The notes under the pieces: model-generated
The model's input: the letters and a program-made list of their open reading frames with translations, nothing else
The model's database searches: none
What the model was told of the DNA's origin: nothing
Part shown: positions 1-64,000 of the stretch, one piece after another
How positions within the stretch are numbered: the stretch's first letter is position 1
How the letters are laid out: the number at the start of each line of letters is the position of its first letter
Origin: Acetobacter sp.
Lineage (GTDB): Bacteria > Pseudomonadota > Alphaproteobacteria > Acetobacterales > Acetobacteraceae
NCBI RefSeq assembly: GCF_022483985.1
Contig: NZ_JAKVME010000001.1
Location: forward strand, 1,922,001 to 1,986,000
Direction of reading: 5' to 3'
Length of the DNA: 64,000 nt
Made by a program: the position numbers and the translations under genes

Positions 1-97
1 GTTCCTGGAAATCAATCATGCCGGTCTGCCAGTTCACTCGGTCCCATGTGAGGGCGAGAATGGATCCGCGTCGCGCTCCGGTGTAGACAGGCGACGC
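1..97 (-). pseudogene. Tyrosine recombinase fragment, cut by window edge
   Basis: The minus strand of the first ~97 bases reads YTGARRGSILALTWDRVN and a few further residues. This is the box I region of phage-type tyrosine recombinases, where the Arg is catalytic. A stop codon lies a few codons upstream in the same frame, so the N-terminal part is missing or frameshifted here. The rest of the gene would lie to the left of the window. It differs from the complete recombinase at 2971-4248. I read it as the remains of a second integrated element next to the tRNA-Val site; a frameshifted but complete gene outside the window is possible. Confidence 0.55.
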
Positions 98-102
98 CAG
101 TC

Positions 103-225
103 ATGATCGAGGACATCAAGGCTCTTCTTCAGCCTATTCGGGAAGATCGTGCGCCAACCGAGGCTGAGTGGGATTTTGCCCGCCAGCAATTGGATGACGG
201 CAACGCTGCTGTCCAGGCTGGCTGA
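103..225 (+). CDS. Possible 40-residue peptide, unknown
   Basis: A short frame starting MIEDIKALLQPIREDRA and ending at TGA encodes an acidic, helix-prone peptide without cysteines or a signal sequence. No good ribosome-binding site precedes the ATG. It lies antisense to the sequence just upstream of the recombinase fragment, so it may be an accidental frame. No family recognised. Confidence 0.15.
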   Translation: MIEDIKALLQPIREDRAPTEAEWDFARQQLDDGNAAVQAG

Positions 226-343
226 TGCCGGGCTGGTTCATACCAGCCTGTGTGGTGATGGTTGCGGTGAGCCAGGGGCTCGTCGTTGCCATCGTCTGGT
301 CCAGGCACCGCCTCAGGTGGCCGTATGATGGAAGCGGGCGACG

Positions 344-751
344 ATGATCGGTTTACACATCGGCGGCTTCTGTTGTCAGGTTGGTCGATTGTCAGCAGTT
401 ATGGGTCTGATTGGTTTACAGGCTGCCTGCTCGGAAATTCCAAATCAAGCGCGCCGCCAGCTGATAGGCTTTACACGTGCGGACATGGTCTCCTGCGCAG
501 GAATCCCTGACCAGGACGAGATCCGCGATGGACAAGAGATTATGGTCTGGCGACAGGATCGGCCAGTCCAAGGTCCGCTGGATCTCAAGACGCCTTTTTC
601 GTTTGATCTGTCTCTGGGAGAGGGCACGGCACGTGCCACGTCATGGCGACTCTACGAAACGGTGTCGTTAATCGGATTGCTTATTCTGGTCCCAGCGCCA
701 CATTGGCGGGACCAAATGCAGCCTGCGGTCCAGTTGCGCGGGGGTGTTTGA
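344..751 (+). CDS. Putative lipoprotein of mobile DNA
   Basis: Encodes 135 residues. The N-terminus is hydrophobic (about residues 1-31) and ends GLQAAC, a loose lipobox with Cys at about residue 29. It is followed by a soluble segment containing GFTRADMVSCAGIPDQ. That pattern (hydrophobic leader, Cys, then 'xxLxGxxxxDxxxCAGxP') resembles small lipoproteins I associate with integrative elements, but I cannot name the family with certainty. An internal ATG at 401 would give a shorter leader. It stands alone between a recombinase fragment and the left attachment repeat, so it may be a leftover of an older island. Translation is not proven. Confidence 0.35.
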   Translation: MIGLHIGGFCCQVGRLSAVMGLIGLQAACSEIPNQARRQLIGFTRADMVSCAGIPDQDEIRDGQEIMVWRQDRPVQGPLDLKTPFSFDLSLGEGTARATSWRLYETVSLIGLLILVPAPHWRDQMQPAVQLRGGV

Positions 752-901
752 GGGGCGATTCAGAGAGGCATAGACTCGCAGAATGACTGCACGGATTTAG
801 GTGTGCAGAAGCGGCTTTCTATGACCCAAAATGTATTCGCGTGAACCGAAATGATTATCTCTAAAAATTTATTATCGTGAGAAATCAGCCGTTTTTCAGC
901 C

Positions 902-953
902 AAATCGTGGTGGGTGCGACAGGGATTGAACCTGTGACCCCCGCCGTGTGAAG
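902..953. repeat. Left attachment repeat (partial tRNA-Val copy)
   Basis: These 52 bases are identical to 4372-4423, a shift of 3470 bases. They cover the CCA end, acceptor arm, T arm and most of the anticodon arm of the tRNA-Val gene, then the match stops abruptly. This is the signature of site-specific integration into a tRNA 3' half: the intact tRNA is on the right and the displaced fragment on the left. Confidence 0.9.
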
Positions 954-969
954 CGGCTTCCGGCATGAA

Positions 970-979
970 TAAGTCCTTG
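970..979. repeat. 10-mer TAAGTCCTTG, copy 1
   Basis: One of three exact copies of TAAGTCCTTG in the element (970-979, 1735-1744, 4252-4261). On the minus strand it reads CAAGGACTTA; here it stands four bases before an ATG that runs into the attachment repeat. It could be a recombinase arm-binding site or a copied ribosome-binding region. Confidence 0.45.
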
Positions 980-1121
980 TTTTTGTTACATATTTTTTTG
1001 ACCGATTCGGGCCGATTCATCAAGTGGTGAAGCGTATTATATCAAGGGCTGGTGATACTGTAACCTGTCTGGTGGATGGATTAGGTGAAGTCGATTCCAT
1101 CGGTGATGTCGATGTCAGACG

Positions 1122-1157
1122 GATTGATCCCACCGCTCCGCAGAGCGGAGCGTGTGG
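1122..1157. repeat. Hairpin repeat, copy 1
   Basis: The core is CGCTCCGC-AGA-GCGGAGCG, extended by CCAC/GTGG with one bulged base, and preceded by GATTGATC. A second copy at 1412-1447 differs at one of 36 positions. The GC-rich palindrome sits in AT-rich surroundings and would form a stable hairpin in DNA or RNA. Confidence 0.75.
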
Positions 1158-1411
1158 CGGTGATGTAGGATATTTCAGAAGACAGATTTGGCTGCTATCG
1201 CTGATGTCTATGCTGTGGGATGGGTATAAATCTGATTGATACCCTTGGGTTCATACCGGGTGGTTGATCCTGCTTGGTGACGGGTTTGGTGCCTATGGTA
1301 GAAACCGAACCTTAGCTGATTTACGTGGGTTATCTGCTGATGTGATTTGGCTTGGTAGTCCTTGTCCCCCTTATTGCCCCCCTTAGAAACAAGGCAGGGT
1401 GTAGTTAATCC

Positions 1412-1447
1412 GATTGATCCCACCGCTCCGCACAGCGGAGCGTGTGG
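1412..1447. repeat. Hairpin repeat, copy 2
   Basis: Matches 1122-1157 at 35 of 36 positions; the change (AGA to ACA) lies in the loop, so the stem is unaltered. A short related piece (CCGATTGAT) recurs near 1581. It could be a REP-like palindrome or a protein-binding hairpin of the element. Confidence 0.75.
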
Positions 1448-1452
1448 TGAAA

Positions 1453-1548
1453 TAGGTCCATGCCGGGTAATGGGACTGGGTGATCTGCTTTTGGTTTAGT
1501 GGGCGGATAGGCGTGTGGCCTGATGTAGGTCCATGCCGGGTGATGGGT
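1453..1548. repeat. Paired repeat TAGGTCCATGCCGGGT
   Basis: TAGGTCCATGCCGGGT followed by ATGGG-type sequence occurs at about 1453 and again at about 1527. Both copies lie just right of the second hairpin repeat. No coding frame runs through the pair. Function unknown. Confidence 0.5.
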
Positions 1549-1625
1549 GTCGCTGATGTCGATGTCCTTGGGTTCCTTAAATCCGATTGATGCTATAATT
1601 TTGATTCAGTAATGGCTTGGGAAGT

Positions 1626-1680
1626 CAATCGGAAATTATCGCTTTTATATCGGAAAATTATCGGAAATAAACCGATAATC
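1626..1680. repeat. ATCGGAAA iteron-like cluster
   Basis: ATCGGAAA occurs three times within 55 bases, followed by an inverted CCGATAAT, in a strongly AT-rich stretch. Short tandem and inverted copies like this are typical of binding sites for a replication or regulatory protein. This cluster directly precedes the first AT-core module. Confidence 0.5.
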
Positions 1681-1734
1681 AGTAACGTCATTTATCTATG
1701 CAATTTATACATATCAGCCATGCTTTTCTATAGA

Positions 1735-1744
1735 TAAGTCCTTG
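1735..1744. repeat. 10-mer TAAGTCCTTG, copy 2
   Basis: Exact copy of the 10-mer also found at 970 and 4252. Unlike those two it is not followed closely by a start codon on the minus strand (an ATG stands about 16 bases on), which favours a protein-binding role over a ribosome-binding site. Confidence 0.4.
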
Positions 1745-1774
1745 CGCTGGTAGAAAAGAAGCGCCGATGTGTTG

Positions 1775-1970
1775 ATACAGCAATTTTGTTGTATATTTCC
1801 CATTATCATCTTTATATATATTATTATTAATAATAATTTTTTAGAAATATACAGCAAAATTGATGTATGGATAGAAATAATGGCGGTCTAATCACGTTTT
1901 TCAGGGGTAATTTTTGTTTGTTTTGCTGGTTTTTTGTAGTTTCCATACTACAAAATTGCTGTATAAATGC
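1775..1970. other. Origin-like module 1 (AT core, inverted repeats)
   Basis: A 25-base arm at 1775-1799 and its inverse at 1844-1868 match at 23 positions and flank an almost pure A/T core (about 1800-1843). A further inverted copy of the arm lies around 1949-1965, next to a 7-bp palindrome at 1934-1953 (TTGTAGT/ACTACAA). Repeats around an AT-rich unwinding stretch are the usual layout of a plasmid or satellite replication origin. That it works as an origin is inference. Confidence 0.5.
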
Positions 1971-2017
1971 CGTATTCTGGTCATATCGGCATTTCCTTGA
2001 TTTAAAGCCGCTGTGTA

Positions 2018-2031
2018 ATTATTAAATGAAT
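2018..2031. repeat. Module end motif ATTATTAAATGAAT, copy 1
   Basis: This 14-mer is repeated exactly at 2452-2465, both times preceded by GCCGCT. A degenerate third copy (ATTATTAAAG) lies at 2931. The copies are about 434 and 479 bases apart and mark the right ends of the three origin-like modules. Confidence 0.6.
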
Positions 2032-2069
2032 TGGGTATAATCTATGCCTTTCATTTAATATACCGCTAT

Positions 2070-2390
2070 ACAGGTCACATGATGGTCAACTTTATCCCGC
2101 TTGTCCCGTCAACGGGATAAACACGGGATAAACACGGGATAAAAGGGACAAGACCTGATAGGCTAGAACCCTTGGTTTTCCTTGGTTTTTTCGATAGGAC
2201 GGGATAAAGGGACAGGGACAAGGGCAATTCCATATATGTATAATATATATTTTTACTTTTTTTCTTAAGAATAAAACAAGAAGAAAACATCCCGTTTATC
2301 CCGTTATGGCTGTAACCACTTGGTTTTCCTTGGTTTTTTCAGGGACAAGTAAGGGACAGCAGGAACAAACAGGTATTGCTTTGTTCCTGT
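2070..2390. other. Origin-like module 2 (GGGATAA / GGGACA boxes)
   Basis: The module starts with ACAGGTCACATGATGGTCA. It then carries several GGGATAA boxes (about 2114, 2125, 2136, 2202), inverted TTATCCCG boxes (about 2092, 2297) and GGGACA boxes (about 2146, 2210, 2342, 2352). A 22-bp direct repeat (CTTGGTTTTCCTTGG plus T-rich end) at 2171-2192 and 2319-2340 brackets an A/T core at about 2230-2290. A perfect 10-bp hairpin closes the module (arms at 2360 and 2380). The symmetric boxes around the core suggest a replication initiator target. Confidence 0.5.
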
Positions 2391-2451
2391 CCTTGCCGAT
2401 ACCAATAAGCAGAAACATAGCCCTAAAATAGCACAGGATGCCGCTACAGTG

Positions 2452-2465
2452 ATTATTAAATGAAT
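2452..2465. repeat. Module end motif, copy 2
   Basis: Exact second copy of ATTATTAAATGAAT, preceded by GCCGCTACAGTG (copy 1: GCCGCTGTGTA). It ends module 2. Confidence 0.6.
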
Positions 2466-2589
2466 CAGCTATGATCTATACCTATTAAATTATTTGAAAG
2501 TGAAAAAATGACAGGCGTACCAATTTCATCAACCGCGCGATGCTTCGGGGGGTGGTCTTGCTGACGGATGGGTATCCCGGTGGGGGGGG

Positions 2590-2900
2590 TGGTCACAGGT
2601 CACAGGATGGTCACTGGTTCAAGGGACTGCCCTGTGCCGGTGATGCGGGGGAAAAGGGGCAAAAAACACAGATTTCACTTATATATATATTTTTTTCTTC
2701 TTTTTCGTATAAAAAAAACAATATCTAATAAAACAGGAAATTATCACCGGCATCACCGGCATCACCGGCATCCCTTGTTTTTGGCCTGAAATGACCTGTT
2801 TTTCCCTTATTTGCGTGAATTATCGTTAAAATTGGTGTTATTGGTGCCGGTGGAAGCGATTTCCTTGCCCCGGCATATCACCGGCATCACCGGCATTTGC
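2590..2900. other. Origin-like module 3 (CACCGGCAT iterons)
   Basis: Begins with GGTCACAGGTCACAGGATGGTCA, closely like the start of module 2. CCGGTGATG at about 2638 is an inverted copy of the CATCACCGG iteron. An A/T core follows (about 2675-2735), then three tandem CACCGGCAT units from about 2745 and two more near 2879-2896. The architecture matches module 2, but the iteron sequence is completely different. Confidence 0.5.
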
Positions 2901-2930
2901 CCGTAATCCGATATAAAGCCCTGTCTGTGC

Positions 2931-2940
2931 ATTATTAAAG
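2931..2940. repeat. Module end motif, degenerate copy 3
   Basis: ATTATTAAAG follows ATAAAGCCCTGTCTGTGC, resembling the GCC-CTGTGT lead-in of the first copy. It ends module 3, just before the recombinase stop codon. Confidence 0.4.
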
Positions 2941-2970
2941 ACAAGACTAGCATCGACATCAATCATTTAA

Positions 2971-4248
2971 TTATAAACGCATGTGGTCTGGTATTATCCT
3001 GTCCCTGTGCTGTTCTAGTGATACATGGGAATAATGCTTTTCTATCATTGAAACTGACGTGCCTGTGTTTCTGGCAAGCAGATGGATATCTATGCCGTTG
3101 TTAAGTCCTTTGGTGATGTAGTAGTGTCTGAATGAATAACAGGTTCTTTTAACGCCACGATAATCAGTGGTTAAGTCTGCATCTTTCAATGTTTCATTCA
3201 TCTGTTCAGAAAAGGATGAAACCCTGTTTCCATTTTTATAGGTGAATAGATAGTCGTCTGTATTAGGTTTCTGTTCTGCATATAACACCTGTAAGGGATG
3301 AATAATGGACGGGTTAGGGATACAGGTTCTTGATTTGGATTTACCCTGTATCTGTATGGATAGTTTATTGTCGATTGGTTTGGTGTCAGTAGTGAAGTTT
3401 ATAATATCTGACCATTTAAGGTGTAGACATTCCGTATCACGCAAGCCGCTGTCTATCATTATTTCAGTGAAGGCCCAGAACAGGAAACGGGAATGGCGAT
3501 TGGTTTCTGTTGATTGCTGTAGGCGTTTCATGGTGATGGCACGAAACTTCGCCAATTCCTTATCTGTGAAAGATGGCCTGTTATCAGTAGATTTTGTTTT
3601 CTTTGGTTTAGTGAATGATGGAATTTGTGATAGGTGGCCTTCCTGTTTCATCCATTGAAAGAAGTCCCTTAGAATGGCGTTTTCATGCTGGACGGTGGAT
3701 TGGCTAGGTGCTTTCCGCATTGAATCCGTGACAGGTGAACGGATTAGCATCCCCGGACTTTTAATAAGGGCATCTTCTGGCCTTGCACGCCGATATTCCA
3801 AGTGGGTGATGTCCTTGCCCGGTCCTTCTGTCCAATAGGTATTACGCCATTGCTGATAGCTGGCCATTGTCTTGTCTGTAATAGACTGATTGCCAATGAA
3901 CGAACCAAAATAACGGGTCATCACTGTTTGTCTGTATGACGTTTTCTGATGTAATTCAGGTGGACGTTTTAGGGACATCCATTGTTTTATAAGTGATTCA
4001 GTGGTTTTAATCTTTAATGACTGACCTGATTCGGCTTTGTTTACTGCACCCCAATATTTTCTATAAGCCAATGACAGGGCATCAGGATAAAAGGCAGTCT
4101 TTAACGCTATCCTTTGTTGTCCATGACCGGCGATAGAAAAGCGCATTGAATAGTTTTTTGTGCCGGTGGGTATAAACAATGTGAATGGCTGAACAGGCGG
4201 CGCTTGCCCTACTGTGCTAATTCTGTGCTTACGATGATTTTCGTTCAT
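2971..4248 (-). CDS. int: Tyrosine recombinase (integrase)
   Basis: 425-residue site-specific recombinase that should integrate and excise the element at the tRNA-Val gene. A variable DNA-binding N-terminal half (to about residue 240) is followed by the catalytic domain: Arg270 in SGLRDTE, a beta-hairpin Lys near 303-305 (GKSKSR), box II YSFRHYY (Arg374; the usual first His is Tyr371), an Asn at about 395 where many family members have His, and the nucleophile Tyr406 in KHYSH. The gene appears full length and undamaged. Its ATG follows CAAGGACTTAGCT, which contains an AAGGA ribosome-binding site. It is transcribed away from the intact tRNA, 130 bp from its CCA end. Confidence 0.93.
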   Translation of the reverse strand: MNENHRKHRISTVGQAPPVQPFTLFIPTGTKNYSMRFSIAGHGQQRIALKTAFYPDALSLAYRKYWGAVNKAESGQSLKIKTTESLIKQWMSLKRPPELHQKTSYRQTVMTRYFGSFIGNQSITDKTMASYQQWRNTYWTEGPGKDITHLEYRRARPEDALIKSPGMLIRSPVTDSMRKAPSQSTVQHENAILRDFFQWMKQEGHLSQIPSFTKPKKTKSTDNRPSFTDKELAKFRAITMKRLQQSTETNRHSRFLFWAFTEIMIDSGLRDTECLHLKWSDIINFTTDTKPIDNKLSIQIQGKSKSRTCIPNPSIIHPLQVLYAEQKPNTDDYLFTYKNGNRVSSFSEQMNETLKDADLTTDYRGVKRTCYSFRHYYITKGLNNGIDIHLLARNTGTSVSMIEKHYSHVSLEQHRDRIIPDHMRL

Positions 4249-4251
4249 AGC

Positions 4252-4261
4252 TAAGTCCTTG
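4252..4261. repeat. 10-mer TAAGTCCTTG, copy 3 (recombinase RBS)
   Basis: Third exact copy of the 10-mer. On the minus strand it gives CAAGGACTTA and supplies the AAGGA ribosome-binding site of the recombinase gene. Its reuse near the left end could mean arm-type binding sites that let the recombinase control its own translation start region, or simply duplication. Confidence 0.45.
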
Positions 4262-4371
4262 ATTTTCCTTGATGTGGAAAATCTTGTGCTAGAACTACGC
4301 TAGGGTCAAAAGTGGATATATCCCTAAAATGTATAAGGGAAAAATCCAGCTAAGTGTTTGATTTTATTGGA

Positions 4372-4423
4372 AAATCGTGGTGGGTGCGACAGGGATTGAA
4401 CCTGTGACCCCCGCCGTGTGAAG
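4372..4423. repeat. Right attachment repeat, within tRNA-Val
   Basis: Identical to 902-953. Here the repeat continues into a complete tRNA gene, so this is the side where integration restored the tRNA. Excision between the repeats would leave one intact tRNA and release a circle of about 3470 bp. Confidence 0.9.
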
Positions 4424-4452
4424 GCGATGCTCTACCGCTGAGCTACGCACCC
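4378..4452 (-). tRNA. tRNA-Val (anticodon CAC)
   Basis: 75 nt with encoded CCA. The acceptor stem GGGTGCG pairs with CGCACCC, the T-loop contains TTCAATC, and the anticodon loop TTCACAC places CAC, which reads GUG. It serves as the integration target for the element on its 3' side. A different tRNA-Val, with anticodon UAC, lies at 51623-51697. Confidence 0.95.
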
Positions 4453-4612
4453 CGATTTTGCGTAGGCAGCTCATAGCCAGAACGGACAAAGAGCGCAAGA
4501 CACAAATGGGTAATTTTACGCGCCACGGAGCGAATGATCCCACTCACCCACACAAAAAGACCAGCCGTCCACGTCAGACTGAAAACGGAGCGGAAGCCCA
4601 GACCGAGCCTTT

Positions 4613-5773
4613 TTACTGAGATGCAGGAGGTGTGATCGGGACTTTTGCCACCAGAAAAGGTGGTCTGCGCATATCCTGACCGCCATGTAGCCGCGGAAGG
4701 CGGCTCCACTGGCCAAGAACGACATAGACATACCGGGAATCGGCGAAGATTCCATCCGGCCATACGAATCTCGGGTCGGAGGCAATCAGCTCAAACCCGC
4801 CATCCGGGTTACGACGAAAAATGGCATCATGATCTGCCGCTGTGGTGTAGATGCGATTCCATGGATCGGTGGCAAGACCATCCGCCGCACCTTTCTCGCC
4901 TTCATCGACAACACGCTGAGCGAGTTCGTCTGAACTGACGGAAAAATCAGCCAACTGCGCCGTAGACAGACTGTAAAGACGACGGCTGGCCAGTGGCGAA
5001 TAATAGAGCGTCTGTGAGTTAACGGAGAGTGTTATTCCGTCAGCCCCGCCAGCCGGGAATGTGGGGTGTGTGGAATCATAATGAAGCACTCGCCCATCCA
5101 GAACAGTCTGATACCCTTTATCTGGCATGGTTGACACATGCCCCGCCAGCACACGTCTCTGCCGACCTGTGGCGATATCCACGACAACGAGGGCGGGATG
5201 GCCTCCGAAGGAGCTGTCGGTAATGAACGCCGTGCCCTTCGCGCCATGCGTCAGATCGACGCGCAGATCGTTCATGTGACTGTCAGGCAGTAAAGCCTCT
5301 TTCAGAATCACGCTGGCGATGATCTGACCGCTTGTCGGACTGATACCTACAACTTTAGCCCCACCCGCAGGAATGGAGTGTCCTTTGATTTTCCCGTCAT
5401 CTATGACCCAGATATTACCCTGTGTATCCGTGGTCATCCCGTGAGGGGAGATAAGCCGGGATGCAGGATCACCTTGTGCTGATTCCGAAAAAGCCGATGA
5501 AGGAAATGGAATGAGCTGTCCATTCTTCCATTCTGCGAGCACCGGTCCCGGATGATCGCCATCATGCTTCGGGAAAGTCAGAAACAGACGATTATTGACG
5601 ACAGCAATCCCTGACGGGTCGGGAGCGTCAATCGTTGCGACAATTTCCACTGTGCCGCTGGCGCCAAATGCCGGATCAAGATTACTGGTGATCGCCGTAG
5701 AAGCGGCCTGTGTCGTGGAAACCGTAGCAACACAGAGAACACCTGTCATCAGCAGGAAATACAGCTTTTTCAT
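4613..5773 (-). CDS. Secreted yellow/royal-jelly-type beta-propeller
   Basis: 386 residues from the ATG at 5773. I chose this start over upstream codons because it opens a textbook signal peptide (MKKLYFLLMTGVLCVATVST...QA). The mature protein reads as a beta-propeller with PSGIAV, HGMTTDTQGNIWV, MNDLRVD and ATDPWNRIY repeats, typical of the major royal jelly / yellow family often labelled 'L-dopachrome tautomerase-related', related in fold to SMP-30 lactonases. It should be periplasmic. Bacterial members have no firm reaction, so I give none. It lies 85 bp downstream of another secreted enzyme gene on the same strand, probably co-transcribed. Confidence 0.75.
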   Translation of the reverse strand: MKKLYFLLMTGVLCVATVSTTQAASTAITSNLDPAFGASGTVEIVATIDAPDPSGIAVVNNRLFLTFPKHDGDHPGPVLAEWKNGQLIPFPSSAFSESAQGDPASRLISPHGMTTDTQGNIWVIDDGKIKGHSIPAGGAKVVGISPTSGQIIASVILKEALLPDSHMNDLRVDLTHGAKGTAFITDSSFGGHPALVVVDIATGRQRRVLAGHVSTMPDKGYQTVLDGRVLHYDSTHPTFPAGGADGITLSVNSQTLYYSPLASRRLYSLSTAQLADFSVSSDELAQRVVDEGEKGAADGLATDPWNRIYTTAADHDAIFRRNPDGGFELIASDPRFVWPDGIFADSRYVYVVLGQWSRLPRLHGGQDMRRPPFLVAKVPITPPASQ

Positions 5774-5858
5774 TTTTCCAAAAACAGCTTGAGGCAAAGT
5801 AATGGCAGTCAGGACAAGGTGATCATATATCATCGAAGCCTGATGTCAGGGGAAGTCA

Positions 5859-7193
5859 TCAGGGACGAGTTGTTGTTACCGTCCCGTTTTCCCATGTTTC
5901 AACAATCCTGTCGGCATCTCCGATCGCGACCGCGGGATTTCCTGAAACCACCAGAAGATCAGCCCGCCTACCAGCAGCGATCACACCTCTGTCGGAAAGA
6001 TGCAGCAGATCGGCAGCGTTCTGAGTGGCAATGTGGATGGCTGCGAGTGCTGGCACTCCTGCCTGAACAGTCAGGGCAAGTTCCCTATGTTCCGCCACAC
6101 CGGGCACGCGAAGCGGCATTGCACCGCTGTCTGTTCCAAAACCAATCTTGACGCCCGCATCGTAGAGCGTCTTAAGGTTTTGCAGATTCATCGCAAGTGA
6201 GGCCCTCGCGAAATCAGCCTGCTTGCCGGTCATGTGCTTCTGCCGCCAGACCGGATCGCTGACCTGCCGAAGCAATGGCGTCGATAGCCCGGCAAGCGTA
6301 AAGGCTGTTTGTGTCCACGGTGAATGCTCAGCCCATGCCGTGCTGGCTTCATCGAGTTCCAGGGTCGCGATATACCAGATCTGCCCGGATTTCAGCTTTT
6401 CGATCAGAGCCGGAGGGACGGGCTTGTCCCGTATTCCGTGAGCAAGAATATCCACACCAGCCGCGACAACATGTTCTGCATCGTCGAGATCATGAATATG
6501 TGCAGCAACACGCAGATTGCGCTTGTGGGACTCATCCACGACAGCGGAGATGATGTCGGGAGCCATTTTAACCGGCAGAGAGCCATCGAAGTCATCAACC
6601 CAGATTTTGACCAGATCGCTACCTTCATCCGCCATGATATTCACATCATGACGGGCTTCTTCCGCCGTTCGGGGACGGAATAGCTGATCAGCCGTGACAT
6701 TGACCGGAGGAGCCCCCTTGGGCACCCCGATCCCTTGATCCACACCGAAAAGATCGGCTGGCGTTTTGCCTGCGTGAGCGTCCCGTCGTAGCGGATCGAA
6801 CACATCCGGCGCGTTATTGCCCAGAGCTGTGACGGTCGTCACGCCGTAACGACGATACTGTTCAAGCTCGGAGATGATGGTGGCGCGCGTGTAAAACTGA
6901 GGACCGGCTACGACGCTCTCATATTGTCCGACATGGCTGTGATCGGAAATGAGACCGGGGAGCACCGTGTCGCCCGAGCGATCCAGAATACGGGCGCGAC
7001 CGGGAACACTGATACCTTTCCCGACAGCCAGAATACGGCCACTCTGCATGACCAGTGTGACATCCTCCATGGGAGGCGCGCCCGTACCGTCGATGACCCG
7101 TATATGTGTCAGGGCGATAACAGGCGCAGAGTCTGCAAAAGCGGGCACTGCCGAGAGCAGAAAGGCTGCTGTTGCCAGACTGAATTGTCTCAT
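5859..7193 (-). CDS. Secreted imidazolonepropionase-type amidohydrolase
   Basis: 444 residues from the ATG at 7193, with a signal peptide ending at PAFA. Metal-binding features of the amidohydrolase superfamily are visible: HSH at about 85-87 after the LPGLI strand, Lys at about 196 (DLVKIWVDD), His residues in AAHIHD at about 232-234 and in LAHG at about 252, and Asp in GFGTDSGA at about 355. The end carries the usual RGVIAAGRRADLLVV segment. The substrate cannot be read from sequence; relatives act on cyclic amides, dipeptides or organophosphates. An exported copy suggests use of an external amide compound. Confidence 0.8.
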   Translation of the reverse strand: MRQFSLATAAFLLSAVPAFADSAPVIALTHIRVIDGTGAPPMEDVTLVMQSGRILAVGKGISVPGRARILDRSGDTVLPGLISDHSHVGQYESVVAGPQFYTRATIISELEQYRRYGVTTVTALGNNAPDVFDPLRRDAHAGKTPADLFGVDQGIGVPKGAPPVNVTADQLFRPRTAEEARHDVNIMADEGSDLVKIWVDDFDGSLPVKMAPDIISAVVDESHKRNLRVAAHIHDLDDAEHVVAAGVDILAHGIRDKPVPPALIEKLKSGQIWYIATLELDEASTAWAEHSPWTQTAFTLAGLSTPLLRQVSDPVWRQKHMTGKQADFARASLAMNLQNLKTLYDAGVKIGFGTDSGAMPLRVPGVAEHRELALTVQAGVPALAAIHIATQNAADLLHLSDRGVIAAGRRADLLVVSGNPAVAIGDADRIVETWENGTVTTTRP

Positions 7194-7450
7194 TACAAAC
7201 TCCACGCTTTTTCCATCAACGATATAAAGCTTGAATTCGTTCCTTCAGAGACGTGTGGAAAAATGACTTCAGGCAACTATAGCAGGGCCGCTTTGACAGC
7301 CCACCAAACCTGACAGTGACAAAATTCCAGCCACACAAACCATTTTCCGAATACATTCAGCTCGTTCCGGTCTTCATGGCAGAAGCAGGAAACAAGAGTG
7401 TCGGAAAGGCTAAGCTGGTTTCACGACAAGCTTACAGTTATCCGAATCTC

Positions 7451-8257
7451 TCAGTTATTGCCAGATGAAATACGCTTCTGAGATCCGTGGAGCGCCCAGA
7501 ATTCCGAGAGTTTTCTGAATTTGGCAGCCGCCGCATCCGGCGGAAGATAGGAAATCAGAACAACCTTGGCTTCCTCCACATGATCGGCGGCGATGAGGAG
7601 AAGGGCATAATTTTCCCGCGTCCGCGGCGCTGCATCGCCTGTGATGGCATATGGCTTGATGATGGCCAGACCTTTGTAGACATCTCCTGACAGGCCAATG
7701 GAAAGACCGAGATTGACCTCAGGCGAAACCATACTGGGATCAATCTGAATCGCCCGCTTATACTCGGCCTGCGCTTCGGCGTAATGACCGTTCAGATCCA
7801 GAGCCACACCATAATCATCAACGATATGTGGGTCGTCAGGATAGAGCTTGACCATATTTTCCAGAATGGTCAGAGCTGTCTCAGGCTTGCGGCGCATGTA
7901 TATTTTGACAAGCCCCATCCAGCCATCCTTGGAATCATGATTGATTCCGATGATTTTCTTGTAAAACTCGATGGCAGCCGTTTCTCTCCCCAATGCCTCA
8001 TGCGTTCTGGCGAGCCTGAGCAGAACGGCGGGATTGTTGGGATAACGCTGGTTCAGTTCAATCAACTGCGGGAGTGCGCTTTCCTCTTGGCCGTTTTGCA
8101 CTTCGATATCCGCAACAGCGAGTTGTCTGTCCACCGTCGCCGGTGAATGAGAACAGGCGGCCAGTAACAGGCATCCGATGAGGCCTGCGTGGCGTGTTAA
8201 TAGTTTCAACTGAATAACCCTTTGATTTAAAGCTTTTTGATAAAGTTTGAAACTCAA
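7451..8257 (-). CDS. TPR lipoprotein, TadD-like
   Basis: 268 residues. A leader ending LLLAAC gives a clear lipobox with Cys at about residue 35, so the protein should be anchored to a membrane on the periplasmic side. The rest is helical tetratricopeptide repeats (ALPQLIELNQRYPNNPAV, AEAQAEYKRAIQIDPS and others), the arrangement of TadD-type pilus assembly lipoproteins. No other tad/flp genes are nearby, so the role in pilus assembly is unproven; TPR lipoproteins also serve outer-membrane assembly and secretion. It has its own upstream gap and appears monocistronic. Confidence 0.7.
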   Translation of the reverse strand: MSFKLYQKALNQRVIQLKLLTRHAGLIGCLLLAACSHSPATVDRQLAVADIEVQNGQEESALPQLIELNQRYPNNPAVLLRLARTHEALGRETAAIEFYKKIIGINHDSKDGWMGLVKIYMRRKPETALTILENMVKLYPDDPHIVDDYGVALDLNGHYAEAQAEYKRAIQIDPSMVSPEVNLGLSIGLSGDVYKGLAIIKPYAITGDAAPRTRENYALLLIAADHVEEAKVVLISYLPPDAAAAKFRKLSEFWALHGSQKRISSGNN

Positions 8258-8577
8258 ACTAGCCGGTGAATGTCAACCACCTGTAAACAAACCCACGCAT
8301 TTTGATAAGATATTCGGGAAGTCGGAGGACTGGCTGACTTCTGCGGATTTTCGGACATAAAGCCGATGCCCTGTCAGCGGGTCAGAGCAGACACAACCTG
8401 TGCAGTATCCCAGACGCCCTGCCCGCGACAGGCTCGCACAGGACGAAGTCCGGTTTCGGTAGCGCAGGCGCACTCCCATCATCCTGAAAGTCCACAAAGC
8501 GGAATACATTCAGCAGAAGCGTTTAATAGATTCCATATCTTATAATCTGTTTTCGAATGAAGGGGTAAACCGGTGCG
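8258..8577. other. Intergenic stretch with long inverted repeat
   Basis: No convincing gene. A minus-strand frame of 78 codons is open, but it has no recognisable protein character. The plus strand carries CTGTCAGCGGG (around 8372) and CCCGCGACAG (around 8425), which could pair into a stem around a ~45-base loop. A structured RNA is possible; I compared it by eye with cobalamin riboswitch and SRP RNA patterns and could not fit either. Confidence 0.3.
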
Positions 8578-9309
8578 TCACAACCGCCCCAACTGCTTCA
8601 GACTGGCCCAACTTCCTCCATGCAGCGCGAACACATCGTGCAGCGTCATGGCAAGAAAGCCACCAGCTCTGACCAGTTCACGCGCCAGAGGCTCGTCCAG
8701 CCCAATAATTTTTTGCGGCTCGGCCCCCTCACCGCACAGACGGATCAGAATCAGCGCGGTCGCATGGACTTCCAGAGCCCGCCGGAGAATATCCGCAGCC
8801 TCCTGCTGGGTCTCCCTCCCCTGACTGGATGGTCCGGGCAAGGCCTCGTCCGCCAGAAGACGGTTTTTATTATCGAGAAACAGCACACGCAGTTGCCCCG
8901 GCACAGCCCCTTCCAGAGCGGTATCGAAATATCCGAGCAGAGCTTCCCAGTTTCCCAGATGAGGACGTTCCCTCGCCTCCGCTCCCCCAAGACGCTGGGC
9001 CGCCAGCGAGGAAAGTCTGAGAGCTGCGATACTGTCACTGTTCAGTCCGGCAGTTTTCAAAGCCGCAACCGGCGCGGACAGAACGCCCGCGAAAGAACCG
9101 AACTGATTGATCAGAGCTTTTGCCAGCGGCTTCGTGTCGCCACGCTGAACGCCACAGAACAGCAGCATCTCCAGCAGTTCATAATCAGCCAGAACAGACG
9201 CGCTGCGTGCGATCACACGCTCCCGCATTCTCCTGCGATGGCCATAAGGCCCCGTGCTCGCGAATGGGAGCGTCTCATCTGGACGGGAACTGGATGGGAA
9301 GCCGGGCAT
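8578..9309 (-). CDS. radC: RadC-family protein lacking JAMM metal ligands
   Basis: 243 residues with the RadC/UPF0758 plan: an N-terminal helix-hairpin-helix-like part (MRERVIARSASVLADYELLEMLLF, GSFAGVL, about 28-100), then the JAB/MPN domain (RVLFLDNKNRLLADE, about 141-155). In the family the zinc site is HNHPSG followed later by Asp. Here the equivalent stretch (about 188-195) reads LIRLCGEG and the later site reads LHDVFALHG, so both histidines of the HxH pair are gone. The domain can fold but should not be a metallopeptidase. The historical 'DNA repair' label for RadC is itself doubtful. Confidence 0.8.
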   Translation of the reverse strand: MPGFPSSSRPDETLPFASTGPYGHRRRMRERVIARSASVLADYELLEMLLFCGVQRGDTKPLAKALINQFGSFAGVLSAPVAALKTAGLNSDSIAALRLSSLAAQRLGGAEARERPHLGNWEALLGYFDTALEGAVPGQLRVLFLDNKNRLLADEALPGPSSQGRETQQEAADILRRALEVHATALILIRLCGEGAEPQKIIGLDEPLARELVRAGGFLAMTLHDVFALHGGSWASLKQLGRL

Positions 9310-9375
9310 GAACAGATTCTGTCACTGAACGTACTGAATGCCAAGACAGCGGGCTGATACCGTCTTTTCGTCAGA

Positions 9376-10959
9376 TCAGTGAACTGCTGTCGGCTTCCCT
9401 CCACTTTTCATCTTTGAAAGCAGAAAACAGAACGGAACGATGCAGAAGGCGGCGATTCCAAAAATCATGAAAGCTTCATTGTACGCCAGCATGGCGACCT
9501 GCTGACTGAAGTCCGTAAACAGGTGATGTGTCGCTAGCGCGCTCGCTTGCGGCTGATGATTATGATCGAGGGCGACCTGCCGTCCACGCGCCAGATAGTC
9601 ATTGTAAGGCTGGTGAAACGGCGTCATCCAGTGAACCATATCAGACTGGTGCGCCTGCCGACGCTCAATGATCAGAGCCGTCGCTCCCGAGATACTCAAC
9701 GAGCCCAGAAAATTCCGCACCATCGAAAACAGTGCCGAAGCATCCGCGTTCATGGAACGCGGCAGGGTCGCATAGGCAATCGTGGACAGCGGCACAAACA
9801 GAAAAGCCAGGCATGCGGTCTGGCTCATCCTGAAAAACACCAGAGACTTGAAATCAGTCGTGGGCGTAAGATTCGCCGACCAGAACAGTGAGCATCCCAT
9901 CAGCGTGAAGCCGAGCGCAATGACCGTGCGGATCGGTACCAGTCCCATCAGCTTTCCCACGATGGGAATCAGGATGATCATGGCGATACCACCCGGTGAC
10001 AGCACAAGCCCTGACAGGGTGGCCGTATACCCCATCACCTGCTGTGCAAACTGAGGCACGATAATAGCGGACGAATAGAGCAACGCGCCCATGGCGCCCA
10101 TCAGGAAGGTTGCAACCGCAAAATTGCGATCCCTGAAAACATTGAGGTCTACAGCCGGACGCTTCGCTTTCAGCAGCCAGATGATGGCGCCGATGATGCC
10201 AATCGCCGCCAGCACCGCCATGATGCAGATGAAGGTCGAGCCGAACCAGTCATCATCCTCGCCACGATCGACCATGATCTCAAGACAGCCGAAGCCGAGG
10301 GTGATCAGGCTGATGCCGATCACGTCAAACGGCTCACGGCGCTTCTTCGCCCAAGGCGGATCTTCCACAAGGAACCCGACGGCGATCGTGGTGAGAATAC
10401 CGAACGGCACGTTGATGAAGAAAATCCAGCGCCATGAGAAATTGTCGGTGATCCATCCACCCATCGTCGGCCCAAGCACAGGCCCGACGACCGCCGCAAT
10501 GGCCGTCAGCCCAAACGCGGCCGCCCGTTTCTCCGGCGGGAACACGTCAAGGATGATCGACTGCTGGTTGGGCTGAAGCCCGCCACCGAAAAACCCCTGC
10601 ATCAGGCGAAAGAAAATCAGCTCGCCCAGACTGGTGGAAATGCCACACAGGAAGGATGTTACGGTGAACATCCCGATACAGACCATGAAATAGAGCTTCC
10701 GGCCAAACAGTTTTCCAAGCCAGCCGGAAATGGTCAGCACGATGCCATTGGCCACAAGATAGGATGTGAGCGTCCATGTGGCGTCGTCATATGTACTGGA
10801 GAGACTGCCGGCGATATGCGGCAGCGATACGTTCACGATGGTCGTGTCCAGAATCTCCATGAACGCCGCCATGGTCACCACGAAAGCGACGAGCCACGGA
10901 TTGTATTTTGGCTTCCAGTTCTCGTCCTTTTTCTCGACGTCGCTGGAGGCCGCGCTCAT
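9376..10959 (-). CDS. emrB: EmrB/QacA-type drug efflux transporter
   Basis: 527-residue inner-membrane transporter of the DHA2 major facilitator family with 14 predicted membrane segments. Motif LDTTIVNVSLPHIAG lies near the N-terminus, then GWLGKLFGRKLYF (motif A) and a motif-C-like AAVVGPVLGPTMGGWI stretch. With the membrane fusion protein encoded just upstream (4-bp ATGA overlap) and an outer-membrane channel from elsewhere, it should export hydrophobic drugs or uncouplers using proton entry. Substrates cannot be read from sequence. Confidence 0.93.
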   Translation of the reverse strand: MSAASSDVEKKDENWKPKYNPWLVAFVVTMAAFMEILDTTIVNVSLPHIAGSLSSTYDDATWTLTSYLVANGIVLTISGWLGKLFGRKLYFMVCIGMFTVTSFLCGISTSLGELIFFRLMQGFFGGGLQPNQQSIILDVFPPEKRAAAFGLTAIAAVVGPVLGPTMGGWITDNFSWRWIFFINVPFGILTTIAVGFLVEDPPWAKKRREPFDVIGISLITLGFGCLEIMVDRGEDDDWFGSTFICIMAVLAAIGIIGAIIWLLKAKRPAVDLNVFRDRNFAVATFLMGAMGALLYSSAIIVPQFAQQVMGYTATLSGLVLSPGGIAMIILIPIVGKLMGLVPIRTVIALGFTLMGCSLFWSANLTPTTDFKSLVFFRMSQTACLAFLFVPLSTIAYATLPRSMNADASALFSMVRNFLGSLSISGATALIIERRQAHQSDMVHWMTPFHQPYNDYLARGRQVALDHNHQPQASALATHHLFTDFSQQVAMLAYNEAFMIFGIAAFCIVPFCFLLSKMKSGGKPTAVH

Positions 10960-12128
10960 GGGTTGCCCTGCTCCAGCTGTTCGTGGCCGGGATCACGGTT
11001 GACGACATGTCCATCGGAACCACGTGCGGCAGCGCTGTCCGTATGCACGACGGGCACGGCCGAGAGACCCAGCGCCAGCGGAATGTCCGGATTGAGTCCA
11101 CTGTCGATACGGATTTTCACAGGGACACGCTGCACGATCTTCACGTAGTTTCCGGTCGCATTTTCAGGCGGGAAAGCACTGAAAGTCGCGCCGGTTCCCT
11201 TCTGCAGCGAGTCGATATGGCCATGCAGATCATGCGAGGGATAGGCGTCAATGGAGATATCCACCTGCTGCCCCGGCCGCATATTGGTGATCTGCGTTTC
11301 CTTGTAGTTCGCAATCACCCAGACTTCAGGCTCCACGATTGAGAACAGGCTCTGCCCGGCCGTCACGTAATTGCCACGCTCGATATTGCGTTGTGAAATC
11401 CAGCCGTCATGCGGAGCGCGGATTTCTGTCCAGCCCAGATTCAGCTCCGCCTTGACCAGCGCCGCCTTTGCGCTTGCCAGATCAGCGCTGTCTCCTGCGA
11501 CAGCCGCCCGCGCATTGCCAATATTCGGCTCGACCGGGGTCGCTATCACAACCTGCGCCTCAGCCTGCTGCACATGGGCTCTGGCCTGATCAAGCGCCGC
11601 CTTGGAATAATCAATATCCTGCTGAGTCGTCGCCGCATGCTCGACCGAATGCTGCCGCCTGTAATCGGTCAACGCCTTGAACTCATCCGCTTTCGCGGCA
11701 GACAGCTCGGCCTGCGCCGCCGTCAGTCGTCCGGGGAAGTTTTTCTCGGCCACAGCCAGCATCATCTGGTGAGCGGTCATGCTGGCCTCGCTCTGCTGGA
11801 CACTGGCGATGGCGCGGTCACGCTCGGCCTGCCAGTCACGGCTGTCGATGCGGGCGAGCAACTGCCCGGCGTGAACGAACTGGTTATCGTCCACCAGCAA
11901 CTCAGTCACGTATCCGGCGACGTGCGGCGCAATGGTGATGGAACGCCCTGCCGTAAAGGCGTCATCCGTCTCGATTTCGAAGCGGTGCATGAACCAGTAA
12001 ACAGCGGCGCCGATGATAATCAGCAGAAGCGCAAGAATAAGGATGACGCGGATCAGCGGATTCCGCTTTTTCTCCGGCTTCTTCTTTTCGTCCTGCGTGC
12101 TGTCCTGTGTCTGCTGTCCGTCGGCCAT
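10956..12128 (-). CDS. emrA: EmrA-type membrane fusion protein
   Basis: 390 residues. A short charged cytoplasmic tail is followed by one membrane anchor (VILILALLLIIIGAAVYWF), a biotinyl-lipoyl-like domain (ITIAPHVAGYVTELLVDDNQ), a long helical hairpin rich in Ala, Gln and Glu, and the beta-barrel part (APHDGWISQRNIERGNYV). It would bridge the EmrB pump to the outer membrane. It is the first gene of the emrAB pair, and a palindromic operator lies about 60 bp upstream of its ATG. Confidence 0.92.
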   Translation of the reverse strand: MADGQQTQDSTQDEKKKPEKKRNPLIRVILILALLLIIIGAAVYWFMHRFEIETDDAFTAGRSITIAPHVAGYVTELLVDDNQFVHAGQLLARIDSRDWQAERDRAIASVQQSEASMTAHQMMLAVAEKNFPGRLTAAQAELSAAKADEFKALTDYRRQHSVEHAATTQQDIDYSKAALDQARAHVQQAEAQVVIATPVEPNIGNARAAVAGDSADLASAKAALVKAELNLGWTEIRAPHDGWISQRNIERGNYVTAGQSLFSIVEPEVWVIANYKETQITNMRPGQQVDISIDAYPSHDLHGHIDSLQKGTGATFSAFPPENATGNYVKIVQRVPVKIRIDSGLNPDIPLALGLSAVPVVHTDSAAARGSDGHVVNRDPGHEQLEQGNP

Positions 12129-12188
12129 GCCGTCTCCGTCCGCCTGATCCCGGGCTTTTCAATGGCCAGCGCTCTGATTGCTGCTGCG

Positions 12189-12209
12189 CTGACCGATCGG
12201 TTCGGTCAG
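12189..12209. promoter_or_regulatory. Palindromic operator before emrA
   Basis: CTGACCG-ATCGGTT-CGGTCAG is a 21-bp inverted repeat about 60 bp upstream of emrA. Its centre (ACCGATCGGTTCGGT) resembles TetR-family operators that control drug efflux pumps. No TetR or MarR gene adjoins the pair, so the repressor would be encoded elsewhere. Confidence 0.5.
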
Positions 12210-12328
12210 TTTCATCGCATGCCAGCGCCGCCCCATCAAGTCGGGAGACGCACTCCACCTCGCAACTCACATATCAGACACCCGGCAAAAGACCTGCCCC
12301 TCTCTCCCCGGCCAGCCTTGTCGGCACT

Positions 12329-13801
12329 CTACAGTCCGGGATCTCCCGGCAACGTCTCCCAGCCCAGACCGATAATCGCCGCACGACGACGCCCCGCGCC
12401 ATCCAGCCTGAGCACGATGACGTTCTGCTCTTCGAGCCATCCCAGAATACGCCGCGCGCGCCCGGTCGAGTGCGTTCCATAGACCCTGGCGACTGTTGTG
12501 TCCGAAGGACAGACCGCCTGCTCCAGCGCCGCGCGCGCCAGATAGAGAAACACCCCCTGCATGTCTTCGGGCAGCGTCGACGCCACAGCTTCCGCGTCCT
12601 GCCAGTCGGATGTTTCCGCGGCTTCAACACTGATACCGCTCCGGGCCGATGCGAGCGCACGCCGGAAACTCTTCATATCCATCGCATCCCGTCCGAATCC
12701 GGCGATACGACACCGGACGAGGAAATCCTGATAGAGCGAAGCCGGTGGACGGAATCCACCATCATCTTCCGCCAGCACATCCCGCAGAACCGCTTCCATC
12801 TGCCTGCGACGCTCACGCGGATCGACAGCGTTCTCTTCCTCGGCGGTCTCCGTTTCAGCCAGAGAAGCCCCATGTGTGGCGAGCTGTGTCAGCAAATCCG
12901 GCGGCGGCGGCGCGACGGGACGCTTTGCACGCTGCATCACCTCCGCTTCGGGCAGGGGCGCGAGAATCAGATCAGCCACCTGCTCGGTCGGAGGCCTGAA
13001 CGGTTCCAGCACTGGACCCGCTGAACGGCTTTCAGTTTCAACCTTCCCGATCCGGATCGTGACAGGGCGGCGACACAGGGCCGGACCAAGCGCAACAAAC
13101 GTGCCACGCTGAAGATCGCGGAAGGCTTCCGCCTGCCTCCGTTCCATTCCAAGCAGATCGGCCGCACGCGCCATGTCGATATCAAGAAACGTGCGACCCA
13201 TCAGAAAGTTGGAGGCTTCAGCAGCGACGTTCTTAGCGAGCTTGGCCAGCCGCTGCGTCGCGATCACGCCGGCCAGTCCGCGCTTGCGACCACGGCACAT
13301 CAGGTTGGTCATCGCCCCCAGCGAGGCCCGTCTGGCCTCATCCGAGACCTCCCCCGCAGCAGCCGGCGCGAAAAGCTGGGCCTCGTCCACCACGACCAGC
13401 ACCGGATACCAGTGCGCCCGGGGCACATCGAACATGCCACCGAGAAACGCCGCCGCCCGCTTCATCTGAAGATCGGCGTCCAGTCCTTCCAGATTGAGGA
13501 CCACGGACGCCCGATGCACCCGCATCCGCTCTCCCGCTGCCTGTAACGCCACTTCCGTATGTTCCGCCGCATCAATCACGAGGTGGCTGTAGGCCTCGGC
13601 GAGACTGACAAAATCGCCTTCCGGATCGATAATCGCCTGCTGCACAAGATTTCCCGTCTGCTCCAGCAGACGCCGGAGCAGATGCGATTTTCCGGAGCCC
13701 GAGTTGCCCTGCACGAGCAGACGGGTTGCAAGCAGTTCGGCGAGATTCATCATTGCCGGGCCGCCGCCGACAATCTCACCCAATTCGATGGTGCTGGTCA
13801 T
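12329..13801 (-). CDS. HerA-like P-loop ATPase
   Basis: 490 residues from the ATG at 13801; the longer upstream frame has no protein-like character. Walker A GNSGSGKS lies at about 32-39 and Walker B VLVVVDEAQL at about 134-143, followed by CRGRKRGLAGVIATQRLAKL, the sensor/arginine segment of HerA/FtsK-type ATPases. The C-terminal third (from about 280) holds a proline-rich linker and winged-helix-like sequence. Such proteins are DNA-translocating or helicase-like, but no NurA nuclease partner is adjacent, so its job is open. It begins 28 bp after the flavoprotein gene on the same strand. Confidence 0.75.
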   Translation of the reverse strand: MTSTIELGEIVGGGPAMMNLAELLATRLLVQGNSGSGKSHLLRRLLEQTGNLVQQAIIDPEGDFVSLAEAYSHLVIDAAEHTEVALQAAGERMRVHRASVVLNLEGLDADLQMKRAAAFLGGMFDVPRAHWYPVLVVVDEAQLFAPAAAGEVSDEARRASLGAMTNLMCRGRKRGLAGVIATQRLAKLAKNVAAEASNFLMGRTFLDIDMARAADLLGMERRQAEAFRDLQRGTFVALGPALCRRPVTIRIGKVETESRSAGPVLEPFRPPTEQVADLILAPLPEAEVMQRAKRPVAPPPPDLLTQLATHGASLAETETAEEENAVDPRERRRQMEAVLRDVLAEDDGGFRPPASLYQDFLVRCRIAGFGRDAMDMKSFRRALASARSGISVEAAETSDWQDAEAVASTLPEDMQGVFLYLARAALEQAVCPSDTTVARVYGTHSTGRARRILGWLEEQNVIVLRLDGAGRRRAAIIGLGWETLPGDPGL

Positions 13802-13829
13802 GACGCCCCGATACAGTCCCGACTCCTTT

Positions 13830-15062
13830 TCAGGCAACCAGCTCCCTCTCGGCAAGCCAGTCCAGAACGCCCTGCCCCGCAGCCCGCCCTGTCGCGATGA
13901 CCGCCTGCAGAAGATAGCCTCCGGTGGGGGCTTCCCAGTCGAGCATTTCGCCGCAGGCAAAAACGCCCGGCAGCTCTTTCAGCATAAACCTCTGATCCAC
14001 ACCGCTCTGACAGACGCCTCCCGCAGAGGAGATGGCGCGCTCAAGGGGTTCCGTTGCGGACAGCCGTATTGGAATGGTCTTCAGACGTTGCGCCAGTTGC
14101 TCGGGGTCAGCCGGAATTTCTCCTGTTTCGCGCAACAGACCAACGGCGACAGGAGACAACTGCAATGCTTTCCGCAGACGATTGGAAAGGCTTTCCCGAG
14201 CACGGGATCGTTTCAGTCTTTCCGTCATCTGGGAGACATCGAAATCAGGGCGCAGATCAAGCAGGACGTCAGCCGTTCCATCACGCTCCAGCGCATCCCG
14301 CAGAAGCGCCGACAGGGTGTAAACCGCCCCACCTTCAAGCCCTTTCCGGGTGATCACAGCCTCCCCCCGGCAGGTTTCAGCGGCAAAAGACAAGGCTATG
14401 CGTTTCAGCGGGGCACCGGAGAATCTTTCCCTGAATCCCTCCGACCATTCGACATGAAAACCGCAGTTAGCCGGTCTCAGTGCTGCGACCGGAACACCGG
14501 CGGCAGACAGAAGGGGCACCCATCCGCCGTCGGAACCCAGCCGTGTCCAACTCCCGCCACCTAAAGCCAGCACCGTGGCGTCGGCTCTCAGGGTCTCTTC
14601 ACTACCGTTCCGGGAGACCAGCACGACATCGCCGTTACTCTTCCAGCCCTGCCACCGCATTCCCGCCCGAAAATGCACTCCTCGATCCGCAAGCCGCTTC
14701 AACCAGGCCCGCAACAACGGCGACGCCTTCATCGCTTTCGGAAAAACGCGGCCGGAACTTCCCGTGAAGCAGGGCTGGCCCAGCTCTTCGGCCCACACTG
14801 TCATCATGGACGGAGAAAAAGCAGATAAAGCGGGCGCAAGCCAATCCTGAGCCGCACCATATCTCTGCAAAAAAGCGGTCTCCTGTTCGGCGTTCGTCAG
14901 GTTGAGACCACTCCGACCGGCCATCAGAAATTTACGACCGAAGCTCGGCATATGATCAACGACGGTCACCTCACAGTGTCCACCCGTCAGAATTTCAGCG
15001 GCCGCAAGTCCAGAAGGACCGCCGCCAATCACCAGCACCTGTGGCCTGCTTTGCTCTGTCAT
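13830..15062 (-). CDS. Flavoprotein of the HI0933/TIGR03862 type
   Basis: 410 residues. An N-terminal Rossmann fold GGGPSGLAAAEIL (about 13-25) binds FAD, and FGRKFLMAGRSGLNLTN (about 62-78) is the hallmark of the HI0933 (YhiN) family. The C-terminus contains GVFACGEMLDWEAPTGGYLLQ, which closes the FAD site. The reaction is unknown for the family, despite occasional labels such as aminoacetone oxidase. A 28-bp gap to the downstream ATPase gene suggests shared transcription. Confidence 0.85.
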   Translation of the reverse strand: MTEQSRPQVLVIGGGPSGLAAAEILTGGHCEVTVVDHMPSFGRKFLMAGRSGLNLTNAEQETAFLQRYGAAQDWLAPALSAFSPSMMTVWAEELGQPCFTGSSGRVFPKAMKASPLLRAWLKRLADRGVHFRAGMRWQGWKSNGDVVLVSRNGSEETLRADATVLALGGGSWTRLGSDGGWVPLLSAAGVPVAALRPANCGFHVEWSEGFRERFSGAPLKRIALSFAAETCRGEAVITRKGLEGGAVYTLSALLRDALERDGTADVLLDLRPDFDVSQMTERLKRSRARESLSNRLRKALQLSPVAVGLLRETGEIPADPEQLAQRLKTIPIRLSATEPLERAISSAGGVCQSGVDQRFMLKELPGVFACGEMLDWEAPTGGYLLQAVIATGRAAGQGVLDWLAERELVA

Positions 15063-15164
15063 GGTGATGCCCCTGCTGTCCGTCTCTTGGGCTTCCTATC
15101 CGTAAACCGTCCGGAAAAGATAGAGGCGCGAAGAACGGCACAAAGCGGAGCAATTAAAGACGCC

Positions 15165-16250
15165 TTACATTACCGGCGTGCGCTGCGTCCCGGCGGGCTG
15201 CTTCAAACGCCATACATGCGCAATAATGGCTGCAACCGCCTGAAAATATTCGTATGGAATTTCAGTATCTTCCGGAAACTGATACAAGGAGCGGGCCAGA
15301 GGCGGGTTCGAGATAACGGGCACTTTCGCCTCGTAAGCAAATTCCCTGATCCGTCCAGCCAGTTCATCAGCGCCTTTCGCGACGATCTTTGGTGCGCCAC
15401 TTGAGCCGACTTCATAGGACAGGGCGACGGCATAGTGAGTCGGGTTCGTGACAACCACTGTCGCTGACTGCACCGCCTTCCTGATCAGTTTCCGGCTGCG
15501 CTGCATCCGCAACTGTTTCTGACGTCCCTTGACATGGGGGTCGCCATCAGAATCCTTCATCTCATCCTTGATGTCCTGACGGCTCATTTTCAGATCCTGA
15601 AGTCTTTTGTAGCGTGTCCATCCTTCGTCAAGAACGATGATCGCCACCTGCACAACGAGAACCGCAATCAGAACCCTGAGCGTGATTTTACTTATCTGCG
15701 CCGAAAAAGTTTCAGCGGACCAGAACATCGTCCTCGGCGCGAGAACAAGGACATCCTTCACCACACCATAGAGGATAAGGGAAAAGACGACGACTTTCAG
15801 AATGGATTTCAAGGCCTCGATGAGGCTCGAAACGCCAAACATCTTCTTGATACCCTTGAGAGGATTCAATCTTCCTATGTCAGGTATCAAGGCTTCAGGA
15901 CGAAACAGAAAGCCGGACTGCATCGCTGCTGTTGCAATTCCACCGGCCACAGCAGCCATAACAACAGGAAAGGCCAGCATAATCAGCATCTTGCAGCTCA
16001 TTTCCAGAAGGAAAGCCGCAGTTGCGGGGTTGAGGTGAATTTCCTCAACATGATCACAGAGACCCGCCATCTGGGACATAAAGCTTCGTGCGCTGGATGG
16101 AACAATCATAACCAGAGCGATAGTGGCCAGCCCCAGACCAGAAAAGATATGAAGCTCCCTCGACTGGGCGATATTACCCTGTTCGCGGGCTTTCTCAAGT
16201 CTTCGTCCCGTTGGGGCTTCTGTATTATCACCGCTACCGGATTCTGCCAT
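15165..16250 (-). CDS. flhB: Flagellar export switch protein FlhB
   Basis: 361 residues, normal length for FlhB. The start TEAPTGRRLEKAREQGN is typical, followed by four membrane segments (about 38-200) and the cytoplasmic domain. The self-cleavage motif NPTH is intact at about 269-272, so the switch from rod/hook to filament export should work. Last gene of the flgB-flgC-fliE-fliQ-fliR-flhB unit. Confidence 0.96.
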   Translation of the reverse strand: MAESGSGDNTEAPTGRRLEKAREQGNIAQSRELHIFSGLGLATIALVMIVPSSARSFMSQMAGLCDHVEEIHLNPATAAFLLEMSCKMLIMLAFPVVMAAVAGGIATAAMQSGFLFRPEALIPDIGRLNPLKGIKKMFGVSSLIEALKSILKVVVFSLILYGVVKDVLVLAPRTMFWSAETFSAQISKITLRVLIAVLVVQVAIIVLDEGWTRYKRLQDLKMSRQDIKDEMKDSDGDPHVKGRQKQLRMQRSRKLIRKAVQSATVVVTNPTHYAVALSYEVGSSGAPKIVAKGADELAGRIREFAYEAKVPVISNPPLARSLYQFPEDTEIPYEYFQAVAAIIAHVWRLKQPAGTQRTPVM

Positions 16251-16284
16251 TTACGTTAAATCCGACATGAAAAAATATCTGTAT

Positions 16285-17088
16285 TCAATGGATGAGTCCG
16301 TATCCAGGCAACTGAACCAGCCCTGCGGATGCCGCATGCGTCCAGACAGACAGCATGCCCTTAAGCAGCAGGGCCAGCAGAAATATGCCCCCCAGCAACT
16401 GAGCGGGCATTGCAAGATTGTAGACCTGCAATCCCGGCGAGAAACGACTTAGAAGCCCCAGCATGATGGGCCATATGGTGCCGATCAGAACGACGGGCAT
16501 TGCCAGTTGGAATGCCAGAAAAAAGGAATACTCTGTTGCTTTAGCGACGGTTTTGGCAGCATCTCCCAGAAATGGAAAATGTCCGGGCGGAAAAATCTGA
16601 TAACTGCCCACAAGCGCATTCAAAGGAAAAATATAAAGACTGGAAGAAAAAACAATCAGCGTGGTCGATAGTTGCGCCAGATGGCTCAGCGGTGTGCTTT
16701 GCGCGCCCAGTTCCGGGTCTGGCTGCAACACGTTCGATATACCAATAAATGTTGACATGATCTGAACGGAAATTGGAAAAGATAGCATCATCAGTTGCGC
16801 GAGCCATCCGATCAACGCACCGCTGAGGAAATCAGAACAAAGCAGTATGAGAAGACGGCTCGGGACCATGACGTCATCGGAGACGGCGGAAGCAAACTGC
16901 GGCTGCACAAGTGGGAACAGGAGAAGACTGACGCCGATTGCCATCGCCGCCCTGACTGTTGTCGGCGTTGACTGAAACATGAAAGCCGGAAAAGCGACAA
17001 ACATCGCGGCCACTCTTGCAAGAATGGCAATAAAAATTACCGCCTGTTCTGGCAGCGTTGCAATAAACTGATCAAGATCCGGATTCAA
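16285..17088 (-). CDS. fliR: Flagellar export gate protein FliR
   Basis: 267 residues with about six hydrophobic segments. It belongs to the inner-membrane export gate with FliP and FliQ. Signature parts include AIGVSLLLFPLV near residue 50 and GGIFLLALLLKG near the end. It overlaps fliQ by 4 bp (ATGA). Confidence 0.95.
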   Translation of the reverse strand: MNPDLDQFIATLPEQAVIFIAILARVAAMFVAFPAFMFQSTPTTVRAAMAIGVSLLLFPLVQPQFASAVSDDVMVPSRLLILLCSDFLSGALIGWLAQLMMLSFPISVQIMSTFIGISNVLQPDPELGAQSTPLSHLAQLSTTLIVFSSSLYIFPLNALVGSYQIFPPGHFPFLGDAAKTVAKATEYSFFLAFQLAMPVVLIGTIWPIMLGLLSRFSPGLQVYNLAMPAQLLGGIFLLALLLKGMLSVWTHAASAGLVQLPGYGLIH

Positions 17089-17357
17089 GACGCCCCGGCA
17101 ACAATCAACTGATCAAAAACATGACGGGCATATGTAACGAGTGTCCCATACATGAAAGGCCCACCCACCAGCAACGCCGCCATTGATGCGAGAAATTTGG
17201 GAAGAAACGCCAGTGTCGACTCATTGATCTGCGTTACCGCCTGAAAAATGGACACCAGCAATCCCGCAGCCATGGAAGCCAGCAATGCAGGAGCGCCTAC
17301 CTTTACGGCCACAAAAAGTGTTTCTCTTAATACGGATGCCACATCAACTGAATTCAT
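17085..17357 (-). CDS. fliQ: Flagellar export gate protein FliQ
   Basis: 90 residues with two membrane helices (about 20-40 and 53-75), including QAVTQINESTLAFLPK, which is diagnostic for FliQ. It forms part of the FliPQR gate and is translationally coupled to fliR. Confidence 0.95.
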   Translation of the reverse strand: MNSVDVASVLRETLFVAVKVGAPALLASMAAGLLVSIFQAVTQINESTLAFLPKFLASMAALLVGGPFMYGTLVTYARHVFDQLIVAGAS

Positions 17358-17379
17358 TTAATAAAATCCCGGTCAATAC

Positions 17380-17721
17380 TTAAATCGTCATACGCATGAT
17401 ATCCTGATAGGACTGAATCACCTTGTCACGCACAACAGATGCAGTTTGCAGCACCATTTGAGCCTGAGACACAGAGGTAACAATATCAGTCAGGTTACCG
17501 TGCCCCGTCAGGCCCGACGCAGCCTTCATCTCGGCTTCTTTATTGCTGGAAACGGCTCCCTCGATCGCAGTTGCCAGCACGTCGCCAAATTTCTGTGCGC
17601 CTGATGCGCCGGACACGACTCCATCGGCATCATCTGCCGGCAACCCCATCTCCAAAGATGACTGGGTTTTGGCATAGGCTGCTGCGGCAGCGGAATTACT
17701 CGTGGCCGAAGTGATTATCAT
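17380..17721 (-). CDS. fliE: Flagellar hook-basal body protein FliE
   Basis: 113 residues. The C-terminal part (SVSQAQMVLQTASVVRDKV, YQDIMRM) is the conserved FliE segment that joins the MS ring to the rod. It overlaps flgC by 4 bp, supporting one transcript with the rod genes. Confidence 0.94.
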   Translation of the reverse strand: MIITSATSNSAAAAAYAKTQSSLEMGLPADDADGVVSGASGAQKFGDVLATAIEGAVSSNKEAEMKAASGLTGHGNLTDIVTSVSQAQMVLQTASVVRDKVIQSYQDIMRMTI

Positions 17722-18125
17722 TTCAGAAGATCTATTGTCCGGGTTGCCATTGTGCGGGTTGTCTGAAAGGTATTCAGATTCGCCTCGTAGGATCTCTGGG
17801 CCTCATGCGAGTCAACAACCTCAACCATGGTGTTCACATTGGGCATTTTGACATAGCCCTTTGTATCCGCAGCAGGATTCGTTGGATCATAACGCATTTC
17901 GAAATCGGACATATCGTGTCCGATTTTCTTGGTCCTTATTTTTGAGACCCCCGTGTTTCTATCAAGAACATTTTCGAATGAAATGGTTTTTCTGCGATAA
18001 GGATCAGCGCCAGGTGTGGAACCGACAGTGTCCTTGTTGGCGATATTTTCTGCCACGACACGCAGTCTCTCTGACTGAGCCTCCATTCCTGCCGCGGAGA
18101 TGGATAATGTCGCATTAATATCCAT
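17718..18125 (-). CDS. flgC: Proximal rod protein FlgC
   Basis: 135 residues. The N-terminal SAAGMEAQSERLRVVAENIA and C-terminal EAQRSYEANLNTFQTTRTM are the rod-protein signatures that form the coiled-coil core. Exported by the flagellar type III apparatus without a cleaved signal. It follows flgB after 14 bp. Confidence 0.95.
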   Translation of the reverse strand: MDINATLSISAAGMEAQSERLRVVAENIANKDTVGSTPGADPYRRKTISFENVLDRNTGVSKIRTKKIGHDMSDFEMRYDPTNPAADTKGYVKMPNVNTMVEVVDSHEAQRSYEANLNTFQTTRTMATRTIDLLK

Positions 18126-18139
18126 TATCCAATCCCTCC

Positions 18140-18541
18140 TTATTTACCCAGAACGGAGTTAAGCATGTTCCGATAACTTGTGTAGACATTGGTGGCGAGC
18201 CTCTGTTGATCCGATGTTTCGGCAACGAGCTGCATCTGGTTCTCAAGAGAAACGCGGTTACCGTCCAGCGACTGGGTGCCCGAAGCTTCATCTGATTTCT
18301 GATCCATGCCTTTTCTGCCAGCAATATGACGTTCCGAAGTTCTCGTAAGCTGACCGCCGAACTGAGACAGCGCACTCTCAAAGGGTGCCATATCCTTTGC
18401 GACGTATTCGGGCGTATTTGCATTCGCAATATTGGATGCCAGCAGCTGCTCGCGATTATCCAGCCATTCCAGCCGCTTCTGAGCCAGACCAAAAAGATCA
18501 ACCCCACCCGCAGCGGGACGTGAAGCATCAAACATGCACAA
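18140..18541 (-). CDS. flgB: Proximal rod protein FlgB
   Basis: 133 residues. LFGLAQKRLEWLDNREQLLA and NIANANTPEYVAKD are typical of FlgB. First gene of the minus-strand flagellar unit; its promoter should lie in the 200-bp divergent region shared with fliO. Confidence 0.94.
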   Translation of the reverse strand: MCMFDASRPAAGGVDLFGLAQKRLEWLDNREQLLASNIANANTPEYVAKDMAPFESALSQFGGQLTRTSERHIAGRKGMDQKSDEASGTQSLDGNRVSLENQMQLVAETSDQQRLATNVYTSYRNMLNSVLGK

Positions 18542-18740
18542 ATTCCTGTATCATGTAACCGGGACTTACCGCATCAGAAACTCAGGCAGTTATCGAGCAG
18601 AAAAACTGCAATATCGTTAACATCACGGTCAAATGGACTATTCGTTTACACAGAAAGAAAATGATCTTCTGTAAAGGAATGATTCATCTTCAGGGCCCAA
18701 ATCAGACATTCCGGAACCTGGACTACGGAATATTGTCTGT
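18542..18740. promoter_or_regulatory. Divergent flagellar promoter region
   Basis: 199 bp between flgB (minus) and fliO (plus), AT-richer than the genes. It must hold both promoters. A TTGAC-N8-TTAAC arrangement near 18618-18635 (minus strand) resembles a CtrA box, but the spacing is one base too long, so I do not assign it. Confidence 0.5.
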
Positions 18741-19022
18741 ATGGGATTCTACGATACGCTCTCTGTAATACTGGCTCCCATTGCCGTGCTTGTCATGATT
18801 CTGCTTAGCCGAAACGGCTGGAAAATTGCGGCACGATTTGGTGGCAACCGTCGCAGTTCGGGCACGCTGGCCATGGAATCCTCACTGGTTCTGGATACCA
18901 GAAGACGGCTGAGCGTGATCACATGGGAAGGACAACGCTTTCTCCTCCTGACAGGCGGTCCGAATGACCTTGTTGTCAGCGGAACCTATCCATTATCCAC
19001 CGTGGAAGAGAACGACACATGA
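18741..19022 (+). CDS. fliO: Flagellar protein FliO
   Basis: 93 residues. One N-terminal membrane helix (about 5-25) is followed by a small soluble domain with LDTRRRLSVITWEGQRFLLL, the FliO pattern. It assists assembly of FliP into the export gate. Its stop overlaps the fliP start (ATGATG). Confidence 0.85.
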   Translation: MGFYDTLSVILAPIAVLVMILLSRNGWKIAARFGGNRRSSGTLAMESSLVLDTRRRLSVITWEGQRFLLLTGGPNDLVVSGTYPLSTVEENDT

Positions 19023-19813
19023 TGGGCGCCCAACGTCTCCCATTCAGCCGCAACACTACCCTTCTGGCATTGTTTTCTCTTGCTGGCTTGACCCTGCTCG
19101 GCGGCCTGCTTCTCGCCGTCTGGCCGGGCACCGCCCACGCGCAGGCCATCAGTCTTGATCTGGGACAGAAAGCCGGGCCGGGCACAACAGGACGCCTTGT
19201 CCAGCTTTCAGCCCTGATCACCGTCATCTCTCTGGCTCCAAGCCTTCTGGTGATGGTCACCGCCTTTACGCGCATCATCATTGTCCTGTCGCTGTTGCGC
19301 GGCGCAATAGGAGCACAGGGCACACCACCAAACACGGTTCTGATCGGCCTCGCGCTCTTTCTCACTTTTTTTGTCATGCAACCCGTATTTGAAAAATCAT
19401 GGGAAGATGGCATCTCGCCTCTCATCAACGGATCCATCAGTGAAATGGATGGTATAAAGGCGACAGCAGAACCCTTCCGGACATTCATGCTTCAGAACAC
19501 GCGGTCTGCGGATCTGGCGACATTCGCCAGCCTCGCCCATGTCGAACCACCAAAGACCGCCGCAGATACCCCATGGCGTATTCTGATGCCTGCCTTCATG
19601 GTGGGGGAGTTACGCAGAGGCTTTGAAATGGGATTTCTGCTCTACCTGCCGTTTCTTGTCATTGATCTGGTCGTCTCAACCGTCCTCATGAGTCTGGGCA
19701 TGATGATGCTGCCGCCCACGACGATTTCACTCCCGTTCAAGCTCATCTTCTTCGTGATGGTTGACGGCTGGCAACTGACGGCCGGTAGTCTGGTGAGAAG
19801 TTTCGGTGGATGA
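19019..19813 (+). CDS. fliP: Flagellar export gate protein FliP
   Basis: 264 residues. A cleavable signal (about 1-42, ending AHA) is usual for FliP and is followed by TAFTRIIIVLSLLRGAIG, PAFMVGELRRGFEMGFLLYL and LVVSTVLMSLGMMMLPP, all diagnostic. It forms the pentameric core of the export gate with FliR and FliQ. Paired with fliO and transcribed away from the flgB unit. Confidence 0.96.
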   Translation: MMGAQRLPFSRNTTLLALFSLAGLTLLGGLLLAVWPGTAHAQAISLDLGQKAGPGTTGRLVQLSALITVISLAPSLLVMVTAFTRIIIVLSLLRGAIGAQGTPPNTVLIGLALFLTFFVMQPVFEKSWEDGISPLINGSISEMDGIKATAEPFRTFMLQNTRSADLATFASLAHVEPPKTAADTPWRILMPAFMVGELRRGFEMGFLLYLPFLVIDLVVSTVLMSLGMMMLPPTTISLPFKLIFFVMVDGWQLTAGSLVRSFGG

Positions 19814-19913
19814 GGGAGTAATCGGCTTCCGGCAGCCTACCCGTATGTTGCAGACAACCCTGCAACATACTCGTTTTAAAACATTTCAGACCCAGTGCGG
19901 ACAGTAAGACCCG

Positions 19914-20594
19914 CTATCCTTCAACCAGCAGCCCATCCCGCAAGGTCACCACCCGGTCCATGCGGGCAGCAAGCTCTTCATTATGGGTCGCGATCAGCGC
20001 TCCGACAGCAGAGCCGCGCACTACGCGCAGCAGTTCATCAAACACAATGTCGGCAGTGGACACATCGAGGTTTCCGGTCGGCTCATCCGCCAGCAGCACA
20101 GATGGCGCATTGGCCAGCGCACGGGCGATGGCGACACGTTGCTGTTCACCACCGGACAGTTTACCGGGCAGGTGATTTAGCCGATGCCCCAGTCCGAACA
20201 CACCCAGCAACTCTTCAGCCCGACGACGGGAAACCGCCGGGGACATTCCCCCGATCATCTGCGGTAAAGCCACATTTTCACGAGCTGTAAATTCAGCGAG
20301 CAGATGATGGAACTGATAGACAAAGCCGATTTCCGAACAGCGTATGGCCGTACGGTCCTTGTCCGGCAGACGTCCCGCGTCCCGTCCGGCAACCTCGATC
20401 ACGCCACCATCCGGATGATCAAGCAGACCCGCGATATGCAGCAGAGTGGATTTACCCGTGCCGGACGGGGCGACAAGAGCAACAGTTTCACCAGCACGGA
20501 GTTCAAAATTCAAGCCACGCAGGACATGCAGTGTCTCGTCGCCGCTGACATAGCAACGCGTGATGTCACGCAGGGCCAGAACTGTCTCACCCAT
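19914..20594 (-). CDS. lolD: Lipoprotein-release ABC ATPase LolD
   Basis: 226 residues. Walker A is APSGTGKST, the signature [15 protein letters not shown], and Walker [13 protein letters not shown] followed by the H-loop His in IATHNEE. It drives the Lol complex, which releases outer-membrane lipoproteins from the inner membrane to LolA. It overlaps lolC by 8 bp. Confidence 0.92.
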
Positions 20595-21840
20595 GACGCA
20601 GAGCCTCCACCGGATCAGTCTTCGCCGCCCGCCATGACGGATAAAGCGTCGCCAGAAGCGACAGACCCAGCGCCATGACGATGATTTCGATTACCTGTCC
20701 CCAGACCAGCTTCGCCGGAAGGTGTTCAAGGTAATAGACCTCCGGATTGAACAGATTGGTGCCGGTTATTTTCTGCAACAACTGGCGGATACGTTCGATG
20801 TTTTCGCAGAACACCACCCCCAGAACCGTGCCCAGAACCGTACCTGTGACACCCACGGACGCGCCGCACATCAGGAAGATCCGCATGATCGCACCACGTG
20901 TCGCGCCAAGCGTCCGTAGCACGGCAATATCAGCCGTCTTGTCCTTCACCATCATGATGAGGGATGAAATCACATTGAAAGCCGCCACCAGAATAATCAG
21001 CGTCAGGATCAGGAACATGACATTCTGCTCGACCTGAACCGCCCCGAAGAAGGCGTTATTGCTTTTCGTCCAGTCGATCACACGGATGCGTGGATCAGCC
21101 AGCGTCTCCGTAATGGCCTGTGTTACCGGCTGCATATTTTCTGCATCGGTTGTCATGACCTGAATCTGCGTCACGGCATGCGGCTGCTGGAAATAGACCT
21201 GCGCTGCTTCGAGCGGCAGGAAAACATATCCCGCATTATAATCGTTCACACCCGCATCGAAGATCGCCACAACCTTGTAGGCTCTAACCCGGGGCACCGT
21301 ACCGAATGCGGTGGCGGCTCCGTTGGGCGAGACCAGCGTGATCTTCGAACCGATCATCAGACCCGAGCGATCGGCCAGAGTAGCACCAACGGCAATGGCG
21401 TCATCGCCCTGAAAATTGTCGAGCGAACCGGCGATAATCGAGGAGCTGATTTCTTTCAGGTCCATAAGTCCCTGCTTCGTCATGCCATGCACGACACCGC
21501 CGGAACTGTAGTTGCCGACACTGAGAAGCACCTGCCCCTCCAGCAGGGGTGTGGCACTGGTGACACCCGGAACTTTCCGAACCTCGTCAGCGATGGAATC
21601 ATAGTCCGTAATCGAGCGCGTGACGCTGGCGCTGTAGAGCGAAAGATCACCATTCAGGCCGAGGATGCGTCCCATCAGATCAGAGCGGAACCCGTTCATC
21701 ACCGCCATGACGATGATGAGGGTCGCAACACCGAGCGAAATGCCCACCAGCGAGAAGATGGCGATCACCGAGACAAAGCGCTCGCCCTTTCTCGCCCGCA
21801 GATACCGCCCAGCGACGGCGCGCTCGAAGGAGCCGAACAT
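20587..21840 (-). CDS. lolC: Lipoprotein-release permease LolC/LolE
   Basis: 417 residues. The first membrane helix after [20 protein letters not shown] is followed by a large periplasmic domain (about 45-265) and three further helices, with PVEALRHG at the C-terminus, as in LolC/LolE. Alphaproteobacteria usually have one such permease acting as a homodimer (LolF-like), and only one is seen here. It shares a base with the proS stop codon, so proS-lolC-lolD is one unit. Confidence 0.9.
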
Positions 21841-23156
21841 CAGACGCCGAGGACTTTCGCCAGAGCGTCATCGACGGTCAGTTCGAAACGCTCACCGGTG
21901 GCGCGACGCTTCAGTTCGACCTTGCCTTCCTTCGCTCCGCGCGGCCCAACGATAATCTGCCACGGATGCCCCATCAGGTCGGCATCGGCGAACTTGGCGC
22001 CAGCGCGATCGGAACGGTCGTCATAGAGGAACTGCTCGGGAGCCTTGGCATAGAGCGCCTCGCACAGAGCGTCGCAGGTCTCGTCACCGACCTTCAGGTT
22101 CAGGATCGCGGCTTTGAACGGCGCGACATTGTCCGGCCAGATGATGCCTGCCTCGTCATGGCTGGCCTCGATGATCGCGCCGACCAGACGCGACACACCG
22201 ATACCGTAAGACCCCATCTCCGGATGGACGGGCGTGCCATCAGGACCGGCGACAGTGATGTCCATCGACTTGGTGTATTTCGTGCCGAAATAGAAGATAT
22301 GCGCGACCTCGATTCCGCGCCCTTCACGACGGCGCTCGGCAGGCACGGACTCCCATGCCTTCTCGTCGTGCTTCTCGTCCGTGGCGGCATAGTAAGAGGA
22401 GACGTTCTTGAAGAACTTCTCAAGATCTTCGGATTTGTCCACGTCCACCGGATCGGCGAGCCAGTCGAGCGTATCGAGCGCACCGTCATAGAACACGCCG
22501 CTCTCGCCCGTCGGTGCAAGAATCAGGAACTCGTGGCTCAGGTCGCCGCCGATCGGGCCGGTGTCAGCCACCATCGGCACGGCGCGAACGCCAAGACGCT
22601 GGAACGTACGGAGGTAGGACAGCATCATCTTGCGATAGGTATCGACAGCGCTCTTGTAGTCGATATCGAAGCCGTAGCCGTCTTTCATGTAAAATTCACG
22701 GCCACGCATTACGCCGAAACGCGGACGAATCTCGTCACGGAACTTCCACTGGATCTGATAGAGAACCTGCGGCAGCTCCTTGTAGGATTTCAGTTCCTGC
22801 CCAACAACGTCGGTGATGACTTCCTCGTTGGTTGGTCCGTAGAGCAGTTCGCGCTCGTGCCGATCCTTGATGCGCAGCATCTCGGGGCCGTAAGCGTCAT
22901 AACGGCCGGAACGCTTCCACAGTTCAGCGGACTGGATGGTCGCCATCAGCACTTCCTGTGCGCCGACCCGATCCTGCTCCTCACGCACGATGTTCGCGAT
23001 GTTGCGCAGAACCTTCAGACCTGCCGGAAGCCAGGTGTAGATACCCGAAGCCGTCTGCCGGACGAGACCGGCGCGGAGCATGAGCCTGTGCGACGCGATC
23101 TGGGCGTCGGACGGGGTTTCCTTGAGGGTAGGCAGAAAACTGCGTGACAGGCGCAT
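21840..23156 (-). CDS. proS: Prolyl-tRNA synthetase, insertion-free type
   Basis: 438 residues from the ATG at 23156 ([19 protein letters not shown]). This start fits the family; the upstream extension does not. Class II motifs are visible: motif 2 around [21 protein letters not shown] and motif 3 around [13 protein letters not shown]. The length of about 440, against about 570 in E. coli, shows that the editing insertion domain between motifs 2 and 3 is absent, as is normal for alphaproteobacteria. It begins the proS-lolC-lolD unit. Confidence 0.95.
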
Positions 23157-23287
23157 GGTGGGCTTTCGTTCCTGCAGGACAAACATGTTGACCGGGAGCG
23201 GTCGTTCCCTTGCGTGATCCCTCACACCGGCGCTGGATGCAAGCCCCTCCCCTGTCAAAACGTCGGTTTCGTGGGCCTTGCAAGCAG

Positions 23288-23330
23288 AAAAGGCCGGATG
23301 GGTGAGGTTTGCCCCGCCCATCCGGCCTTC
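23288..23330 (-). terminator. Terminator after the preT-preA-M20 unit
   Basis: A perfect stem of about 12 bp (AGGCCGGATGGG and its complement) with a ~14-base loop, followed on the minus strand by TTTTCTG. It lies just past the stop of the M20 hydrolase gene and separates it from proS. Confidence 0.8.
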
Positions 23331-23351
23331 TACAGAACCGAACTTTTTACT

Positions 23352-24611
23352 TTACTGATCGAACGCCTGATCCGCCTTGAGCACCGCCGCCAGCAGCACG
23401 TTCGCGCCCATCTCCGCGTCGTGTTGCAGGACACTCTCCTCCTCATTGTGACTGAGACCATCCTTGCATGGCACAAAAATCATCGCCGTCGGGGCGACTT
23501 TCGCCACATAACCAGCATCATGACCGGGACCGGAAACGATCCGACGCGCGCTGTAGCCGTGCTCTGCGGCGGCAGCTTCCACCATACCGACACAGGCCGC
23601 ATCAAAATGAACCGCCGGCGCGTCCCAAATCTGCACAATCTCCAGTTCGACACTGTTCTCCTGTGCGATCTTTTCGAGCTTTCCACGAAGCTCCTGTTCC
23701 ATGCGTAGCACCACGGCATCATCTGGATCACGGATGTCAATGGTGAAGAACACCTCGCCCGGCACGACATTACTGCTATTGGGACGATTTTCGAGCAGCC
23801 CTACAGTGCCCACCGCACTGGGACCATGCGCCTTCGCCACTTCACTGACCGTCATGATCATCCCGGCGGACGCAACCAGCGCGTCGTGACGCATCGGCAT
23901 CGGGGTCGAACCCGCATGGGCGTCCTTGCCGCGCACCGTCACCTCATACCAACGCGCGCCCTGAATGCCGGTGACAATACCGATCGTCCTGTCCTCGGCC
24001 TCCAGAATCGGCCCCTGCTCGATATGCAGTTCGAAATAGGCTGAAATCGGGTGCTGACCGCAGGGCTCCTTGCCGCGATAGCCAATCGTGTCCAGTTCAT
24101 CGCCAAAACGGATACCGGCGCGATCGCGCTTGTCCAGCACTTCCGCTTCAGTGAACACGCCTGCGAACACGCCCGAACACATCATCGGCGGTGAAAAGCG
24201 CGAGCCTTCCTCGTTGGTCCAGTTGATGACCTCGATGGGATGACGCGTCGTGTAGCCGGAATTGTGCAGCGCCCGAAGCACGGACAGACCACCGAGCACG
24301 CCGAGAATACCGTCAAACTTGCCACCCGTCGGCTGCGTATCCAGATGGCTACCCATGGTGATGGGAGGCAGCGTGTTATCCGTTCCCGGACGGCGGGCAA
24401 AGAGATTGCCCATGGAGTCAAAGGAGACTTCACACCCAAGGTCAGCACAAGCCTGCATGAACCAGTCACGCACCTGCCGGTCCTCATCCGTGAGCGTCAG
24501 CCGACGGATGCCACCTTTGGGTGTGCCGCCATACCGGGCCGTTGCCATCAGGTCCACCCACAGGGCGTTGCCATCGACCCTCAGATTACTGCCTTTGACC
24601 GACTGGGACAC
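23352..24611 (-). CDS. M20 hydrolase, likely N-carbamoyl-beta-alanine amidase
   Basis: 419-residue metallopeptidase-like hydrolase (M20/allantoate amidohydrolase type). Zinc-site segments are visible: MGSHLDTQPTGGKFDG, NEEGSRF and FELHIEQGPILE; the small lid domain contains GKDAHAGSTPMPMRHDA. The family includes allantoate amidohydrolase and N-carbamoyl amino acid hydrolases. It is third after preT-preA and shares a regulon with dihydropyrimidinase, so it most likely completes reductive pyrimidine breakdown: N-carbamoyl-beta-alanine to beta-alanine, CO2 and ammonia. Specificity is inferred from context. Confidence 0.85.
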   Translation of the reverse strand: MSQSVKGSNLRVDGNALWVDLMATARYGGTPKGGIRRLTLTDEDRQVRDWFMQACADLGCEVSFDSMGNLFARRPGTDNTLPPITMGSHLDTQPTGGKFDGILGVLGGLSVLRALHNSGYTTRHPIEVINWTNEEGSRFSPPMMCSGVFAGVFTEAEVLDKRDRAGIRFGDELDTIGYRGKEPCGQHPISAYFELHIEQGPILEAEDRTIGIVTGIQGARWYEVTVRGKDAHAGSTPMPMRHDALVASAGMIMTVSEVAKAHGPSAVGTVGLLENRPNSSNVVPGEVFFTIDIRDPDDAVVLRMEQELRGKLEKIAQENSVELEIVQIWDAPAVHFDAACVGMVEAAAAEHGYSARRIVSGPGHDAGYVAKVAPTAMIFVPCKDGLSHNEEESVLQHDAEMGANVLLAAVLKADQAFDQ

Positions 24612-24653
24612 GCTCTTTCTCCTCGTTCAGATATCAGTTCAGGAAACCAGCTG

Positions 24654-25922
24654 TTACGCCATGACACGATGCGGATTATTGGGATGCTCGGGCCATGTCA
24701 GATGTCCCTCGACCGGCTGCGGCTCCATCGTGATACATCCATCGACGGGGCAGACATGAGCGCACAGATTGCAGCCCACGCACTCTTCTTCAATCACCTC
24801 GTAATGACGTTCGTTTCCGACACGGGTTTTGGCAATCGCCTGATGCGACGTGTCCTCGCAGGCGATGTGACACAGACCGCAACTGACGCAGGCGTCCTGA
24901 TCAATGTTCGCGATGGTCTTGAACTTCATGTTCAACTGATTCCATGGCACGAACTGCTGAAGTGCGCGACCGGAAAGTTCCTCAATCGAACTGTAGCCTT
25001 TCTGATCCATCCATGCGGAAAGACCGTCAGCCATATCCTCGACAATGCGGAAGCCATAATGCATCGCCGCCGTGCAGACCTGAAGCGTGGTCGATCCCAT
25101 CGCCAGAAACTCGGCGGCATCCCGCCATGAACCAATACCGCCAATTCCTGAAATCGGCATTCCGGCCATCTCAGGATCACGAGCAATCTCGCCAATCATA
25201 CGAAGGGCAATCGGCTTCACCGCAGGCCCGCAATAGCCACCATGCGTTCCCTTACCGCCAACAACCGGCATGGGCGCCATCTGGTCCAGATCGACACCGA
25301 TCACGGACTGAATGGTGTTGATAAGAGACACGGCATCCGCGCCACCCCGTTTCGCTGCACGGGCAGGCATGAGAATGTTGGTGATGTTGGGCGTCAGTTT
25401 CACAATCACCGGCATGCGGGTGTTCTGCTTGCACCAGCGGGTGACCATTTCCACATATTCAGGCACCTGCCCCACGGCAGCGCCCATATTGCGCTCGGAC
25501 ATGCCGTGCGGACAGCCAAAGTTCAGTTCGATACCGTCCGCGCCCGTTTCCTCAACGATTGGGAGGATCGCCTTCCACTTGTCCTCCTCACACGGCACCA
25601 TCAGGCTGACAATCACGGCGCGATCCGGATAATCTCTTTTGACAGACTTTATTTCCGCAATATTGGTCGCAAGAGGACGGTCGGAAATCAGCTCGATATT
25701 GTTGAGACCGATCATGCGTGCGCCGTTGAAATCCAGCGAACCATAACGCGAACTTACATTCACCACCGGAGGATCTTCGCCAAGCGTCTTCCAGACGACA
25801 CCACCCCAGCCGGCCTCAAAGGCACGTCGGACATTGTATTCCTTGTCTGTCGGTGGCGCAGAGGCGAGCCAGAACGGATTGGGAGAGCGAATGCCAGCGA
25901 AAACTGTAGTCAGGTCAGCCAT
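24654..25922 (-). CDS. preA: Dihydropyrimidine dehydrogenase subunit PreA
   Basis: 422 residues. A TIM-barrel FMN domain includes the catalytic loop LNFGCPHGMSERNMGAAVG and GIGGIGSWRDAAEFLAMG. The C-terminus holds two [4Fe-4S] motifs, CVSCGLCHIAC and CVGCNLCAHVC (about 340-400). With PreT it reduces uracil or thymine to the dihydro form using NADH. It follows preT after 15 bp. Confidence 0.95.
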   Translation of the reverse strand: MADLTTVFAGIRSPNPFWLASAPPTDKEYNVRRAFEAGWGGVVWKTLGEDPPVVNVSSRYGSLDFNGARMIGLNNIELISDRPLATNIAEIKSVKRDYPDRAVIVSLMVPCEEDKWKAILPIVEETGADGIELNFGCPHGMSERNMGAAVGQVPEYVEMVTRWCKQNTRMPVIVKLTPNITNILMPARAAKRGGADAVSLINTIQSVIGVDLDQMAPMPVVGGKGTHGGYCGPAVKPIALRMIGEIARDPEMAGMPISGIGGIGSWRDAAEFLAMGSTTLQVCTAAMHYGFRIVEDMADGLSAWMDQKGYSSIEELSGRALQQFVPWNQLNMKFKTIANIDQDACVSCGLCHIACEDTSHQAIAKTRVGNERHYEVIEEECVGCNLCAHVCPVDGCITMEPQPVEGHLTWPEHPNNPHRVMA

Positions 25923-25937
25923 ATTCCCGTTCCTCCC

Positions 25938-27296
25938 TTATGCCACATTCACAAGAGCGGCATTGATGGCTTCCGCCGCATCCCGCCCGTCACGCACCGC
26001 AGCGACCGTCAGATCTTCGCCCGGAGTGCAGTCTCCGCCAGCATACACGCCCTTCATGCTGGTGCGATATTCCGCATCCACCAGAATCCGCCCGTTCTGG
26101 ATTGCAATATCTTCACCGCTGATCGGGTCATGGCAGAAAACCTGACCTACCGCCTTCAGCACCATATCCGCCGGCACAAGGAATCTGTCGTCAGCGTTGT
26201 AGACAGGCTTTCCTGCCTCATTCAGAGAGCCGCGTGAAAACTCCACGCCCGCCAGAACCCCCTGCTCCTGCACGATCGCCACGGGTGACGCCCACAGACG
26301 AACAGTAACGCCGTTCGTCTGCGCCCATTCCCGTTCGACCGCCGTTGCCGACATGTTTTCCGCACCACGACGATAAACCAGCGTCACTTCATCCGCGCCA
26401 AGCCGACGCGCCTGCACAGCAGCATCAACCGCCGTGTTACCGCCACCAATCACCACGACCCGCCTGCCGACAGGCACATCGGCTTTCGGCAGGGACCGTA
26501 GCGTTTCGATGAAGGAGACCGCGTCCTGAACGCCATCCAGCGTCTCACCTTCCATCTCCAGTTGCCGGACACCGGTGAGACCAATCGAAAGAAAGACAGC
26601 GTCATGATCCTTTTTAAGGTCTCCGACGCTGAAATCGACACCGAGCGTCTTGCCGCCGACAATCGAAATCCCTCCGACCGCAAGAAGGAAATCCACCTCC
26701 TTCTGCGCGAAATCATCTGAAAGCTTATAGGCCGCAACGCCATATTCATTCAGGCCGCCTGCTTTCGCATGACGGTCATACAGCACGACGTCATGCCCAT
26801 ACATGGCGAGACGATGGGCGCATGCCAGACCTGCTGGCCCCGCTCCCACAATCGCCACGCGGCGTCCTGTTTCCGGCTGGCGACGGAAAGGCTGACCGCC
26901 ATGCCCCATCTGCCAGTCCGTCGCATGACGCTGCAACTGACCGATCCGAACGGGCCGCCCTTCCTCAAGCGTGTTATGGACACATTTCTGCTCACACAGA
27001 ATCTCGGTCGGACAGACCCTGGCGCAGGAACCGCCAAGGATATTCGAGTCGAGAATGGTACGGGCCGACCCCTGCATGTTGCCTGTTGCAATCGCCCGGA
27101 TGAAACGGGGAATATCAATACTGGTCGGGCAGGCTTCGATGCATGGCGCGTCATAGCAGTAGAAGCAGCGCTCCGCTTCCACCAGCGCCTGCTCATGGGA
27201 CAACGGTGGATGCGCATCGGAAAAGTTACGAGTGAGCTCCAGATCAGTCAGACGACCGCTTAGGATATCGGGGGATGGCATTGGCTGTGTATCCAT
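25938..27296 (-). CDS. preT: Dihydropyrimidine dehydrogenase subunit PreT
   Basis: 452 residues from the ATG at 27296 (MDTQPMPSPDIL); the longer frame to 27359 would run through the operator, so I reject it. N-terminal iron-sulfur cysteines (CFYCYDAPCIEAC, CARVCPTEILCEQKC) are followed by two dinucleotide folds, AIVGAGPAGLACA for FAD and VVVIGGGNTAVDAA for NAD(P). It passes electrons from NADH to PreA. It heads the preT-preA-M20 unit, with a RutR-type palindrome 56 bp upstream. Confidence 0.94.
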   Translation of the reverse strand: MDTQPMPSPDILSGRLTDLELTRNFSDAHPPLSHEQALVEAERCFYCYDAPCIEACPTSIDIPRFIRAIATGNMQGSARTILDSNILGGSCARVCPTEILCEQKCVHNTLEEGRPVRIGQLQRHATDWQMGHGGQPFRRQPETGRRVAIVGAGPAGLACAHRLAMYGHDVVLYDRHAKAGGLNEYGVAAYKLSDDFAQKEVDFLLAVGGISIVGGKTLGVDFSVGDLKKDHDAVFLSIGLTGVRQLEMEGETLDGVQDAVSFIETLRSLPKADVPVGRRVVVIGGGNTAVDAAVQARRLGADEVTLVYRRGAENMSATAVEREWAQTNGVTVRLWASPVAIVQEQGVLAGVEFSRGSLNEAGKPVYNADDRFLVPADMVLKAVGQVFCHDPISGEDIAIQNGRILVDAEYRTSMKGVYAGGDCTPGEDLTVAAVRDGRDAAEAINAALVNVA

Positions 27297-27351
27297 CAAG
27301 ATTCTGTTCGTCCTGATGGTGGAGAATTTAATCCGGTTACGCAACATTTTT

Positions 27352-27367
27352 CTGACCATTTAGTCAG
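27352..27367. promoter_or_regulatory. RutR-type operator before preT
   Basis: CTGACCATTTAGTCAG is a nearly perfect 16-bp palindrome. The E. coli RutR box is TTGACCAnnTGGTCAA. Two relatives lie at 29940 and 32729, each in front of other genes of this locus, and a RutR-like regulator is encoded at 34168-34845. Confidence 0.75.
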
Positions 27368-27382
27368 CTTTTTATCGGACAC

Positions 27383-27416
27383 AAAAAAAGCCCGGCAGTT
27401 TTCACTGACGGGCTTT
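27383..27416 (-). terminator. Terminator after the TonB receptor gene
   Basis: On the minus strand AAAGCCCGTCAGTGAAAAC pairs with CTGCCGGGCTTT and is followed by a run of seven T. It ends the receptor transcript just before the preT operator. Confidence 0.85.
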
Positions 27417-27436
27417 CCCTGATTGTCAAACAGAAA

Positions 27437-29854
27437 TCAGAAACCGGTGGACACCGAAAAAGAAACCGACAGAGGCGGCGCGAGTGTATAGGTCGGAGCC
27501 GAACCCGCCGTATACTGTGTCCCATGCAGACCCGTTGTGGCATGAGCGAAGGGCGTCATCGAATAAACGCCGTTTCGATAAAGCGAACCCGCCAGATTCT
27601 GGAAATTGAGCTGAATCTGGGGGGAATGCAGATACCAGACATTGGAGAAACGATAACCAACAGTCAGCGAGTCCGAGATATATGAATGTAATTTCTCATC
27701 ATTCATCAGTGTCGCATACTGCGATCCGACATATTTCAGGTTGAGATTAAGAAATATGTGACCGTTATCCCAGTCAATGCCCAATGCTCCCATTTCATGA
27801 GGTGTCTGGGCAGGCCGCTTCCCTTTGGTACGGAGGTAATCATTCAGATAATGAATATTCGAATCGGTGGTCGCATCGAGATATTCGAAACTGATATAGG
27901 GACGGAAATGACCAAAGATCGGTCGCGTTGCAAGCTGGACGTCGACGCCCCGTGATGTCTGATTACCAACATTCATCGTGGTCGCCATAGGCGCGCTACC
28001 GAAGTAACTCAGAACTCCCATCTGGCGGTTTGTGAAATTGTAATTGAAGAAAGAAATATCACCGACAAAGATGTCGTCATGATAGCGATAGCCGATTTCT
28101 TCATTAATCGAATATTCCGGCTTCACATTGTCCGATGGCGCCGTCGACATGCTGCCATTCACATTATACAGCTCGAACAGCGTATTGTTGTTGGGCATTT
28201 TGAAGCTGGTCGAACCACGCACATACAACTGATGATGGGAGTTGAATGTGTAACTGGCGCTGAACTGCGGCAGCGGTTCAAAAACATTCTGTCCACGATT
28301 CTGGATAATGTTGGGAACATAACTGTTCACCTTGCGATTGACCATCGCCAGACGCACGCCAGCCTGTAGTTCCAGCTTGTCATGCAGGAGCTTCAGCTTG
28401 TCCCCAAGATAAAGCATGTTCACCTGCGTAAAGGTGTTATGATTATTCAGGTACCACTTTTTACCTTCAGCAGTGCGGTAGATGCTTGGACCATAATCGC
28501 CATAAATATTGGCAGGACCACCATCATTCTGATTGATGTAGGATACCGGGGTCGCCTGATTGGTTCGTGACCATTCATACCACCAGCCAAAGGTGAGCGT
28601 GTTGATCCCTTTGGTCCATGTTACTTTCGCGTTATTACCTGTCCTGTGGTAACTGAAATAAAGTGGTGAGTAAACGGTCGTGCCATTGGCGACATTCACG
28701 TCTACAGGCTGATTGCCAGAAAAAGTCTGACCATCTTCAATCGTACTCACACCACCAATGCTGCCGGACCCCCACCAGAGATAAGGCGTATCATCAAACC
28801 GCAGACCGTCAGCCAGCTTCAGGGACAGCGGCGCGGAAGCAATCAGATTCTGGAAAGCATCAAGTCCGTACTTGTAATAGTTCGTCCGGTCGTTTTTATT
28901 GAAGTGGGAACTGTAATCCAGTTTCTTACCATACTGCGCGAACTGGTCCTTTGTCGGGTACATATCAAGCTGTAACTCATTGGTGTTGTAGCTGGCATTG
29001 AGCGTCCAGTTACTTTCCGGTGTGAAATCCTTCACCAGCTTGAAATCGACATGCTTGCGAGTGAACTTGCCCGGGCCACGCCAGTTATCTGATGCCGTAT
29101 TGGAAAAGGATGCGAAGGCACGCACGCCTGTTTTCCCGATATCACCGGTTTCCAGCCGCACGAACTCTCTGTGCATGTTATAGGAGCCATAGGAGAAATC
29201 GACAAAACCACCGCGCTTGTGGGATGGGTCGATCAGTTCGGCATAAGCGGCGCCAGCAGCAGCCGAGATACTTGGCGTATCAATATCGACTGATCCCGGC
29301 GTCAGAGAAACCGATTTCAGGTTGTCACCATCCGATGTCTGGTTGGCATAAAAGCCACCGTCGCCCACGTCATTGACCGGTGCACCATTATAGATCCAGC
29401 CGACATGGTCACCAGGGAGTCCGCGCAGGGTCAGGTTACCACCGGCAATACCATAGGGTTCAGTCAACGAGACAAAGGCGCTGGGCGTCAGTGACAGCAC
29501 CTGCACAGGATTGGCGGACGGAGGCTGCTTCGATATGAAATCCCTTGTTACAGACTGGATGGTTCCGGCACGCGTTTCGAGACGCATAAGACCGCCACCC
29601 GGCTGCCGTCCCGTCACACCCTGCGCGGAGGCTGTGCGGCCTGTCACTTGAATTGCTTCTCCGGGACCACTTGCCTTTATGGAACGCGGTCTGGAGGCAG
29701 CCGGTTTCCGTGCAACACCATGTCCAGCGGCAGCTTTTGTCGCCTTTGCAGGAAAGGTCGTCTCCTGAGCCACCGCCAGCTCAGTTAGAATTGTTTCTCC
29801 ACAGATCGTCCCCGCCAGGAGGAAATGAAAAACTGAAAGGCGTTTTCGGACCAT
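27437..29854 (-). CDS. TonB-dependent outer-membrane receptor
   Basis: 805 residues from the ATG at 29854 (MVRKRLSVFHFLLAG), with a signal peptide ending at AVAQ. It has a plug domain (about 85-215; VTRDFISKQPPSANPVQVLS, GGNLTLRGLPGDHVGWIYNG) and a long beta-barrel rich in alternating aromatic residues ending with LSVSFSVSTGF, the expected final Phe. It should import a scarce substrate using TonB energy. It sits between preT and a divergently transcribed oxygenase, and a RutR-type palindrome lies upstream. I therefore infer a pyrimidine- or nucleoside-related ligand; iron or thiamine cannot be excluded by sequence. Confidence 0.88.
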   Translation of the reverse strand: MVRKRLSVFHFLLAGTICGETILTELAVAQETTFPAKATKAAAGHGVARKPAASRPRSIKASGPGEAIQVTGRTASAQGVTGRQPGGGLMRLETRAGTIQSVTRDFISKQPPSANPVQVLSLTPSAFVSLTEPYGIAGGNLTLRGLPGDHVGWIYNGAPVNDVGDGGFYANQTSDGDNLKSVSLTPGSVDIDTPSISAAAGAAYAELIDPSHKRGGFVDFSYGSYNMHREFVRLETGDIGKTGVRAFASFSNTASDNWRGPGKFTRKHVDFKLVKDFTPESNWTLNASYNTNELQLDMYPTKDQFAQYGKKLDYSSHFNKNDRTNYYKYGLDAFQNLIASAPLSLKLADGLRFDDTPYLWWGSGSIGGVSTIEDGQTFSGNQPVDVNVANGTTVYSPLYFSYHRTGNNAKVTWTKGINTLTFGWWYEWSRTNQATPVSYINQNDGGPANIYGDYGPSIYRTAEGKKWYLNNHNTFTQVNMLYLGDKLKLLHDKLELQAGVRLAMVNRKVNSYVPNIIQNRGQNVFEPLPQFSASYTFNSHHQLYVRGSTSFKMPNNNTLFELYNVNGSMSTAPSDNVKPEYSINEEIGYRYHDDIFVGDISFFNYNFTNRQMGVLSYFGSAPMATTMNVGNQTSRGVDVQLATRPIFGHFRPYISFEYLDATTDSNIHYLNDYLRTKGKRPAQTPHEMGALGIDWDNGHIFLNLNLKYVGSQYATLMNDEKLHSYISDSLTVGYRFSNVWYLHSPQIQLNFQNLAGSLYRNGVYSMTPFAHATTGLHGTQYTAGSAPTYTLAPPLSVSFSVSTGF

Positions 29855-29939
29855 GTTCTCTTCCCGCTCCCGCATCGAAAAGCAAAGGTGATCAATGCAG
29901 GGTAACTATAATTTTTTAATCCGGATTCGCAACGATAAT

Positions 29940-29955
29940 TCGACCATCTGGTTAA
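29940..29955. promoter_or_regulatory. RutR-type operator, receptor/oxygenase divergent region
   Basis: TCGACCATCTGGTTAA matches the palindrome core GACCATnTGGT seen in the RutR box. It lies in the 212-bp gap between the receptor gene (minus) and the oxygenase gene (plus), so it could control both. Confidence 0.65.
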
Positions 29956-30066
29956 GTTTTTCTCTCCATCTCCTTTTCCCATCTTCCCCGTGCAAACAAA
30001 AACCTTTAAATAATAAGTATTTTCAATATAGTAAGACAAATCAATTGCGATCAGAGAATTCCGCCT

Positions 30067-31122
30067 ATGATCCTTACCGGCGATCCCGCCCCGCTGTTTC
30101 TACAGAAAGCCGATACGGGCTGGGGCCATTACAGTTTCGATATGGCTGCCGGACGGTATAGCCTGCTGATCTTCATGGCTTCAGCCCAGTCTCCTCCGGC
30201 GGCATGCGACACCGAAGCATTTCGCGGCCTTGCTGAGAAACGAAAGAGCGGTGTTCTGGAAATCTTCCGTGTCACTGGCGACAGTCGGGAGATCAGCCGT
30301 CCCGTTTCGGATCATGCCAGTCGCGACAGCATTGTGCTCTTTGACGATGATCAGGCCGTGCACAGGCTTTACGGTGCTGGCCCAGATGAAGCGCTCTGGA
30401 TTCTGGTCGATCCCATGCTCAGGATCAGACAGGTTCTTCCCGACAGTCCTGACGTAGCAAACCATCTGAACAAATGGCTGGACAAGCCCCCCCGTTTCCA
30501 GAACGGCCCCATCCCCGCACTCATGCTCGACAATGTGCTCGAACCAGAGTTCTGTCAGACGCTCATTTCTTACTATCACAGTCAGCCACAGAACTTCTCC
30601 GGCATTCTTACACGTGACAGTGACGGGACTGCCATCCAGACCGTCAGCCAGTCTTTCAAGCGCAGACATGACTGTGTTTTACGTGACAAAACTCTGGTTC
30701 AAGGTTTGCAGGCCCGGATCATCCGGCGTGTCGTTCCTGAAATCCGCAAGAGTTTTCAATGCACGGTTACCGGCATGGATCGCATGATCATCGGATGCTA
30801 TGACGCCGCCGAACTGGGTGGTTTCGGGCCACATCGCGATAATACGGTCAAAGGCGCGTTTCACAGACTTTTCGCCATTTCCCTTAATCTCAATCATGAT
30901 TTCAAGGGTGGTGAGCTGATCTTTCCCGAATTTTCAGATCAGGGATTTTGTCCGCCAACAGGAGGCGCTCTCATCTTTTCCAGCGCACTCATGCATGCCG
31001 TCTGCCCCGTCACAGAGGGCAAGCGTTATGCATGCCTTCCCTTCGCCTTCAACGAAGACTCCCTTGCCTATGCCCGCAGTCAGGAGGAAGTGACCGGACA
31101 AAAAACCTCCGATGCGAAATAG
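30067..31122 (+). CDS. 2-oxoglutarate/Fe(II) oxygenase with thioredoxin-like N-domain
   Basis: 351 residues in two parts. Residues 1-140 read as a peroxiredoxin/thioredoxin-like fold (LTGDPAPLFLQK, GRYSLLIFMAS), but the normal active-site Cys motif is not evident; Cys47 is the only candidate. Residues 150-330 form a prolyl-4-hydroxylase-type domain with iron ligands His256 and Asp258 (GPHRDN) and His310 (SSALMHAV), plus a basic residue at about 319-320 for 2-oxoglutarate. The pairing is known in some alphaproteobacterial proteins. Its neighbours and upstream operator link it to pyrimidine use; its substrate is unknown. Confidence 0.8.
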   Translation: MILTGDPAPLFLQKADTGWGHYSFDMAAGRYSLLIFMASAQSPPAACDTEAFRGLAEKRKSGVLEIFRVTGDSREISRPVSDHASRDSIVLFDDDQAVHRLYGAGPDEALWILVDPMLRIRQVLPDSPDVANHLNKWLDKPPRFQNGPIPALMLDNVLEPEFCQTLISYYHSQPQNFSGILTRDSDGTAIQTVSQSFKRRHDCVLRDKTLVQGLQARIIRRVVPEIRKSFQCTVTGMDRMIIGCYDAAELGGFGPHRDNTVKGAFHRLFAISLNLNHDFKGGELIFPEFSDQGFCPPTGGALIFSSALMHAVCPVTEGKRYACLPFAFNEDSLAYARSQEEVTGQKTSDAK

Positions 31123-31259
31123 GGTTCTTGCGTCAACAGTATCTATAACAATGCAGAACGCTGCCCCATCCATTTAACAGGTGGAGCAGCTTCACAGAGA
31201 CCGCTTACTTCTGCCCTCCGGGACAAAAGGCTCAGCCTGAAGACTTTCTTCAGATGTTT

Positions 31260-32723
<1,464 letters not shown>

Positions 32724-32728
32724 TTATT

Positions 32729-32744
32729 CTGACTATTTGGTCAA
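32729..32744. promoter_or_regulatory. RutR-type operator, hydA/permease divergent region
   Basis: CTGACTATTTGGTCAA differs from the E. coli RutR consensus TTGACCAnnTGGTCAA at two positions. It sits in the 126-bp gap between hydA (minus) and the permease gene (plus), about 43 bp before the permease ATG. Confidence 0.75.
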
Positions 32745-32786
32745 TAAGATATTTCAGAAACGAATCATGTTCTCAGGGAGAGCACC

Positions 32787-34247
32787 ATGAACGGCCCTTT
32801 ATCACCCCCACTGAGATCATCCCGCCTGATCAATGACGACCTGGCTCCGGTGACCCAACGCACATGGGGTGGCAAGGACTACCTGTTCCTGTGGATGTCC
32901 AACATTCACAGTGTGGCGGGCTATGTGACGGTCAGCAGCCTTTTTGTCATGGAATTGCCGCTTAAAGACGTGTTTCTCGCCCTGCTCCTCGGCATTCTCG
33001 TGGTGCAGGTGGCCTGCAACCTTGTCGCCGCTCCAAGCTTCCGTACAGGCGCGCCGTTTCCTGTCGTCGCCCGCATGACGTTCGGCGTTTATGGCGCCAT
33101 CCTCGCGGCGTTCATACGCGGGCTGATCGCCATCGGCTGGTATGGCATCCAGACCTGGCTTGCCTCCAACGCGCTTGTGGTGCTTGCCGTCAAGCTGTGG
33201 CCAGCCCTTGAACCCTGGGCCATCGCCTCGCAACATGGCTTTGTCGGACTGTCACTGGTCGGCTGGGCCGCCTTCATGACCGTGTGGACCCTGCAAATCA
33301 TGGTTTTCTGGAACGGTATGGATGCCATCCGCCATTTCATCGACTGGGCCGGCCCCATCATTTACGGCATGATGGTGCTGCTCGACGGGTGGCTGCTTGT
33401 CAGAACCGGCGGGCATGTCTCCTTTCACATGTTCCACACAGCAACACATCCGACCTTCAGCCAGCAGTTGTTCGGCATCGTGAATGCCATGGCACTCATC
33501 CTTGCCTATTTCTCGCCCATCATCCTCAATTTCGGCGATTTTTCCCGCTATGGCGTCAGCATGCGCGCCATCCGCAGCGGCAACTTCTGGGGGCTTCCCT
33601 TCAATCTTCTGGCGTTTGCCTCCCTGACACTGCTGACGATCGCCCTGACACTACCGGTCTTTGGTCATCTGATTTTCGACCCAGTGGAAACCGTCGTCAA
33701 AACCACAAGCCTGACCACAGCTCTTCTGGGCGTTCTGACCGTCGTTACGGCCACAATCGGCATCAATATTTCAGCGAACTTCGTCTCTGCCGCATTCGAT
33801 TTTTCGAATATCGCGCCGAACCATCTTTCATGGCGCAAGGGTGGACTGATCGCCGGGGCAGGCGCCATCATCGTCACACCGTGGAACCTCTATGCGCGGC
33901 CTGAACTGGTGCATCTCACGCTCGATGTGCTGGGAAGCTGCATCACACCGATGGTCGCCATTCTTCTGGCCGATTACTACGTGGTCAAAAAGCAGCATAT
34001 TCAGGCAGAGGCTCTTTATTCTTCTGACCGGAGCGGCGTCTACTGGTATCGCGGAGGTATCAATCCCGTCGCAATCAGCGCCCTTGTCACCGGCACGCTA
34101 TGCGGACTGAGTTTCATCTTCTTCGCTGCTTTCGCGCCGTATCGGAACCTATCCTGCATCGCCGGATTCACGACGGCGCTTGGGTTCTACCTTCTTCTGG
34201 CGCGGCTGTTTCCGCATCAATACACACAGAAGAAAGCAGTTGCATGA
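32787..34247 (+). CDS. NCS1 pyrimidine/hydantoin permease
   Basis: 486 residues with about 12 membrane helices. The start (LAPVTQRTWGGKDYLFLWMS) and WYGIQTWLASNA are typical of NCS1 nucleobase-cation symporters such as uracil, allantoin and hydantoin transporters. AGGGAGAG precedes the ATG. It should bring pyrimidine or hydantoin across the inner membrane to feed PreTA and HydA. Its 3' end overlaps the convergent regulator gene by 80 bp. Confidence 0.92.
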   Translation: MNGPLSPPLRSSRLINDDLAPVTQRTWGGKDYLFLWMSNIHSVAGYVTVSSLFVMELPLKDVFLALLLGILVVQVACNLVAAPSFRTGAPFPVVARMTFGVYGAILAAFIRGLIAIGWYGIQTWLASNALVVLAVKLWPALEPWAIASQHGFVGLSLVGWAAFMTVWTLQIMVFWNGMDAIRHFIDWAGPIIYGMMVLLDGWLLVRTGGHVSFHMFHTATHPTFSQQLFGIVNAMALILAYFSPIILNFGDFSRYGVSMRAIRSGNFWGLPFNLLAFASLTLLTIALTLPVFGHLIFDPVETVVKTTSLTTALLGVLTVVTATIGINISANFVSAAFDFSNIAPNHLSWRKGGLIAGAGAIIVTPWNLYARPELVHLTLDVLGSCITPMVAILLADYYVVKKQHIQAEALYSSDRSGVYWYRGGINPVAISALVTGTLCGLSFIFFAAFAPYRNLSCIAGFTTALGFYLLLARLFPHQYTQKKAVA

Positions 34248-34845
34248 TGGTGCTCAGGCCATCGTCATAATCGCTTTTCAGCAGTTTCTTTCGCCCCAGA
34301 ACGGCTGCAAACTGCACCTGCATATCGGCGTAGGACTGTGTCATGGACCAGAGCAGGAACATGAAGTGCGGAACATTCACCGCCTTCATCTGGTCCCGCT
34401 CCTGCCAGATTCTGAAAACTTCTGACAGTCTCTCCACATGCTCTTTCAGCGTGATTTTCAGAAAATCCTCGATCTGGCCACCGCCAGACAGAAGTTCCTG
34501 CATAAAGAGCCGGGAAACCTCCGGCTTACGCCGGGAGAAAACGATTTTCGCCTGAACGTATTTCAGCAGACCGTCATAAGGTCTGTTCTTTTCTGAAATC
34601 CAAGCATCGGCATCAGCCAGCCAACCATCAAGAAAACGCTCCAGCGTCGCGTGATAGAGCTTTTCCTTGGTACTGAAATAATAAAGGACATTCGCCTTGG
34701 GCAGATCACAGACCCGGGCGATCTCATCAACACGAGCGCCAGAAAAACCATGACAAGAAAAGACTTTTTCCGCCGCGTCCAGAATATGACCTGTCATGTT
34801 CTCGCGCAAAGACCCTACGGGCCGGTTTCCGTCTTTCTGCCTCAT
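34168..34845 (-). CDS. rutR: RutR-like TetR-family regulator
   Basis: 225 residues. The N-terminal helix-turn-helix domain (about 15-65; ILDAAEKVFSCHGFSGARVDEIARVCDLPKANVLYYFSTKEKLY) has a recognition helix very like RutR, and the C-terminal domain (KIVFSRRKPEVSRLFMQELLSGG) is the RutR/YcdC type. RutR senses uracil or thymine. Three RutR-type boxes in this locus, and no such box before its own gene, suggest it controls the catabolic units but not itself through that site. Convergent 80-bp overlap with the permease gene. Confidence 0.85.
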   Translation of the reverse strand: MRQKDGNRPVGSLRENMTGHILDAAEKVFSCHGFSGARVDEIARVCDLPKANVLYYFSTKEKLYHATLERFLDGWLADADAWISEKNRPYDGLLKYVQAKIVFSRRKPEVSRLFMQELLSGGGQIEDFLKITLKEHVERLSEVFRIWQERDQMKAVNVPHFMFLLWSMTQSYADMQVQFAAVLGRKKLLKSDYDDGLSTIMQLLSSVCIDAETAAPEEGRTQAPS

Positions 34846-34957
34846 TGAATTTTCTGTCTCTTGCTTGCTGTAACCTTCATCCGACGATTATGCCACACGA
34901 CCCTCGCCCATGCATGACCGCAGCATGTCGAAGCGTATCATCAGCCGCCGTCAGAAG

Positions 34958-34989
34958 CAGGCAGGCGTCTCGTGCGTGGCGCCTGCCTG
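34958..34989 (-). terminator. Stem-loop after rnj
   Basis: A perfect 10-bp stem (CAGGCAGGCG and CGCCTGCCTG) with a 12-base loop lies just past the RNase J stop codon on the minus strand. The T-tract is poor (CTTCTGA), so it may be a processing barrier or a weak terminator. Confidence 0.5.
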
Positions 34990-34999
34990 ATCGATCACG

Positions 35000-36649
35000 T
35001 CAGACGCGAAGGACGTGTACGTCCACGAGCGGACGTTTCTGCAGCTTGCGCCCCAGAGCCCGACGCAGCGCCGTCTTGGCGGCCTCCCGGAAGGAGACGT
35101 CATCCATGCGCAGTTCATCCGGAATCTCGTCGATCGCGTTGGAGAACTCTTCCTGAACACGAATGCTTTCCGGCTCTCCTGCTTCCAGCAGACCCGGCGC
35201 GCTGATCTTCGGCTCGCCGATGACGTAGCCTTCGTCATCCACCGCGACACTGGCGATGATAATGCCGTTGAACAGCATCTTGCGACGGGCAGACAGAACA
35301 TCGCCGTCCATCGCCAGCAGACGGTTGCCATCCACAGCCAGACGTCCGGTAGGCGCGGTGTCGACCACCTGCACAGCACCGGGCGCGAGGTTCAGGATAT
35401 CGCCGTCTTCCAGCAGGATCGAGGCGATGCCCTTCTCCTGAGCCAGAGCCGCATGGGCCGTCAGGTGACGCCATTCGCCATGTGTCGGCACAGCGTATTG
35501 CGGACGGATCAGGTCATACATCATCCGCACGTCATCAGCCGTGGCATGGCCGGAGCAGTGGATCATGTACCCTTCCTTGTCCGTGATGACACGGACGCCG
35601 TTACGGGTCAGATTGTCCTGCACCTGCATGATCGCGCGCTCGTTGCCCGGGATCATGCGGCTCGAATAGATGACCGTATCCCCTTCTCCGAGCGCGACGG
35701 TCTGATGCGTGTCCGAGGCGATCCGCGACAGCGCCGAGCGGGGCTCGCCCTGACTGCCGGTGATGATCATGACGATCTTGTCGTCCTCGACATTGTTGAT
35801 CTCGTATTCCGGCAGGAACGGCAGCACGCCCGAGAGGTAGCCGCACTCACGCGCCGCCACGTCGAGGTTGCGCAGCGAACGACCGACCAGCACCACGACA
35901 CGTCCGGCAGCCTGCGCCGCCATGGCGATGGTCTCAACGCGGGCGACATTGGACGCGAAGCAGGTAACGGCGATGCGTCCCGTCAGCGTTCCCATCAGTT
36001 CCGTCAGGCCCTGACGCACTTCGGCTTCCGAGCGCGAGGCACCGGGCGTCATCACGTTGGTACTGTCACACACCAGCGCCAGCACACCCTCGTCACCGAT
36101 TTCGCGCAGACGCTCGATATCGGTCGGCGGTCCGACCAGTGGCGTCGGGTCGATCTTCCAGTCGCCGGTATGCACCACCACGCCCTGCGGCGTGCGGATG
36201 GCCATCGCCTGCGCTTCCGGCACCGAATGGGTGACCGGGATGAACTCGATGTCGAATGGTCCGACATTGAAGCGTCCGCCGCAGGGGACCACGTGGATCT
36301 TCACCTGCTGGTCGAGACGGGCCTCACCGAGCTTGCGGCGCAGAACCGTTGCCGCAAACGACGTTGCGTAAATCGGGCACTCAAGGCGGGTCCAGAGGTG
36401 CGCCACCGCGCCGATGTGATCTTCATGAGCATGCGTGATGACCAGACCAGCCAGTTTGTCCCGACGCTCCATGATATAGGTCGGGTCCGGAACCAGAATT
36501 TCCGCTTCCGGCGTATCATTGCCGGAAAACCCGATACCGCAGTCAACCGCAAGCCATGTCTCTCCCAACCTGTAAAGGTTGAGATTCATGCCGATCTCGC
36601 CCGTTCCGCCAAGTGGCAGAAAGGCCAGACCGCCGTCCTTCTCTGTCAT
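35000..36649 (-). CDS. rnj: Ribonuclease J
   Basis: 549 residues. The metallo-beta-lactamase core carries THAHEDHIGA (about 72-81) and the beta-CASP domain follows, with GEWRHLTAHAALAQ late in the protein and a C-terminal domain from about 450. RNase J is a 5'-3' exo- and endoribonuclease in mRNA turnover and rRNA maturation, common in alphaproteobacteria. It follows coaX after 9 bp, the end of the nuo-birA-coaX-rnj run. Confidence 0.95.
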   Translation of the reverse strand: MTEKDGGLAFLPLGGTGEIGMNLNLYRLGETWLAVDCGIGFSGNDTPEAEILVPDPTYIMERRDKLAGLVITHAHEDHIGAVAHLWTRLECPIYATSFAATVLRRKLGEARLDQQVKIHVVPCGGRFNVGPFDIEFIPVTHSVPEAQAMAIRTPQGVVVHTGDWKIDPTPLVGPPTDIERLREIGDEGVLALVCDSTNVMTPGASRSEAEVRQGLTELMGTLTGRIAVTCFASNVARVETIAMAAQAAGRVVVLVGRSLRNLDVAARECGYLSGVLPFLPEYEINNVEDDKIVMIITGSQGEPRSALSRIASDTHQTVALGEGDTVIYSSRMIPGNERAIMQVQDNLTRNGVRVITDKEGYMIHCSGHATADDVRMMYDLIRPQYAVPTHGEWRHLTAHAALAQEKGIASILLEDGDILNLAPGAVQVVDTAPTGRLAVDGNRLLAMDGDVLSARRKMLFNGIIIASVAVDDEGYVIGEPKISAPGLLEAGEPESIRVQEEFSNAIDEIPDELRMDDVSFREAAKTALRRALGRKLQKRPLVDVHVLRV

Positions 36650-36658
36650 ATCGTTCTG

Positions 36659-37474
36659 TTATCCTTCTTCCTGTGTACTGTCTGTGATGGTGTGTAATGG
36701 CGGCTCCGGGTTTCGCTCGAACAGGAACCGCAATCCGTTGATGGTCAATTCAGGGTCGATATGGTCGAAAACCTCTGTCCCCTCAGAGAAGAGCGGCGCG
36801 AGACCACCAGTCGCAAGCACCTTCATCGGGGCTCCGAACTCCCGTTTGACCCGCTCGACAAGTCCTTCGATCAATCCGACATATCCCCAGAACACGCCTG
36901 ACCGCATGGCCATGTTCGTATTCTTCCCGATAACAAGGCCGCCTTCCGGGCGACCAATTCCAATCCGCGGCAGACGCGCCGCGGCCATATGCAGGGCTTC
37001 AACCGACAGGTTGATGCCGGGAGCAATGATGCCACCCAGATACGTTCCGTCTTCCGCCACGACGTCAAACGTGGTGGCGGTGCCGAAATCAATGACCACC
37101 AGCGGACCACCATAAAGGCGCTGGGCCGCGAGCCCGTTCAGCAGACGGTCAACGCCCACTTCCGTCGGGTTATCCAGTGCAATCCGGAAGCCCCAGTCCA
37201 GACGGGACGAGGCCACGAGAGGCTCCACATTGAAATACTGACGGCAGAGCTGGCGGAGATGATAGAAAGCTGCTGGCACAACCGTACCGATGGCGGCGCC
37301 TGTAATGTCCTCTGGCGCAATCCCTTCGTTGCGAAGCAGCGTCAGCAGCCACACCGCGTATTCGTCGCTTGTGCGCTGCGTCTGCATGGAGATGCGCCAG
37401 GTTCCACGCCATTTTTCCCCGTCATCGACAGCAAAAACAGCGTTCGTATTGCCTGCGTCAATGACCAGCAGCAC
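36659..37474 (-). CDS. coaX: Type III pantothenate kinase
   Basis: 271 residues with a GTG start at 37474 (protein [16 protein letters not shown]). This start matches the family N-terminus exactly and has GGAAG upstream; the ATG at 37492 would add six foreign residues. Acidic and phosphate-binding motifs [28 protein letters not shown] and GGIIAPGI are visible. First step of coenzyme A synthesis, ATP-dependent and not feedback-inhibited. It overlaps the birA 3' end. Confidence 0.92.
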
Positions 37475-38267
37475 GACCGGCTTCCAACGCATTCACTCTG
37501 GGATCACCATAAAGCACTTCACCCGTGATCACTCTCTCGACCCTTCCATTACAGTCGAGGAGCAGCTCACCATCCTCACCAATCCCTGCAAATCTGCCCT
37601 CAGAATAGTGTCCGCCGCCATTTACTACAAGGGGCGCTCCCAAAGGCAACGATCTCTCAAGCCATGCGAGACGAATTGCTGCAAAACCTTCGGTCCTGAA
37701 AACCTGTCGCCAGTGTGTCAGTGCAGACAGGATACGCCCGGCGACAGCACGCGGCTGGCAGGAGGCTGTCCACTCCGCCAGACAGGCCAACCTCCGGCCG
37801 GGAATGACGGGAGAGGCCACAAGATTGGCCCCGAAACCAATGACCAGCCAGGGCGCGGAACCTCCTCCTGCTTCCACCAGAATACCACCCATCTTGCGAC
37901 CATCCAGCACGATGTCATTGGGCCATTTGATCCGCAGCCGGGAGCTACTGTCCCGCCCCGAAGCAAGACCGTCATGAAACGCCAGAGCCGCGATGAACGC
38001 CCATGCGCCGGGCTGTTTCCGCTCGGTCTCATCCGGCCGCAGCAATGCTGAAAGCGCCAGACTGTCTCCCGGATCAGACCAGAGACGCCCGCGACTGCCT
38101 CGGGGATTCGTCTGATGAAAGGCCAGCGCGGCGAAGCCGTCAGCCTCACCTTCCTCCGCCTTTGCAAGACAGAGGTCAGAGGTGGAGGGCAGTTCGTCGA
38201 AACATGAGAGCCGCCAGACGGGAAGCTGATCCGGACCGCTTCCCTGAGGCGCAGCCGGCTCAGTCAA
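37458..38267 (-). CDS. birA: Biotin-protein ligase
   Basis: About 269 residues from a TTG at 38267 that overlaps the nuoN stop; this start is my choice, since the longer frame runs back into nuoN. Catalytic parts: [19 protein letters not shown]-like [17 protein letters not shown], and [19 protein letters not shown]. It attaches biotin to carboxylase subunits. No N-terminal DNA-binding domain is present, so it is not a repressor. Confidence 0.88.
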
Positions 38268-39684
38268 TGAGCGCCTGCGCCGCAGCCTGCGCTGCCTCGC
38301 TGATCGGACCCAGACCAATCAGGAACAGCACCGTCGCCAGCCCCATGGCGATGGATACGAACGAGACAGACGGGGCAGGACGATCGAAGGCCGGAGCCGC
38401 CGGATCGAAATACGCCACCTTAACAATGCGGAGGTAATAAAACGCTCCAACGATGGCGGACACCACGCCGACTGCGATCAGCGGATACAGGCCTGCGTTC
38501 CAGGCTGCGGCGAACACCATGAACTTGCCGAAGAACCCGGCCAGCGGCGGCACGCCGATCATGCTGAACATGCAGATCGCCAGAACCAGAGCCAGCCCCG
38601 GATTGGTGCGCCCCAGTCCTGCGATGTCGGAGATTTCGGTAATCTCACGTCCCTGCCGACGCATGGCGGTGATCACACCGAACGTGCCCGCATTCATGAT
38701 CAGATAGGTCGTGAGATAAACCAGTGTGCCTGTCGTCCCTGCAGGAGACGCGGCGGCAAGCCCCATCATCGCATAGCCCATGTGACCGATCGACGAGTAG
38801 GCCATCAGGCGCTTGATGTTGCGCTGCGGGATGGCGGCGAAGGAACCGAACAGCATGGACAGGGCCGCGATCACTTCGATCAGCAACTGCCAGCGCGGTG
38901 ACATCGCACCGAACGGACCCGCCATCACGCGCAGAATCAGGGCGAAAGCCGCAAATTTCGGCGCACCGGCCATGTAGGCCGTCACCGGTGTCGGCGCACC
39001 CTGATAGACATCCGGCGTCCACATGTGGAACGGCACGGCGGACAGCTTGAACGCCAGCCCGACGATGACGAACACCATGCCAATCACAAGACCGACGGGC
39101 AGGATGCCTGCGCCGTTGATCTCGGCCGCGATGGGCGCGTACTCCATCGTCCCCGCATAGCCGTAGACCAGCGACACGCCATAGAGCAGAAGACCGGACG
39201 CCAGCGAACCGAGAATGAAATATTTCAGACCTGCTTCCGCTGAACCCAGACGGTCCCGCTCCATGGCGCACAGAACGTAAATCGCCAGTGAGGACAGTTC
39301 CAGCCCGACAAACAGCGTCATCAGATTGGTGGACGACGCCATGACCATCGCCCCGAGGGTCGAGAACAGCACGAGAATGGGCATCTCGAACGGCAGTTCA
39401 CGGTGCTCGTTGGTGTAACCCACCGACAGGGCAATCGCCACCACGCCACCGACAATCGCCAGCAGCTTGATGAAGCGAGCGAACGCATCGACCACGAAGA
39501 GCCCATCATAGCCAACGCCACCATAGGACGTGGCCACCAGAAACCCCGTGACCACGAAGGCCGCGATGCTCAGCGTCGCCGATGGCAGAAAGGCATGGCC
39601 TTTCCTCGTGAGCACACCCACCGAGAGGATAAGGAGACCGCTGACCGCCAGAACGATTTCCGGCAACGCAAGTATCCAGTTCAT
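38260..39684 (-). CDS. nuoN: Complex I subunit NuoN
   Basis: 474-residue antiporter-like membrane subunit with about 14 helices. It has the family features: ELSSLAIYVLCA (transmembrane helix 5 Glu), KYFILGSLASGLLLYG, and FKLSAVPFHMWTPDVYQGAPTPVTA (helix 7 Lys and loop). It carries protons in the distal arm of NADH dehydrogenase. It follows nuoL directly, with no nuoM gene between them. Confidence 0.96.
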   Translation of the reverse strand: MNWILALPEIVLAVSGLLILSVGVLTRKGHAFLPSATLSIAAFVVTGFLVATSYGGVGYDGLFVVDAFARFIKLLAIVGGVVAIALSVGYTNEHRELPFEMPILVLFSTLGAMVMASSTNLMTLFVGLELSSLAIYVLCAMERDRLGSAEAGLKYFILGSLASGLLLYGVSLVYGYAGTMEYAPIAAEINGAGILPVGLVIGMVFVIVGLAFKLSAVPFHMWTPDVYQGAPTPVTAYMAGAPKFAAFALILRVMAGPFGAMSPRWQLLIEVIAALSMLFGSFAAIPQRNIKRLMAYSSIGHMGYAMMGLAAASPAGTTGTLVYLTTYLIMNAGTFGVITAMRRQGREITEISDIAGLGRTNPGLALVLAICMFSMIGVPPLAGFFGKFMVFAAAWNAGLYPLIAVGVVSAIVGAFYYLRIVKVAYFDPAAPAFDRPAPSVSFVSIAMGLATVLFLIGLGPISEAAQAAAQALID

Positions 39685-39734
39685 CGTCCATTCTCCCCGG
39701 CGATGACGTGCAGGATTTCAGAAAAGCCGCTCAT
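39681..39734 (-). CDS. 17-codon frame in the place of nuoM
   Basis: MSGFSEILHVIAGENGR starts inside the nuoL stop (ATGA) and ends inside the nuoN start (ATGA). A full NuoM gene (about 500 codons) is expected exactly here. The double ATGA coupling is what would remain if an in-frame deletion removed nearly all of nuoM, but the peptide is too short to prove descent. It could equally be a chance frame in the spacer. Confidence 0.35.
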   Translation of the reverse strand: MSGFSEILHVIAGENGR

Positions 39735-41674
39735 CGGAAAAAGACCACGGTGCTGACAAACACGACCAGACCGACAAGCATGGTAAACGCATAGATGGCG
39801 ATAGACCCCGTCTGCGTGCGCGTCGCGGTAACCGCCGTGCCACGCGTAATCTCGGCGAGACCGACCGGGATTTTCTCGATCACACCTTCGTCCACACCAT
39901 GCCACAGGGCACGGGCAATGGCGCGATAAGGCTTCACGAAAACCACGTCATACAATTCGTCGAAATACCATTTATTGAGCAGGAACTGATAAACCGGACG
40001 GAAGGACGTGGCGATCTGCCCCGGCAGCTCCGGCTTGGCGATATAAAGAACATAAGCCAGCGCGATACCCAGCAGACCGACAATGCTTGGCAGCAGTCCG
40101 ATCAGCGTCGGAACATCCTCAAGCGAGGCGATGATCGTGTTGCCCGGAGCATTGAAAATCGCCCCCTGCCAGAATCCTTCCTGCCTGCCGCCGATATAGA
40201 GCGGTGCCAGAGCAGCACCGGCAACCAGCGCGCCGATCGACAGGATCATGACCGGGGCCAGCATGACCGCCGGACTTTCATGGGCATGATCGAACGCATG
40301 CTGGTCACGGGGTTTGCCATGAAACACGAGGAAAATCAGACGCCAGCTATACAGCGCTGTGATGAAAGCCGTGACCGTGCCGAGAATCCAGCCATAGGTG
40401 CCAACACCGGAATGCGAGACCCATGCTGCGTTCAGGATGGCGTCCTTCGACCAGTAACCGGCGAAGGGGAAGACGCCCGCCAGCGCCAGACTGCCGATCC
40501 ACATCATAGCGTAGGTGACCGGGATCTTCTTCCACAGGCCGCCCATGCGGAACATGTCCTGTTCCTCGTGCATCGCATGGATCACACAGCCTGCGCCGAG
40601 AAACAGCATCGCCTTGAAAAAGGCGTGCGTGGTCAGATGGAACACGGCCGCCTGATAGGCTCCGACACCGATGGCCATGAACATGTAACCAAGCTGCGAG
40701 CAGGTGGAATAAGCGATCGTACGCTTGATGTCCGGCTGCACCATACCGACAGTCGCCGCAAAGAAGCAGGTCGTGGCCCCGATCAGCACGATGAAGATGC
40801 GTGTGTCAGGTGCGAACTCGACCAGCGGCGACATGCGCGCCATCAGGAAGACGCCCGCCGTGACCATGGTGGCGGCGTGAATGAGAGCGGAAACCGGCGT
40901 CGGCCCTTCCATCGCATCCGGCAGCCATGTGTGCAGGAACAATTGCGCCGACTTGCCCATCGCGCCGATGAACAGCAGCGTCGCAATGACCTCGATGACG
41001 GAGTGGACCGAACCGAACAGATAGTAGCCGGTCTGCACATGGTCCGGGACCGTGGCGAAGATGTCGTCATACTGGACCGTGCCGAACACCACGAAGATCA
41101 GGCCGATGCCGACAAGGAAGAACAGGTCGGCCACACGGTTGACCACGAACGCCTTGATCGCTGCGGCGCAGGCGCTTGGCTTCTGATACCAGTATCCGAT
41201 CAGCAGGTAACTCGCGAGACCGACCCCTTCCCAGCCGAAGAAGAGCTGGATCAGGTCGTTGGACGTGACCAGCATCAGCATGGCGAATGTGAACAGCGAC
41301 AGGTAGGAGAAGAACCGGTAACGCGGCATCGTATCGTGCGCCATGTAGCCGATGCTATAGATGTGCACGAGCGTCGAGACGGTCAGCACCATCGCCACCA
41401 TGGTAACCGACAGCGTGTCGAAGCGGAGCGCCCAGTTCACATGGAAGGAACCGGCGTCAACCCAGTGCGCCAGCAGAGCCACGCTCGGCATGCCGCCACC
41501 AAGGAAGCCACCGGCCAGCGCGCCATAACTGCATACCGTAGCGATGAGCATGCACAGGACCGTCACGGCCTGCGCCGCGCCGTCGCCGATGCGACGCCCG
41601 AACAGTCCGGCAATGGCCGAGCCGCCCAGCGGGGCCAGTGTCGCGATCGAAAAGAGGATGAGTGCTGCCTGCAT
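39731..41674 (-). CDS. nuoL: Complex I subunit NuoL
   Basis: 647 residues, the largest antiporter-like subunit. Key parts are LIQLFFGWEGVGLASYLLIG, FLHTWLPDAMEGPTPVSALI and KRTIAYSTCSQLGYMF, with the long C-terminal lateral helix region (from about 520) present. It forms the distal end of the proton-pumping arm. In other complexes it contacts NuoM, which is not encoded in this operon. Confidence 0.96.
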   Translation of the reverse strand: MQAALILFSIATLAPLGGSAIAGLFGRRIGDGAAQAVTVLCMLIATVCSYGALAGGFLGGGMPSVALLAHWVDAGSFHVNWALRFDTLSVTMVAMVLTVSTLVHIYSIGYMAHDTMPRYRFFSYLSLFTFAMLMLVTSNDLIQLFFGWEGVGLASYLLIGYWYQKPSACAAAIKAFVVNRVADLFFLVGIGLIFVVFGTVQYDDIFATVPDHVQTGYYLFGSVHSVIEVIATLLFIGAMGKSAQLFLHTWLPDAMEGPTPVSALIHAATMVTAGVFLMARMSPLVEFAPDTRIFIVLIGATTCFFAATVGMVQPDIKRTIAYSTCSQLGYMFMAIGVGAYQAAVFHLTTHAFFKAMLFLGAGCVIHAMHEEQDMFRMGGLWKKIPVTYAMMWIGSLALAGVFPFAGYWSKDAILNAAWVSHSGVGTYGWILGTVTAFITALYSWRLIFLVFHGKPRDQHAFDHAHESPAVMLAPVMILSIGALVAGAALAPLYIGGRQEGFWQGAIFNAPGNTIIASLEDVPTLIGLLPSIVGLLGIALAYVLYIAKPELPGQIATSFRPVYQFLLNKWYFDELYDVVFVKPYRAIARALWHGVDEGVIEKIPVGLAEITRGTAVTATRTQTGSIAIYAFTMLVGLVVFVSTVVFFR

Positions 41675-41679
41675 GATGC

Positions 41680-42003
41680 TCAGCCCTTCATCGTCGCAAC
41701 GTCCTCGACCTGAATCGAGCCACGGTTGCGGAAATAGACAGTGAGGATGGCCAGACCAATCGCGGCTTCAGCGGCCGCGATGGTCAGCACGAACAGCGTG
41801 AGCACCTGTCCCGAGAGATCGCCCAGCACGGAGGAGAACGCCACCAGGTTGAGATTGGCGGCCAGCAGGATCAGCTCCATCGACATCATGATGATGATGA
41901 TGTTCTTCCGGTTGAGAAAGATGCCGAACACGCCGAGCACGAGCAGCGCCGCGCTGACCGTCAGGTAGGGGCCAAGCCCGATCTGGGCGATTGTCGTGTT
42001 CAT
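41680..42003 (-). CDS. nuoK: Complex I subunit NuoK
   Basis: 107 residues with three membrane helices. [18 protein letters not shown] contains the conserved buried Glu, and [16 protein letters not shown] the second. It overlaps nuoJ by 4 bp. Confidence 0.95.
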
Positions 42004-42725
42004 TCTGCATCTCCTTCACCCGGCTCGCGCGTCTCCGCGGCAGGGACTCCGTAAGAACCCGGAACGGCTGTCACGTAATAGGAATCGTTGGGGCGGATGA
42101 AGCCGCCATTCGCATCCGTGCCCTGCCCCAGCGGCAGGGTCATCATCTCCAGCGTGTCGGCGCGCTTGCGCTCATGCTGGCGGGCGATGATCTGGCGACG
42201 GCCCATCGGACGGTCACGCAGTGTCAGGGTGATCGCGCCGATCATGGCGACGAGCAGCACGATACCGCAGAGCTGGAACAGCAGGATGTAGTGCGTATAG
42301 ATCAGGTTACCGAGTGCGCCGGTGTTGGTGGCGGCGCCTCCGGGCAGGCCGAGACCACCCGTGATCGGCGCGGGCATGACCGGGGACATGCCCCAGTGAA
42401 GACCCGCCATCGCCAGTTCGACGAACAGGATGCAGCCGACCACGGCCCCGATGGGCGCGTAACGTTGCAGGCCTTCCCGCATCTTCGTGAAGTCGATGTC
42501 GAGCATCATCACCACGAACAGGAACAGCACGGCCACCGCGCCGACATAGACGATCACCAGGATCATCGCGAGGAACTCAGCCCCGGCAACGAGGAAGAGT
42601 CCGGCAGCATTGAAGAACGCAAGGATCAGGAACAGGACCGAATGGACCGGGTTACGTGCGCTGATCACCATGGCGGCGGAACCGACCAGAATGGTGGCGA
42701 ACACATAAAAGACGAGCTGGACCAT
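42000..42725 (-). CDS. nuoJ: Complex I subunit NuoJ
   Basis: 241 residues. Five membrane helices, with [20 protein letters not shown] and [18 protein letters not shown] (the pi-bulge helix involved in coupling), are followed by a cytoplasmic tail of about 70 residues, somewhat longer than in E. coli. Confidence 0.94.
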
Positions 42726-42785
42726 CAGACACAGCCTCCCCTGAAACAGGCGGCGGACACGGCTACGGACATAGCGTGGGGCCGA

Positions 42786-43274
42786 TCAGCGATAAGGCGC
42801 ATCGAGTTCGAGCCTCCGTGCCAGCACGCTCTCCCAGCGGTCGCCGTTCGAGAGCAGCTTTTCCTTGTTGTACATGAGTTCCTCACGGGTCTCCGTGGCG
42901 AACTCGTAGTTCGGCCCCTCGACAATCGCATCCACCGGGCAGGCTTCCTCGCACAGGCCGCAATAGATGCACTTCGTCATATCGATATCGTAGCGCGTGG
43001 TACGGCGGGAACCGTCGTCACGCGGCTCGGCCTCGATGACGATCGCCTCCGCCGGACAGGTCGCCTCGCACAGCTTGCAGGCGATGCAGCGTTCCTCGCC
43101 GTTCGGGTAGCGACGCAGGGCGTGCTCACCACGGAAACGCGGAGAAAGCGGCCCCTTTTCGTAAGGATAGTTGATGGTGACTTTCGGCTTGAACATCGTC
43201 CTGAATGTCGCGGCCATGCCGGAGACGATTTCGGTCAGCAGAAAAGCCTTCAGCGCACGATCCATGCCAGCCAT
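42786..43274 (-). CDS. nuoI: Complex I subunit NuoI
   Basis: 162 residues. It carries the two [4Fe-4S] clusters N6a and N6b through [16 protein letters not shown] and [16 protein letters not shown]. It links the peripheral arm to the quinone site. Its ATG shares one base with the nuoH stop codon. Confidence 0.96.
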
Positions 43275-44296
43275 CAGCTTACTCCCTGCGGCAGAAGACC
43301 CGTTGCAAGCAGGAACCCGGCGGTCGCGATCATCCAGAGCAGCGAGAACGGCAGGAACACTTTCCAGCCAAGACGCATGAGATGATCATACCGGAAACGA
43401 GGGAACGTTGCGCGGGTCCAGATAAAGACGAAAAGACAGAACAGGATTTTGGCGATCAGCCAGAGCGGACCCGGTATCCATGTCAGCGGCGCGATGCCAA
43501 GCGGCGGCAGCCAGCCACCGAGAAACAGGATGCTGACCATGCCGGACATGAGGATCATGTTGGCATATTCGCCAAGAAAGAAGAGACCGAAAGAGAGAGA
43601 GGAATATTCGACGAAGAAGCCCGCCACCAGCTCACTCTCGCCTTCGGGGAGATCGAAGGGCGCCCGGTTCGTCTCGGCCAGCGCCGAGATGAAGAACAGG
43701 ATGAACATCGGGAACATCGGCACGCAGAACCAGACATGCCGCTGCGCCAGCACGATGTCGTTGAGGTTCAGGCTCCCCACCGCCAGCAGCACGGAGACGA
43801 TCACCAGACCGATGGAGACCTCGTAGGACACCATCTGCGCGGCGGAGCGAAGGCTGCCGAGAAAGGCGTATTTGGAGTTCGACGCCCAGCCCGCGATGAG
43901 CATGCCGTAGACACCGAGCGAAGAGATCGCCAGCAGGTAGAGGATGCCCACATTGATGTTGGCGACCGCCAGCCCGTTACCCGTCGGGATGACCGCCCAC
44001 GCCGTCATGGCCAGCGAGAAGGTCAGGAACGGCGCGAACAGGAAGAGGAAGCGATTGGCCCCGGTGGGGATGATCGTTTCCTTGGTGATCATCTTGATCG
44101 CATCGGCGAACGCCTGAAGCAGACCGAAAATGCCGTTCACGTTTGGACCACGGCGCATCTGCATCGCGGCCATCACCTTACGCTCCATGAGCGTCAGGTA
44201 AGCCACGCCGATCAGCAGCGGCACGAGGACCGCGAGCGTCTCCAGCACCATGAGAATGAGCTGGCCGGCAAGCGTATGGAAGAAAAAGTCAGCCAC
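43274..44296 (-). CDS. nuoH: Complex I subunit NuoH
   Basis: About 340 residues from a GTG at 44296; starting there avoids overlap with nuoG, which the ATG at 44323 would cause. About eight membrane helices; [17 protein letters not shown] and [20 protein letters not shown] are hallmark quinone-chamber sequences. Confidence 0.94.
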
Positions 44297-44300
44297 GTTC

Positions 44301-46337
44301 CTACTCCGCCGCCACAGCCACACTCGGCGCGTAGACTTCCGCGCACTCGATCATGGTCGGACTGGACCGACTGATCGAGTTTGTCAGGTAATAACTCCGG
44401 GAGAACGGCAGCAGCGGCTTGGCCTGAATGCTGTCCGAACCCGCTTCCTCAGCCGTTTCCCCTGCCGCCGAGGACACACCGAGCTGAAGCCGCTCACGCA
44501 GCGCCTCGATCGTGTCATAAGGCAGCTTCGCGCCCAGCACTTCCGAGGCGGCGCGGATGATCTTCCAGTCCTCCTTCGCCTCTCCCGGCGGGAACACCGC
44601 CTGGAAGCTGCGCTGGATGCGGCCTTCCGTGTTGACCCATGTGCCCGATTTCTCGGTATAGGCCGAACCGGGCAGGATCACATCGGCGCGGGCCGCGCCC
44701 GCATCGCCATGATGCCCCTGATAGATCACGAATGTTTCCGGGCTGATGGCGTTCACGGAGAACTCGTCCGCTCCCAGCAGCCAGAGCGCATCAACCCCGC
44801 TGCTCAGCATCCCGCGCAGACTGCGACCACCATTGCGCGGCACGAAGCCGAGGTCGAGCGCCGCAACCCGCGAGGCCGCCGTATGCAGGATGTTCAGGCC
44901 GTTCCAGTCGTCCGTCAGAGCGCCGACCGATTCCGCCAGAGCGCGACAGGCTTTCAGGATAGCGCCGGAATCCTCGCGGGTCAGAGCTTCCTGTCCGACG
45001 ATGATCATCGGCTTCTTCGCGGCCTTCAGCTTTTCGACAAATTCGACATTGCCGCTCAGCAGACCGTTCACCGAGACCGGGTTGTTGCCCAGATCCTCAT
45101 ACGCCCATGTCGGGTCAGACATAAGCGTGCCGATGACACCGATCGGCAGACCACCGCGTCCCAGGGACAGATAGCGCTTGCGGATACGGGCGTTCAGAAC
45201 CGGTGCATCGAGACGCGGGTTTGCTCCGACCACGAGAATCGCATCCGCTTCATCAATACCGGTGATGCCACTGGCAAAAGTATACCGCGAACGGTCCGAC
45301 AGATCGTATTTCGCGCCATCCTGACGGCAGTCGAGATTGAGCGAACCGAGCGACCACATCAGATCCCGCAGCGCCATGATGCTTTCGGCATCACACAGAT
45401 CACCGACGATCGCGCCGATCCGGCTTCCGGGCATACCCTCAAGCCGTTTGGCGATGGCGACGAAGGCGTCCTGCCAGCTTGCCGGATGCAGCTTGCCATG
45501 CACACGCACCCACGGACGGTCGAGGCGACGGCGCTTCAGGCCATCGACGGAGAAACGGCCCTTGTCGGACAGCCATTCCTCGTTCACCTCATCATTCACG
45601 CGGGGAACGATGCGCTTCACCTCGCCGCCACGCGCCTGAATCTGGATGTTGGTGCCGACCGCATCCATCACGTCGATGGCGTCAGTCTTCCGCATCTCCC
45701 ACGGACGGGCCTGAAAGGCGGACGGTTTGGAAGTCAGCGCGCCAACCGGACAGATATCGATCAGATTGCCGGACAGTTCCGAGGTCAGCGCTTTCTCGAC
45801 ATAGGTGGTGATCTCCAGATTTTCACCACGCGAGATGCCGCCCAGTTCCGGGGTGCCCGCCACTTCCGCACTGAAACGGACACAGCGTGTGCACTGGATG
45901 CAGCGCGTCATCACCGTCTTTACCAGCGGGCCGAGATTTTTGTCGGTAACGGCACGCTTTTCCTCGTGGTAGCGGGAAATGCCACTGCCGTAGCCGTACG
46001 CCTGATCCTGAAGATCACACTCACCGCCCTGATCACAGATCGGGCAATCGAGTGGATGGTTGATGAGGAGGAACTCCATCACCGCCCGACGCGCCTTACG
46101 GACCGTTTCCGTGTCCGTGAAGATTTTCATCCCCTCGTTGACGGGAAAACCGCATGAAGCGACCGGTTTCGGAGCCCGCTCGACCTCAACGAGGCACATA
46201 CGGCAGTTGCCCGCGACCGACAGACGTTCATGATAGCAGAAACGCGGAATTTCCTTGCCCGCCGCCTCACACGCCTGAAGGGCGGAGGAACCGGGAGCGA
46301 CATCGACGGGCGTGCCGTCAACAATGACTCTGACCAT
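44301..46337 (-). CDS. nuoG: Complex I subunit NuoG
   Basis: 678 residues. The N-terminal ferredoxin-like domain carries cluster N1b ([15 protein letters not shown]), a His-Cys site for N5, [15 protein letters not shown] and [10 protein letters not shown] (N4). The rest is a molybdopterin-enzyme-like domain without molybdenum. It starts 5 bp after the nuoF stop. Confidence 0.95.
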
Positions 46338-46342
46338 CCGCC

Positions 46343-47677
46343 TTACTCCGCCGCAATCGCTACGACAGGCGTTCCCGTAGGCACCTGCACCTGCTGCGAA
46401 CCACCATGCCGCCGCTTATAGTCATGGATACGCTCTTCCATGAGCGGGCGGAAATGCCGGATCAGGCCCTGAATGGGCCATGCCGCCGCATCACCAAGCG
46501 CACAGATCGTATGCCCTTCGACCTGCCTTGTGACCTGCTCCAGCATGTCGATTTCCTCGATTTCGGCGCGGCCTTCGACCATGCGGTTCATGACGCGCAT
46601 CATCCAGCCGGTGCCTTCACGGCAAGGCGTGCACTGGCCGCAGCTCTCATGCTTGAAGAACTGCGAGAAGCGGGCAATCGCCTTGATGATGTCCGTGGAT
46701 TTATCCATCACGATCATGCAGCCCGTTCCGAGTCCTGACTGCACCGCCCGCAGGCTATCATAGTCCATCAGCACGGTCTCACAGACATCCTTCGGTAGCA
46801 GCGGCACCGAGCAGCCACCCGGAATGACTGCAAGCAGATTGTCCCATCCACCACGCACACCGCCGCCATGCTTCTCGATGATCTCCTTCATCGAAACGCC
46901 GAGTTCTTCCTCGAACACGCACGGCGTATTCACATGACCGGAAATGGCCATCAGCTTGGTGCCCGCATTGTTCGGACGGCCGAGTGCGGAGAACCATGCT
47001 GCCCCGCGCCGCAGGATCGTGGACGCCGAAGCGATCGACTCCACATTATTCACCGTCGTCGGGCAGCCATACAGGCCCGCGCCAGCCGGGAACGGCGGCT
47101 TCATGCGCGGCTGGCCCTTCTTGCCTTCAAGGCTTTCCAGCAGGGCGGTTTCCTCGCCACAGATGTAAGCGCCTGCGCCGCGATGAAGATAGAAGTCGAA
47201 ATCCCAGCCCGTGCCCGCAGCATTTTTGCCAAGCAGTCCGGCTTCATACGCTTCATCAATGGCGATCTGGAGATGACGCGCTTCGTTATAGAACTCACCG
47301 CGCACATAGATGTAGGAAGCGTGCGCTCCCATCGCGAAGGAGGCGATCAGCGCGCTCTCGATCAGTTTGTGCGGCTCATGGCGCAGAATCTCGCGATCCT
47401 TGCAGGTGCCCGGCTCGGACTCGTCACCATTGATGACGAGGTAGCGTGGTGCCGGTCCGTCACCTTTCGGCATGAAGGACCATTTCACGCCGGTCGGGAA
47501 ACCCGCGCCACCACGCCCACGCAGGGCGGATGCCTTCATTTCATTGACGATCCAGTCGCGTCCCTTGTCGGTGATCGCTTTCGTATCGTTCCAGTCACCA
47601 CGGGCGCGCGCACCAGCCAGTCGCCAGTCATTCTGGCCATACAGGTTGGTGTAGATCCGGTCCTTATCGCTCAGCAT
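46343..47677 (-). CDS. nuoF: Complex I subunit NuoF
   Basis: 444 residues. It holds the NADH and FMN site ([39 protein letters not shown]) and cluster N3 ([12 protein letters not shown], about 350-361). Entry point of electrons into the complex. Confidence 0.97.
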
Positions 47678-47692
47678 CGTCGCAGATCTCCC

Positions 47693-48322
47693 TCAACCCT
47701 GACCCGAACCGGTCTCTTCGAGCAGCACCCGACGGCCACCCTCCGGCTCCGCGCCATGACGCCCGTTGGTCGGACCCGGCTCCGGATACTCGCCACGCTT
47801 CAGCGCTTCGATCAGCGCCTCCGTACGGGGGCCATCGAGATCCTCGAAAAAGTCGTTATCCACCTGAAGGATCGGCGCATTGGAGCACGCCCCGAGACAC
47901 TCGACCTCACTCAGCGTGAACAGACCGTCTTCACTGGTATCGCCGACATTATGAACACCGGCAGCCTTCTTGCAGGCGGACAGCACGTCATCGGAACCAC
48001 GCAGCCAGCAGGACGTCGTTGTGCAGACCTGAAGGTGATACTTCCCGATCGGTCTGGTGTTGAACATGAAGTAGAACGTCGCGACCTCGTAGATACGGAT
48101 CGGCGCGACATCCAGCCTTTCAGCCACGGCGTCCATCGCCACGGTCGGCACCCAGGCGCTGCCTGTCTGGCGCTTCATCTGGTTCTGCACGACATAGAGC
48201 AGCGGCAGAGCTCCACTCGCCTTCCGCTCCGGCGGATACTTGGCGAGGATCGTCGCGATTTCGCTTTCGCTGATCTCATCGAATTCAAAGTGATCAGGCT
48301 GCACGTTTGAAACAGCGCTCAT
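47693..48322 (-). CDS. nuoE: Complex I subunit NuoE
   Basis: 209 residues with the [2Fe-2S] N1a motif: CTTTSC (Cys pair), then [10 protein letters not shown]. The C-terminal 35 residues are extra and low in complexity, as in some alphaproteobacteria. It overlaps nuoD by 4 bp. Confidence 0.95.
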
Positions 48323-49611
48323 CGGTCCACCTCACCAAAGACGAGATCCAGCGAGCCGATGATCGCCACGGCGTCAGCCAGCATGCCTCGTCGAGAGAGT
48401 TCATCAATCGCCTGTAGATGCGCGAAACCCGTTGGTCTGATCTTGCAGCGATACGGACGATTACTTCCGTCAGCCACGAGATAGACGCCGAATTCACCCT
48501 TCGGCGTCTCAACTGCCGTGTAGGTCGCGCCCGGCGGCACATGATAACTCTCGGTAAACAGCTTGAAGTGATGGATCAGCGCTTCCATCGACCGCTTCAT
48601 TTCGGCACGCGGCGGCGGCGAGAACTTGGGGTCCTGAACCTTGATCGCGCCAGGCCTGATCTGCGCCAGACTCTGCTTGATGATCTTCACGCTCTCACGC
48701 ATTTCGGCCACGCGGACAAGATAGCGATCGTAGCAATCACCATGCCGCGCCACAGGAATTTCGAAATCGACCTTGTCGTAATTGTCATACGGCTGGGAAC
48801 GACGCAGATCCCACGGCACGCCGGAACCACGCAGGCAGGGGCCACTCCAGCCCCACGCCAGCGCCTGTTCGCTGGTGAACACGCCGATCCCGACCGTGCG
48901 CTGCTTCCAGATACGGTTTTCTGTCAGCAGACCTTCGAGATCATCGATCCAGTTTGGAAATTCTTCCGCCCAAGCTGCAATTTTCTCTTCCATACCAGCA
49001 GGCATATCGCGCGCGACGCCACCGGGACGGAAATAGTTGGCGTGGAAACGGGCGCCGGAAACTGCTTCATGAAACTCAAGCAGTTTCTCACGTTCTTCAT
49101 ACCCCCAGAGTGCAGGCGTCACCGCGCCGCAGTCCAGACCCATCGCCGTCAGGTTGAGGATATGGTTCAGGATACGGGTGATTTCCGCGAAGATGACGCG
49201 AATCCACTTGGCGCGATCCGGCGCTTCAATGCCGAGCAGCTTTTCGGTCGCCAGCGCGAAAGCGTGTTCTTCGCACATCGGAGAGGCGTAATCGAGACGA
49301 TCGAAATACGGCAGCGCCTTGGGATAGGTCTTGTATTCGATCAGCTTTTCCGTGCCGCGATGCAGCAGGCCGATATGCGGCACGGCACGCGCCACAACCT
49401 CGCCTTCCATCTCCAGCACAAGACGCAGAACACCATGCGCCGATGGATGCTGCGGGCCGAAATTCAGCGCATGGCTGTCGATTTCGACTGTCCGGCGCTC
49501 CACTTCCTGCTCCGCCACCGGTTCCGGCAGCAGCGTCTCGGGTAGCGGACCTTCATCAAGACTGTCACGCAGACCGAGAAGATTTTCGTCCTGTTTCAGG
49601 GCCTCTGTCAT
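48319..49611 (-). CDS. nuoD: Complex I subunit NuoD
   Basis: 430 residues. [20 protein letters not shown] and [15 protein letters not shown] are the quinone-site His and neighbours, and [19 protein letters not shown] is characteristic. The N-terminal ~40 residues are a variable extension. NuoC and NuoD are separate proteins here, unlike the fused E. coli form. Confidence 0.96.
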
Positions 49612-49624
49612 GCTCCGGCTCCTG

Positions 49625-50281
49625 TCACTGTATCTTTTTCATGATCTGACGCAGCTCATGCGCCCGTTCATCGCCCGGCAGCGTCAGAACACCCTCCCAC
49701 GGCGACACGAAATCGAAATCACGGAAATCCTGCGTCAATGTGACAGGCTCCCGCACGATCTGACGGCGCTCCGGGTCGTAGCGAACCTCCGTGTAGCCGG
49801 TCAGCGGGAAGTCCTTGCGAAGCGGATGTCCCTCGAACCCGTAATCGCTGAGAATACGACGAAGATCCGGCTGACCCGAGAACAGAACGCCATACATGTC
49901 GTAACACTCGCGCTCCCACCATGTGGCGCAGGGCCATATCTGATGCACGGACGCGACCGGCGTCAGCTCATCCGTCGTCACGATCACCCGGACACGCTGG
50001 TTCAGGCTCACCGACAGGAGGTTGTAGACCACATCGAAACGCTCGGCGCGTTGAGGGAAATCAACACCGCACAGATCCATAAGCTGCTCGAAGCGGAACC
50101 GCGGATCATCGCGAAGAAGCATCATCAGCGGTATCAGCCGGTCCCGGCTCGCCCGCACCACAAGCTCTCCGCCCTCGATGGCGGCGGAAGAAATACCCGG
50201 CAGCGATGTGGAAAGCGTGAAGGCCAGAAAGGAGAGGCAGGAATTGCCTCCGGCGACGGGTGCAGTGGAGTGATCAGCCAC
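49625..50281 (-). CDS. nuoC: Complex I subunit NuoC
   Basis: 218 residues of the 30-kDa subunit family, with [29 protein letters not shown]-type core (about 134-162) and [19 protein letters not shown]. Structural part of the peripheral arm. Its start overlaps the end of nuoB by 8 bp. Confidence 0.95.
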
Positions 50282-50846
50282 GGAGAATCGTCCCTGTCCG
50301 GCGGATTTTCTTTTGTAGCAGCATGATACCGTAGATCAGCGCCTCAGCCGTCGGTGGACAGCCCGGCACATAGACATCGACCGGTACGACACGGTCACAG
50401 CCACGCACGACCGAATAGGAATAGTGGTAGTAGCCGCCGCCATTGGCGCAGGACCCCATGGAAATCACCCAACGCGGCTCCGCCATCTGGTCATAGACGC
50501 GGCGCAGGGCGGGAGCCATCTTGTTGGTCAACGTTCCAGCAACGATCATCACGTCGGACTGGCGCGGCGACCCGCGCGGGATGATGCCCATCCGGTCAAG
50601 ATCGTAACGCGGCATGTAGGCATGGATCATTTCGACGGCGCAGCAGGCCAGACCAAACGTCATCGGCCAGAGGCTACCGGTGCGCCCCCAGTTCACGAGC
50701 TTGTCCAGACTCGCGACCACGAAGCCCTTTTCGCTGATCTCGCCGGTTATCCCACGCACAATAGCGTCCTGCTCCGGACCCGCCGGCACCGCGTCACGGT
50801 TCCAGACGATATTCGTATCCGGAACCACAGCATTGTCACCGCTCAT
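50274..50846 (-). CDS. nuoB: Complex I subunit NuoB
   Basis: 190 residues from the ATG at 50846, which follows GGTGGAG; the longer frame would run back into nuoA. Cluster N2 cysteines are present: the CC pair in GLACCAVEM, one in GSCANGG, one in [10 protein letters not shown]2 is the last cluster before quinone. Confidence 0.95.
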
Positions 50847-50899
50847 TGCGCGTTCTCCACCTTCACCACTGTCGCAGCCACGTCCGTCAGTATCACAGA

Positions 50900-51265
50900 T
50901 CAATCCCAGTCCAGCGCGCCCTTGCGCCATTCATAGAGAAAGCCGATTCCAAGCACGCCGAGAAATCCCATCATCGAGAGAAAGCCGTACAATCCGATCC
51001 GCGACAGACTCACGGCCCACGGGAACAGGAACGCCACTTCCAGATCGAATATGATGAACAGAATCGAAACGAGATAAAAGCGCACGTCAAAGCGCCGACG
51101 CGCGTCATCGAATGCTTCAAAGCCGCACTCGTACGCTGTCAGTTTTTCCGCGTAAGGCTTCTGATGTCCGCAGACGAGGGAAGCGCCCAGCATGGCGCCC
51201 GCGATCACCACGGCGAGGACGCCGAAAATGAGAACCGGAAGATAATCGTTGATCACCGACGGCAT
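50900..51265 (-). CDS. nuoA: Complex I subunit NuoA
   Basis: 121 residues, three membrane helices. [19 protein letters not shown] includes the conserved Cys loop, followed by [21 protein letters not shown]. First gene of the nuo operon; transcription should start in the gap before 51265. Confidence 0.95.
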
Positions 51266-51622
51266 CGCGCCCTCCGTAATAATTTTCCGGATCCGCGCCT
51301 TACGCCCGAACCGGGAGATAATGCCGTCAAACTATGCCCGGAATGTTTCCGTGGCCACCCTCATACCGGCACGATTCAGAAACTTTCCCGTGAGGCGTCC
51401 AGCATAGTGAACATCATTCACCGAAATGAATTTCATCACAGAAACACCCCATCCCGACCGCTTGTCATGATGACAAAATACGTCTCGGCTGCATATCTAT
51501 ATATAAAACAATATAGATATGCACACCCAAAGCCGCACTCCATCCTCTGACGCATGGCAGCGATGCAGGGAAGATGACAGCCGTGATCAGGCAGACATCA
51601 CATGATTAAGTTTTCAGGAAAA
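51266..51622. other. Upstream region of the nuo operon
   Basis: 357 bp without a gene, separating nuoA from tRNA-Val. It must hold the nuo promoter. The notable structure is the AT palindrome at 51491-51522. I see no coding frame with a ribosome-binding site and no clear promoter boxes. Confidence 0.5.
51491..51522. repeat. Perfect AT-rich palindrome
   Basis: The 12-base arms GCATATCTATAT and ATATAGATATGC are exact complements around an 8-base loop. It lies about 225 bp before nuoA and 100 bp from the tRNA, on otherwise GC-rich DNA. No T-tract follows, so it is not an obvious terminator; a protein-binding site or cruciform is possible. Confidence 0.7.
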
Positions 51623-51697
51623 TGGTGGGCGATGACGGGATCGAACCGCCGACCCTCTCGGTGTAAACGAGATGCTCTACCGCTAAGCTAATCGCCC
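51623..51697 (-). tRNA. tRNA-Val (anticodon UAC)
   Basis: 75 nt with encoded CCA. The acceptor stem GGGCGAT pairs with ATCGCCC, the T-loop has TTCGATC, and the anticodon loop TTTACAC places UAC, read for GUA. It differs from tRNA-Val(CAC) at 4378. Confidence 0.95.
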
Positions 51698-51770
51698 GCC
51701 GCACTGGGTAGACAAAACAGAACGATCAATCAAGCCCCGGCAAGCACAAATTGAGCAGAAATCGTCCCAT

Positions 51771-51808
51771 AAAAAAACAGGCAGGACAGTAAAAACCGTC
51801 TTGCCTGC
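51771..51808 (-). terminator. Terminator after hupB
   Basis: On the minus strand CAGGCAAGACGG pairs with CTGTCCTGCCTG (one G-T and one mismatch) around TTTTTA, then seven T. It lies 28 bp past the hupB stop codon. Confidence 0.85.
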
Positions 51809-51835
51809 TCGCAAAGCACTCAGTGAGGCAGCGTC

Positions 51836-52120
51836 TTAGCTGACTGCGTCCTTGAGGGTTTTGCCGGGCTTGAAACGTACAGACGTCGAAGCCGGAATGT
51901 CGATTTCCTCGCCAGTGCGGGGATTGCGGCCCTTGGTCGCCTTACGGTGAGCCGTAACGAACGAGCCGAACCCGACGAGACGGACTTCCTGTCCACCCTT
52001 CAGGGCCTTCTCGATGGCTGAGAACACAGCGTCAACCACTTCGCCAGCCTTCGCCTTGGGCAGGTCTACATCATCTGCAACAACCGAGACGAGTTCCTGC
52101 TTGTTAAGCGGCTTGTCCAT
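51836..52120 (-). CDS. hupB: DNA-binding protein HU
   Basis: 94 residues, the normal size. MDKPLNKQELVSVVAD opens the helical dimer domain, VRLVGFGSFVTAHRKATKGRNP forms the beta-arm base, and RNPRTGEEIDIPAS the DNA-inserting arm with the conserved Pro. Nucleoid architectural protein; the position downstream of lon matches many proteobacteria. Confidence 0.96.
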   Translation of the reverse strand: MDKPLNKQELVSVVADDVDLPKAKAGEVVDAVFSAIEKALKGGQEVRLVGFGSFVTAHRKATKGRNPRTGEEIDIPASTSVRFKPGKTLKDAVS

Positions 52121-52271
52121 ACATACGCCTTTCCATGTTCAAGTCTCTCATGCGGCTCGGTGCCGTCAGAGACATTCCGCGGCGCACTATGAAGCCGTTT
52201 TCGGCCACGTCAACAGCCAGTGACCGCGGCAGGGGCGCAAAATCGCCTCCCCTGCCCTTTCCTCACATCCG

Positions 52272-54764
52272 TCAGTGAGCCACCGCGCTGGCTGTTCCCG
52301 AAGCCGCGATCGGCGCAACCAGATCGCTCTCGTCCTCCCATTCAATCGGCTGCGGCACACTGACAAGAGCGCGACCGATCACCTCATCCACATGGGAAAC
52401 AGGGACCAGTTCCAGATTCTTCTTCACAGCTTCTGGAAGTTCCGCGATATCTTTCTCATTGTCCTTGGGAAGGAAGACCGTCTTGATCCCGGCCCGCAGA
52501 GCCGCAAGCAGCTTTTCCTTCAGGCCGCCAATGGCAAGAACACGCCCACGCAGAGTGATCTCACCCGTCATCGCCACGTCACGCCGAACAGGAATGCCTG
52601 TCAGGACACTGACGAGCGACGTCGCCATCGCGATACCGGCGGAAGGGCCATCCTTCGGAGTCGCGCCTTCAGGCACGTGAACGTGGATGTCACACTTCTC
52701 GAACAGCGTCGGCTTGATCCCGAAATAGGGCGCCCTGCTCCGCACATAGGACAGCGCCGCAGACACGCTTTCCTGCATGACGTCGCCAAGCTTGCCGGTC
52801 TGCTTGATGTTGCCCTTGCCCGGCACCATCACGCTTTCGATCGTCAGGATTTCACCGCCGACCTCGGTCCAGGCCAGTCCCGTCACCATACCGACCATGT
52901 CGGTGGCTTCTGTCTCGCCATGCGAGAAGCGACGCACCCCTGCGAGCTTGCCGAGATTCTTCTCGGTGATGGCCACCTTCTTCGCCTTGCCGGTGACAAT
53001 CTCCTTCACGACCTTGCGGGCGAGATTGGCGATCTCACGCTCAAGGCTGCGGACACCCGCCTCACGCGTGTAGAAGCGGATAAGGTCCATCAGCGCCGCA
53101 TCGGAAATAGACCATTCCTCAGGCTTGAGGTTGTGCGCCTCACTCTGCTTGGCGATCAGATGCCGCTTCGCGATGTTCAGCTTTTCCTCTTCCGTGTAGC
53201 CGGACAGGCGGATGATCTCCATGCGGTCCAGCAAAGGCTGGGGCATATTGAGGCTGTTCGCCGTCGTGACGAACATCACATCCGACAGGTCGTAATCGAC
53301 CTCCAGATAATGATCCGAGAAACTGCTGTTCTGTTCCGGGTCCAGCACCTCAAGCAGCGCTGAAGCCGGATCGCCCCGCCAGTCGGCGCCGAGCTTGTCG
53401 ATCTCATCAAGCAGGAAAAGCGGGTTGGAAACCTTCGCCTTCTTCATACCCTGAATGATCTTGCCTGGCATCGCGCCGATATAGGTCCGGCGATGACCGC
53501 GAATCTCGGACTCGTCGCGCACGCCGCCAAGCGACATGCGGACATAGTGCCGCCCCGTCGCCTTGGCGATGGCCCGCGCCAGCGTGGTCTTGCCGACGCC
53601 CGGAGGGCCGACAAGGCACAGGATCGGCCCTTTCACTTTCTTCGAACGGCTCTGGACCGCGAGATATTCAAGGATACGCTCCTTGACCTTCTCCAGCGCG
53701 TAATGATCCTCGTCGAGCACCTTTTCAGCCGCATCGAGGTCGTTCTTTACCTTGGTGGTCTTTTTCCAGGGCACGCCCAGCAGCCAGTCGAGGTAGTTGC
53801 GCACCACCGTCGATTCTGCCGACATCGGGCTCATGCCGCGCAGCTTCTTCAGCTCGCCGACAGCCTTCTCCCGCGCTTCCTTGCTCAGCTTGGTCTTGAC
53901 GATCTTCTCTTCGATTTCGGCAGTCTCGTCCTTGCCGTCCTCGCCCTCGCCAAGCTCCTTCTGGATCGCCTTGAGCTGCTCGTTCAGATAGTACTCGCGC
54001 TGGGTCTTCTCCATCTGCCGCTTCACACGGTTCCGGATGCGTTTCTCGACCTGCAGAACACCGATCTCGGCTTCCATATGAGCCAGAATTTTCTCCAACT
54101 GCTTCGTCACGGAAGGCAGTTCGAGAATTTCCTGCTTTTCGGAAATTTTCAGGCTGAGATGGCTGGCAATGGTGTCAGCAAGCTTTGACAGATCACCGAT
54201 CTGATTCAGCGAAACCAGCACTTCCGCCGCAATCTTCTTGTTGAGCTTCACATACTGCTCAAACTGCCCCACCACGGCGCGGGCAAGCGCTTCGGCTTCT
54301 TCCATTTCCACGGGGACATCGGAGACGAATTCGACGTCGGCTTCGAAATGTCCATCGACATCGTGAAGCGCCACCACACGGGCGCGCTGATTCCCTTCGA
54401 CAAGCACCTTCACCGTGCCGTCCGGCAACTTCAGGAGCTGAAGAATGGTCGAAGTCGTTCCGAAGCGGTAGATGTCGTCTGGACCCGGATCATCCACCGT
54501 CGCCTCTTTCTGCGCGACCAGAAGGATTTTCTTGTCATCCTTGGTGACGGATTCCAGCGCCTTCACCGATTTCTCACGCCCGACGAAGAGCGGCACGATC
54601 ATGTGAGGGAACACAACGATGTCACGCAGCGGCAGAACAGCCACGCGCTCCGTCGTCGGGGCGGCGACCTTTTTCGCCGCGGCCTTCCTTGTCGGCGCGA
54701 CAGGGGCATCGTCGGCTTTGGTCCGTTTGCGGCGTGATGAGGGTGCTTTGGGTTTTTCTGTCAT
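52272..54764 (-). CDS. lon: ATP-dependent protease Lon
   Basis: 830 residues from the ATG at 54764, preceded by GGAGATCGGC. The longer frame is out of family. A basic N-terminal extension of about 45 residues (SRRKRTKADD) is followed by the substrate domain (VLPLRDIVVFPHM), Walker A GPPGVGKTTLARA, and the Ser-Lys protease dyad at about Ser708 (KDGPSAGIA) and Lys751 (GGLKEKL). It degrades damaged and regulatory proteins. A heat-shock-type promoter candidate lies upstream. Confidence 0.95.
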   Translation of the reverse strand: MTEKPKAPSSRRKRTKADDAPVAPTRKAAAKKVAAPTTERVAVLPLRDIVVFPHMIVPLFVGREKSVKALESVTKDDKKILLVAQKEATVDDPGPDDIYRFGTTSTILQLLKLPDGTVKVLVEGNQRARVVALHDVDGHFEADVEFVSDVPVEMEEAEALARAVVGQFEQYVKLNKKIAAEVLVSLNQIGDLSKLADTIASHLSLKISEKQEILELPSVTKQLEKILAHMEAEIGVLQVEKRIRNRVKRQMEKTQREYYLNEQLKAIQKELGEGEDGKDETAEIEEKIVKTKLSKEAREKAVGELKKLRGMSPMSAESTVVRNYLDWLLGVPWKKTTKVKNDLDAAEKVLDEDHYALEKVKERILEYLAVQSRSKKVKGPILCLVGPPGVGKTTLARAIAKATGRHYVRMSLGGVRDESEIRGHRRTYIGAMPGKIIQGMKKAKVSNPLFLLDEIDKLGADWRGDPASALLEVLDPEQNSSFSDHYLEVDYDLSDVMFVTTANSLNMPQPLLDRMEIIRLSGYTEEEKLNIAKRHLIAKQSEAHNLKPEEWSISDAALMDLIRFYTREAGVRSLEREIANLARKVVKEIVTGKAKKVAITEKNLGKLAGVRRFSHGETEATDMVGMVTGLAWTEVGGEILTIESVMVPGKGNIKQTGKLGDVMQESVSAALSYVRSRAPYFGIKPTLFEKCDIHVHVPEGATPKDGPSAGIAMATSLVSVLTGIPVRRDVAMTGEITLRGRVLAIGGLKEKLLAALRAGIKTVFLPKDNEKDIAELPEAVKKNLELVPVSHVDEVIGRALVSVPQPIEWEDESDLVAPIAASGTASAVAH

Positions 54765-54902
54765 GATGCCGATCTCCTGAATGGACGATCCGGCGATGCA
54801 TGCCCATTCAGTGGCACACACATCGCCCATCCGCCCCGGCAATGGGTGGATTTCTCCGGATAACGCCTTCTGACGATTCCGGAGCTGTCGTTTACACTGA
54901 TG

Positions 54903-54932
54903 TATATCGGAATGATTTTCGGCACTATCAAG
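54903..54932 (-). promoter_or_regulatory. Possible sigma-32 promoter of lon
   Basis: On the minus strand CTTGATA is followed after 15 bases by CCGATATA, close to the heat-shock sigma-32 pattern CTTGAAA ... CCCCATAT. It is about 140 bp before the lon ATG. Similarity by eye only. Confidence 0.4.
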
Positions 54933-55007
54933 AGCCGGAGGCATGAAACAGGCGACCACGCCGGAGCGAAGCCTCCCGTTTCATGCAATGAGTACCCGCA
55001 AAGGCGG

Positions 55008-56273
55008 TCAGGCTGACTGCTCCGCCGGTTTGTCCTTGGCTTTCCCGTAAACGAAAACTGGCGAGGCCTTTCCTTCAGCCACATCCTTGTTCACGACAAC
55101 CTCGTCCACGGTTTCGAGGCCAGGCAGTTCGAACATGGTTGTGAGCAGAATGCTTTCCATGATCGAACGCAGACCACGTGCTCCCGTCTTCCGCTCAATG
55201 GCCCTGTGAGCGATCGTCTTGAGCGCATCGTCCGTGAAGGTCAGCTTCACATCTTCCATCTGGAACAGCTTGGCGTACTGCTTGACCAGCGCGTTCTTTG
55301 GTTCAGACAGAATCTGCACCAGCGCCGTCTCATCGAGATCACCCAAGGTGGCGACAACCGGCAGACGACCGATGAATTCGGGGATCAGACCAAACTTGAT
55401 CAGGTCTTCCGGCTCTACGCCTTTCAGAATCTCGCCTGTGCGACGATCTTCCGGAGCCTGAACGTCTGCTCCAAAACCGATACCCGAACCCTTGCCGCGT
55501 GCCGAAATGACTTTTTCCAGTCCGGCAAAAGCACCACCGCAGATGAAAAGCATGTTGGTCGTATCGACCTGCAGGAATTCCTGCTGCGGATGCTTGCGAC
55601 CACCCTGCGGCGGAACGGACGCCACGGTGCCTTCCATCAGCTTCAGAAGCGCCTGCTGGACGCCTTCACCGCTGACATCGCGGGTAATGGAGGGATTGTC
55701 GGATTTGCGGGAAATCTTGTCGATTTCGTCGATATAGACGATGCCGCGCTGCGCCCGCTCGACATTGTAATCGGCCGCCTGCAACAGCTTGAGGATGATG
55801 TTCTCCACATCCTCACCGACATAACCGGCTTCCGTCAGGGTCGTGGCGTCCGCCATCGTGAACGGCACGTCGATGATGCGGGCCAGTGTCTGCGCAAGCA
55901 GCGTCTTACCCGAACCGGTCGGACCGATCAGAAGAATGTTCGACTTCGAGATTTCGACGTCATTGTTCTTCTGGGCGTAGGCAAGGCGCTTGTAGTGGTT
56001 GTGCACCGCAACCGAGAGCACCTTTTTCGCCTCGAACTGGCCAATGACGTAATCATCGAGAATCTTGCAGATCTCTTTGGGAGTCGGCACGCCGTCACGC
56101 GACTTCACCAGCGTCGTCTTATGCTCTTCACGGATGATATCCATGCAGAGTTCAACGCACTCATCACAGATGAACACGGTCGGACCCGCGATCAGCTTGC
56201 GGACCTCATGCTGTGACTTTCCGCAGAACGAGCAATACAGCGTGTTCTTGGAATCGCCGGACTTTGCATTCAT
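55008..56273 (-). CDS. clpX: Clp protease ATPase ClpX
   Basis: 421 residues. The zinc-binding dimer domain has four Cys ([15 protein letters not shown], about 14-43), Walker A is GPTGSGKT at 117-124, Walker B VYIDEIDK, and a ClpP-contact IGF-type loop lies around [10 protein letters not shown]. It unfolds substrates for ClpP, encoded 123 bp upstream. Confidence 0.97.
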
Positions 56274-56396
56274 CTGCAGTCCCCCAATCTTGACTCCTCC
56301 CGGAGCCGCCCGGCCATATTACCGGGCAAAGCGAAAATCGTAACCGGACCAGCAAGACGCATCAAGTGATAGCCAGGCATGACGGTGTCTGTAGGC

Positions 56397-57035
56397 TCAG
56401 GCCTTTTCTGCGGGCTGAGCCGGATGTTTCTTGATAACTTCATCCACAATCCCGAAGGCTTTCGCCTCGTCGGCGGACATGTAGCTGTCGCGCTCAAGCT
56501 TCTGCTCGATATCTTCGAGCGTCTGGCCTGTGTGTTCGCGGTAAATCTCGTTGAGACGCTGGCGAATCGTGAGAATCTCTCGCGCCTGAATCTCGATATC
56601 GCTGGCCTGTCCCTGCGCGCCGCCAGACGGCTGATGCACCATGACGCGAGCATTCGGCAGAGCGAAACGCTTCCCTTCGGCGCCGCCCGCCAGAAGCAGG
56701 GAGCCCATTGAAGCGGCCTGACCGATGCACACAGTGCTCACAGGGCTGCGGATATACTGCATGGTGTCATAGATCGCGAGACCGGCGGAAACCACGCCAC
56801 CCGGGCTGTTGATATAGAAGGAGATTTCCTTGTTCGGATTCACACTCTCAAGATAGAGAAGCTGCGCCGAAATCACCGACGCCACCTGATCGTAAACCGG
56901 CCCGGTCAGAAAGATGATCCGCTCCTGCAGAAGACGCGAATAGATATCGAACGCGCGCTCCCCGCGAGAAGTCTGCTCGACCACCATCGGCACAAGAGCG
57001 TTGTTAAAAATCTCTACGGGGTTCGAATCCCTCAT
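56397..57035 (-). CDS. clpP: Clp protease proteolytic subunit ClpP
   Basis: 212 residues from the ATG at 57035. Catalytic Ser109 ([11 protein letters not shown]), His134 (VMVHQPSGG) and the Asp near 183 ([13 protein letters not shown]) are all present. Forms the barrel protease with ClpX. It follows tig on the same strand after 258 bp with its own putative promoter. Confidence 0.97.
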
Positions 57036-57225
57036 CACATCATTCCCGACTTATATGCCGCCACGCCATGCATCCTGCCCCGTCCCCCGCCCTCAAGACA
57101 GGTTAGGTTCAACCCAGACAGAACGCCCGGTCTGCTTAAGATAGAGATAATCAGACCCAGCGCCACCCCATTGGGTGAAAATCCTGCATTTCCGACCGGC
57201 CATCATGGCAGGCCACACAGACAAA

Positions 57226-57259
57226 CGGCACTTTCCTCCCGAAAAAGAAGAAAGTGCCG
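57226..57259 (-). terminator. Terminator after tig
   Basis: A perfect 10-bp stem (CGGCACTTTC and GAAAGTGCCG) lies 35 bp past the trigger factor stop, followed on the minus strand by TTTGTCTG. The T-run is short, so termination may be partial. Confidence 0.65.
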
Positions 57260-57293
57260 CATCATCACTTAACTACAAGGACAGCAGAGACTG

Positions 57294-58625
57294 TCAGACG
57301 TTGGCCGCAGGCATGTCGGCCAGCTCTTCCGGCGTCACGTCCTTGTCTTCAACCTTGGACAACTCGATGATGTAGTCGATCACCTTGTTCTCGAAGATCG
57401 GACCGCGCAGGGACTCGGCAGCCTGCGGGTTCTTCATGAAGAAGTCGAACACAGCCTGTTCCTGACCACGGTAGCGCATGGCTTCAGCGCGAATGGCGCG
57501 CGCCATTTCGTCCTGCGTCACCGTGATGCCCTTCGCGCGACCGATCTCTGCAAGCAGCAGGCCGAGCTTTACGCGACGCTCGGCGATCTTGCGATAATCA
57601 GCCTTGAGCGTGTCTTCGTCCTTACCCTGATCTTCCTCGTCCAGTTCACCGGACTTGCGATCAGCCTCAACACGCGCCCAGATCTGCTCGAACTCGGCTT
57701 CAACCATGCTTTCCGGAGCCGGGAAGTCCGTCTTCTCAGCCAGCTTGTCCAGCAGATCACGCTTCAGACGCAGACGGGAAAGCTGCTCGTACTCGTCTTC
57801 AACCTGCTTCGTGATGACTTCGCGAATCTTGTCGAGATTCTCGAACCCGATCTTCTTGGCAAGGTCGTCGTTGATCTCGGCTTCGACCGGCTTCTTCAGC
57901 TCTTTCGCCTTGATGTCGAAAGTAGCGACCTGACCAGCCAGTTCCTTCGCGCCGTATTCTTCAGGGAAGGTCACCGTAATGATCTTCTCTTCACCCGGCG
58001 TCATGCCCTCAAGCTGCTCGGCGAAGCCGGGGATGAAGCCCTCTCCACCGATCTCGACGCTGACATCTTCCGCTGTGCCGCCATCGAACGGAACGCCGTC
58101 ACGCTTGCCAACGAAATCGACGACCAGCGCATCACCCTGAGCAGCCGGACGCACGTCCTCGACCGTCACGAACTCGCGCTGACGCTTCGCAATGTCGTTC
58201 AGAGCCTTGTCCACGGTCTCGGCATCAGGCGTCGCCTTCAGACGGACGAGAGACACGTCAGACAGGTCCGGCTCCTTGATTTCAGGAAGGACTTCCGTCT
58301 CGACCTTGAGTTCAAGGTCGCCCTTGCCGTCGCCACCGGAAACAACATCAACCTTGGGCTGCTGCGCCGGACGCAGGTTGCGTTCCTCAAAGAGGTTACG
58401 CAGCGCGTCATTCACAGCCTGCTCCAGCACTTCACCCTTCACGGATGCGCCGAAACGCTGACGGATGACAGAAAGCGGCACCTTGCCCGGGCGGAAACCG
58501 GGAAGATTGGCGGACGCACCAACTTCCTTGAGGCGCGCCTCTTCCTTCTTCTCGAGTTCGGCCGACGGAACGACCACGGTGAAGGCGTGCTTCAGGCCCT
58601 CGGAAAGCGTCTCAGTAACCTGCAT
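57294..58625 (-). CDS. tig: Trigger factor
   Basis: 443 residues. The ribosome-binding tail contains the signature NLPGFRPGKVPLSVIRQRFG (about 39-58). The FKBP-like prolyl isomerase domain lies around 155-245 (GDALVVDFVGKRDG; IPGFAEQLEGMTPGEEK), followed by the helical chaperone arms. It binds nascent chains at the exit tunnel. The order tig-clpP-clpX-lon is the common bacterial quality-control cluster. Confidence 0.96.
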   Translation of the reverse strand: MQVTETLSEGLKHAFTVVVPSAELEKKEEARLKEVGASANLPGFRPGKVPLSVIRQRFGASVKGEVLEQAVNDALRNLFEERNLRPAQQPKVDVVSGGDGKGDLELKVETEVLPEIKEPDLSDVSLVRLKATPDAETVDKALNDIAKRQREFVTVEDVRPAAQGDALVVDFVGKRDGVPFDGGTAEDVSVEIGGEGFIPGFAEQLEGMTPGEEKIITVTFPEEYGAKELAGQVATFDIKAKELKKPVEAEINDDLAKKIGFENLDKIREVITKQVEDEYEQLSRLRLKRDLLDKLAEKTDFPAPESMVEAEFEQIWARVEADRKSGELDEEDQGKDEDTLKADYRKIAERRVKLGLLLAEIGRAKGITVTQDEMARAIRAEAMRYRGQEQAVFDFFMKNPQAAESLRGPIFENKVIDYIIELSKVEDKDVTPEELADMPAANV

Positions 58626-58743
58626 ATGCCCAGGCCATCCTCTCGTGCGAACTCTTCAATACAAAGCGATCTTCACCGACCGCCAAAACTCTTCCGGCAG
58701 AATGAATGGGATGCAAACCCAGCCTCTGTCATTGTGACAGGGC

Positions 58744-58828
<85 letters not shown>

Positions 58829-58975
58829 ATGGCCTATCAGCGCAACCCATAACGCCGAGGGCGCACCGATTACCGCAGTCTTACCCTTACGGCAAGATCA
58901 CTCCGGCACGCATCCTGCAATTAAGCTGTTTGCCGACACCCCGGCAGAACGACTTCACCGGACTGTCACGGAACT

Positions 58976-60409
58976 TCACTGTTCGGCCTGAAGCCGTGTC
59001 GCCCTGTCCCTCGCCTTCCCGAGATACCGGTCCAGATCTTCCGCGACCAGCCAGTCTCCCGCCTGCAGGGCCGCCTCGCCATGTAGCCACACGCCTGCGC
59101 ACGCAGCCTCCCAAGGCTCCATACCCGCCGCCAGCAAGGCGCCGATAATGCCGGTGAGCGTATCGCCCGACCCCGCCGTGCCGAGAGCCGGGGTCGCATG
59201 CGTATTCAAGGCAACCCGTCCGTCCGGAGCGGCGATCAGGCTCGTCGCCCCTTTCAGAACCACGACCGCGTTCACCTCTCTGGCAGCCGCCCGCACTGCG
59301 GCCAGCGGGTCTGATTCCGACGAGCCGAAGACCCTCGTAAACTCTCCGCCATGCGGCGTCAGGACAGCCGCCCCCCGCAGACGCTCCGGCGCACCGGCCG
59401 CCCATGAAAAAGCGCCCGCATCCGCCAGAATCTGTCGATCCGCCGCGACCAGTTGCGGGAACACCCGCTCCACCTCTTCCGGCAGAAGACCCGGACCGCA
59501 AATCCACGTCCTGCGACGATGATCTTTCAGCAGTTCGTCCAGCGGTTCCTCATCAATGATGAGGCCCGGCTCGCCGAGACGGAATGCAGGAGCCGCTTTG
59601 CCTGCTGCAATCCTGACAAGACCCGCGCCCGTGCGCCGTGCGGAGGCCGCCGCCAGACGGGTCGCGCCGGGCATCGCCTCACCGGCGCACAGGCTGACGA
59701 CACCACGGGAATATTTATGCGATTCAAGAGCAAGAACGGGCAGCTTCCAGAGCCCCGGCTCATTCCGCCATGTAGTGACGGCGATTTCCCTCAATGTCGC
59801 AGCAGGAATGCCAATATCCCTCACCTCGAACTGCCCGAGATATTCACGTCCCGGCAGCAGAAGATGACCGGGTTTCGCACGGAAGAATGTCACGGTCAGG
59901 TCGGCGGAACGGGCATATCCGCGCACCAATCCGGTTGCGCCATCAATACCGGTCGGCATGTCGATGGCGACGACACGTTTTGCAGCGGCAAGCACGGACG
60001 GAACAGGCTCCCGCACATCCCGACTGAGACCCGCCCCAAAAACCGCGTCGATGACCAGATCGACCCGGGCAGCTTCTTCCGGAGAGAATGGAACACGCGG
60101 ACCATGAAATCCTGCTGAAACAGCCGCGGCATCACTTCCCGGACGCGGCTCCACCAGCGCGGCGACAGCAACAGGCCACCCCATCCCGGCGAGATAACGG
60201 GCCGCGACATAGCCGTCGCCACCATTATTGCCGGGACCGCACAGAACCAGCACACGGCAGGGCTTTGTAAAACGCCTCACGGCCAGCGCCACAGCCCGGC
60301 CCGCATTCTCCATCAGGGTCGCCACAGGGATGGCGCGGGATGCGATCTGGTCAACGCTGTCCATTTCCTTCGGGGTAAGGACGGCGAATCTGTCGGGTCG
60401 GCCTGACAT
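58976..60409 (-). CDS. nnr: Bifunctional NAD(P)HX epimerase/dehydratase
   Basis: 477 residues from the ATG at 60409 (MSGRPDRFAVLTPKEMDSVD). The N-terminal half is the epimerase (YjeF-N; CGPGNNGGDGYVAARYL), and the C-terminal half is the ribokinase-like ADP/ATP-dependent dehydratase (GLVRIAAG; LTPHGGEFTRVF; ATPALGTAGSGDTLTGIIGAL). It repairs hydrated nicotinamide cofactors. It stands alone between the tRNA-Leu gene and a divergent gene. Confidence 0.93.
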   Translation of the reverse strand: MSGRPDRFAVLTPKEMDSVDQIASRAIPVATLMENAGRAVALAVRRFTKPCRVLVLCGPGNNGGDGYVAARYLAGMGWPVAVAALVEPRPGSDAAAVSAGFHGPRVPFSPEEAARVDLVIDAVFGAGLSRDVREPVPSVLAAAKRVVAIDMPTGIDGATGLVRGYARSADLTVTFFRAKPGHLLLPGREYLGQFEVRDIGIPAATLREIAVTTWRNEPGLWKLPVLALESHKYSRGVVSLCAGEAMPGATRLAAASARRTGAGLVRIAAGKAAPAFRLGEPGLIIDEEPLDELLKDHRRRTWICGPGLLPEEVERVFPQLVAADRQILADAGAFSWAAGAPERLRGAAVLTPHGGEFTRVFGSSESDPLAAVRAAAREVNAVVVLKGATSLIAAPDGRVALNTHATPALGTAGSGDTLTGIIGALLAAGMEPWEAACAGVWLHGEAALQAGDWLVAEDLDRYLGKARDRATRLQAEQ

Positions 60410-60547
60410 GACGGGTGTCTCCGTATGATAATGCGGCGGAATGAACCCGCCTGAATCTGACTCCGGGAAACAGGGAGTCTTGCGTTCGACGCTCTGATTG
60501 GCGACACAGCTTACGACCGTACAGCCGATCTGTCCGATGGAGTTCGC

Positions 60548-60997
60548 ATGCCACATATTCTCTGGAGTCTTGTTCTGACGCTGCACATCGCCGGAATGGC
60601 GGTGTGGGTTGGTGGCGCGACCTATGCCGTAGCCATCCTGCGTCCGAGCCTGTCCCTGCTCGACAAGGCGCAGCGCAGCGCCGTGCATCTGCTGACATTG
60701 AAGCGTTTTTTACGCGTCGTCTGGCATATCATGCCGATCGTGCTGGTGACCGGCTGGCTCATGATCGTTCATGAAGGTGGCTTTGCGGCAATCCCCTGGA
60801 CCACAAACGTCATGCAGCTTCTCGGTCTGGTCATGGCGGGCCTGTTCCTGCGTGTTTTTTACGGCCCTTATCAGAAAGCCCGCCGCGCCATCCGTCCGCA
60901 GCCGCAGACATTCGATTCCATCCGCAGCCTGATGCTGGGTGTGGTCGCCTGCGGTGTGCTCGCCATCCTGTGCGCGTCGATCGGGCATGGTCTTTAA
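60548..60997 (+). CDS. Four-helix membrane protein, CopD-like
   Basis: 149 residues. WSLVLTLHIAGMAVWVGGATYA starts the first membrane helix, and three more follow at about 65-85, 92-110 and 128-147. Conserved His13 and the WVGG motif resemble the CopD/HemJ-type membrane domain, but the metal ligands are too few to assign copper import. GATGGAGTTCGC precedes the ATG. Function unknown. Confidence 0.6.
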   Translation: MPHILWSLVLTLHIAGMAVWVGGATYAVAILRPSLSLLDKAQRSAVHLLTLKRFLRVVWHIMPIVLVTGWLMIVHEGGFAAIPWTTNVMQLLGLVMAGLFLRVFYGPYQKARRAIRPQPQTFDSIRSLMLGVVACGVLAILCASIGHGL

Positions 60998-61170
60998 ACT
61001 TTCATGAGAGCCTGACGGTTATTCTGCCGAAAACACTTGCGGCCAGTCCGGAACCGAAACGACTGCCGCTTGATTTTTCGCGCGGGACGGCCTACCGACA
61101 GGCACCGGTTTTTTCCGGCCCCTTCTGTGCGCCCCGCCCTATGCGGCGACCGACCTAATCTGAGAGCGAC

Positions 61171-63363
61171 TTGAGCCCCAAAGCTTCCGACACGACCGAG
61201 AAAAAGCCGCGCAAAGCGGCTCCCCGCACTCGCACCCGCAAGACCGCGGCGACTGTCGACGCGGTGACGGCAGAGTCTGCCGTGATCAAGGCGGAAGCCT
61301 CGGCTACGCCTGCTCCAAAGCGCGCGGCGACACGACGGAAAAAGGTTGTCGAGGAAACAGTCGCGCCGGAAGTGGTTGCGGCTGCTGAAACAGCATCTCC
61401 CCAAAAACCCGCACGGGCACGCCGGAAAAAGGCAGAGCCTGCCGTCGTGGAAGAGGTCGCGGCAGCCACCTCCACCGCAAAAACGCCGCGCCGCACGACA
61501 CGGAAAAAAGCTGAACCTGTCGTAGCGAAGAAAGCGGTCGCTGTTCCGGAAGAGGCCGTTTCTGAAGAAGCGCCTGTCAAAAAGCCACGCACACGTAAAG
61601 CCGCCGTCACGGCAAAAAGTGCGGACGCGGCGCCCGTGGCCACACCGAAAAAACCGATACGCCGACGCAACGCCAAGGCGGAAGCCAAGTCTCCGGACGA
61701 GCCGGTTATCGAAGAGGCGACTGACGCTCATCCACTTCATGTCGGTGGGGCTACCGACGGTATCGTCGAGCCGGAAGCAGCGAGCCATCCGGCCACAACG
61801 CCAGCAGCGGAGCCTGCTCCAAACGAAGTCGGCGGAGAGAGCGCACAGGTCAGGTTTGCTGATCTGGGGCTTTCGGAACCAATCCTCCGCGCCGTCACCG
61901 AGATGGGCTATGTCCATCCCACCCCCATTCAGGCGCAGGCGATCCCTGCCATTCTGCACGGGCAGGATGTGCTGGGCGTCGCCCAGACCGGAACCGGCAA
62001 GACAGCCTCCTTTACACTTCCCATGCTGGAGATTCTCTCCGGCTCCCGCGCCCGCGCCCGGATGCCACGCTCGCTCATCCTTGAACCGACGCGTGAACTG
62101 GCGCTTCAGGTCGCCGAGAATTTCGTCAATTACGGCAAGCATCTGAAGCTGACGCACGCCCTTCTCATCGGCGGCGAAAGCATGGCCGACCAGAAAGAGG
62201 TGCTGAACAAGGGCGTTGACGTGCTGATCGCCACGCCGGGCCGTCTGCTCGATCTGTTCGAGCGCGGTGGTCTGTTGCTGACACAGACACGGATTCTCGT
62301 GATCGACGAAGCCGACCGCATGCTCGATATGGGTTTCATCCCCGATATCGAGCGCATCGTCGGTCTGCTTCCGACGAATCGCCAGACGCTGTTCTTCTCC
62401 GCAACGATGGCGCCTGAAATCCGTCGCCTCGCCGATGCGTTTCTTCAGTCACCCAAGCAGATCACGGTCAGCCGTCCTTCGACCGTTGCGACGACGATCG
62501 AGACCGGACTGATTGTCGTCGATGAGGACGACAAGCGGAAGGTTCTTCGCAAGCTGCTGCGGGCCGAAAACCTTCAGAACGCGATCGTTTTCTGCAATCG
62601 CAAGCGCGATGTCGATGTTCTGCTCAAGTCACTCCTGAAGCACGGCTTTTCAGCAGGCGCCCTGCATGGCGATCTGCCGCAGTCAGTCCGTTTCCAGACT
62701 CTGGAAAAATTCAAGTCCGGCGAACTGAAGATTCTGGTCTGCTCGGACGTTGCCGCCCGCGGTATTGATATCGGCGGGCTGTCTCACGTCTTCAACTTCG
62801 ATCTCCCCTTCCATGCCGAGGATTATGTCCATCGCATCGGTCGGACAGGACGAGCCGGCAAGGAAGGCAAGGCCTACAGTCTTGCGACGCCTTACGACCG
62901 CAAGTTCGCGGAAGCGATTGAAACGCTGACAGGCAAACCGATCCCCCGTCTGGAACGTGAGGGCATCACGCAGCTTGACTGGGCGAGTGAGGAAGAATCA
63001 CGCAGCAACCGGGGCAGAAAGAAGCGCGGAGGTCGCGGTTCAGGACGTGAACGTGACAGTGAGCCCTCCCGGCAGCCGGACGCTCCGGCTCGCCGCAAGG
63101 AAGCCGAGAAGAAACCGGCAACTCCCACAGAAGCTACTACCTCTCAGGCAGAGGCACGTGAGGATCGTCGGGGGACAAGGGACCGCAACGATCGGAATGA
63201 TCGCGGTCGGCGTGACGACAGCCGCCGTCGCGGTTCGGAAATTGCCGATGCGCCCGGCGAGAGCGTTCTCGGATTCGGGATGGATCTTCCCAACTTCATG
63301 AAACTTCCCCGGCGTGTGCCGGTCGCAATCGAAGCAACGGGCGAGGATGGCACGGAAAGCTGA
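61171..63363 (+). CDS. DEAD-box RNA helicase with long basic N-terminus
   Basis: 730 residues from a TTG at 61171, preceded by GAGAGCGAC. Residues 1-215 are rich in Lys, Ala, Glu and Pro with repeated RRKK blocks, histone-H1-like. The helicase core then follows: Q motif HPTPIQAQAIP (about 249-260), AQTGTGKT (271-278), VIDEADRMLDMGF, SAT and HRIGRTGRAG. The Arg/Gly/Asp-rich tail (from about 610) probably binds RNA. RhlE-like, in rRNA maturation or mRNA decay. Its stop overlaps the next gene. Confidence 0.92.
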   Translation: MSPKASDTTEKKPRKAAPRTRTRKTAATVDAVTAESAVIKAEASATPAPKRAATRRKKVVEETVAPEVVAAAETASPQKPARARRKKAEPAVVEEVAAATSTAKTPRRTTRKKAEPVVAKKAVAVPEEAVSEEAPVKKPRTRKAAVTAKSADAAPVATPKKPIRRRNAKAEAKSPDEPVIEEATDAHPLHVGGATDGIVEPEAASHPATTPAAEPAPNEVGGESAQVRFADLGLSEPILRAVTEMGYVHPTPIQAQAIPAILHGQDVLGVAQTGTGKTASFTLPMLEILSGSRARARMPRSLILEPTRELALQVAENFVNYGKHLKLTHALLIGGESMADQKEVLNKGVDVLIATPGRLLDLFERGGLLLTQTRILVIDEADRMLDMGFIPDIERIVGLLPTNRQTLFFSATMAPEIRRLADAFLQSPKQITVSRPSTVATTIETGLIVVDEDDKRKVLRKLLRAENLQNAIVFCNRKRDVDVLLKSLLKHGFSAGALHGDLPQSVRFQTLEKFKSGELKILVCSDVAARGIDIGGLSHVFNFDLPFHAEDYVHRIGRTGRAGKEGKAYSLATPYDRKFAEAIETLTGKPIPRLEREGITQLDWASEEESRSNRGRKKRGGRGSGRERDSEPSRQPDAPARRKEAEKKPATPTEATTSQAEAREDRRGTRDRNDRNDRGRRDDSRRRGSEIADAPGESVLGFGMDLPNFMKLPRRVPVAIEATGEDGTES

Positions 63364-64000
63364 AGGAAGGGGCCGTCGTCGGCCCCATTCTCATCAGTCA
63401 CCCTCTCCCGCCATCGACCCGACGCCACGACGCTATCGTATTGAAGCGCTTGGCGTCAGTGGCGATGGTATCGGTCGTCCGGCAGATTCCGGAGCGCAAC
63501 AGGCCGCTCCTGTCTTTATTCCCTATACGGCACCCGGCGACGAGGTCCTTGCCCGAAGCGTGGGCAAGGATCGGGCATCGGTTCTGGAAATCTGCGTCTC
63601 TGCGCCAGAGCGTGTCACGCCGCCCTGTTCCCTGTTCGGAACCTGCGGCGGATGCTCTCTTCAGCACCTGTCAGCGGCATGGATACTTGAGTGGAAGACC
63701 GCCGAGGTTGTCACCGGTCTCCGTCGCGCCGGGGCCATTGATCTTCCTCCCGTTTCCTCGTTCCAGACTCCTCCCGCGACACGTCGACGAGTCGATCTCG
63801 CGGCAAGACGCAGGCACGATAGCGTCATTCTGGGACTGCATCGACGCGGTGGCGATGTCGTCGATCTGACAGAATGCTCTCTGCTGCATCCTGATATTGT
63901 CAGCCTTCTTCCCGCTCTTCGCACAATGCTGGAGCGTCTGGATCTTTTTCGCAGGGAAGCGGATCTGCTTATCAACCTCCTCGATTCGGGGCCGGATCTT
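63347..64000 (+). CDS. 23S rRNA m5U methyltransferase, RlmD-like (partial)
   Basis: Open from the ATG at 63347, preceded by GCGAGG and overlapping the helicase stop by 17 bases, to the window end (218 codons so far). A basic N-terminus is followed by a TRAM-type domain (RRYRIEALGVSGDGIGRP) and iron-sulfur cysteines 94, 100 and 103 (CSLFGTCGGCSLQHL). This is the pattern of RlmD/RumA-family uracil-5 methyltransferases. The SAM-binding domain lies beyond the window. The exact target base cannot be told from this part. Confidence 0.85.
   Translation, partial: MARKAEGRGRRRPHSHQSPSPAIDPTPRRYRIEALGVSGDGIGRPADSGAQQAAPVFIPYTAPGDEVLARSVGKDRASVLEICVSAPERVTPPCSLFGTCGGCSLQHLSAAWILEWKTAEVVTGLRRAGAIDLPPVSSFQTPPATRRRVDLAARRRHDSVILGLHRRGGDVVDLTECSLLHPDIVSLLPALRTMLERLDLFRREADLLINLLDSGPDL

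Follow-up and report, generated by a model that had tools for sequence, protein, structure and literature searches.

An integrase-bearing island in an Acetobacter tRNA-Val gene carries three origin-like repeat modules and may be replicated by proteins of other mobile elements

The DNA analysed here, referred to as the window, is a stretch of 64 000 nucleotides from the genome of an Acetobacter species (contig NZ_JAKVME010000001.1). An element of about 3.47 kb is inserted in the gene for tRNA-Val(CAC), its span being given by a 52 bp repeat found at both ends. A tyrosine integrase, read in the direction away from the tRNA, is the sole convincing gene of the element, and three repeat blocks make up its non-coding half (Table 1). 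Neither this island with its integrase nor the sister element described below figured in the original prediction, which was made from the letters of the sequence.

Table 1. Features of the element (window positions; an empty strand cell denotes a feature without orientation).
Feature	Position	Strand	Remarks
Distal att repeat, including 3' part of tRNA-Val	902-953		blastn self-match, 100% over 52 bp
36 bp repeat, copy 1, with palindrome CGCTCCGCAGAGCGGAGCG	1122-1157	+	copy 2 at 1412-1447, 97%
Box B, conserved, non-coding	1284-1385	+	shared with L073 9262-9364 (minus), 70% over 105 nt
Block 1, left iteron/arm (ATACAGCAATTTTG), 25 nt	1775-1799	-
Block 1, AT core, 6% G+C	1800-1848		window minimum
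Block 1, right iteron/arm, 25 nt	1844-1868	+	third copy 1945-1964
Box A, copy 1, imperfect palindrome around GGGTATAATCTATGCC	2005-2062	+	hairpin z -3.75; matched in L073
Block 2, leader 19-mer ACAGGTCACATGATGGTCA	2070-2088	+
Block 2, left iterons, GGGATAA (five) and GGGACA (four)	2092-2220	+	0/1000 shuffles
Block 2, 22 bp direct repeat	2171-2192	+	second copy exact, 2319-2340
Block 2, AT core, 12% G+C	2226-2285
Block 2, right iterons, inverted TTATCCC, then GGGACA (two)	2290-2360	-
Box A, copy 2	2440-2503	+	aligned to L073 8733-8795
Block 3, leader 19-mer	2595-2613	+
Block 3, left iteron, inverted	2635-2652	-
Block 3, AT core, 12% G+C	2675-2735
Block 3, right iterons CACCGGCAT	2742-2896	+	tandem of three 2745-2771, of two 2879-2896
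Tyrosine integrase, 425 aa, uninterrupted frame	2971-4248	-	PF00589, E 3e-11
tRNA-proximal att repeat, within tRNA-Val	4372-4423		identical to 902-953; ARAGORN, blastn self-match
tRNA-Val(CAC) gene	4378-4452	-	ARAGORN

The non-coding half was searched for genes and their remains. Between positions 953 and 2970, stop-free frames never exceed 95 codons, and neither the list of open reading frames nor tblastn revealed any trace, whole or degraded, of a helicase (primase-helicase, including a pri-rep gene), a resolvase or a second integrase. The absence of an encoded initiator, as originally noted, was thereby confirmed for this interval, and the derivation of the blocks from degraded coding sequence found no support, as tblastn detected no helicase or integrase remnants. 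No integrase or att remnants lie between the blocks, the element contains no alpha homologue, and no packaging or transfer function was identified for its 3.47 kb. Among Rfam-type RNA families, only tRNA passes the threshold in the region.

The original prediction had described three successive repeat blocks with AT cores, and all of the described sequences are present in their places. The three AT cores are the 50-mers of lowest G+C content in the whole 64 kb (6% at 1802, 12% at 2226 and 12% at 2679), and each of them has its own iteron family on both sides. Iteron counts were judged against 1000 dinucleotide shuffles. The count of CGGGATAAA in block 2 (six copies) and that of CACCGGCA in block 3 (seven copies) were reached in none of the 1000 shuffles. 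The heptamer GGGATAA of block 2 is located at 2092 (minus), 2114, 2125, 2136 and 2201 (plus) and 2296 (minus), accompanied by six GGGACA boxes, and ACCGGCA of block 3 at 2635 (minus), 2746, 2755 and 2764 (plus), 2845 (minus), and 2880 and 2889 (plus). Block 1 is weaker than the others, its 9-mer with three copies being reached in 2 of 1000 shuffles, which is still above chance; two strong 13-mer copies compare with none in any shuffle, and its inverted arms are 92% complementary over 25 nt.

Blocks 2 and 3 resemble each other beyond their general plan. They share a start, as had been proposed: the leader 19-mer (ACAGGTCACAnGATGGTCA) at 2070 and 2595 is identical in 18 of 19 positions. Their cores are 78% alike over 37 nt, and in both blocks the innermost iterons have the G-rich strand directed to the core from either side. 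A match of block 2 to the enterobacterial sRNA STnc410 (2136-2288) was unsupported, with 18.8 bits against a gathering threshold of 50.

A common end motif had also been proposed for the three blocks. The similarity is clear for 2015-2049 and 2449-2483 (83% over 35 nt, with an expectation of 0 from shuffles), while at 2931 it hardly extends beyond ATTATTAAA and is negligible as a repeat. The two copies belong to what we call box A, a TATAAT-like core inside an imperfect palindrome, of which one or two copies are found immediately ahead of an origin module. A second conserved non-coding segment, box B, gave a local alignment score of 61 with its counterpart in the sister element, compared with a maximum of 31 in shuffles; as a structured RNA it was not convincing, the fold z-scores of -1.25 and -2.26 giving no firm structure. 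Box A was found nowhere beyond the window element and its sister in 49 genomes of the genus and 397 of the family, and box B, present in two of the 49 genus genomes, namely those with these two elements, had no third occurrence among them. In viral contigs, box B had no match, and the sole two matches to box A fall inside a phage gene. A pair of 36 bp repeats also lies within the element, close to the distal att repeat.

Relatives of the integrase occur in 15 of the 397 family genomes, almost all adjoining a tRNA. They belong to islands of about 5.7-8.4 kb, and in the majority of these a primase-helicase of the DUF5906, VapE or DEAD type is encoded. In many cases, inverted iterons enclosing an AT core lie beside these helicase genes, the iteron sequence differing from island to island (GGGAGATA in L068, CTCATTTC in L069, GACCAAA in L182, GGTGTCAC in L183, plus others). 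At 12 of 63 primase-helicase loci, as against 0 of 189 shuffles, an AT core is surrounded by an 8-mer that is present six times or more, and these copies sit no further than about 1.5 kb from the helicase domain. The block 2 heptamer GGGATAA itself is present around AT cores beside DUF927 primase-helicases in three viral contigs (L282, L300 and L337), two of these proteins carrying a Toprim domain; STnc410 was absent from L282 and L337 at the gathering threshold.

In the phage-inducible islands termed PICIs, the replication origin (e.g. in EcCICFT073, or the SaPI ori) consists of an AT-rich region with a set of iterons on each side (PMC6092414). The same organization is seen in the three blocks, least clearly in block 1. 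The likeness of cores and iterons to PICI origins (PMC6092414) and to the arrays found next to primase-helicase genes in related islands and next to primases of the P4 alpha type in viral contigs bears out the proposed origin-like character: as judged from sequence, each block has the anatomy of an origin of the primase-helicase type, with a putative function in replication.

A sister element was found in another species of the genus (locus L073, genome G007). This island of 3.2 kb lies at the start of rlmJ between att repeats of 22 bp and contains an integrase and one origin-like module with TATCGGC iterons; it has no helicase. So far, these two are the known helicase-less elements of such kind. 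Boxes A and B show 70-80% conservation between them, and none of the helicase-bearing islands examined has either box. L073 carries box A twice, at 8733-8795 (corresponding to window 2440-2503) and near 8655-8700, the other window copy being at 2017-2070 in this comparison. Box A is located directly ahead of the origin core in L073, and it is therefore better seen as opening a module rather than closing a block, as had been suggested originally.

The integrases tell a different story from the non-coding DNA. That of L073 is 62% identical to the integrase of L182, a helicase-bearing island of 6.2 kb with the same target, and 37% identical to that of the window element. The helicase-less state and the non-coding core thus do not track the integrase lineage. 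One and the same non-coding core goes with two different integrases, which argues against a single recent deletion. The N-terminus of the L073 integrase is broken by a hairpin-ended insertion. This insertion, of about 110 bp at roughly 7090-7200, is MITE-like (CACGTGGAGGGTTC...GAACCCTCCACGT).

A helper was sought through the iterons. The arrays of blocks 1 and 2 were found only in the window element when its own genome and the 49 genus genomes were searched, single extra matches being due to chance, and tandem block 3 iterons at an AT core only there among the 397 family genomes. No replication gene has any of the three families beside it, whether in the own genome, in the genus or (for block 3) in the 397 family genomes; these collections hold one genome per species, and helpers in other strains, on plasmids or among lytic phages would be missed. 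The Acetobacter phages phiAP1 and phiAX1 contain none of the three iteron families, and the block 1 20-mer had no match in viral contigs. The tandem 18-mer of block 3 led to 61 viral stretches and eight genomes; outside the element, none of these has it more than twice at a core of comparable AT richness. Direct DNA similarity of the blocks gave chance matches only (phages, plasmids, viral contigs and 100 relatives), including two weak genome matches which are short and in unrelated loci.

A search of the own genome yielded a single DUF5906 protein, encoded 170 kb away in an island resembling capsid-forming PICIs (L153; G000:C1, about 1746.7-1755.5 kb; 778-9442). Its open reading frames include an integrase, an AlpA-like protein, portal-like and capsid-like proteins and a D5_N/DUF5906 primase-helicase, of which only the last was checked by Pfam. 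The island could be a helper; as a resident helper the DUF5906 protein was set aside, there being no matching iterons nearby. A further element is of interest for the insertion site. Phage phiAP1 has the same tRNA-Val att core (LC644972 41831-41894, 97%), and phage and mini-island probably compete for this one site.

The element was compared with known satellites. It has in common with PICIs the organization of the origins and a tyrosine integrase at a specific att site (PMC6092414). PICIs, however, have their own pri-rep beside a single ori, AlpA or Stl and more genes, while the element has three origins and no initiator; further, PICI att sites are free of same-species prophages, whereas the tRNA-Val site, as judged at genus level only, is not, owing to phiAP1. 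PICMIs (phage-inducible chromosomal minimalist islands), which are described as among the smallest satellites, always encode integrase, AlpA and primase and are located next to fis in Vibrionaceae (PMC10803314). Like the element, they are reduced islands with an integrase and without capsid genes, and their primase is of a type, DUF5906, that also occurs in the islands related to the element. Of the PICMI hallmarks (int, alpA, a DUF5906 or DUF3987 primase and the fis site), the element has only int; it lacks AlpA and primase and resides at tRNA-Val instead of fis.

In satellites of the P4 type, G-rich iterons around an AT core are recognized by an alpha/D5-type primase-helicase. P4 has one ori, in addition to crr, and encodes alpha and about ten more genes. 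The window element shares with it the G-rich iterons around AT cores, and the block 2 heptamer occurs beside primases with DUF927 and Toprim domains; unlike P4, the element has three origins and no alpha of its own. Another parallel is offered by iOriT elements and MGIs that mimic the oriT of a helper, as these too combine an integrase with a cis site exploiting a helper protein (PMC11389934). There, however, the cis site is a transfer origin for a relaxase and not a replication origin.

We consider the chances about even that the element is a non-autonomous satellite island, the origins of which are fired in trans by the primase-helicases of other elements. The use of helpers is our inference, as none with matching iterons came to light. 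The integrase, judging from its family, would excise the element from tRNA-Val, and the excised circle would be replicated from one of three origins of the PICI/P4 type, each representing an AT-rich melting site between iteron sets. A primase-helicase supplied by another mobile element may bind the iterons, melt the AT core and start replication. Since the three iteron families differ, separate helpers could each fire one module. Candidates are islands, prophages and phage-plasmids with primase-helicases of the DUF5906, VapE or DUF927 type. The use of several helpers, suggested in the original prediction, still fits best, even though none of the iteron families could be assigned to a replication gene in the genomes searched.

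The strongest rival is a decayed relic, which we regard as rather unlikely. Its ancestors would be one or several islands with a helicase, which was then deleted while orphan origins were gathered via recombination at the leader segments, and it would now be non-replicating and decaying. The failure to find a helper is in line with this, and the leader segments common to blocks 2 and 3 would favour such recombination. Elements of such sort do decay, as is evident from the closest relative of the integrase (L065), which is frameshifted and lies beside an IS-like transposase, and from the interrupted integrase of L073. However, the window element has an undamaged integrase frame, exact att repeats and three complete origin architectures, and its blocks are not separated by remains of a helicase, an integrase or an att site. 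Boxes A and B are also difficult to reconcile with it, being 70-80% conserved despite integrases of only 37% identity and not shared with the helicase-bearing islands seen.

Improbable, in our judgement, is that the blocks are cis sites of another kind, such as a site mimicking oriT for conjugative helpers, a cos/pac packaging site, or arrays of operators or promoters. Boxes A and B, more than the iteron blocks, would be the best candidates, as their conservation is without explanation and box A is an imperfect palindrome with TATAAT-like cores, and relaxase-less integrative elements with only an oriT are known (PMC11389934). Against this, iterons on either flank of the region's three AT-richest points constitute an origin architecture, operators would have no downstream gene, and neither box was found in viral contigs. 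The decoy action raised originally, by which the arrays would titrate initiators of competing phages or satellites and so shield the host or the element, is possible in view of several iteron families in one element without its own initiator but very improbable, fitting less well than the relic: binding sites would suffice, leaving the complete AT core in every module unexplained, three to seven iterons per family do not exceed ordinary origins, and no matching competitor was found.

The preferred reading of a satellite with helper-fired origins can be extended. Somewhat below even we place the proposal of a family of integrase-only satellites with arrays of different origins, replicable by any of several unrelated primase-helicases; such multi-helper origin mimicry would make them parasites of satellites. 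The origin architecture itself is already known, but no initiator-less island combining several different origins with an integrase as its only gene came up in the open-licence PMC papers searched. To our knowledge, phage satellites described so far encode an initiator for their own replication, and even the smallest characterized ones, the PICMIs, keep a primase. If the proposal is true, an integrase with an array of borrowed origins would lie below the known minimum of a satellite, and satellites could broaden their helper range by collecting origins. Each iteron family should then name the primase-helicase of its helper.
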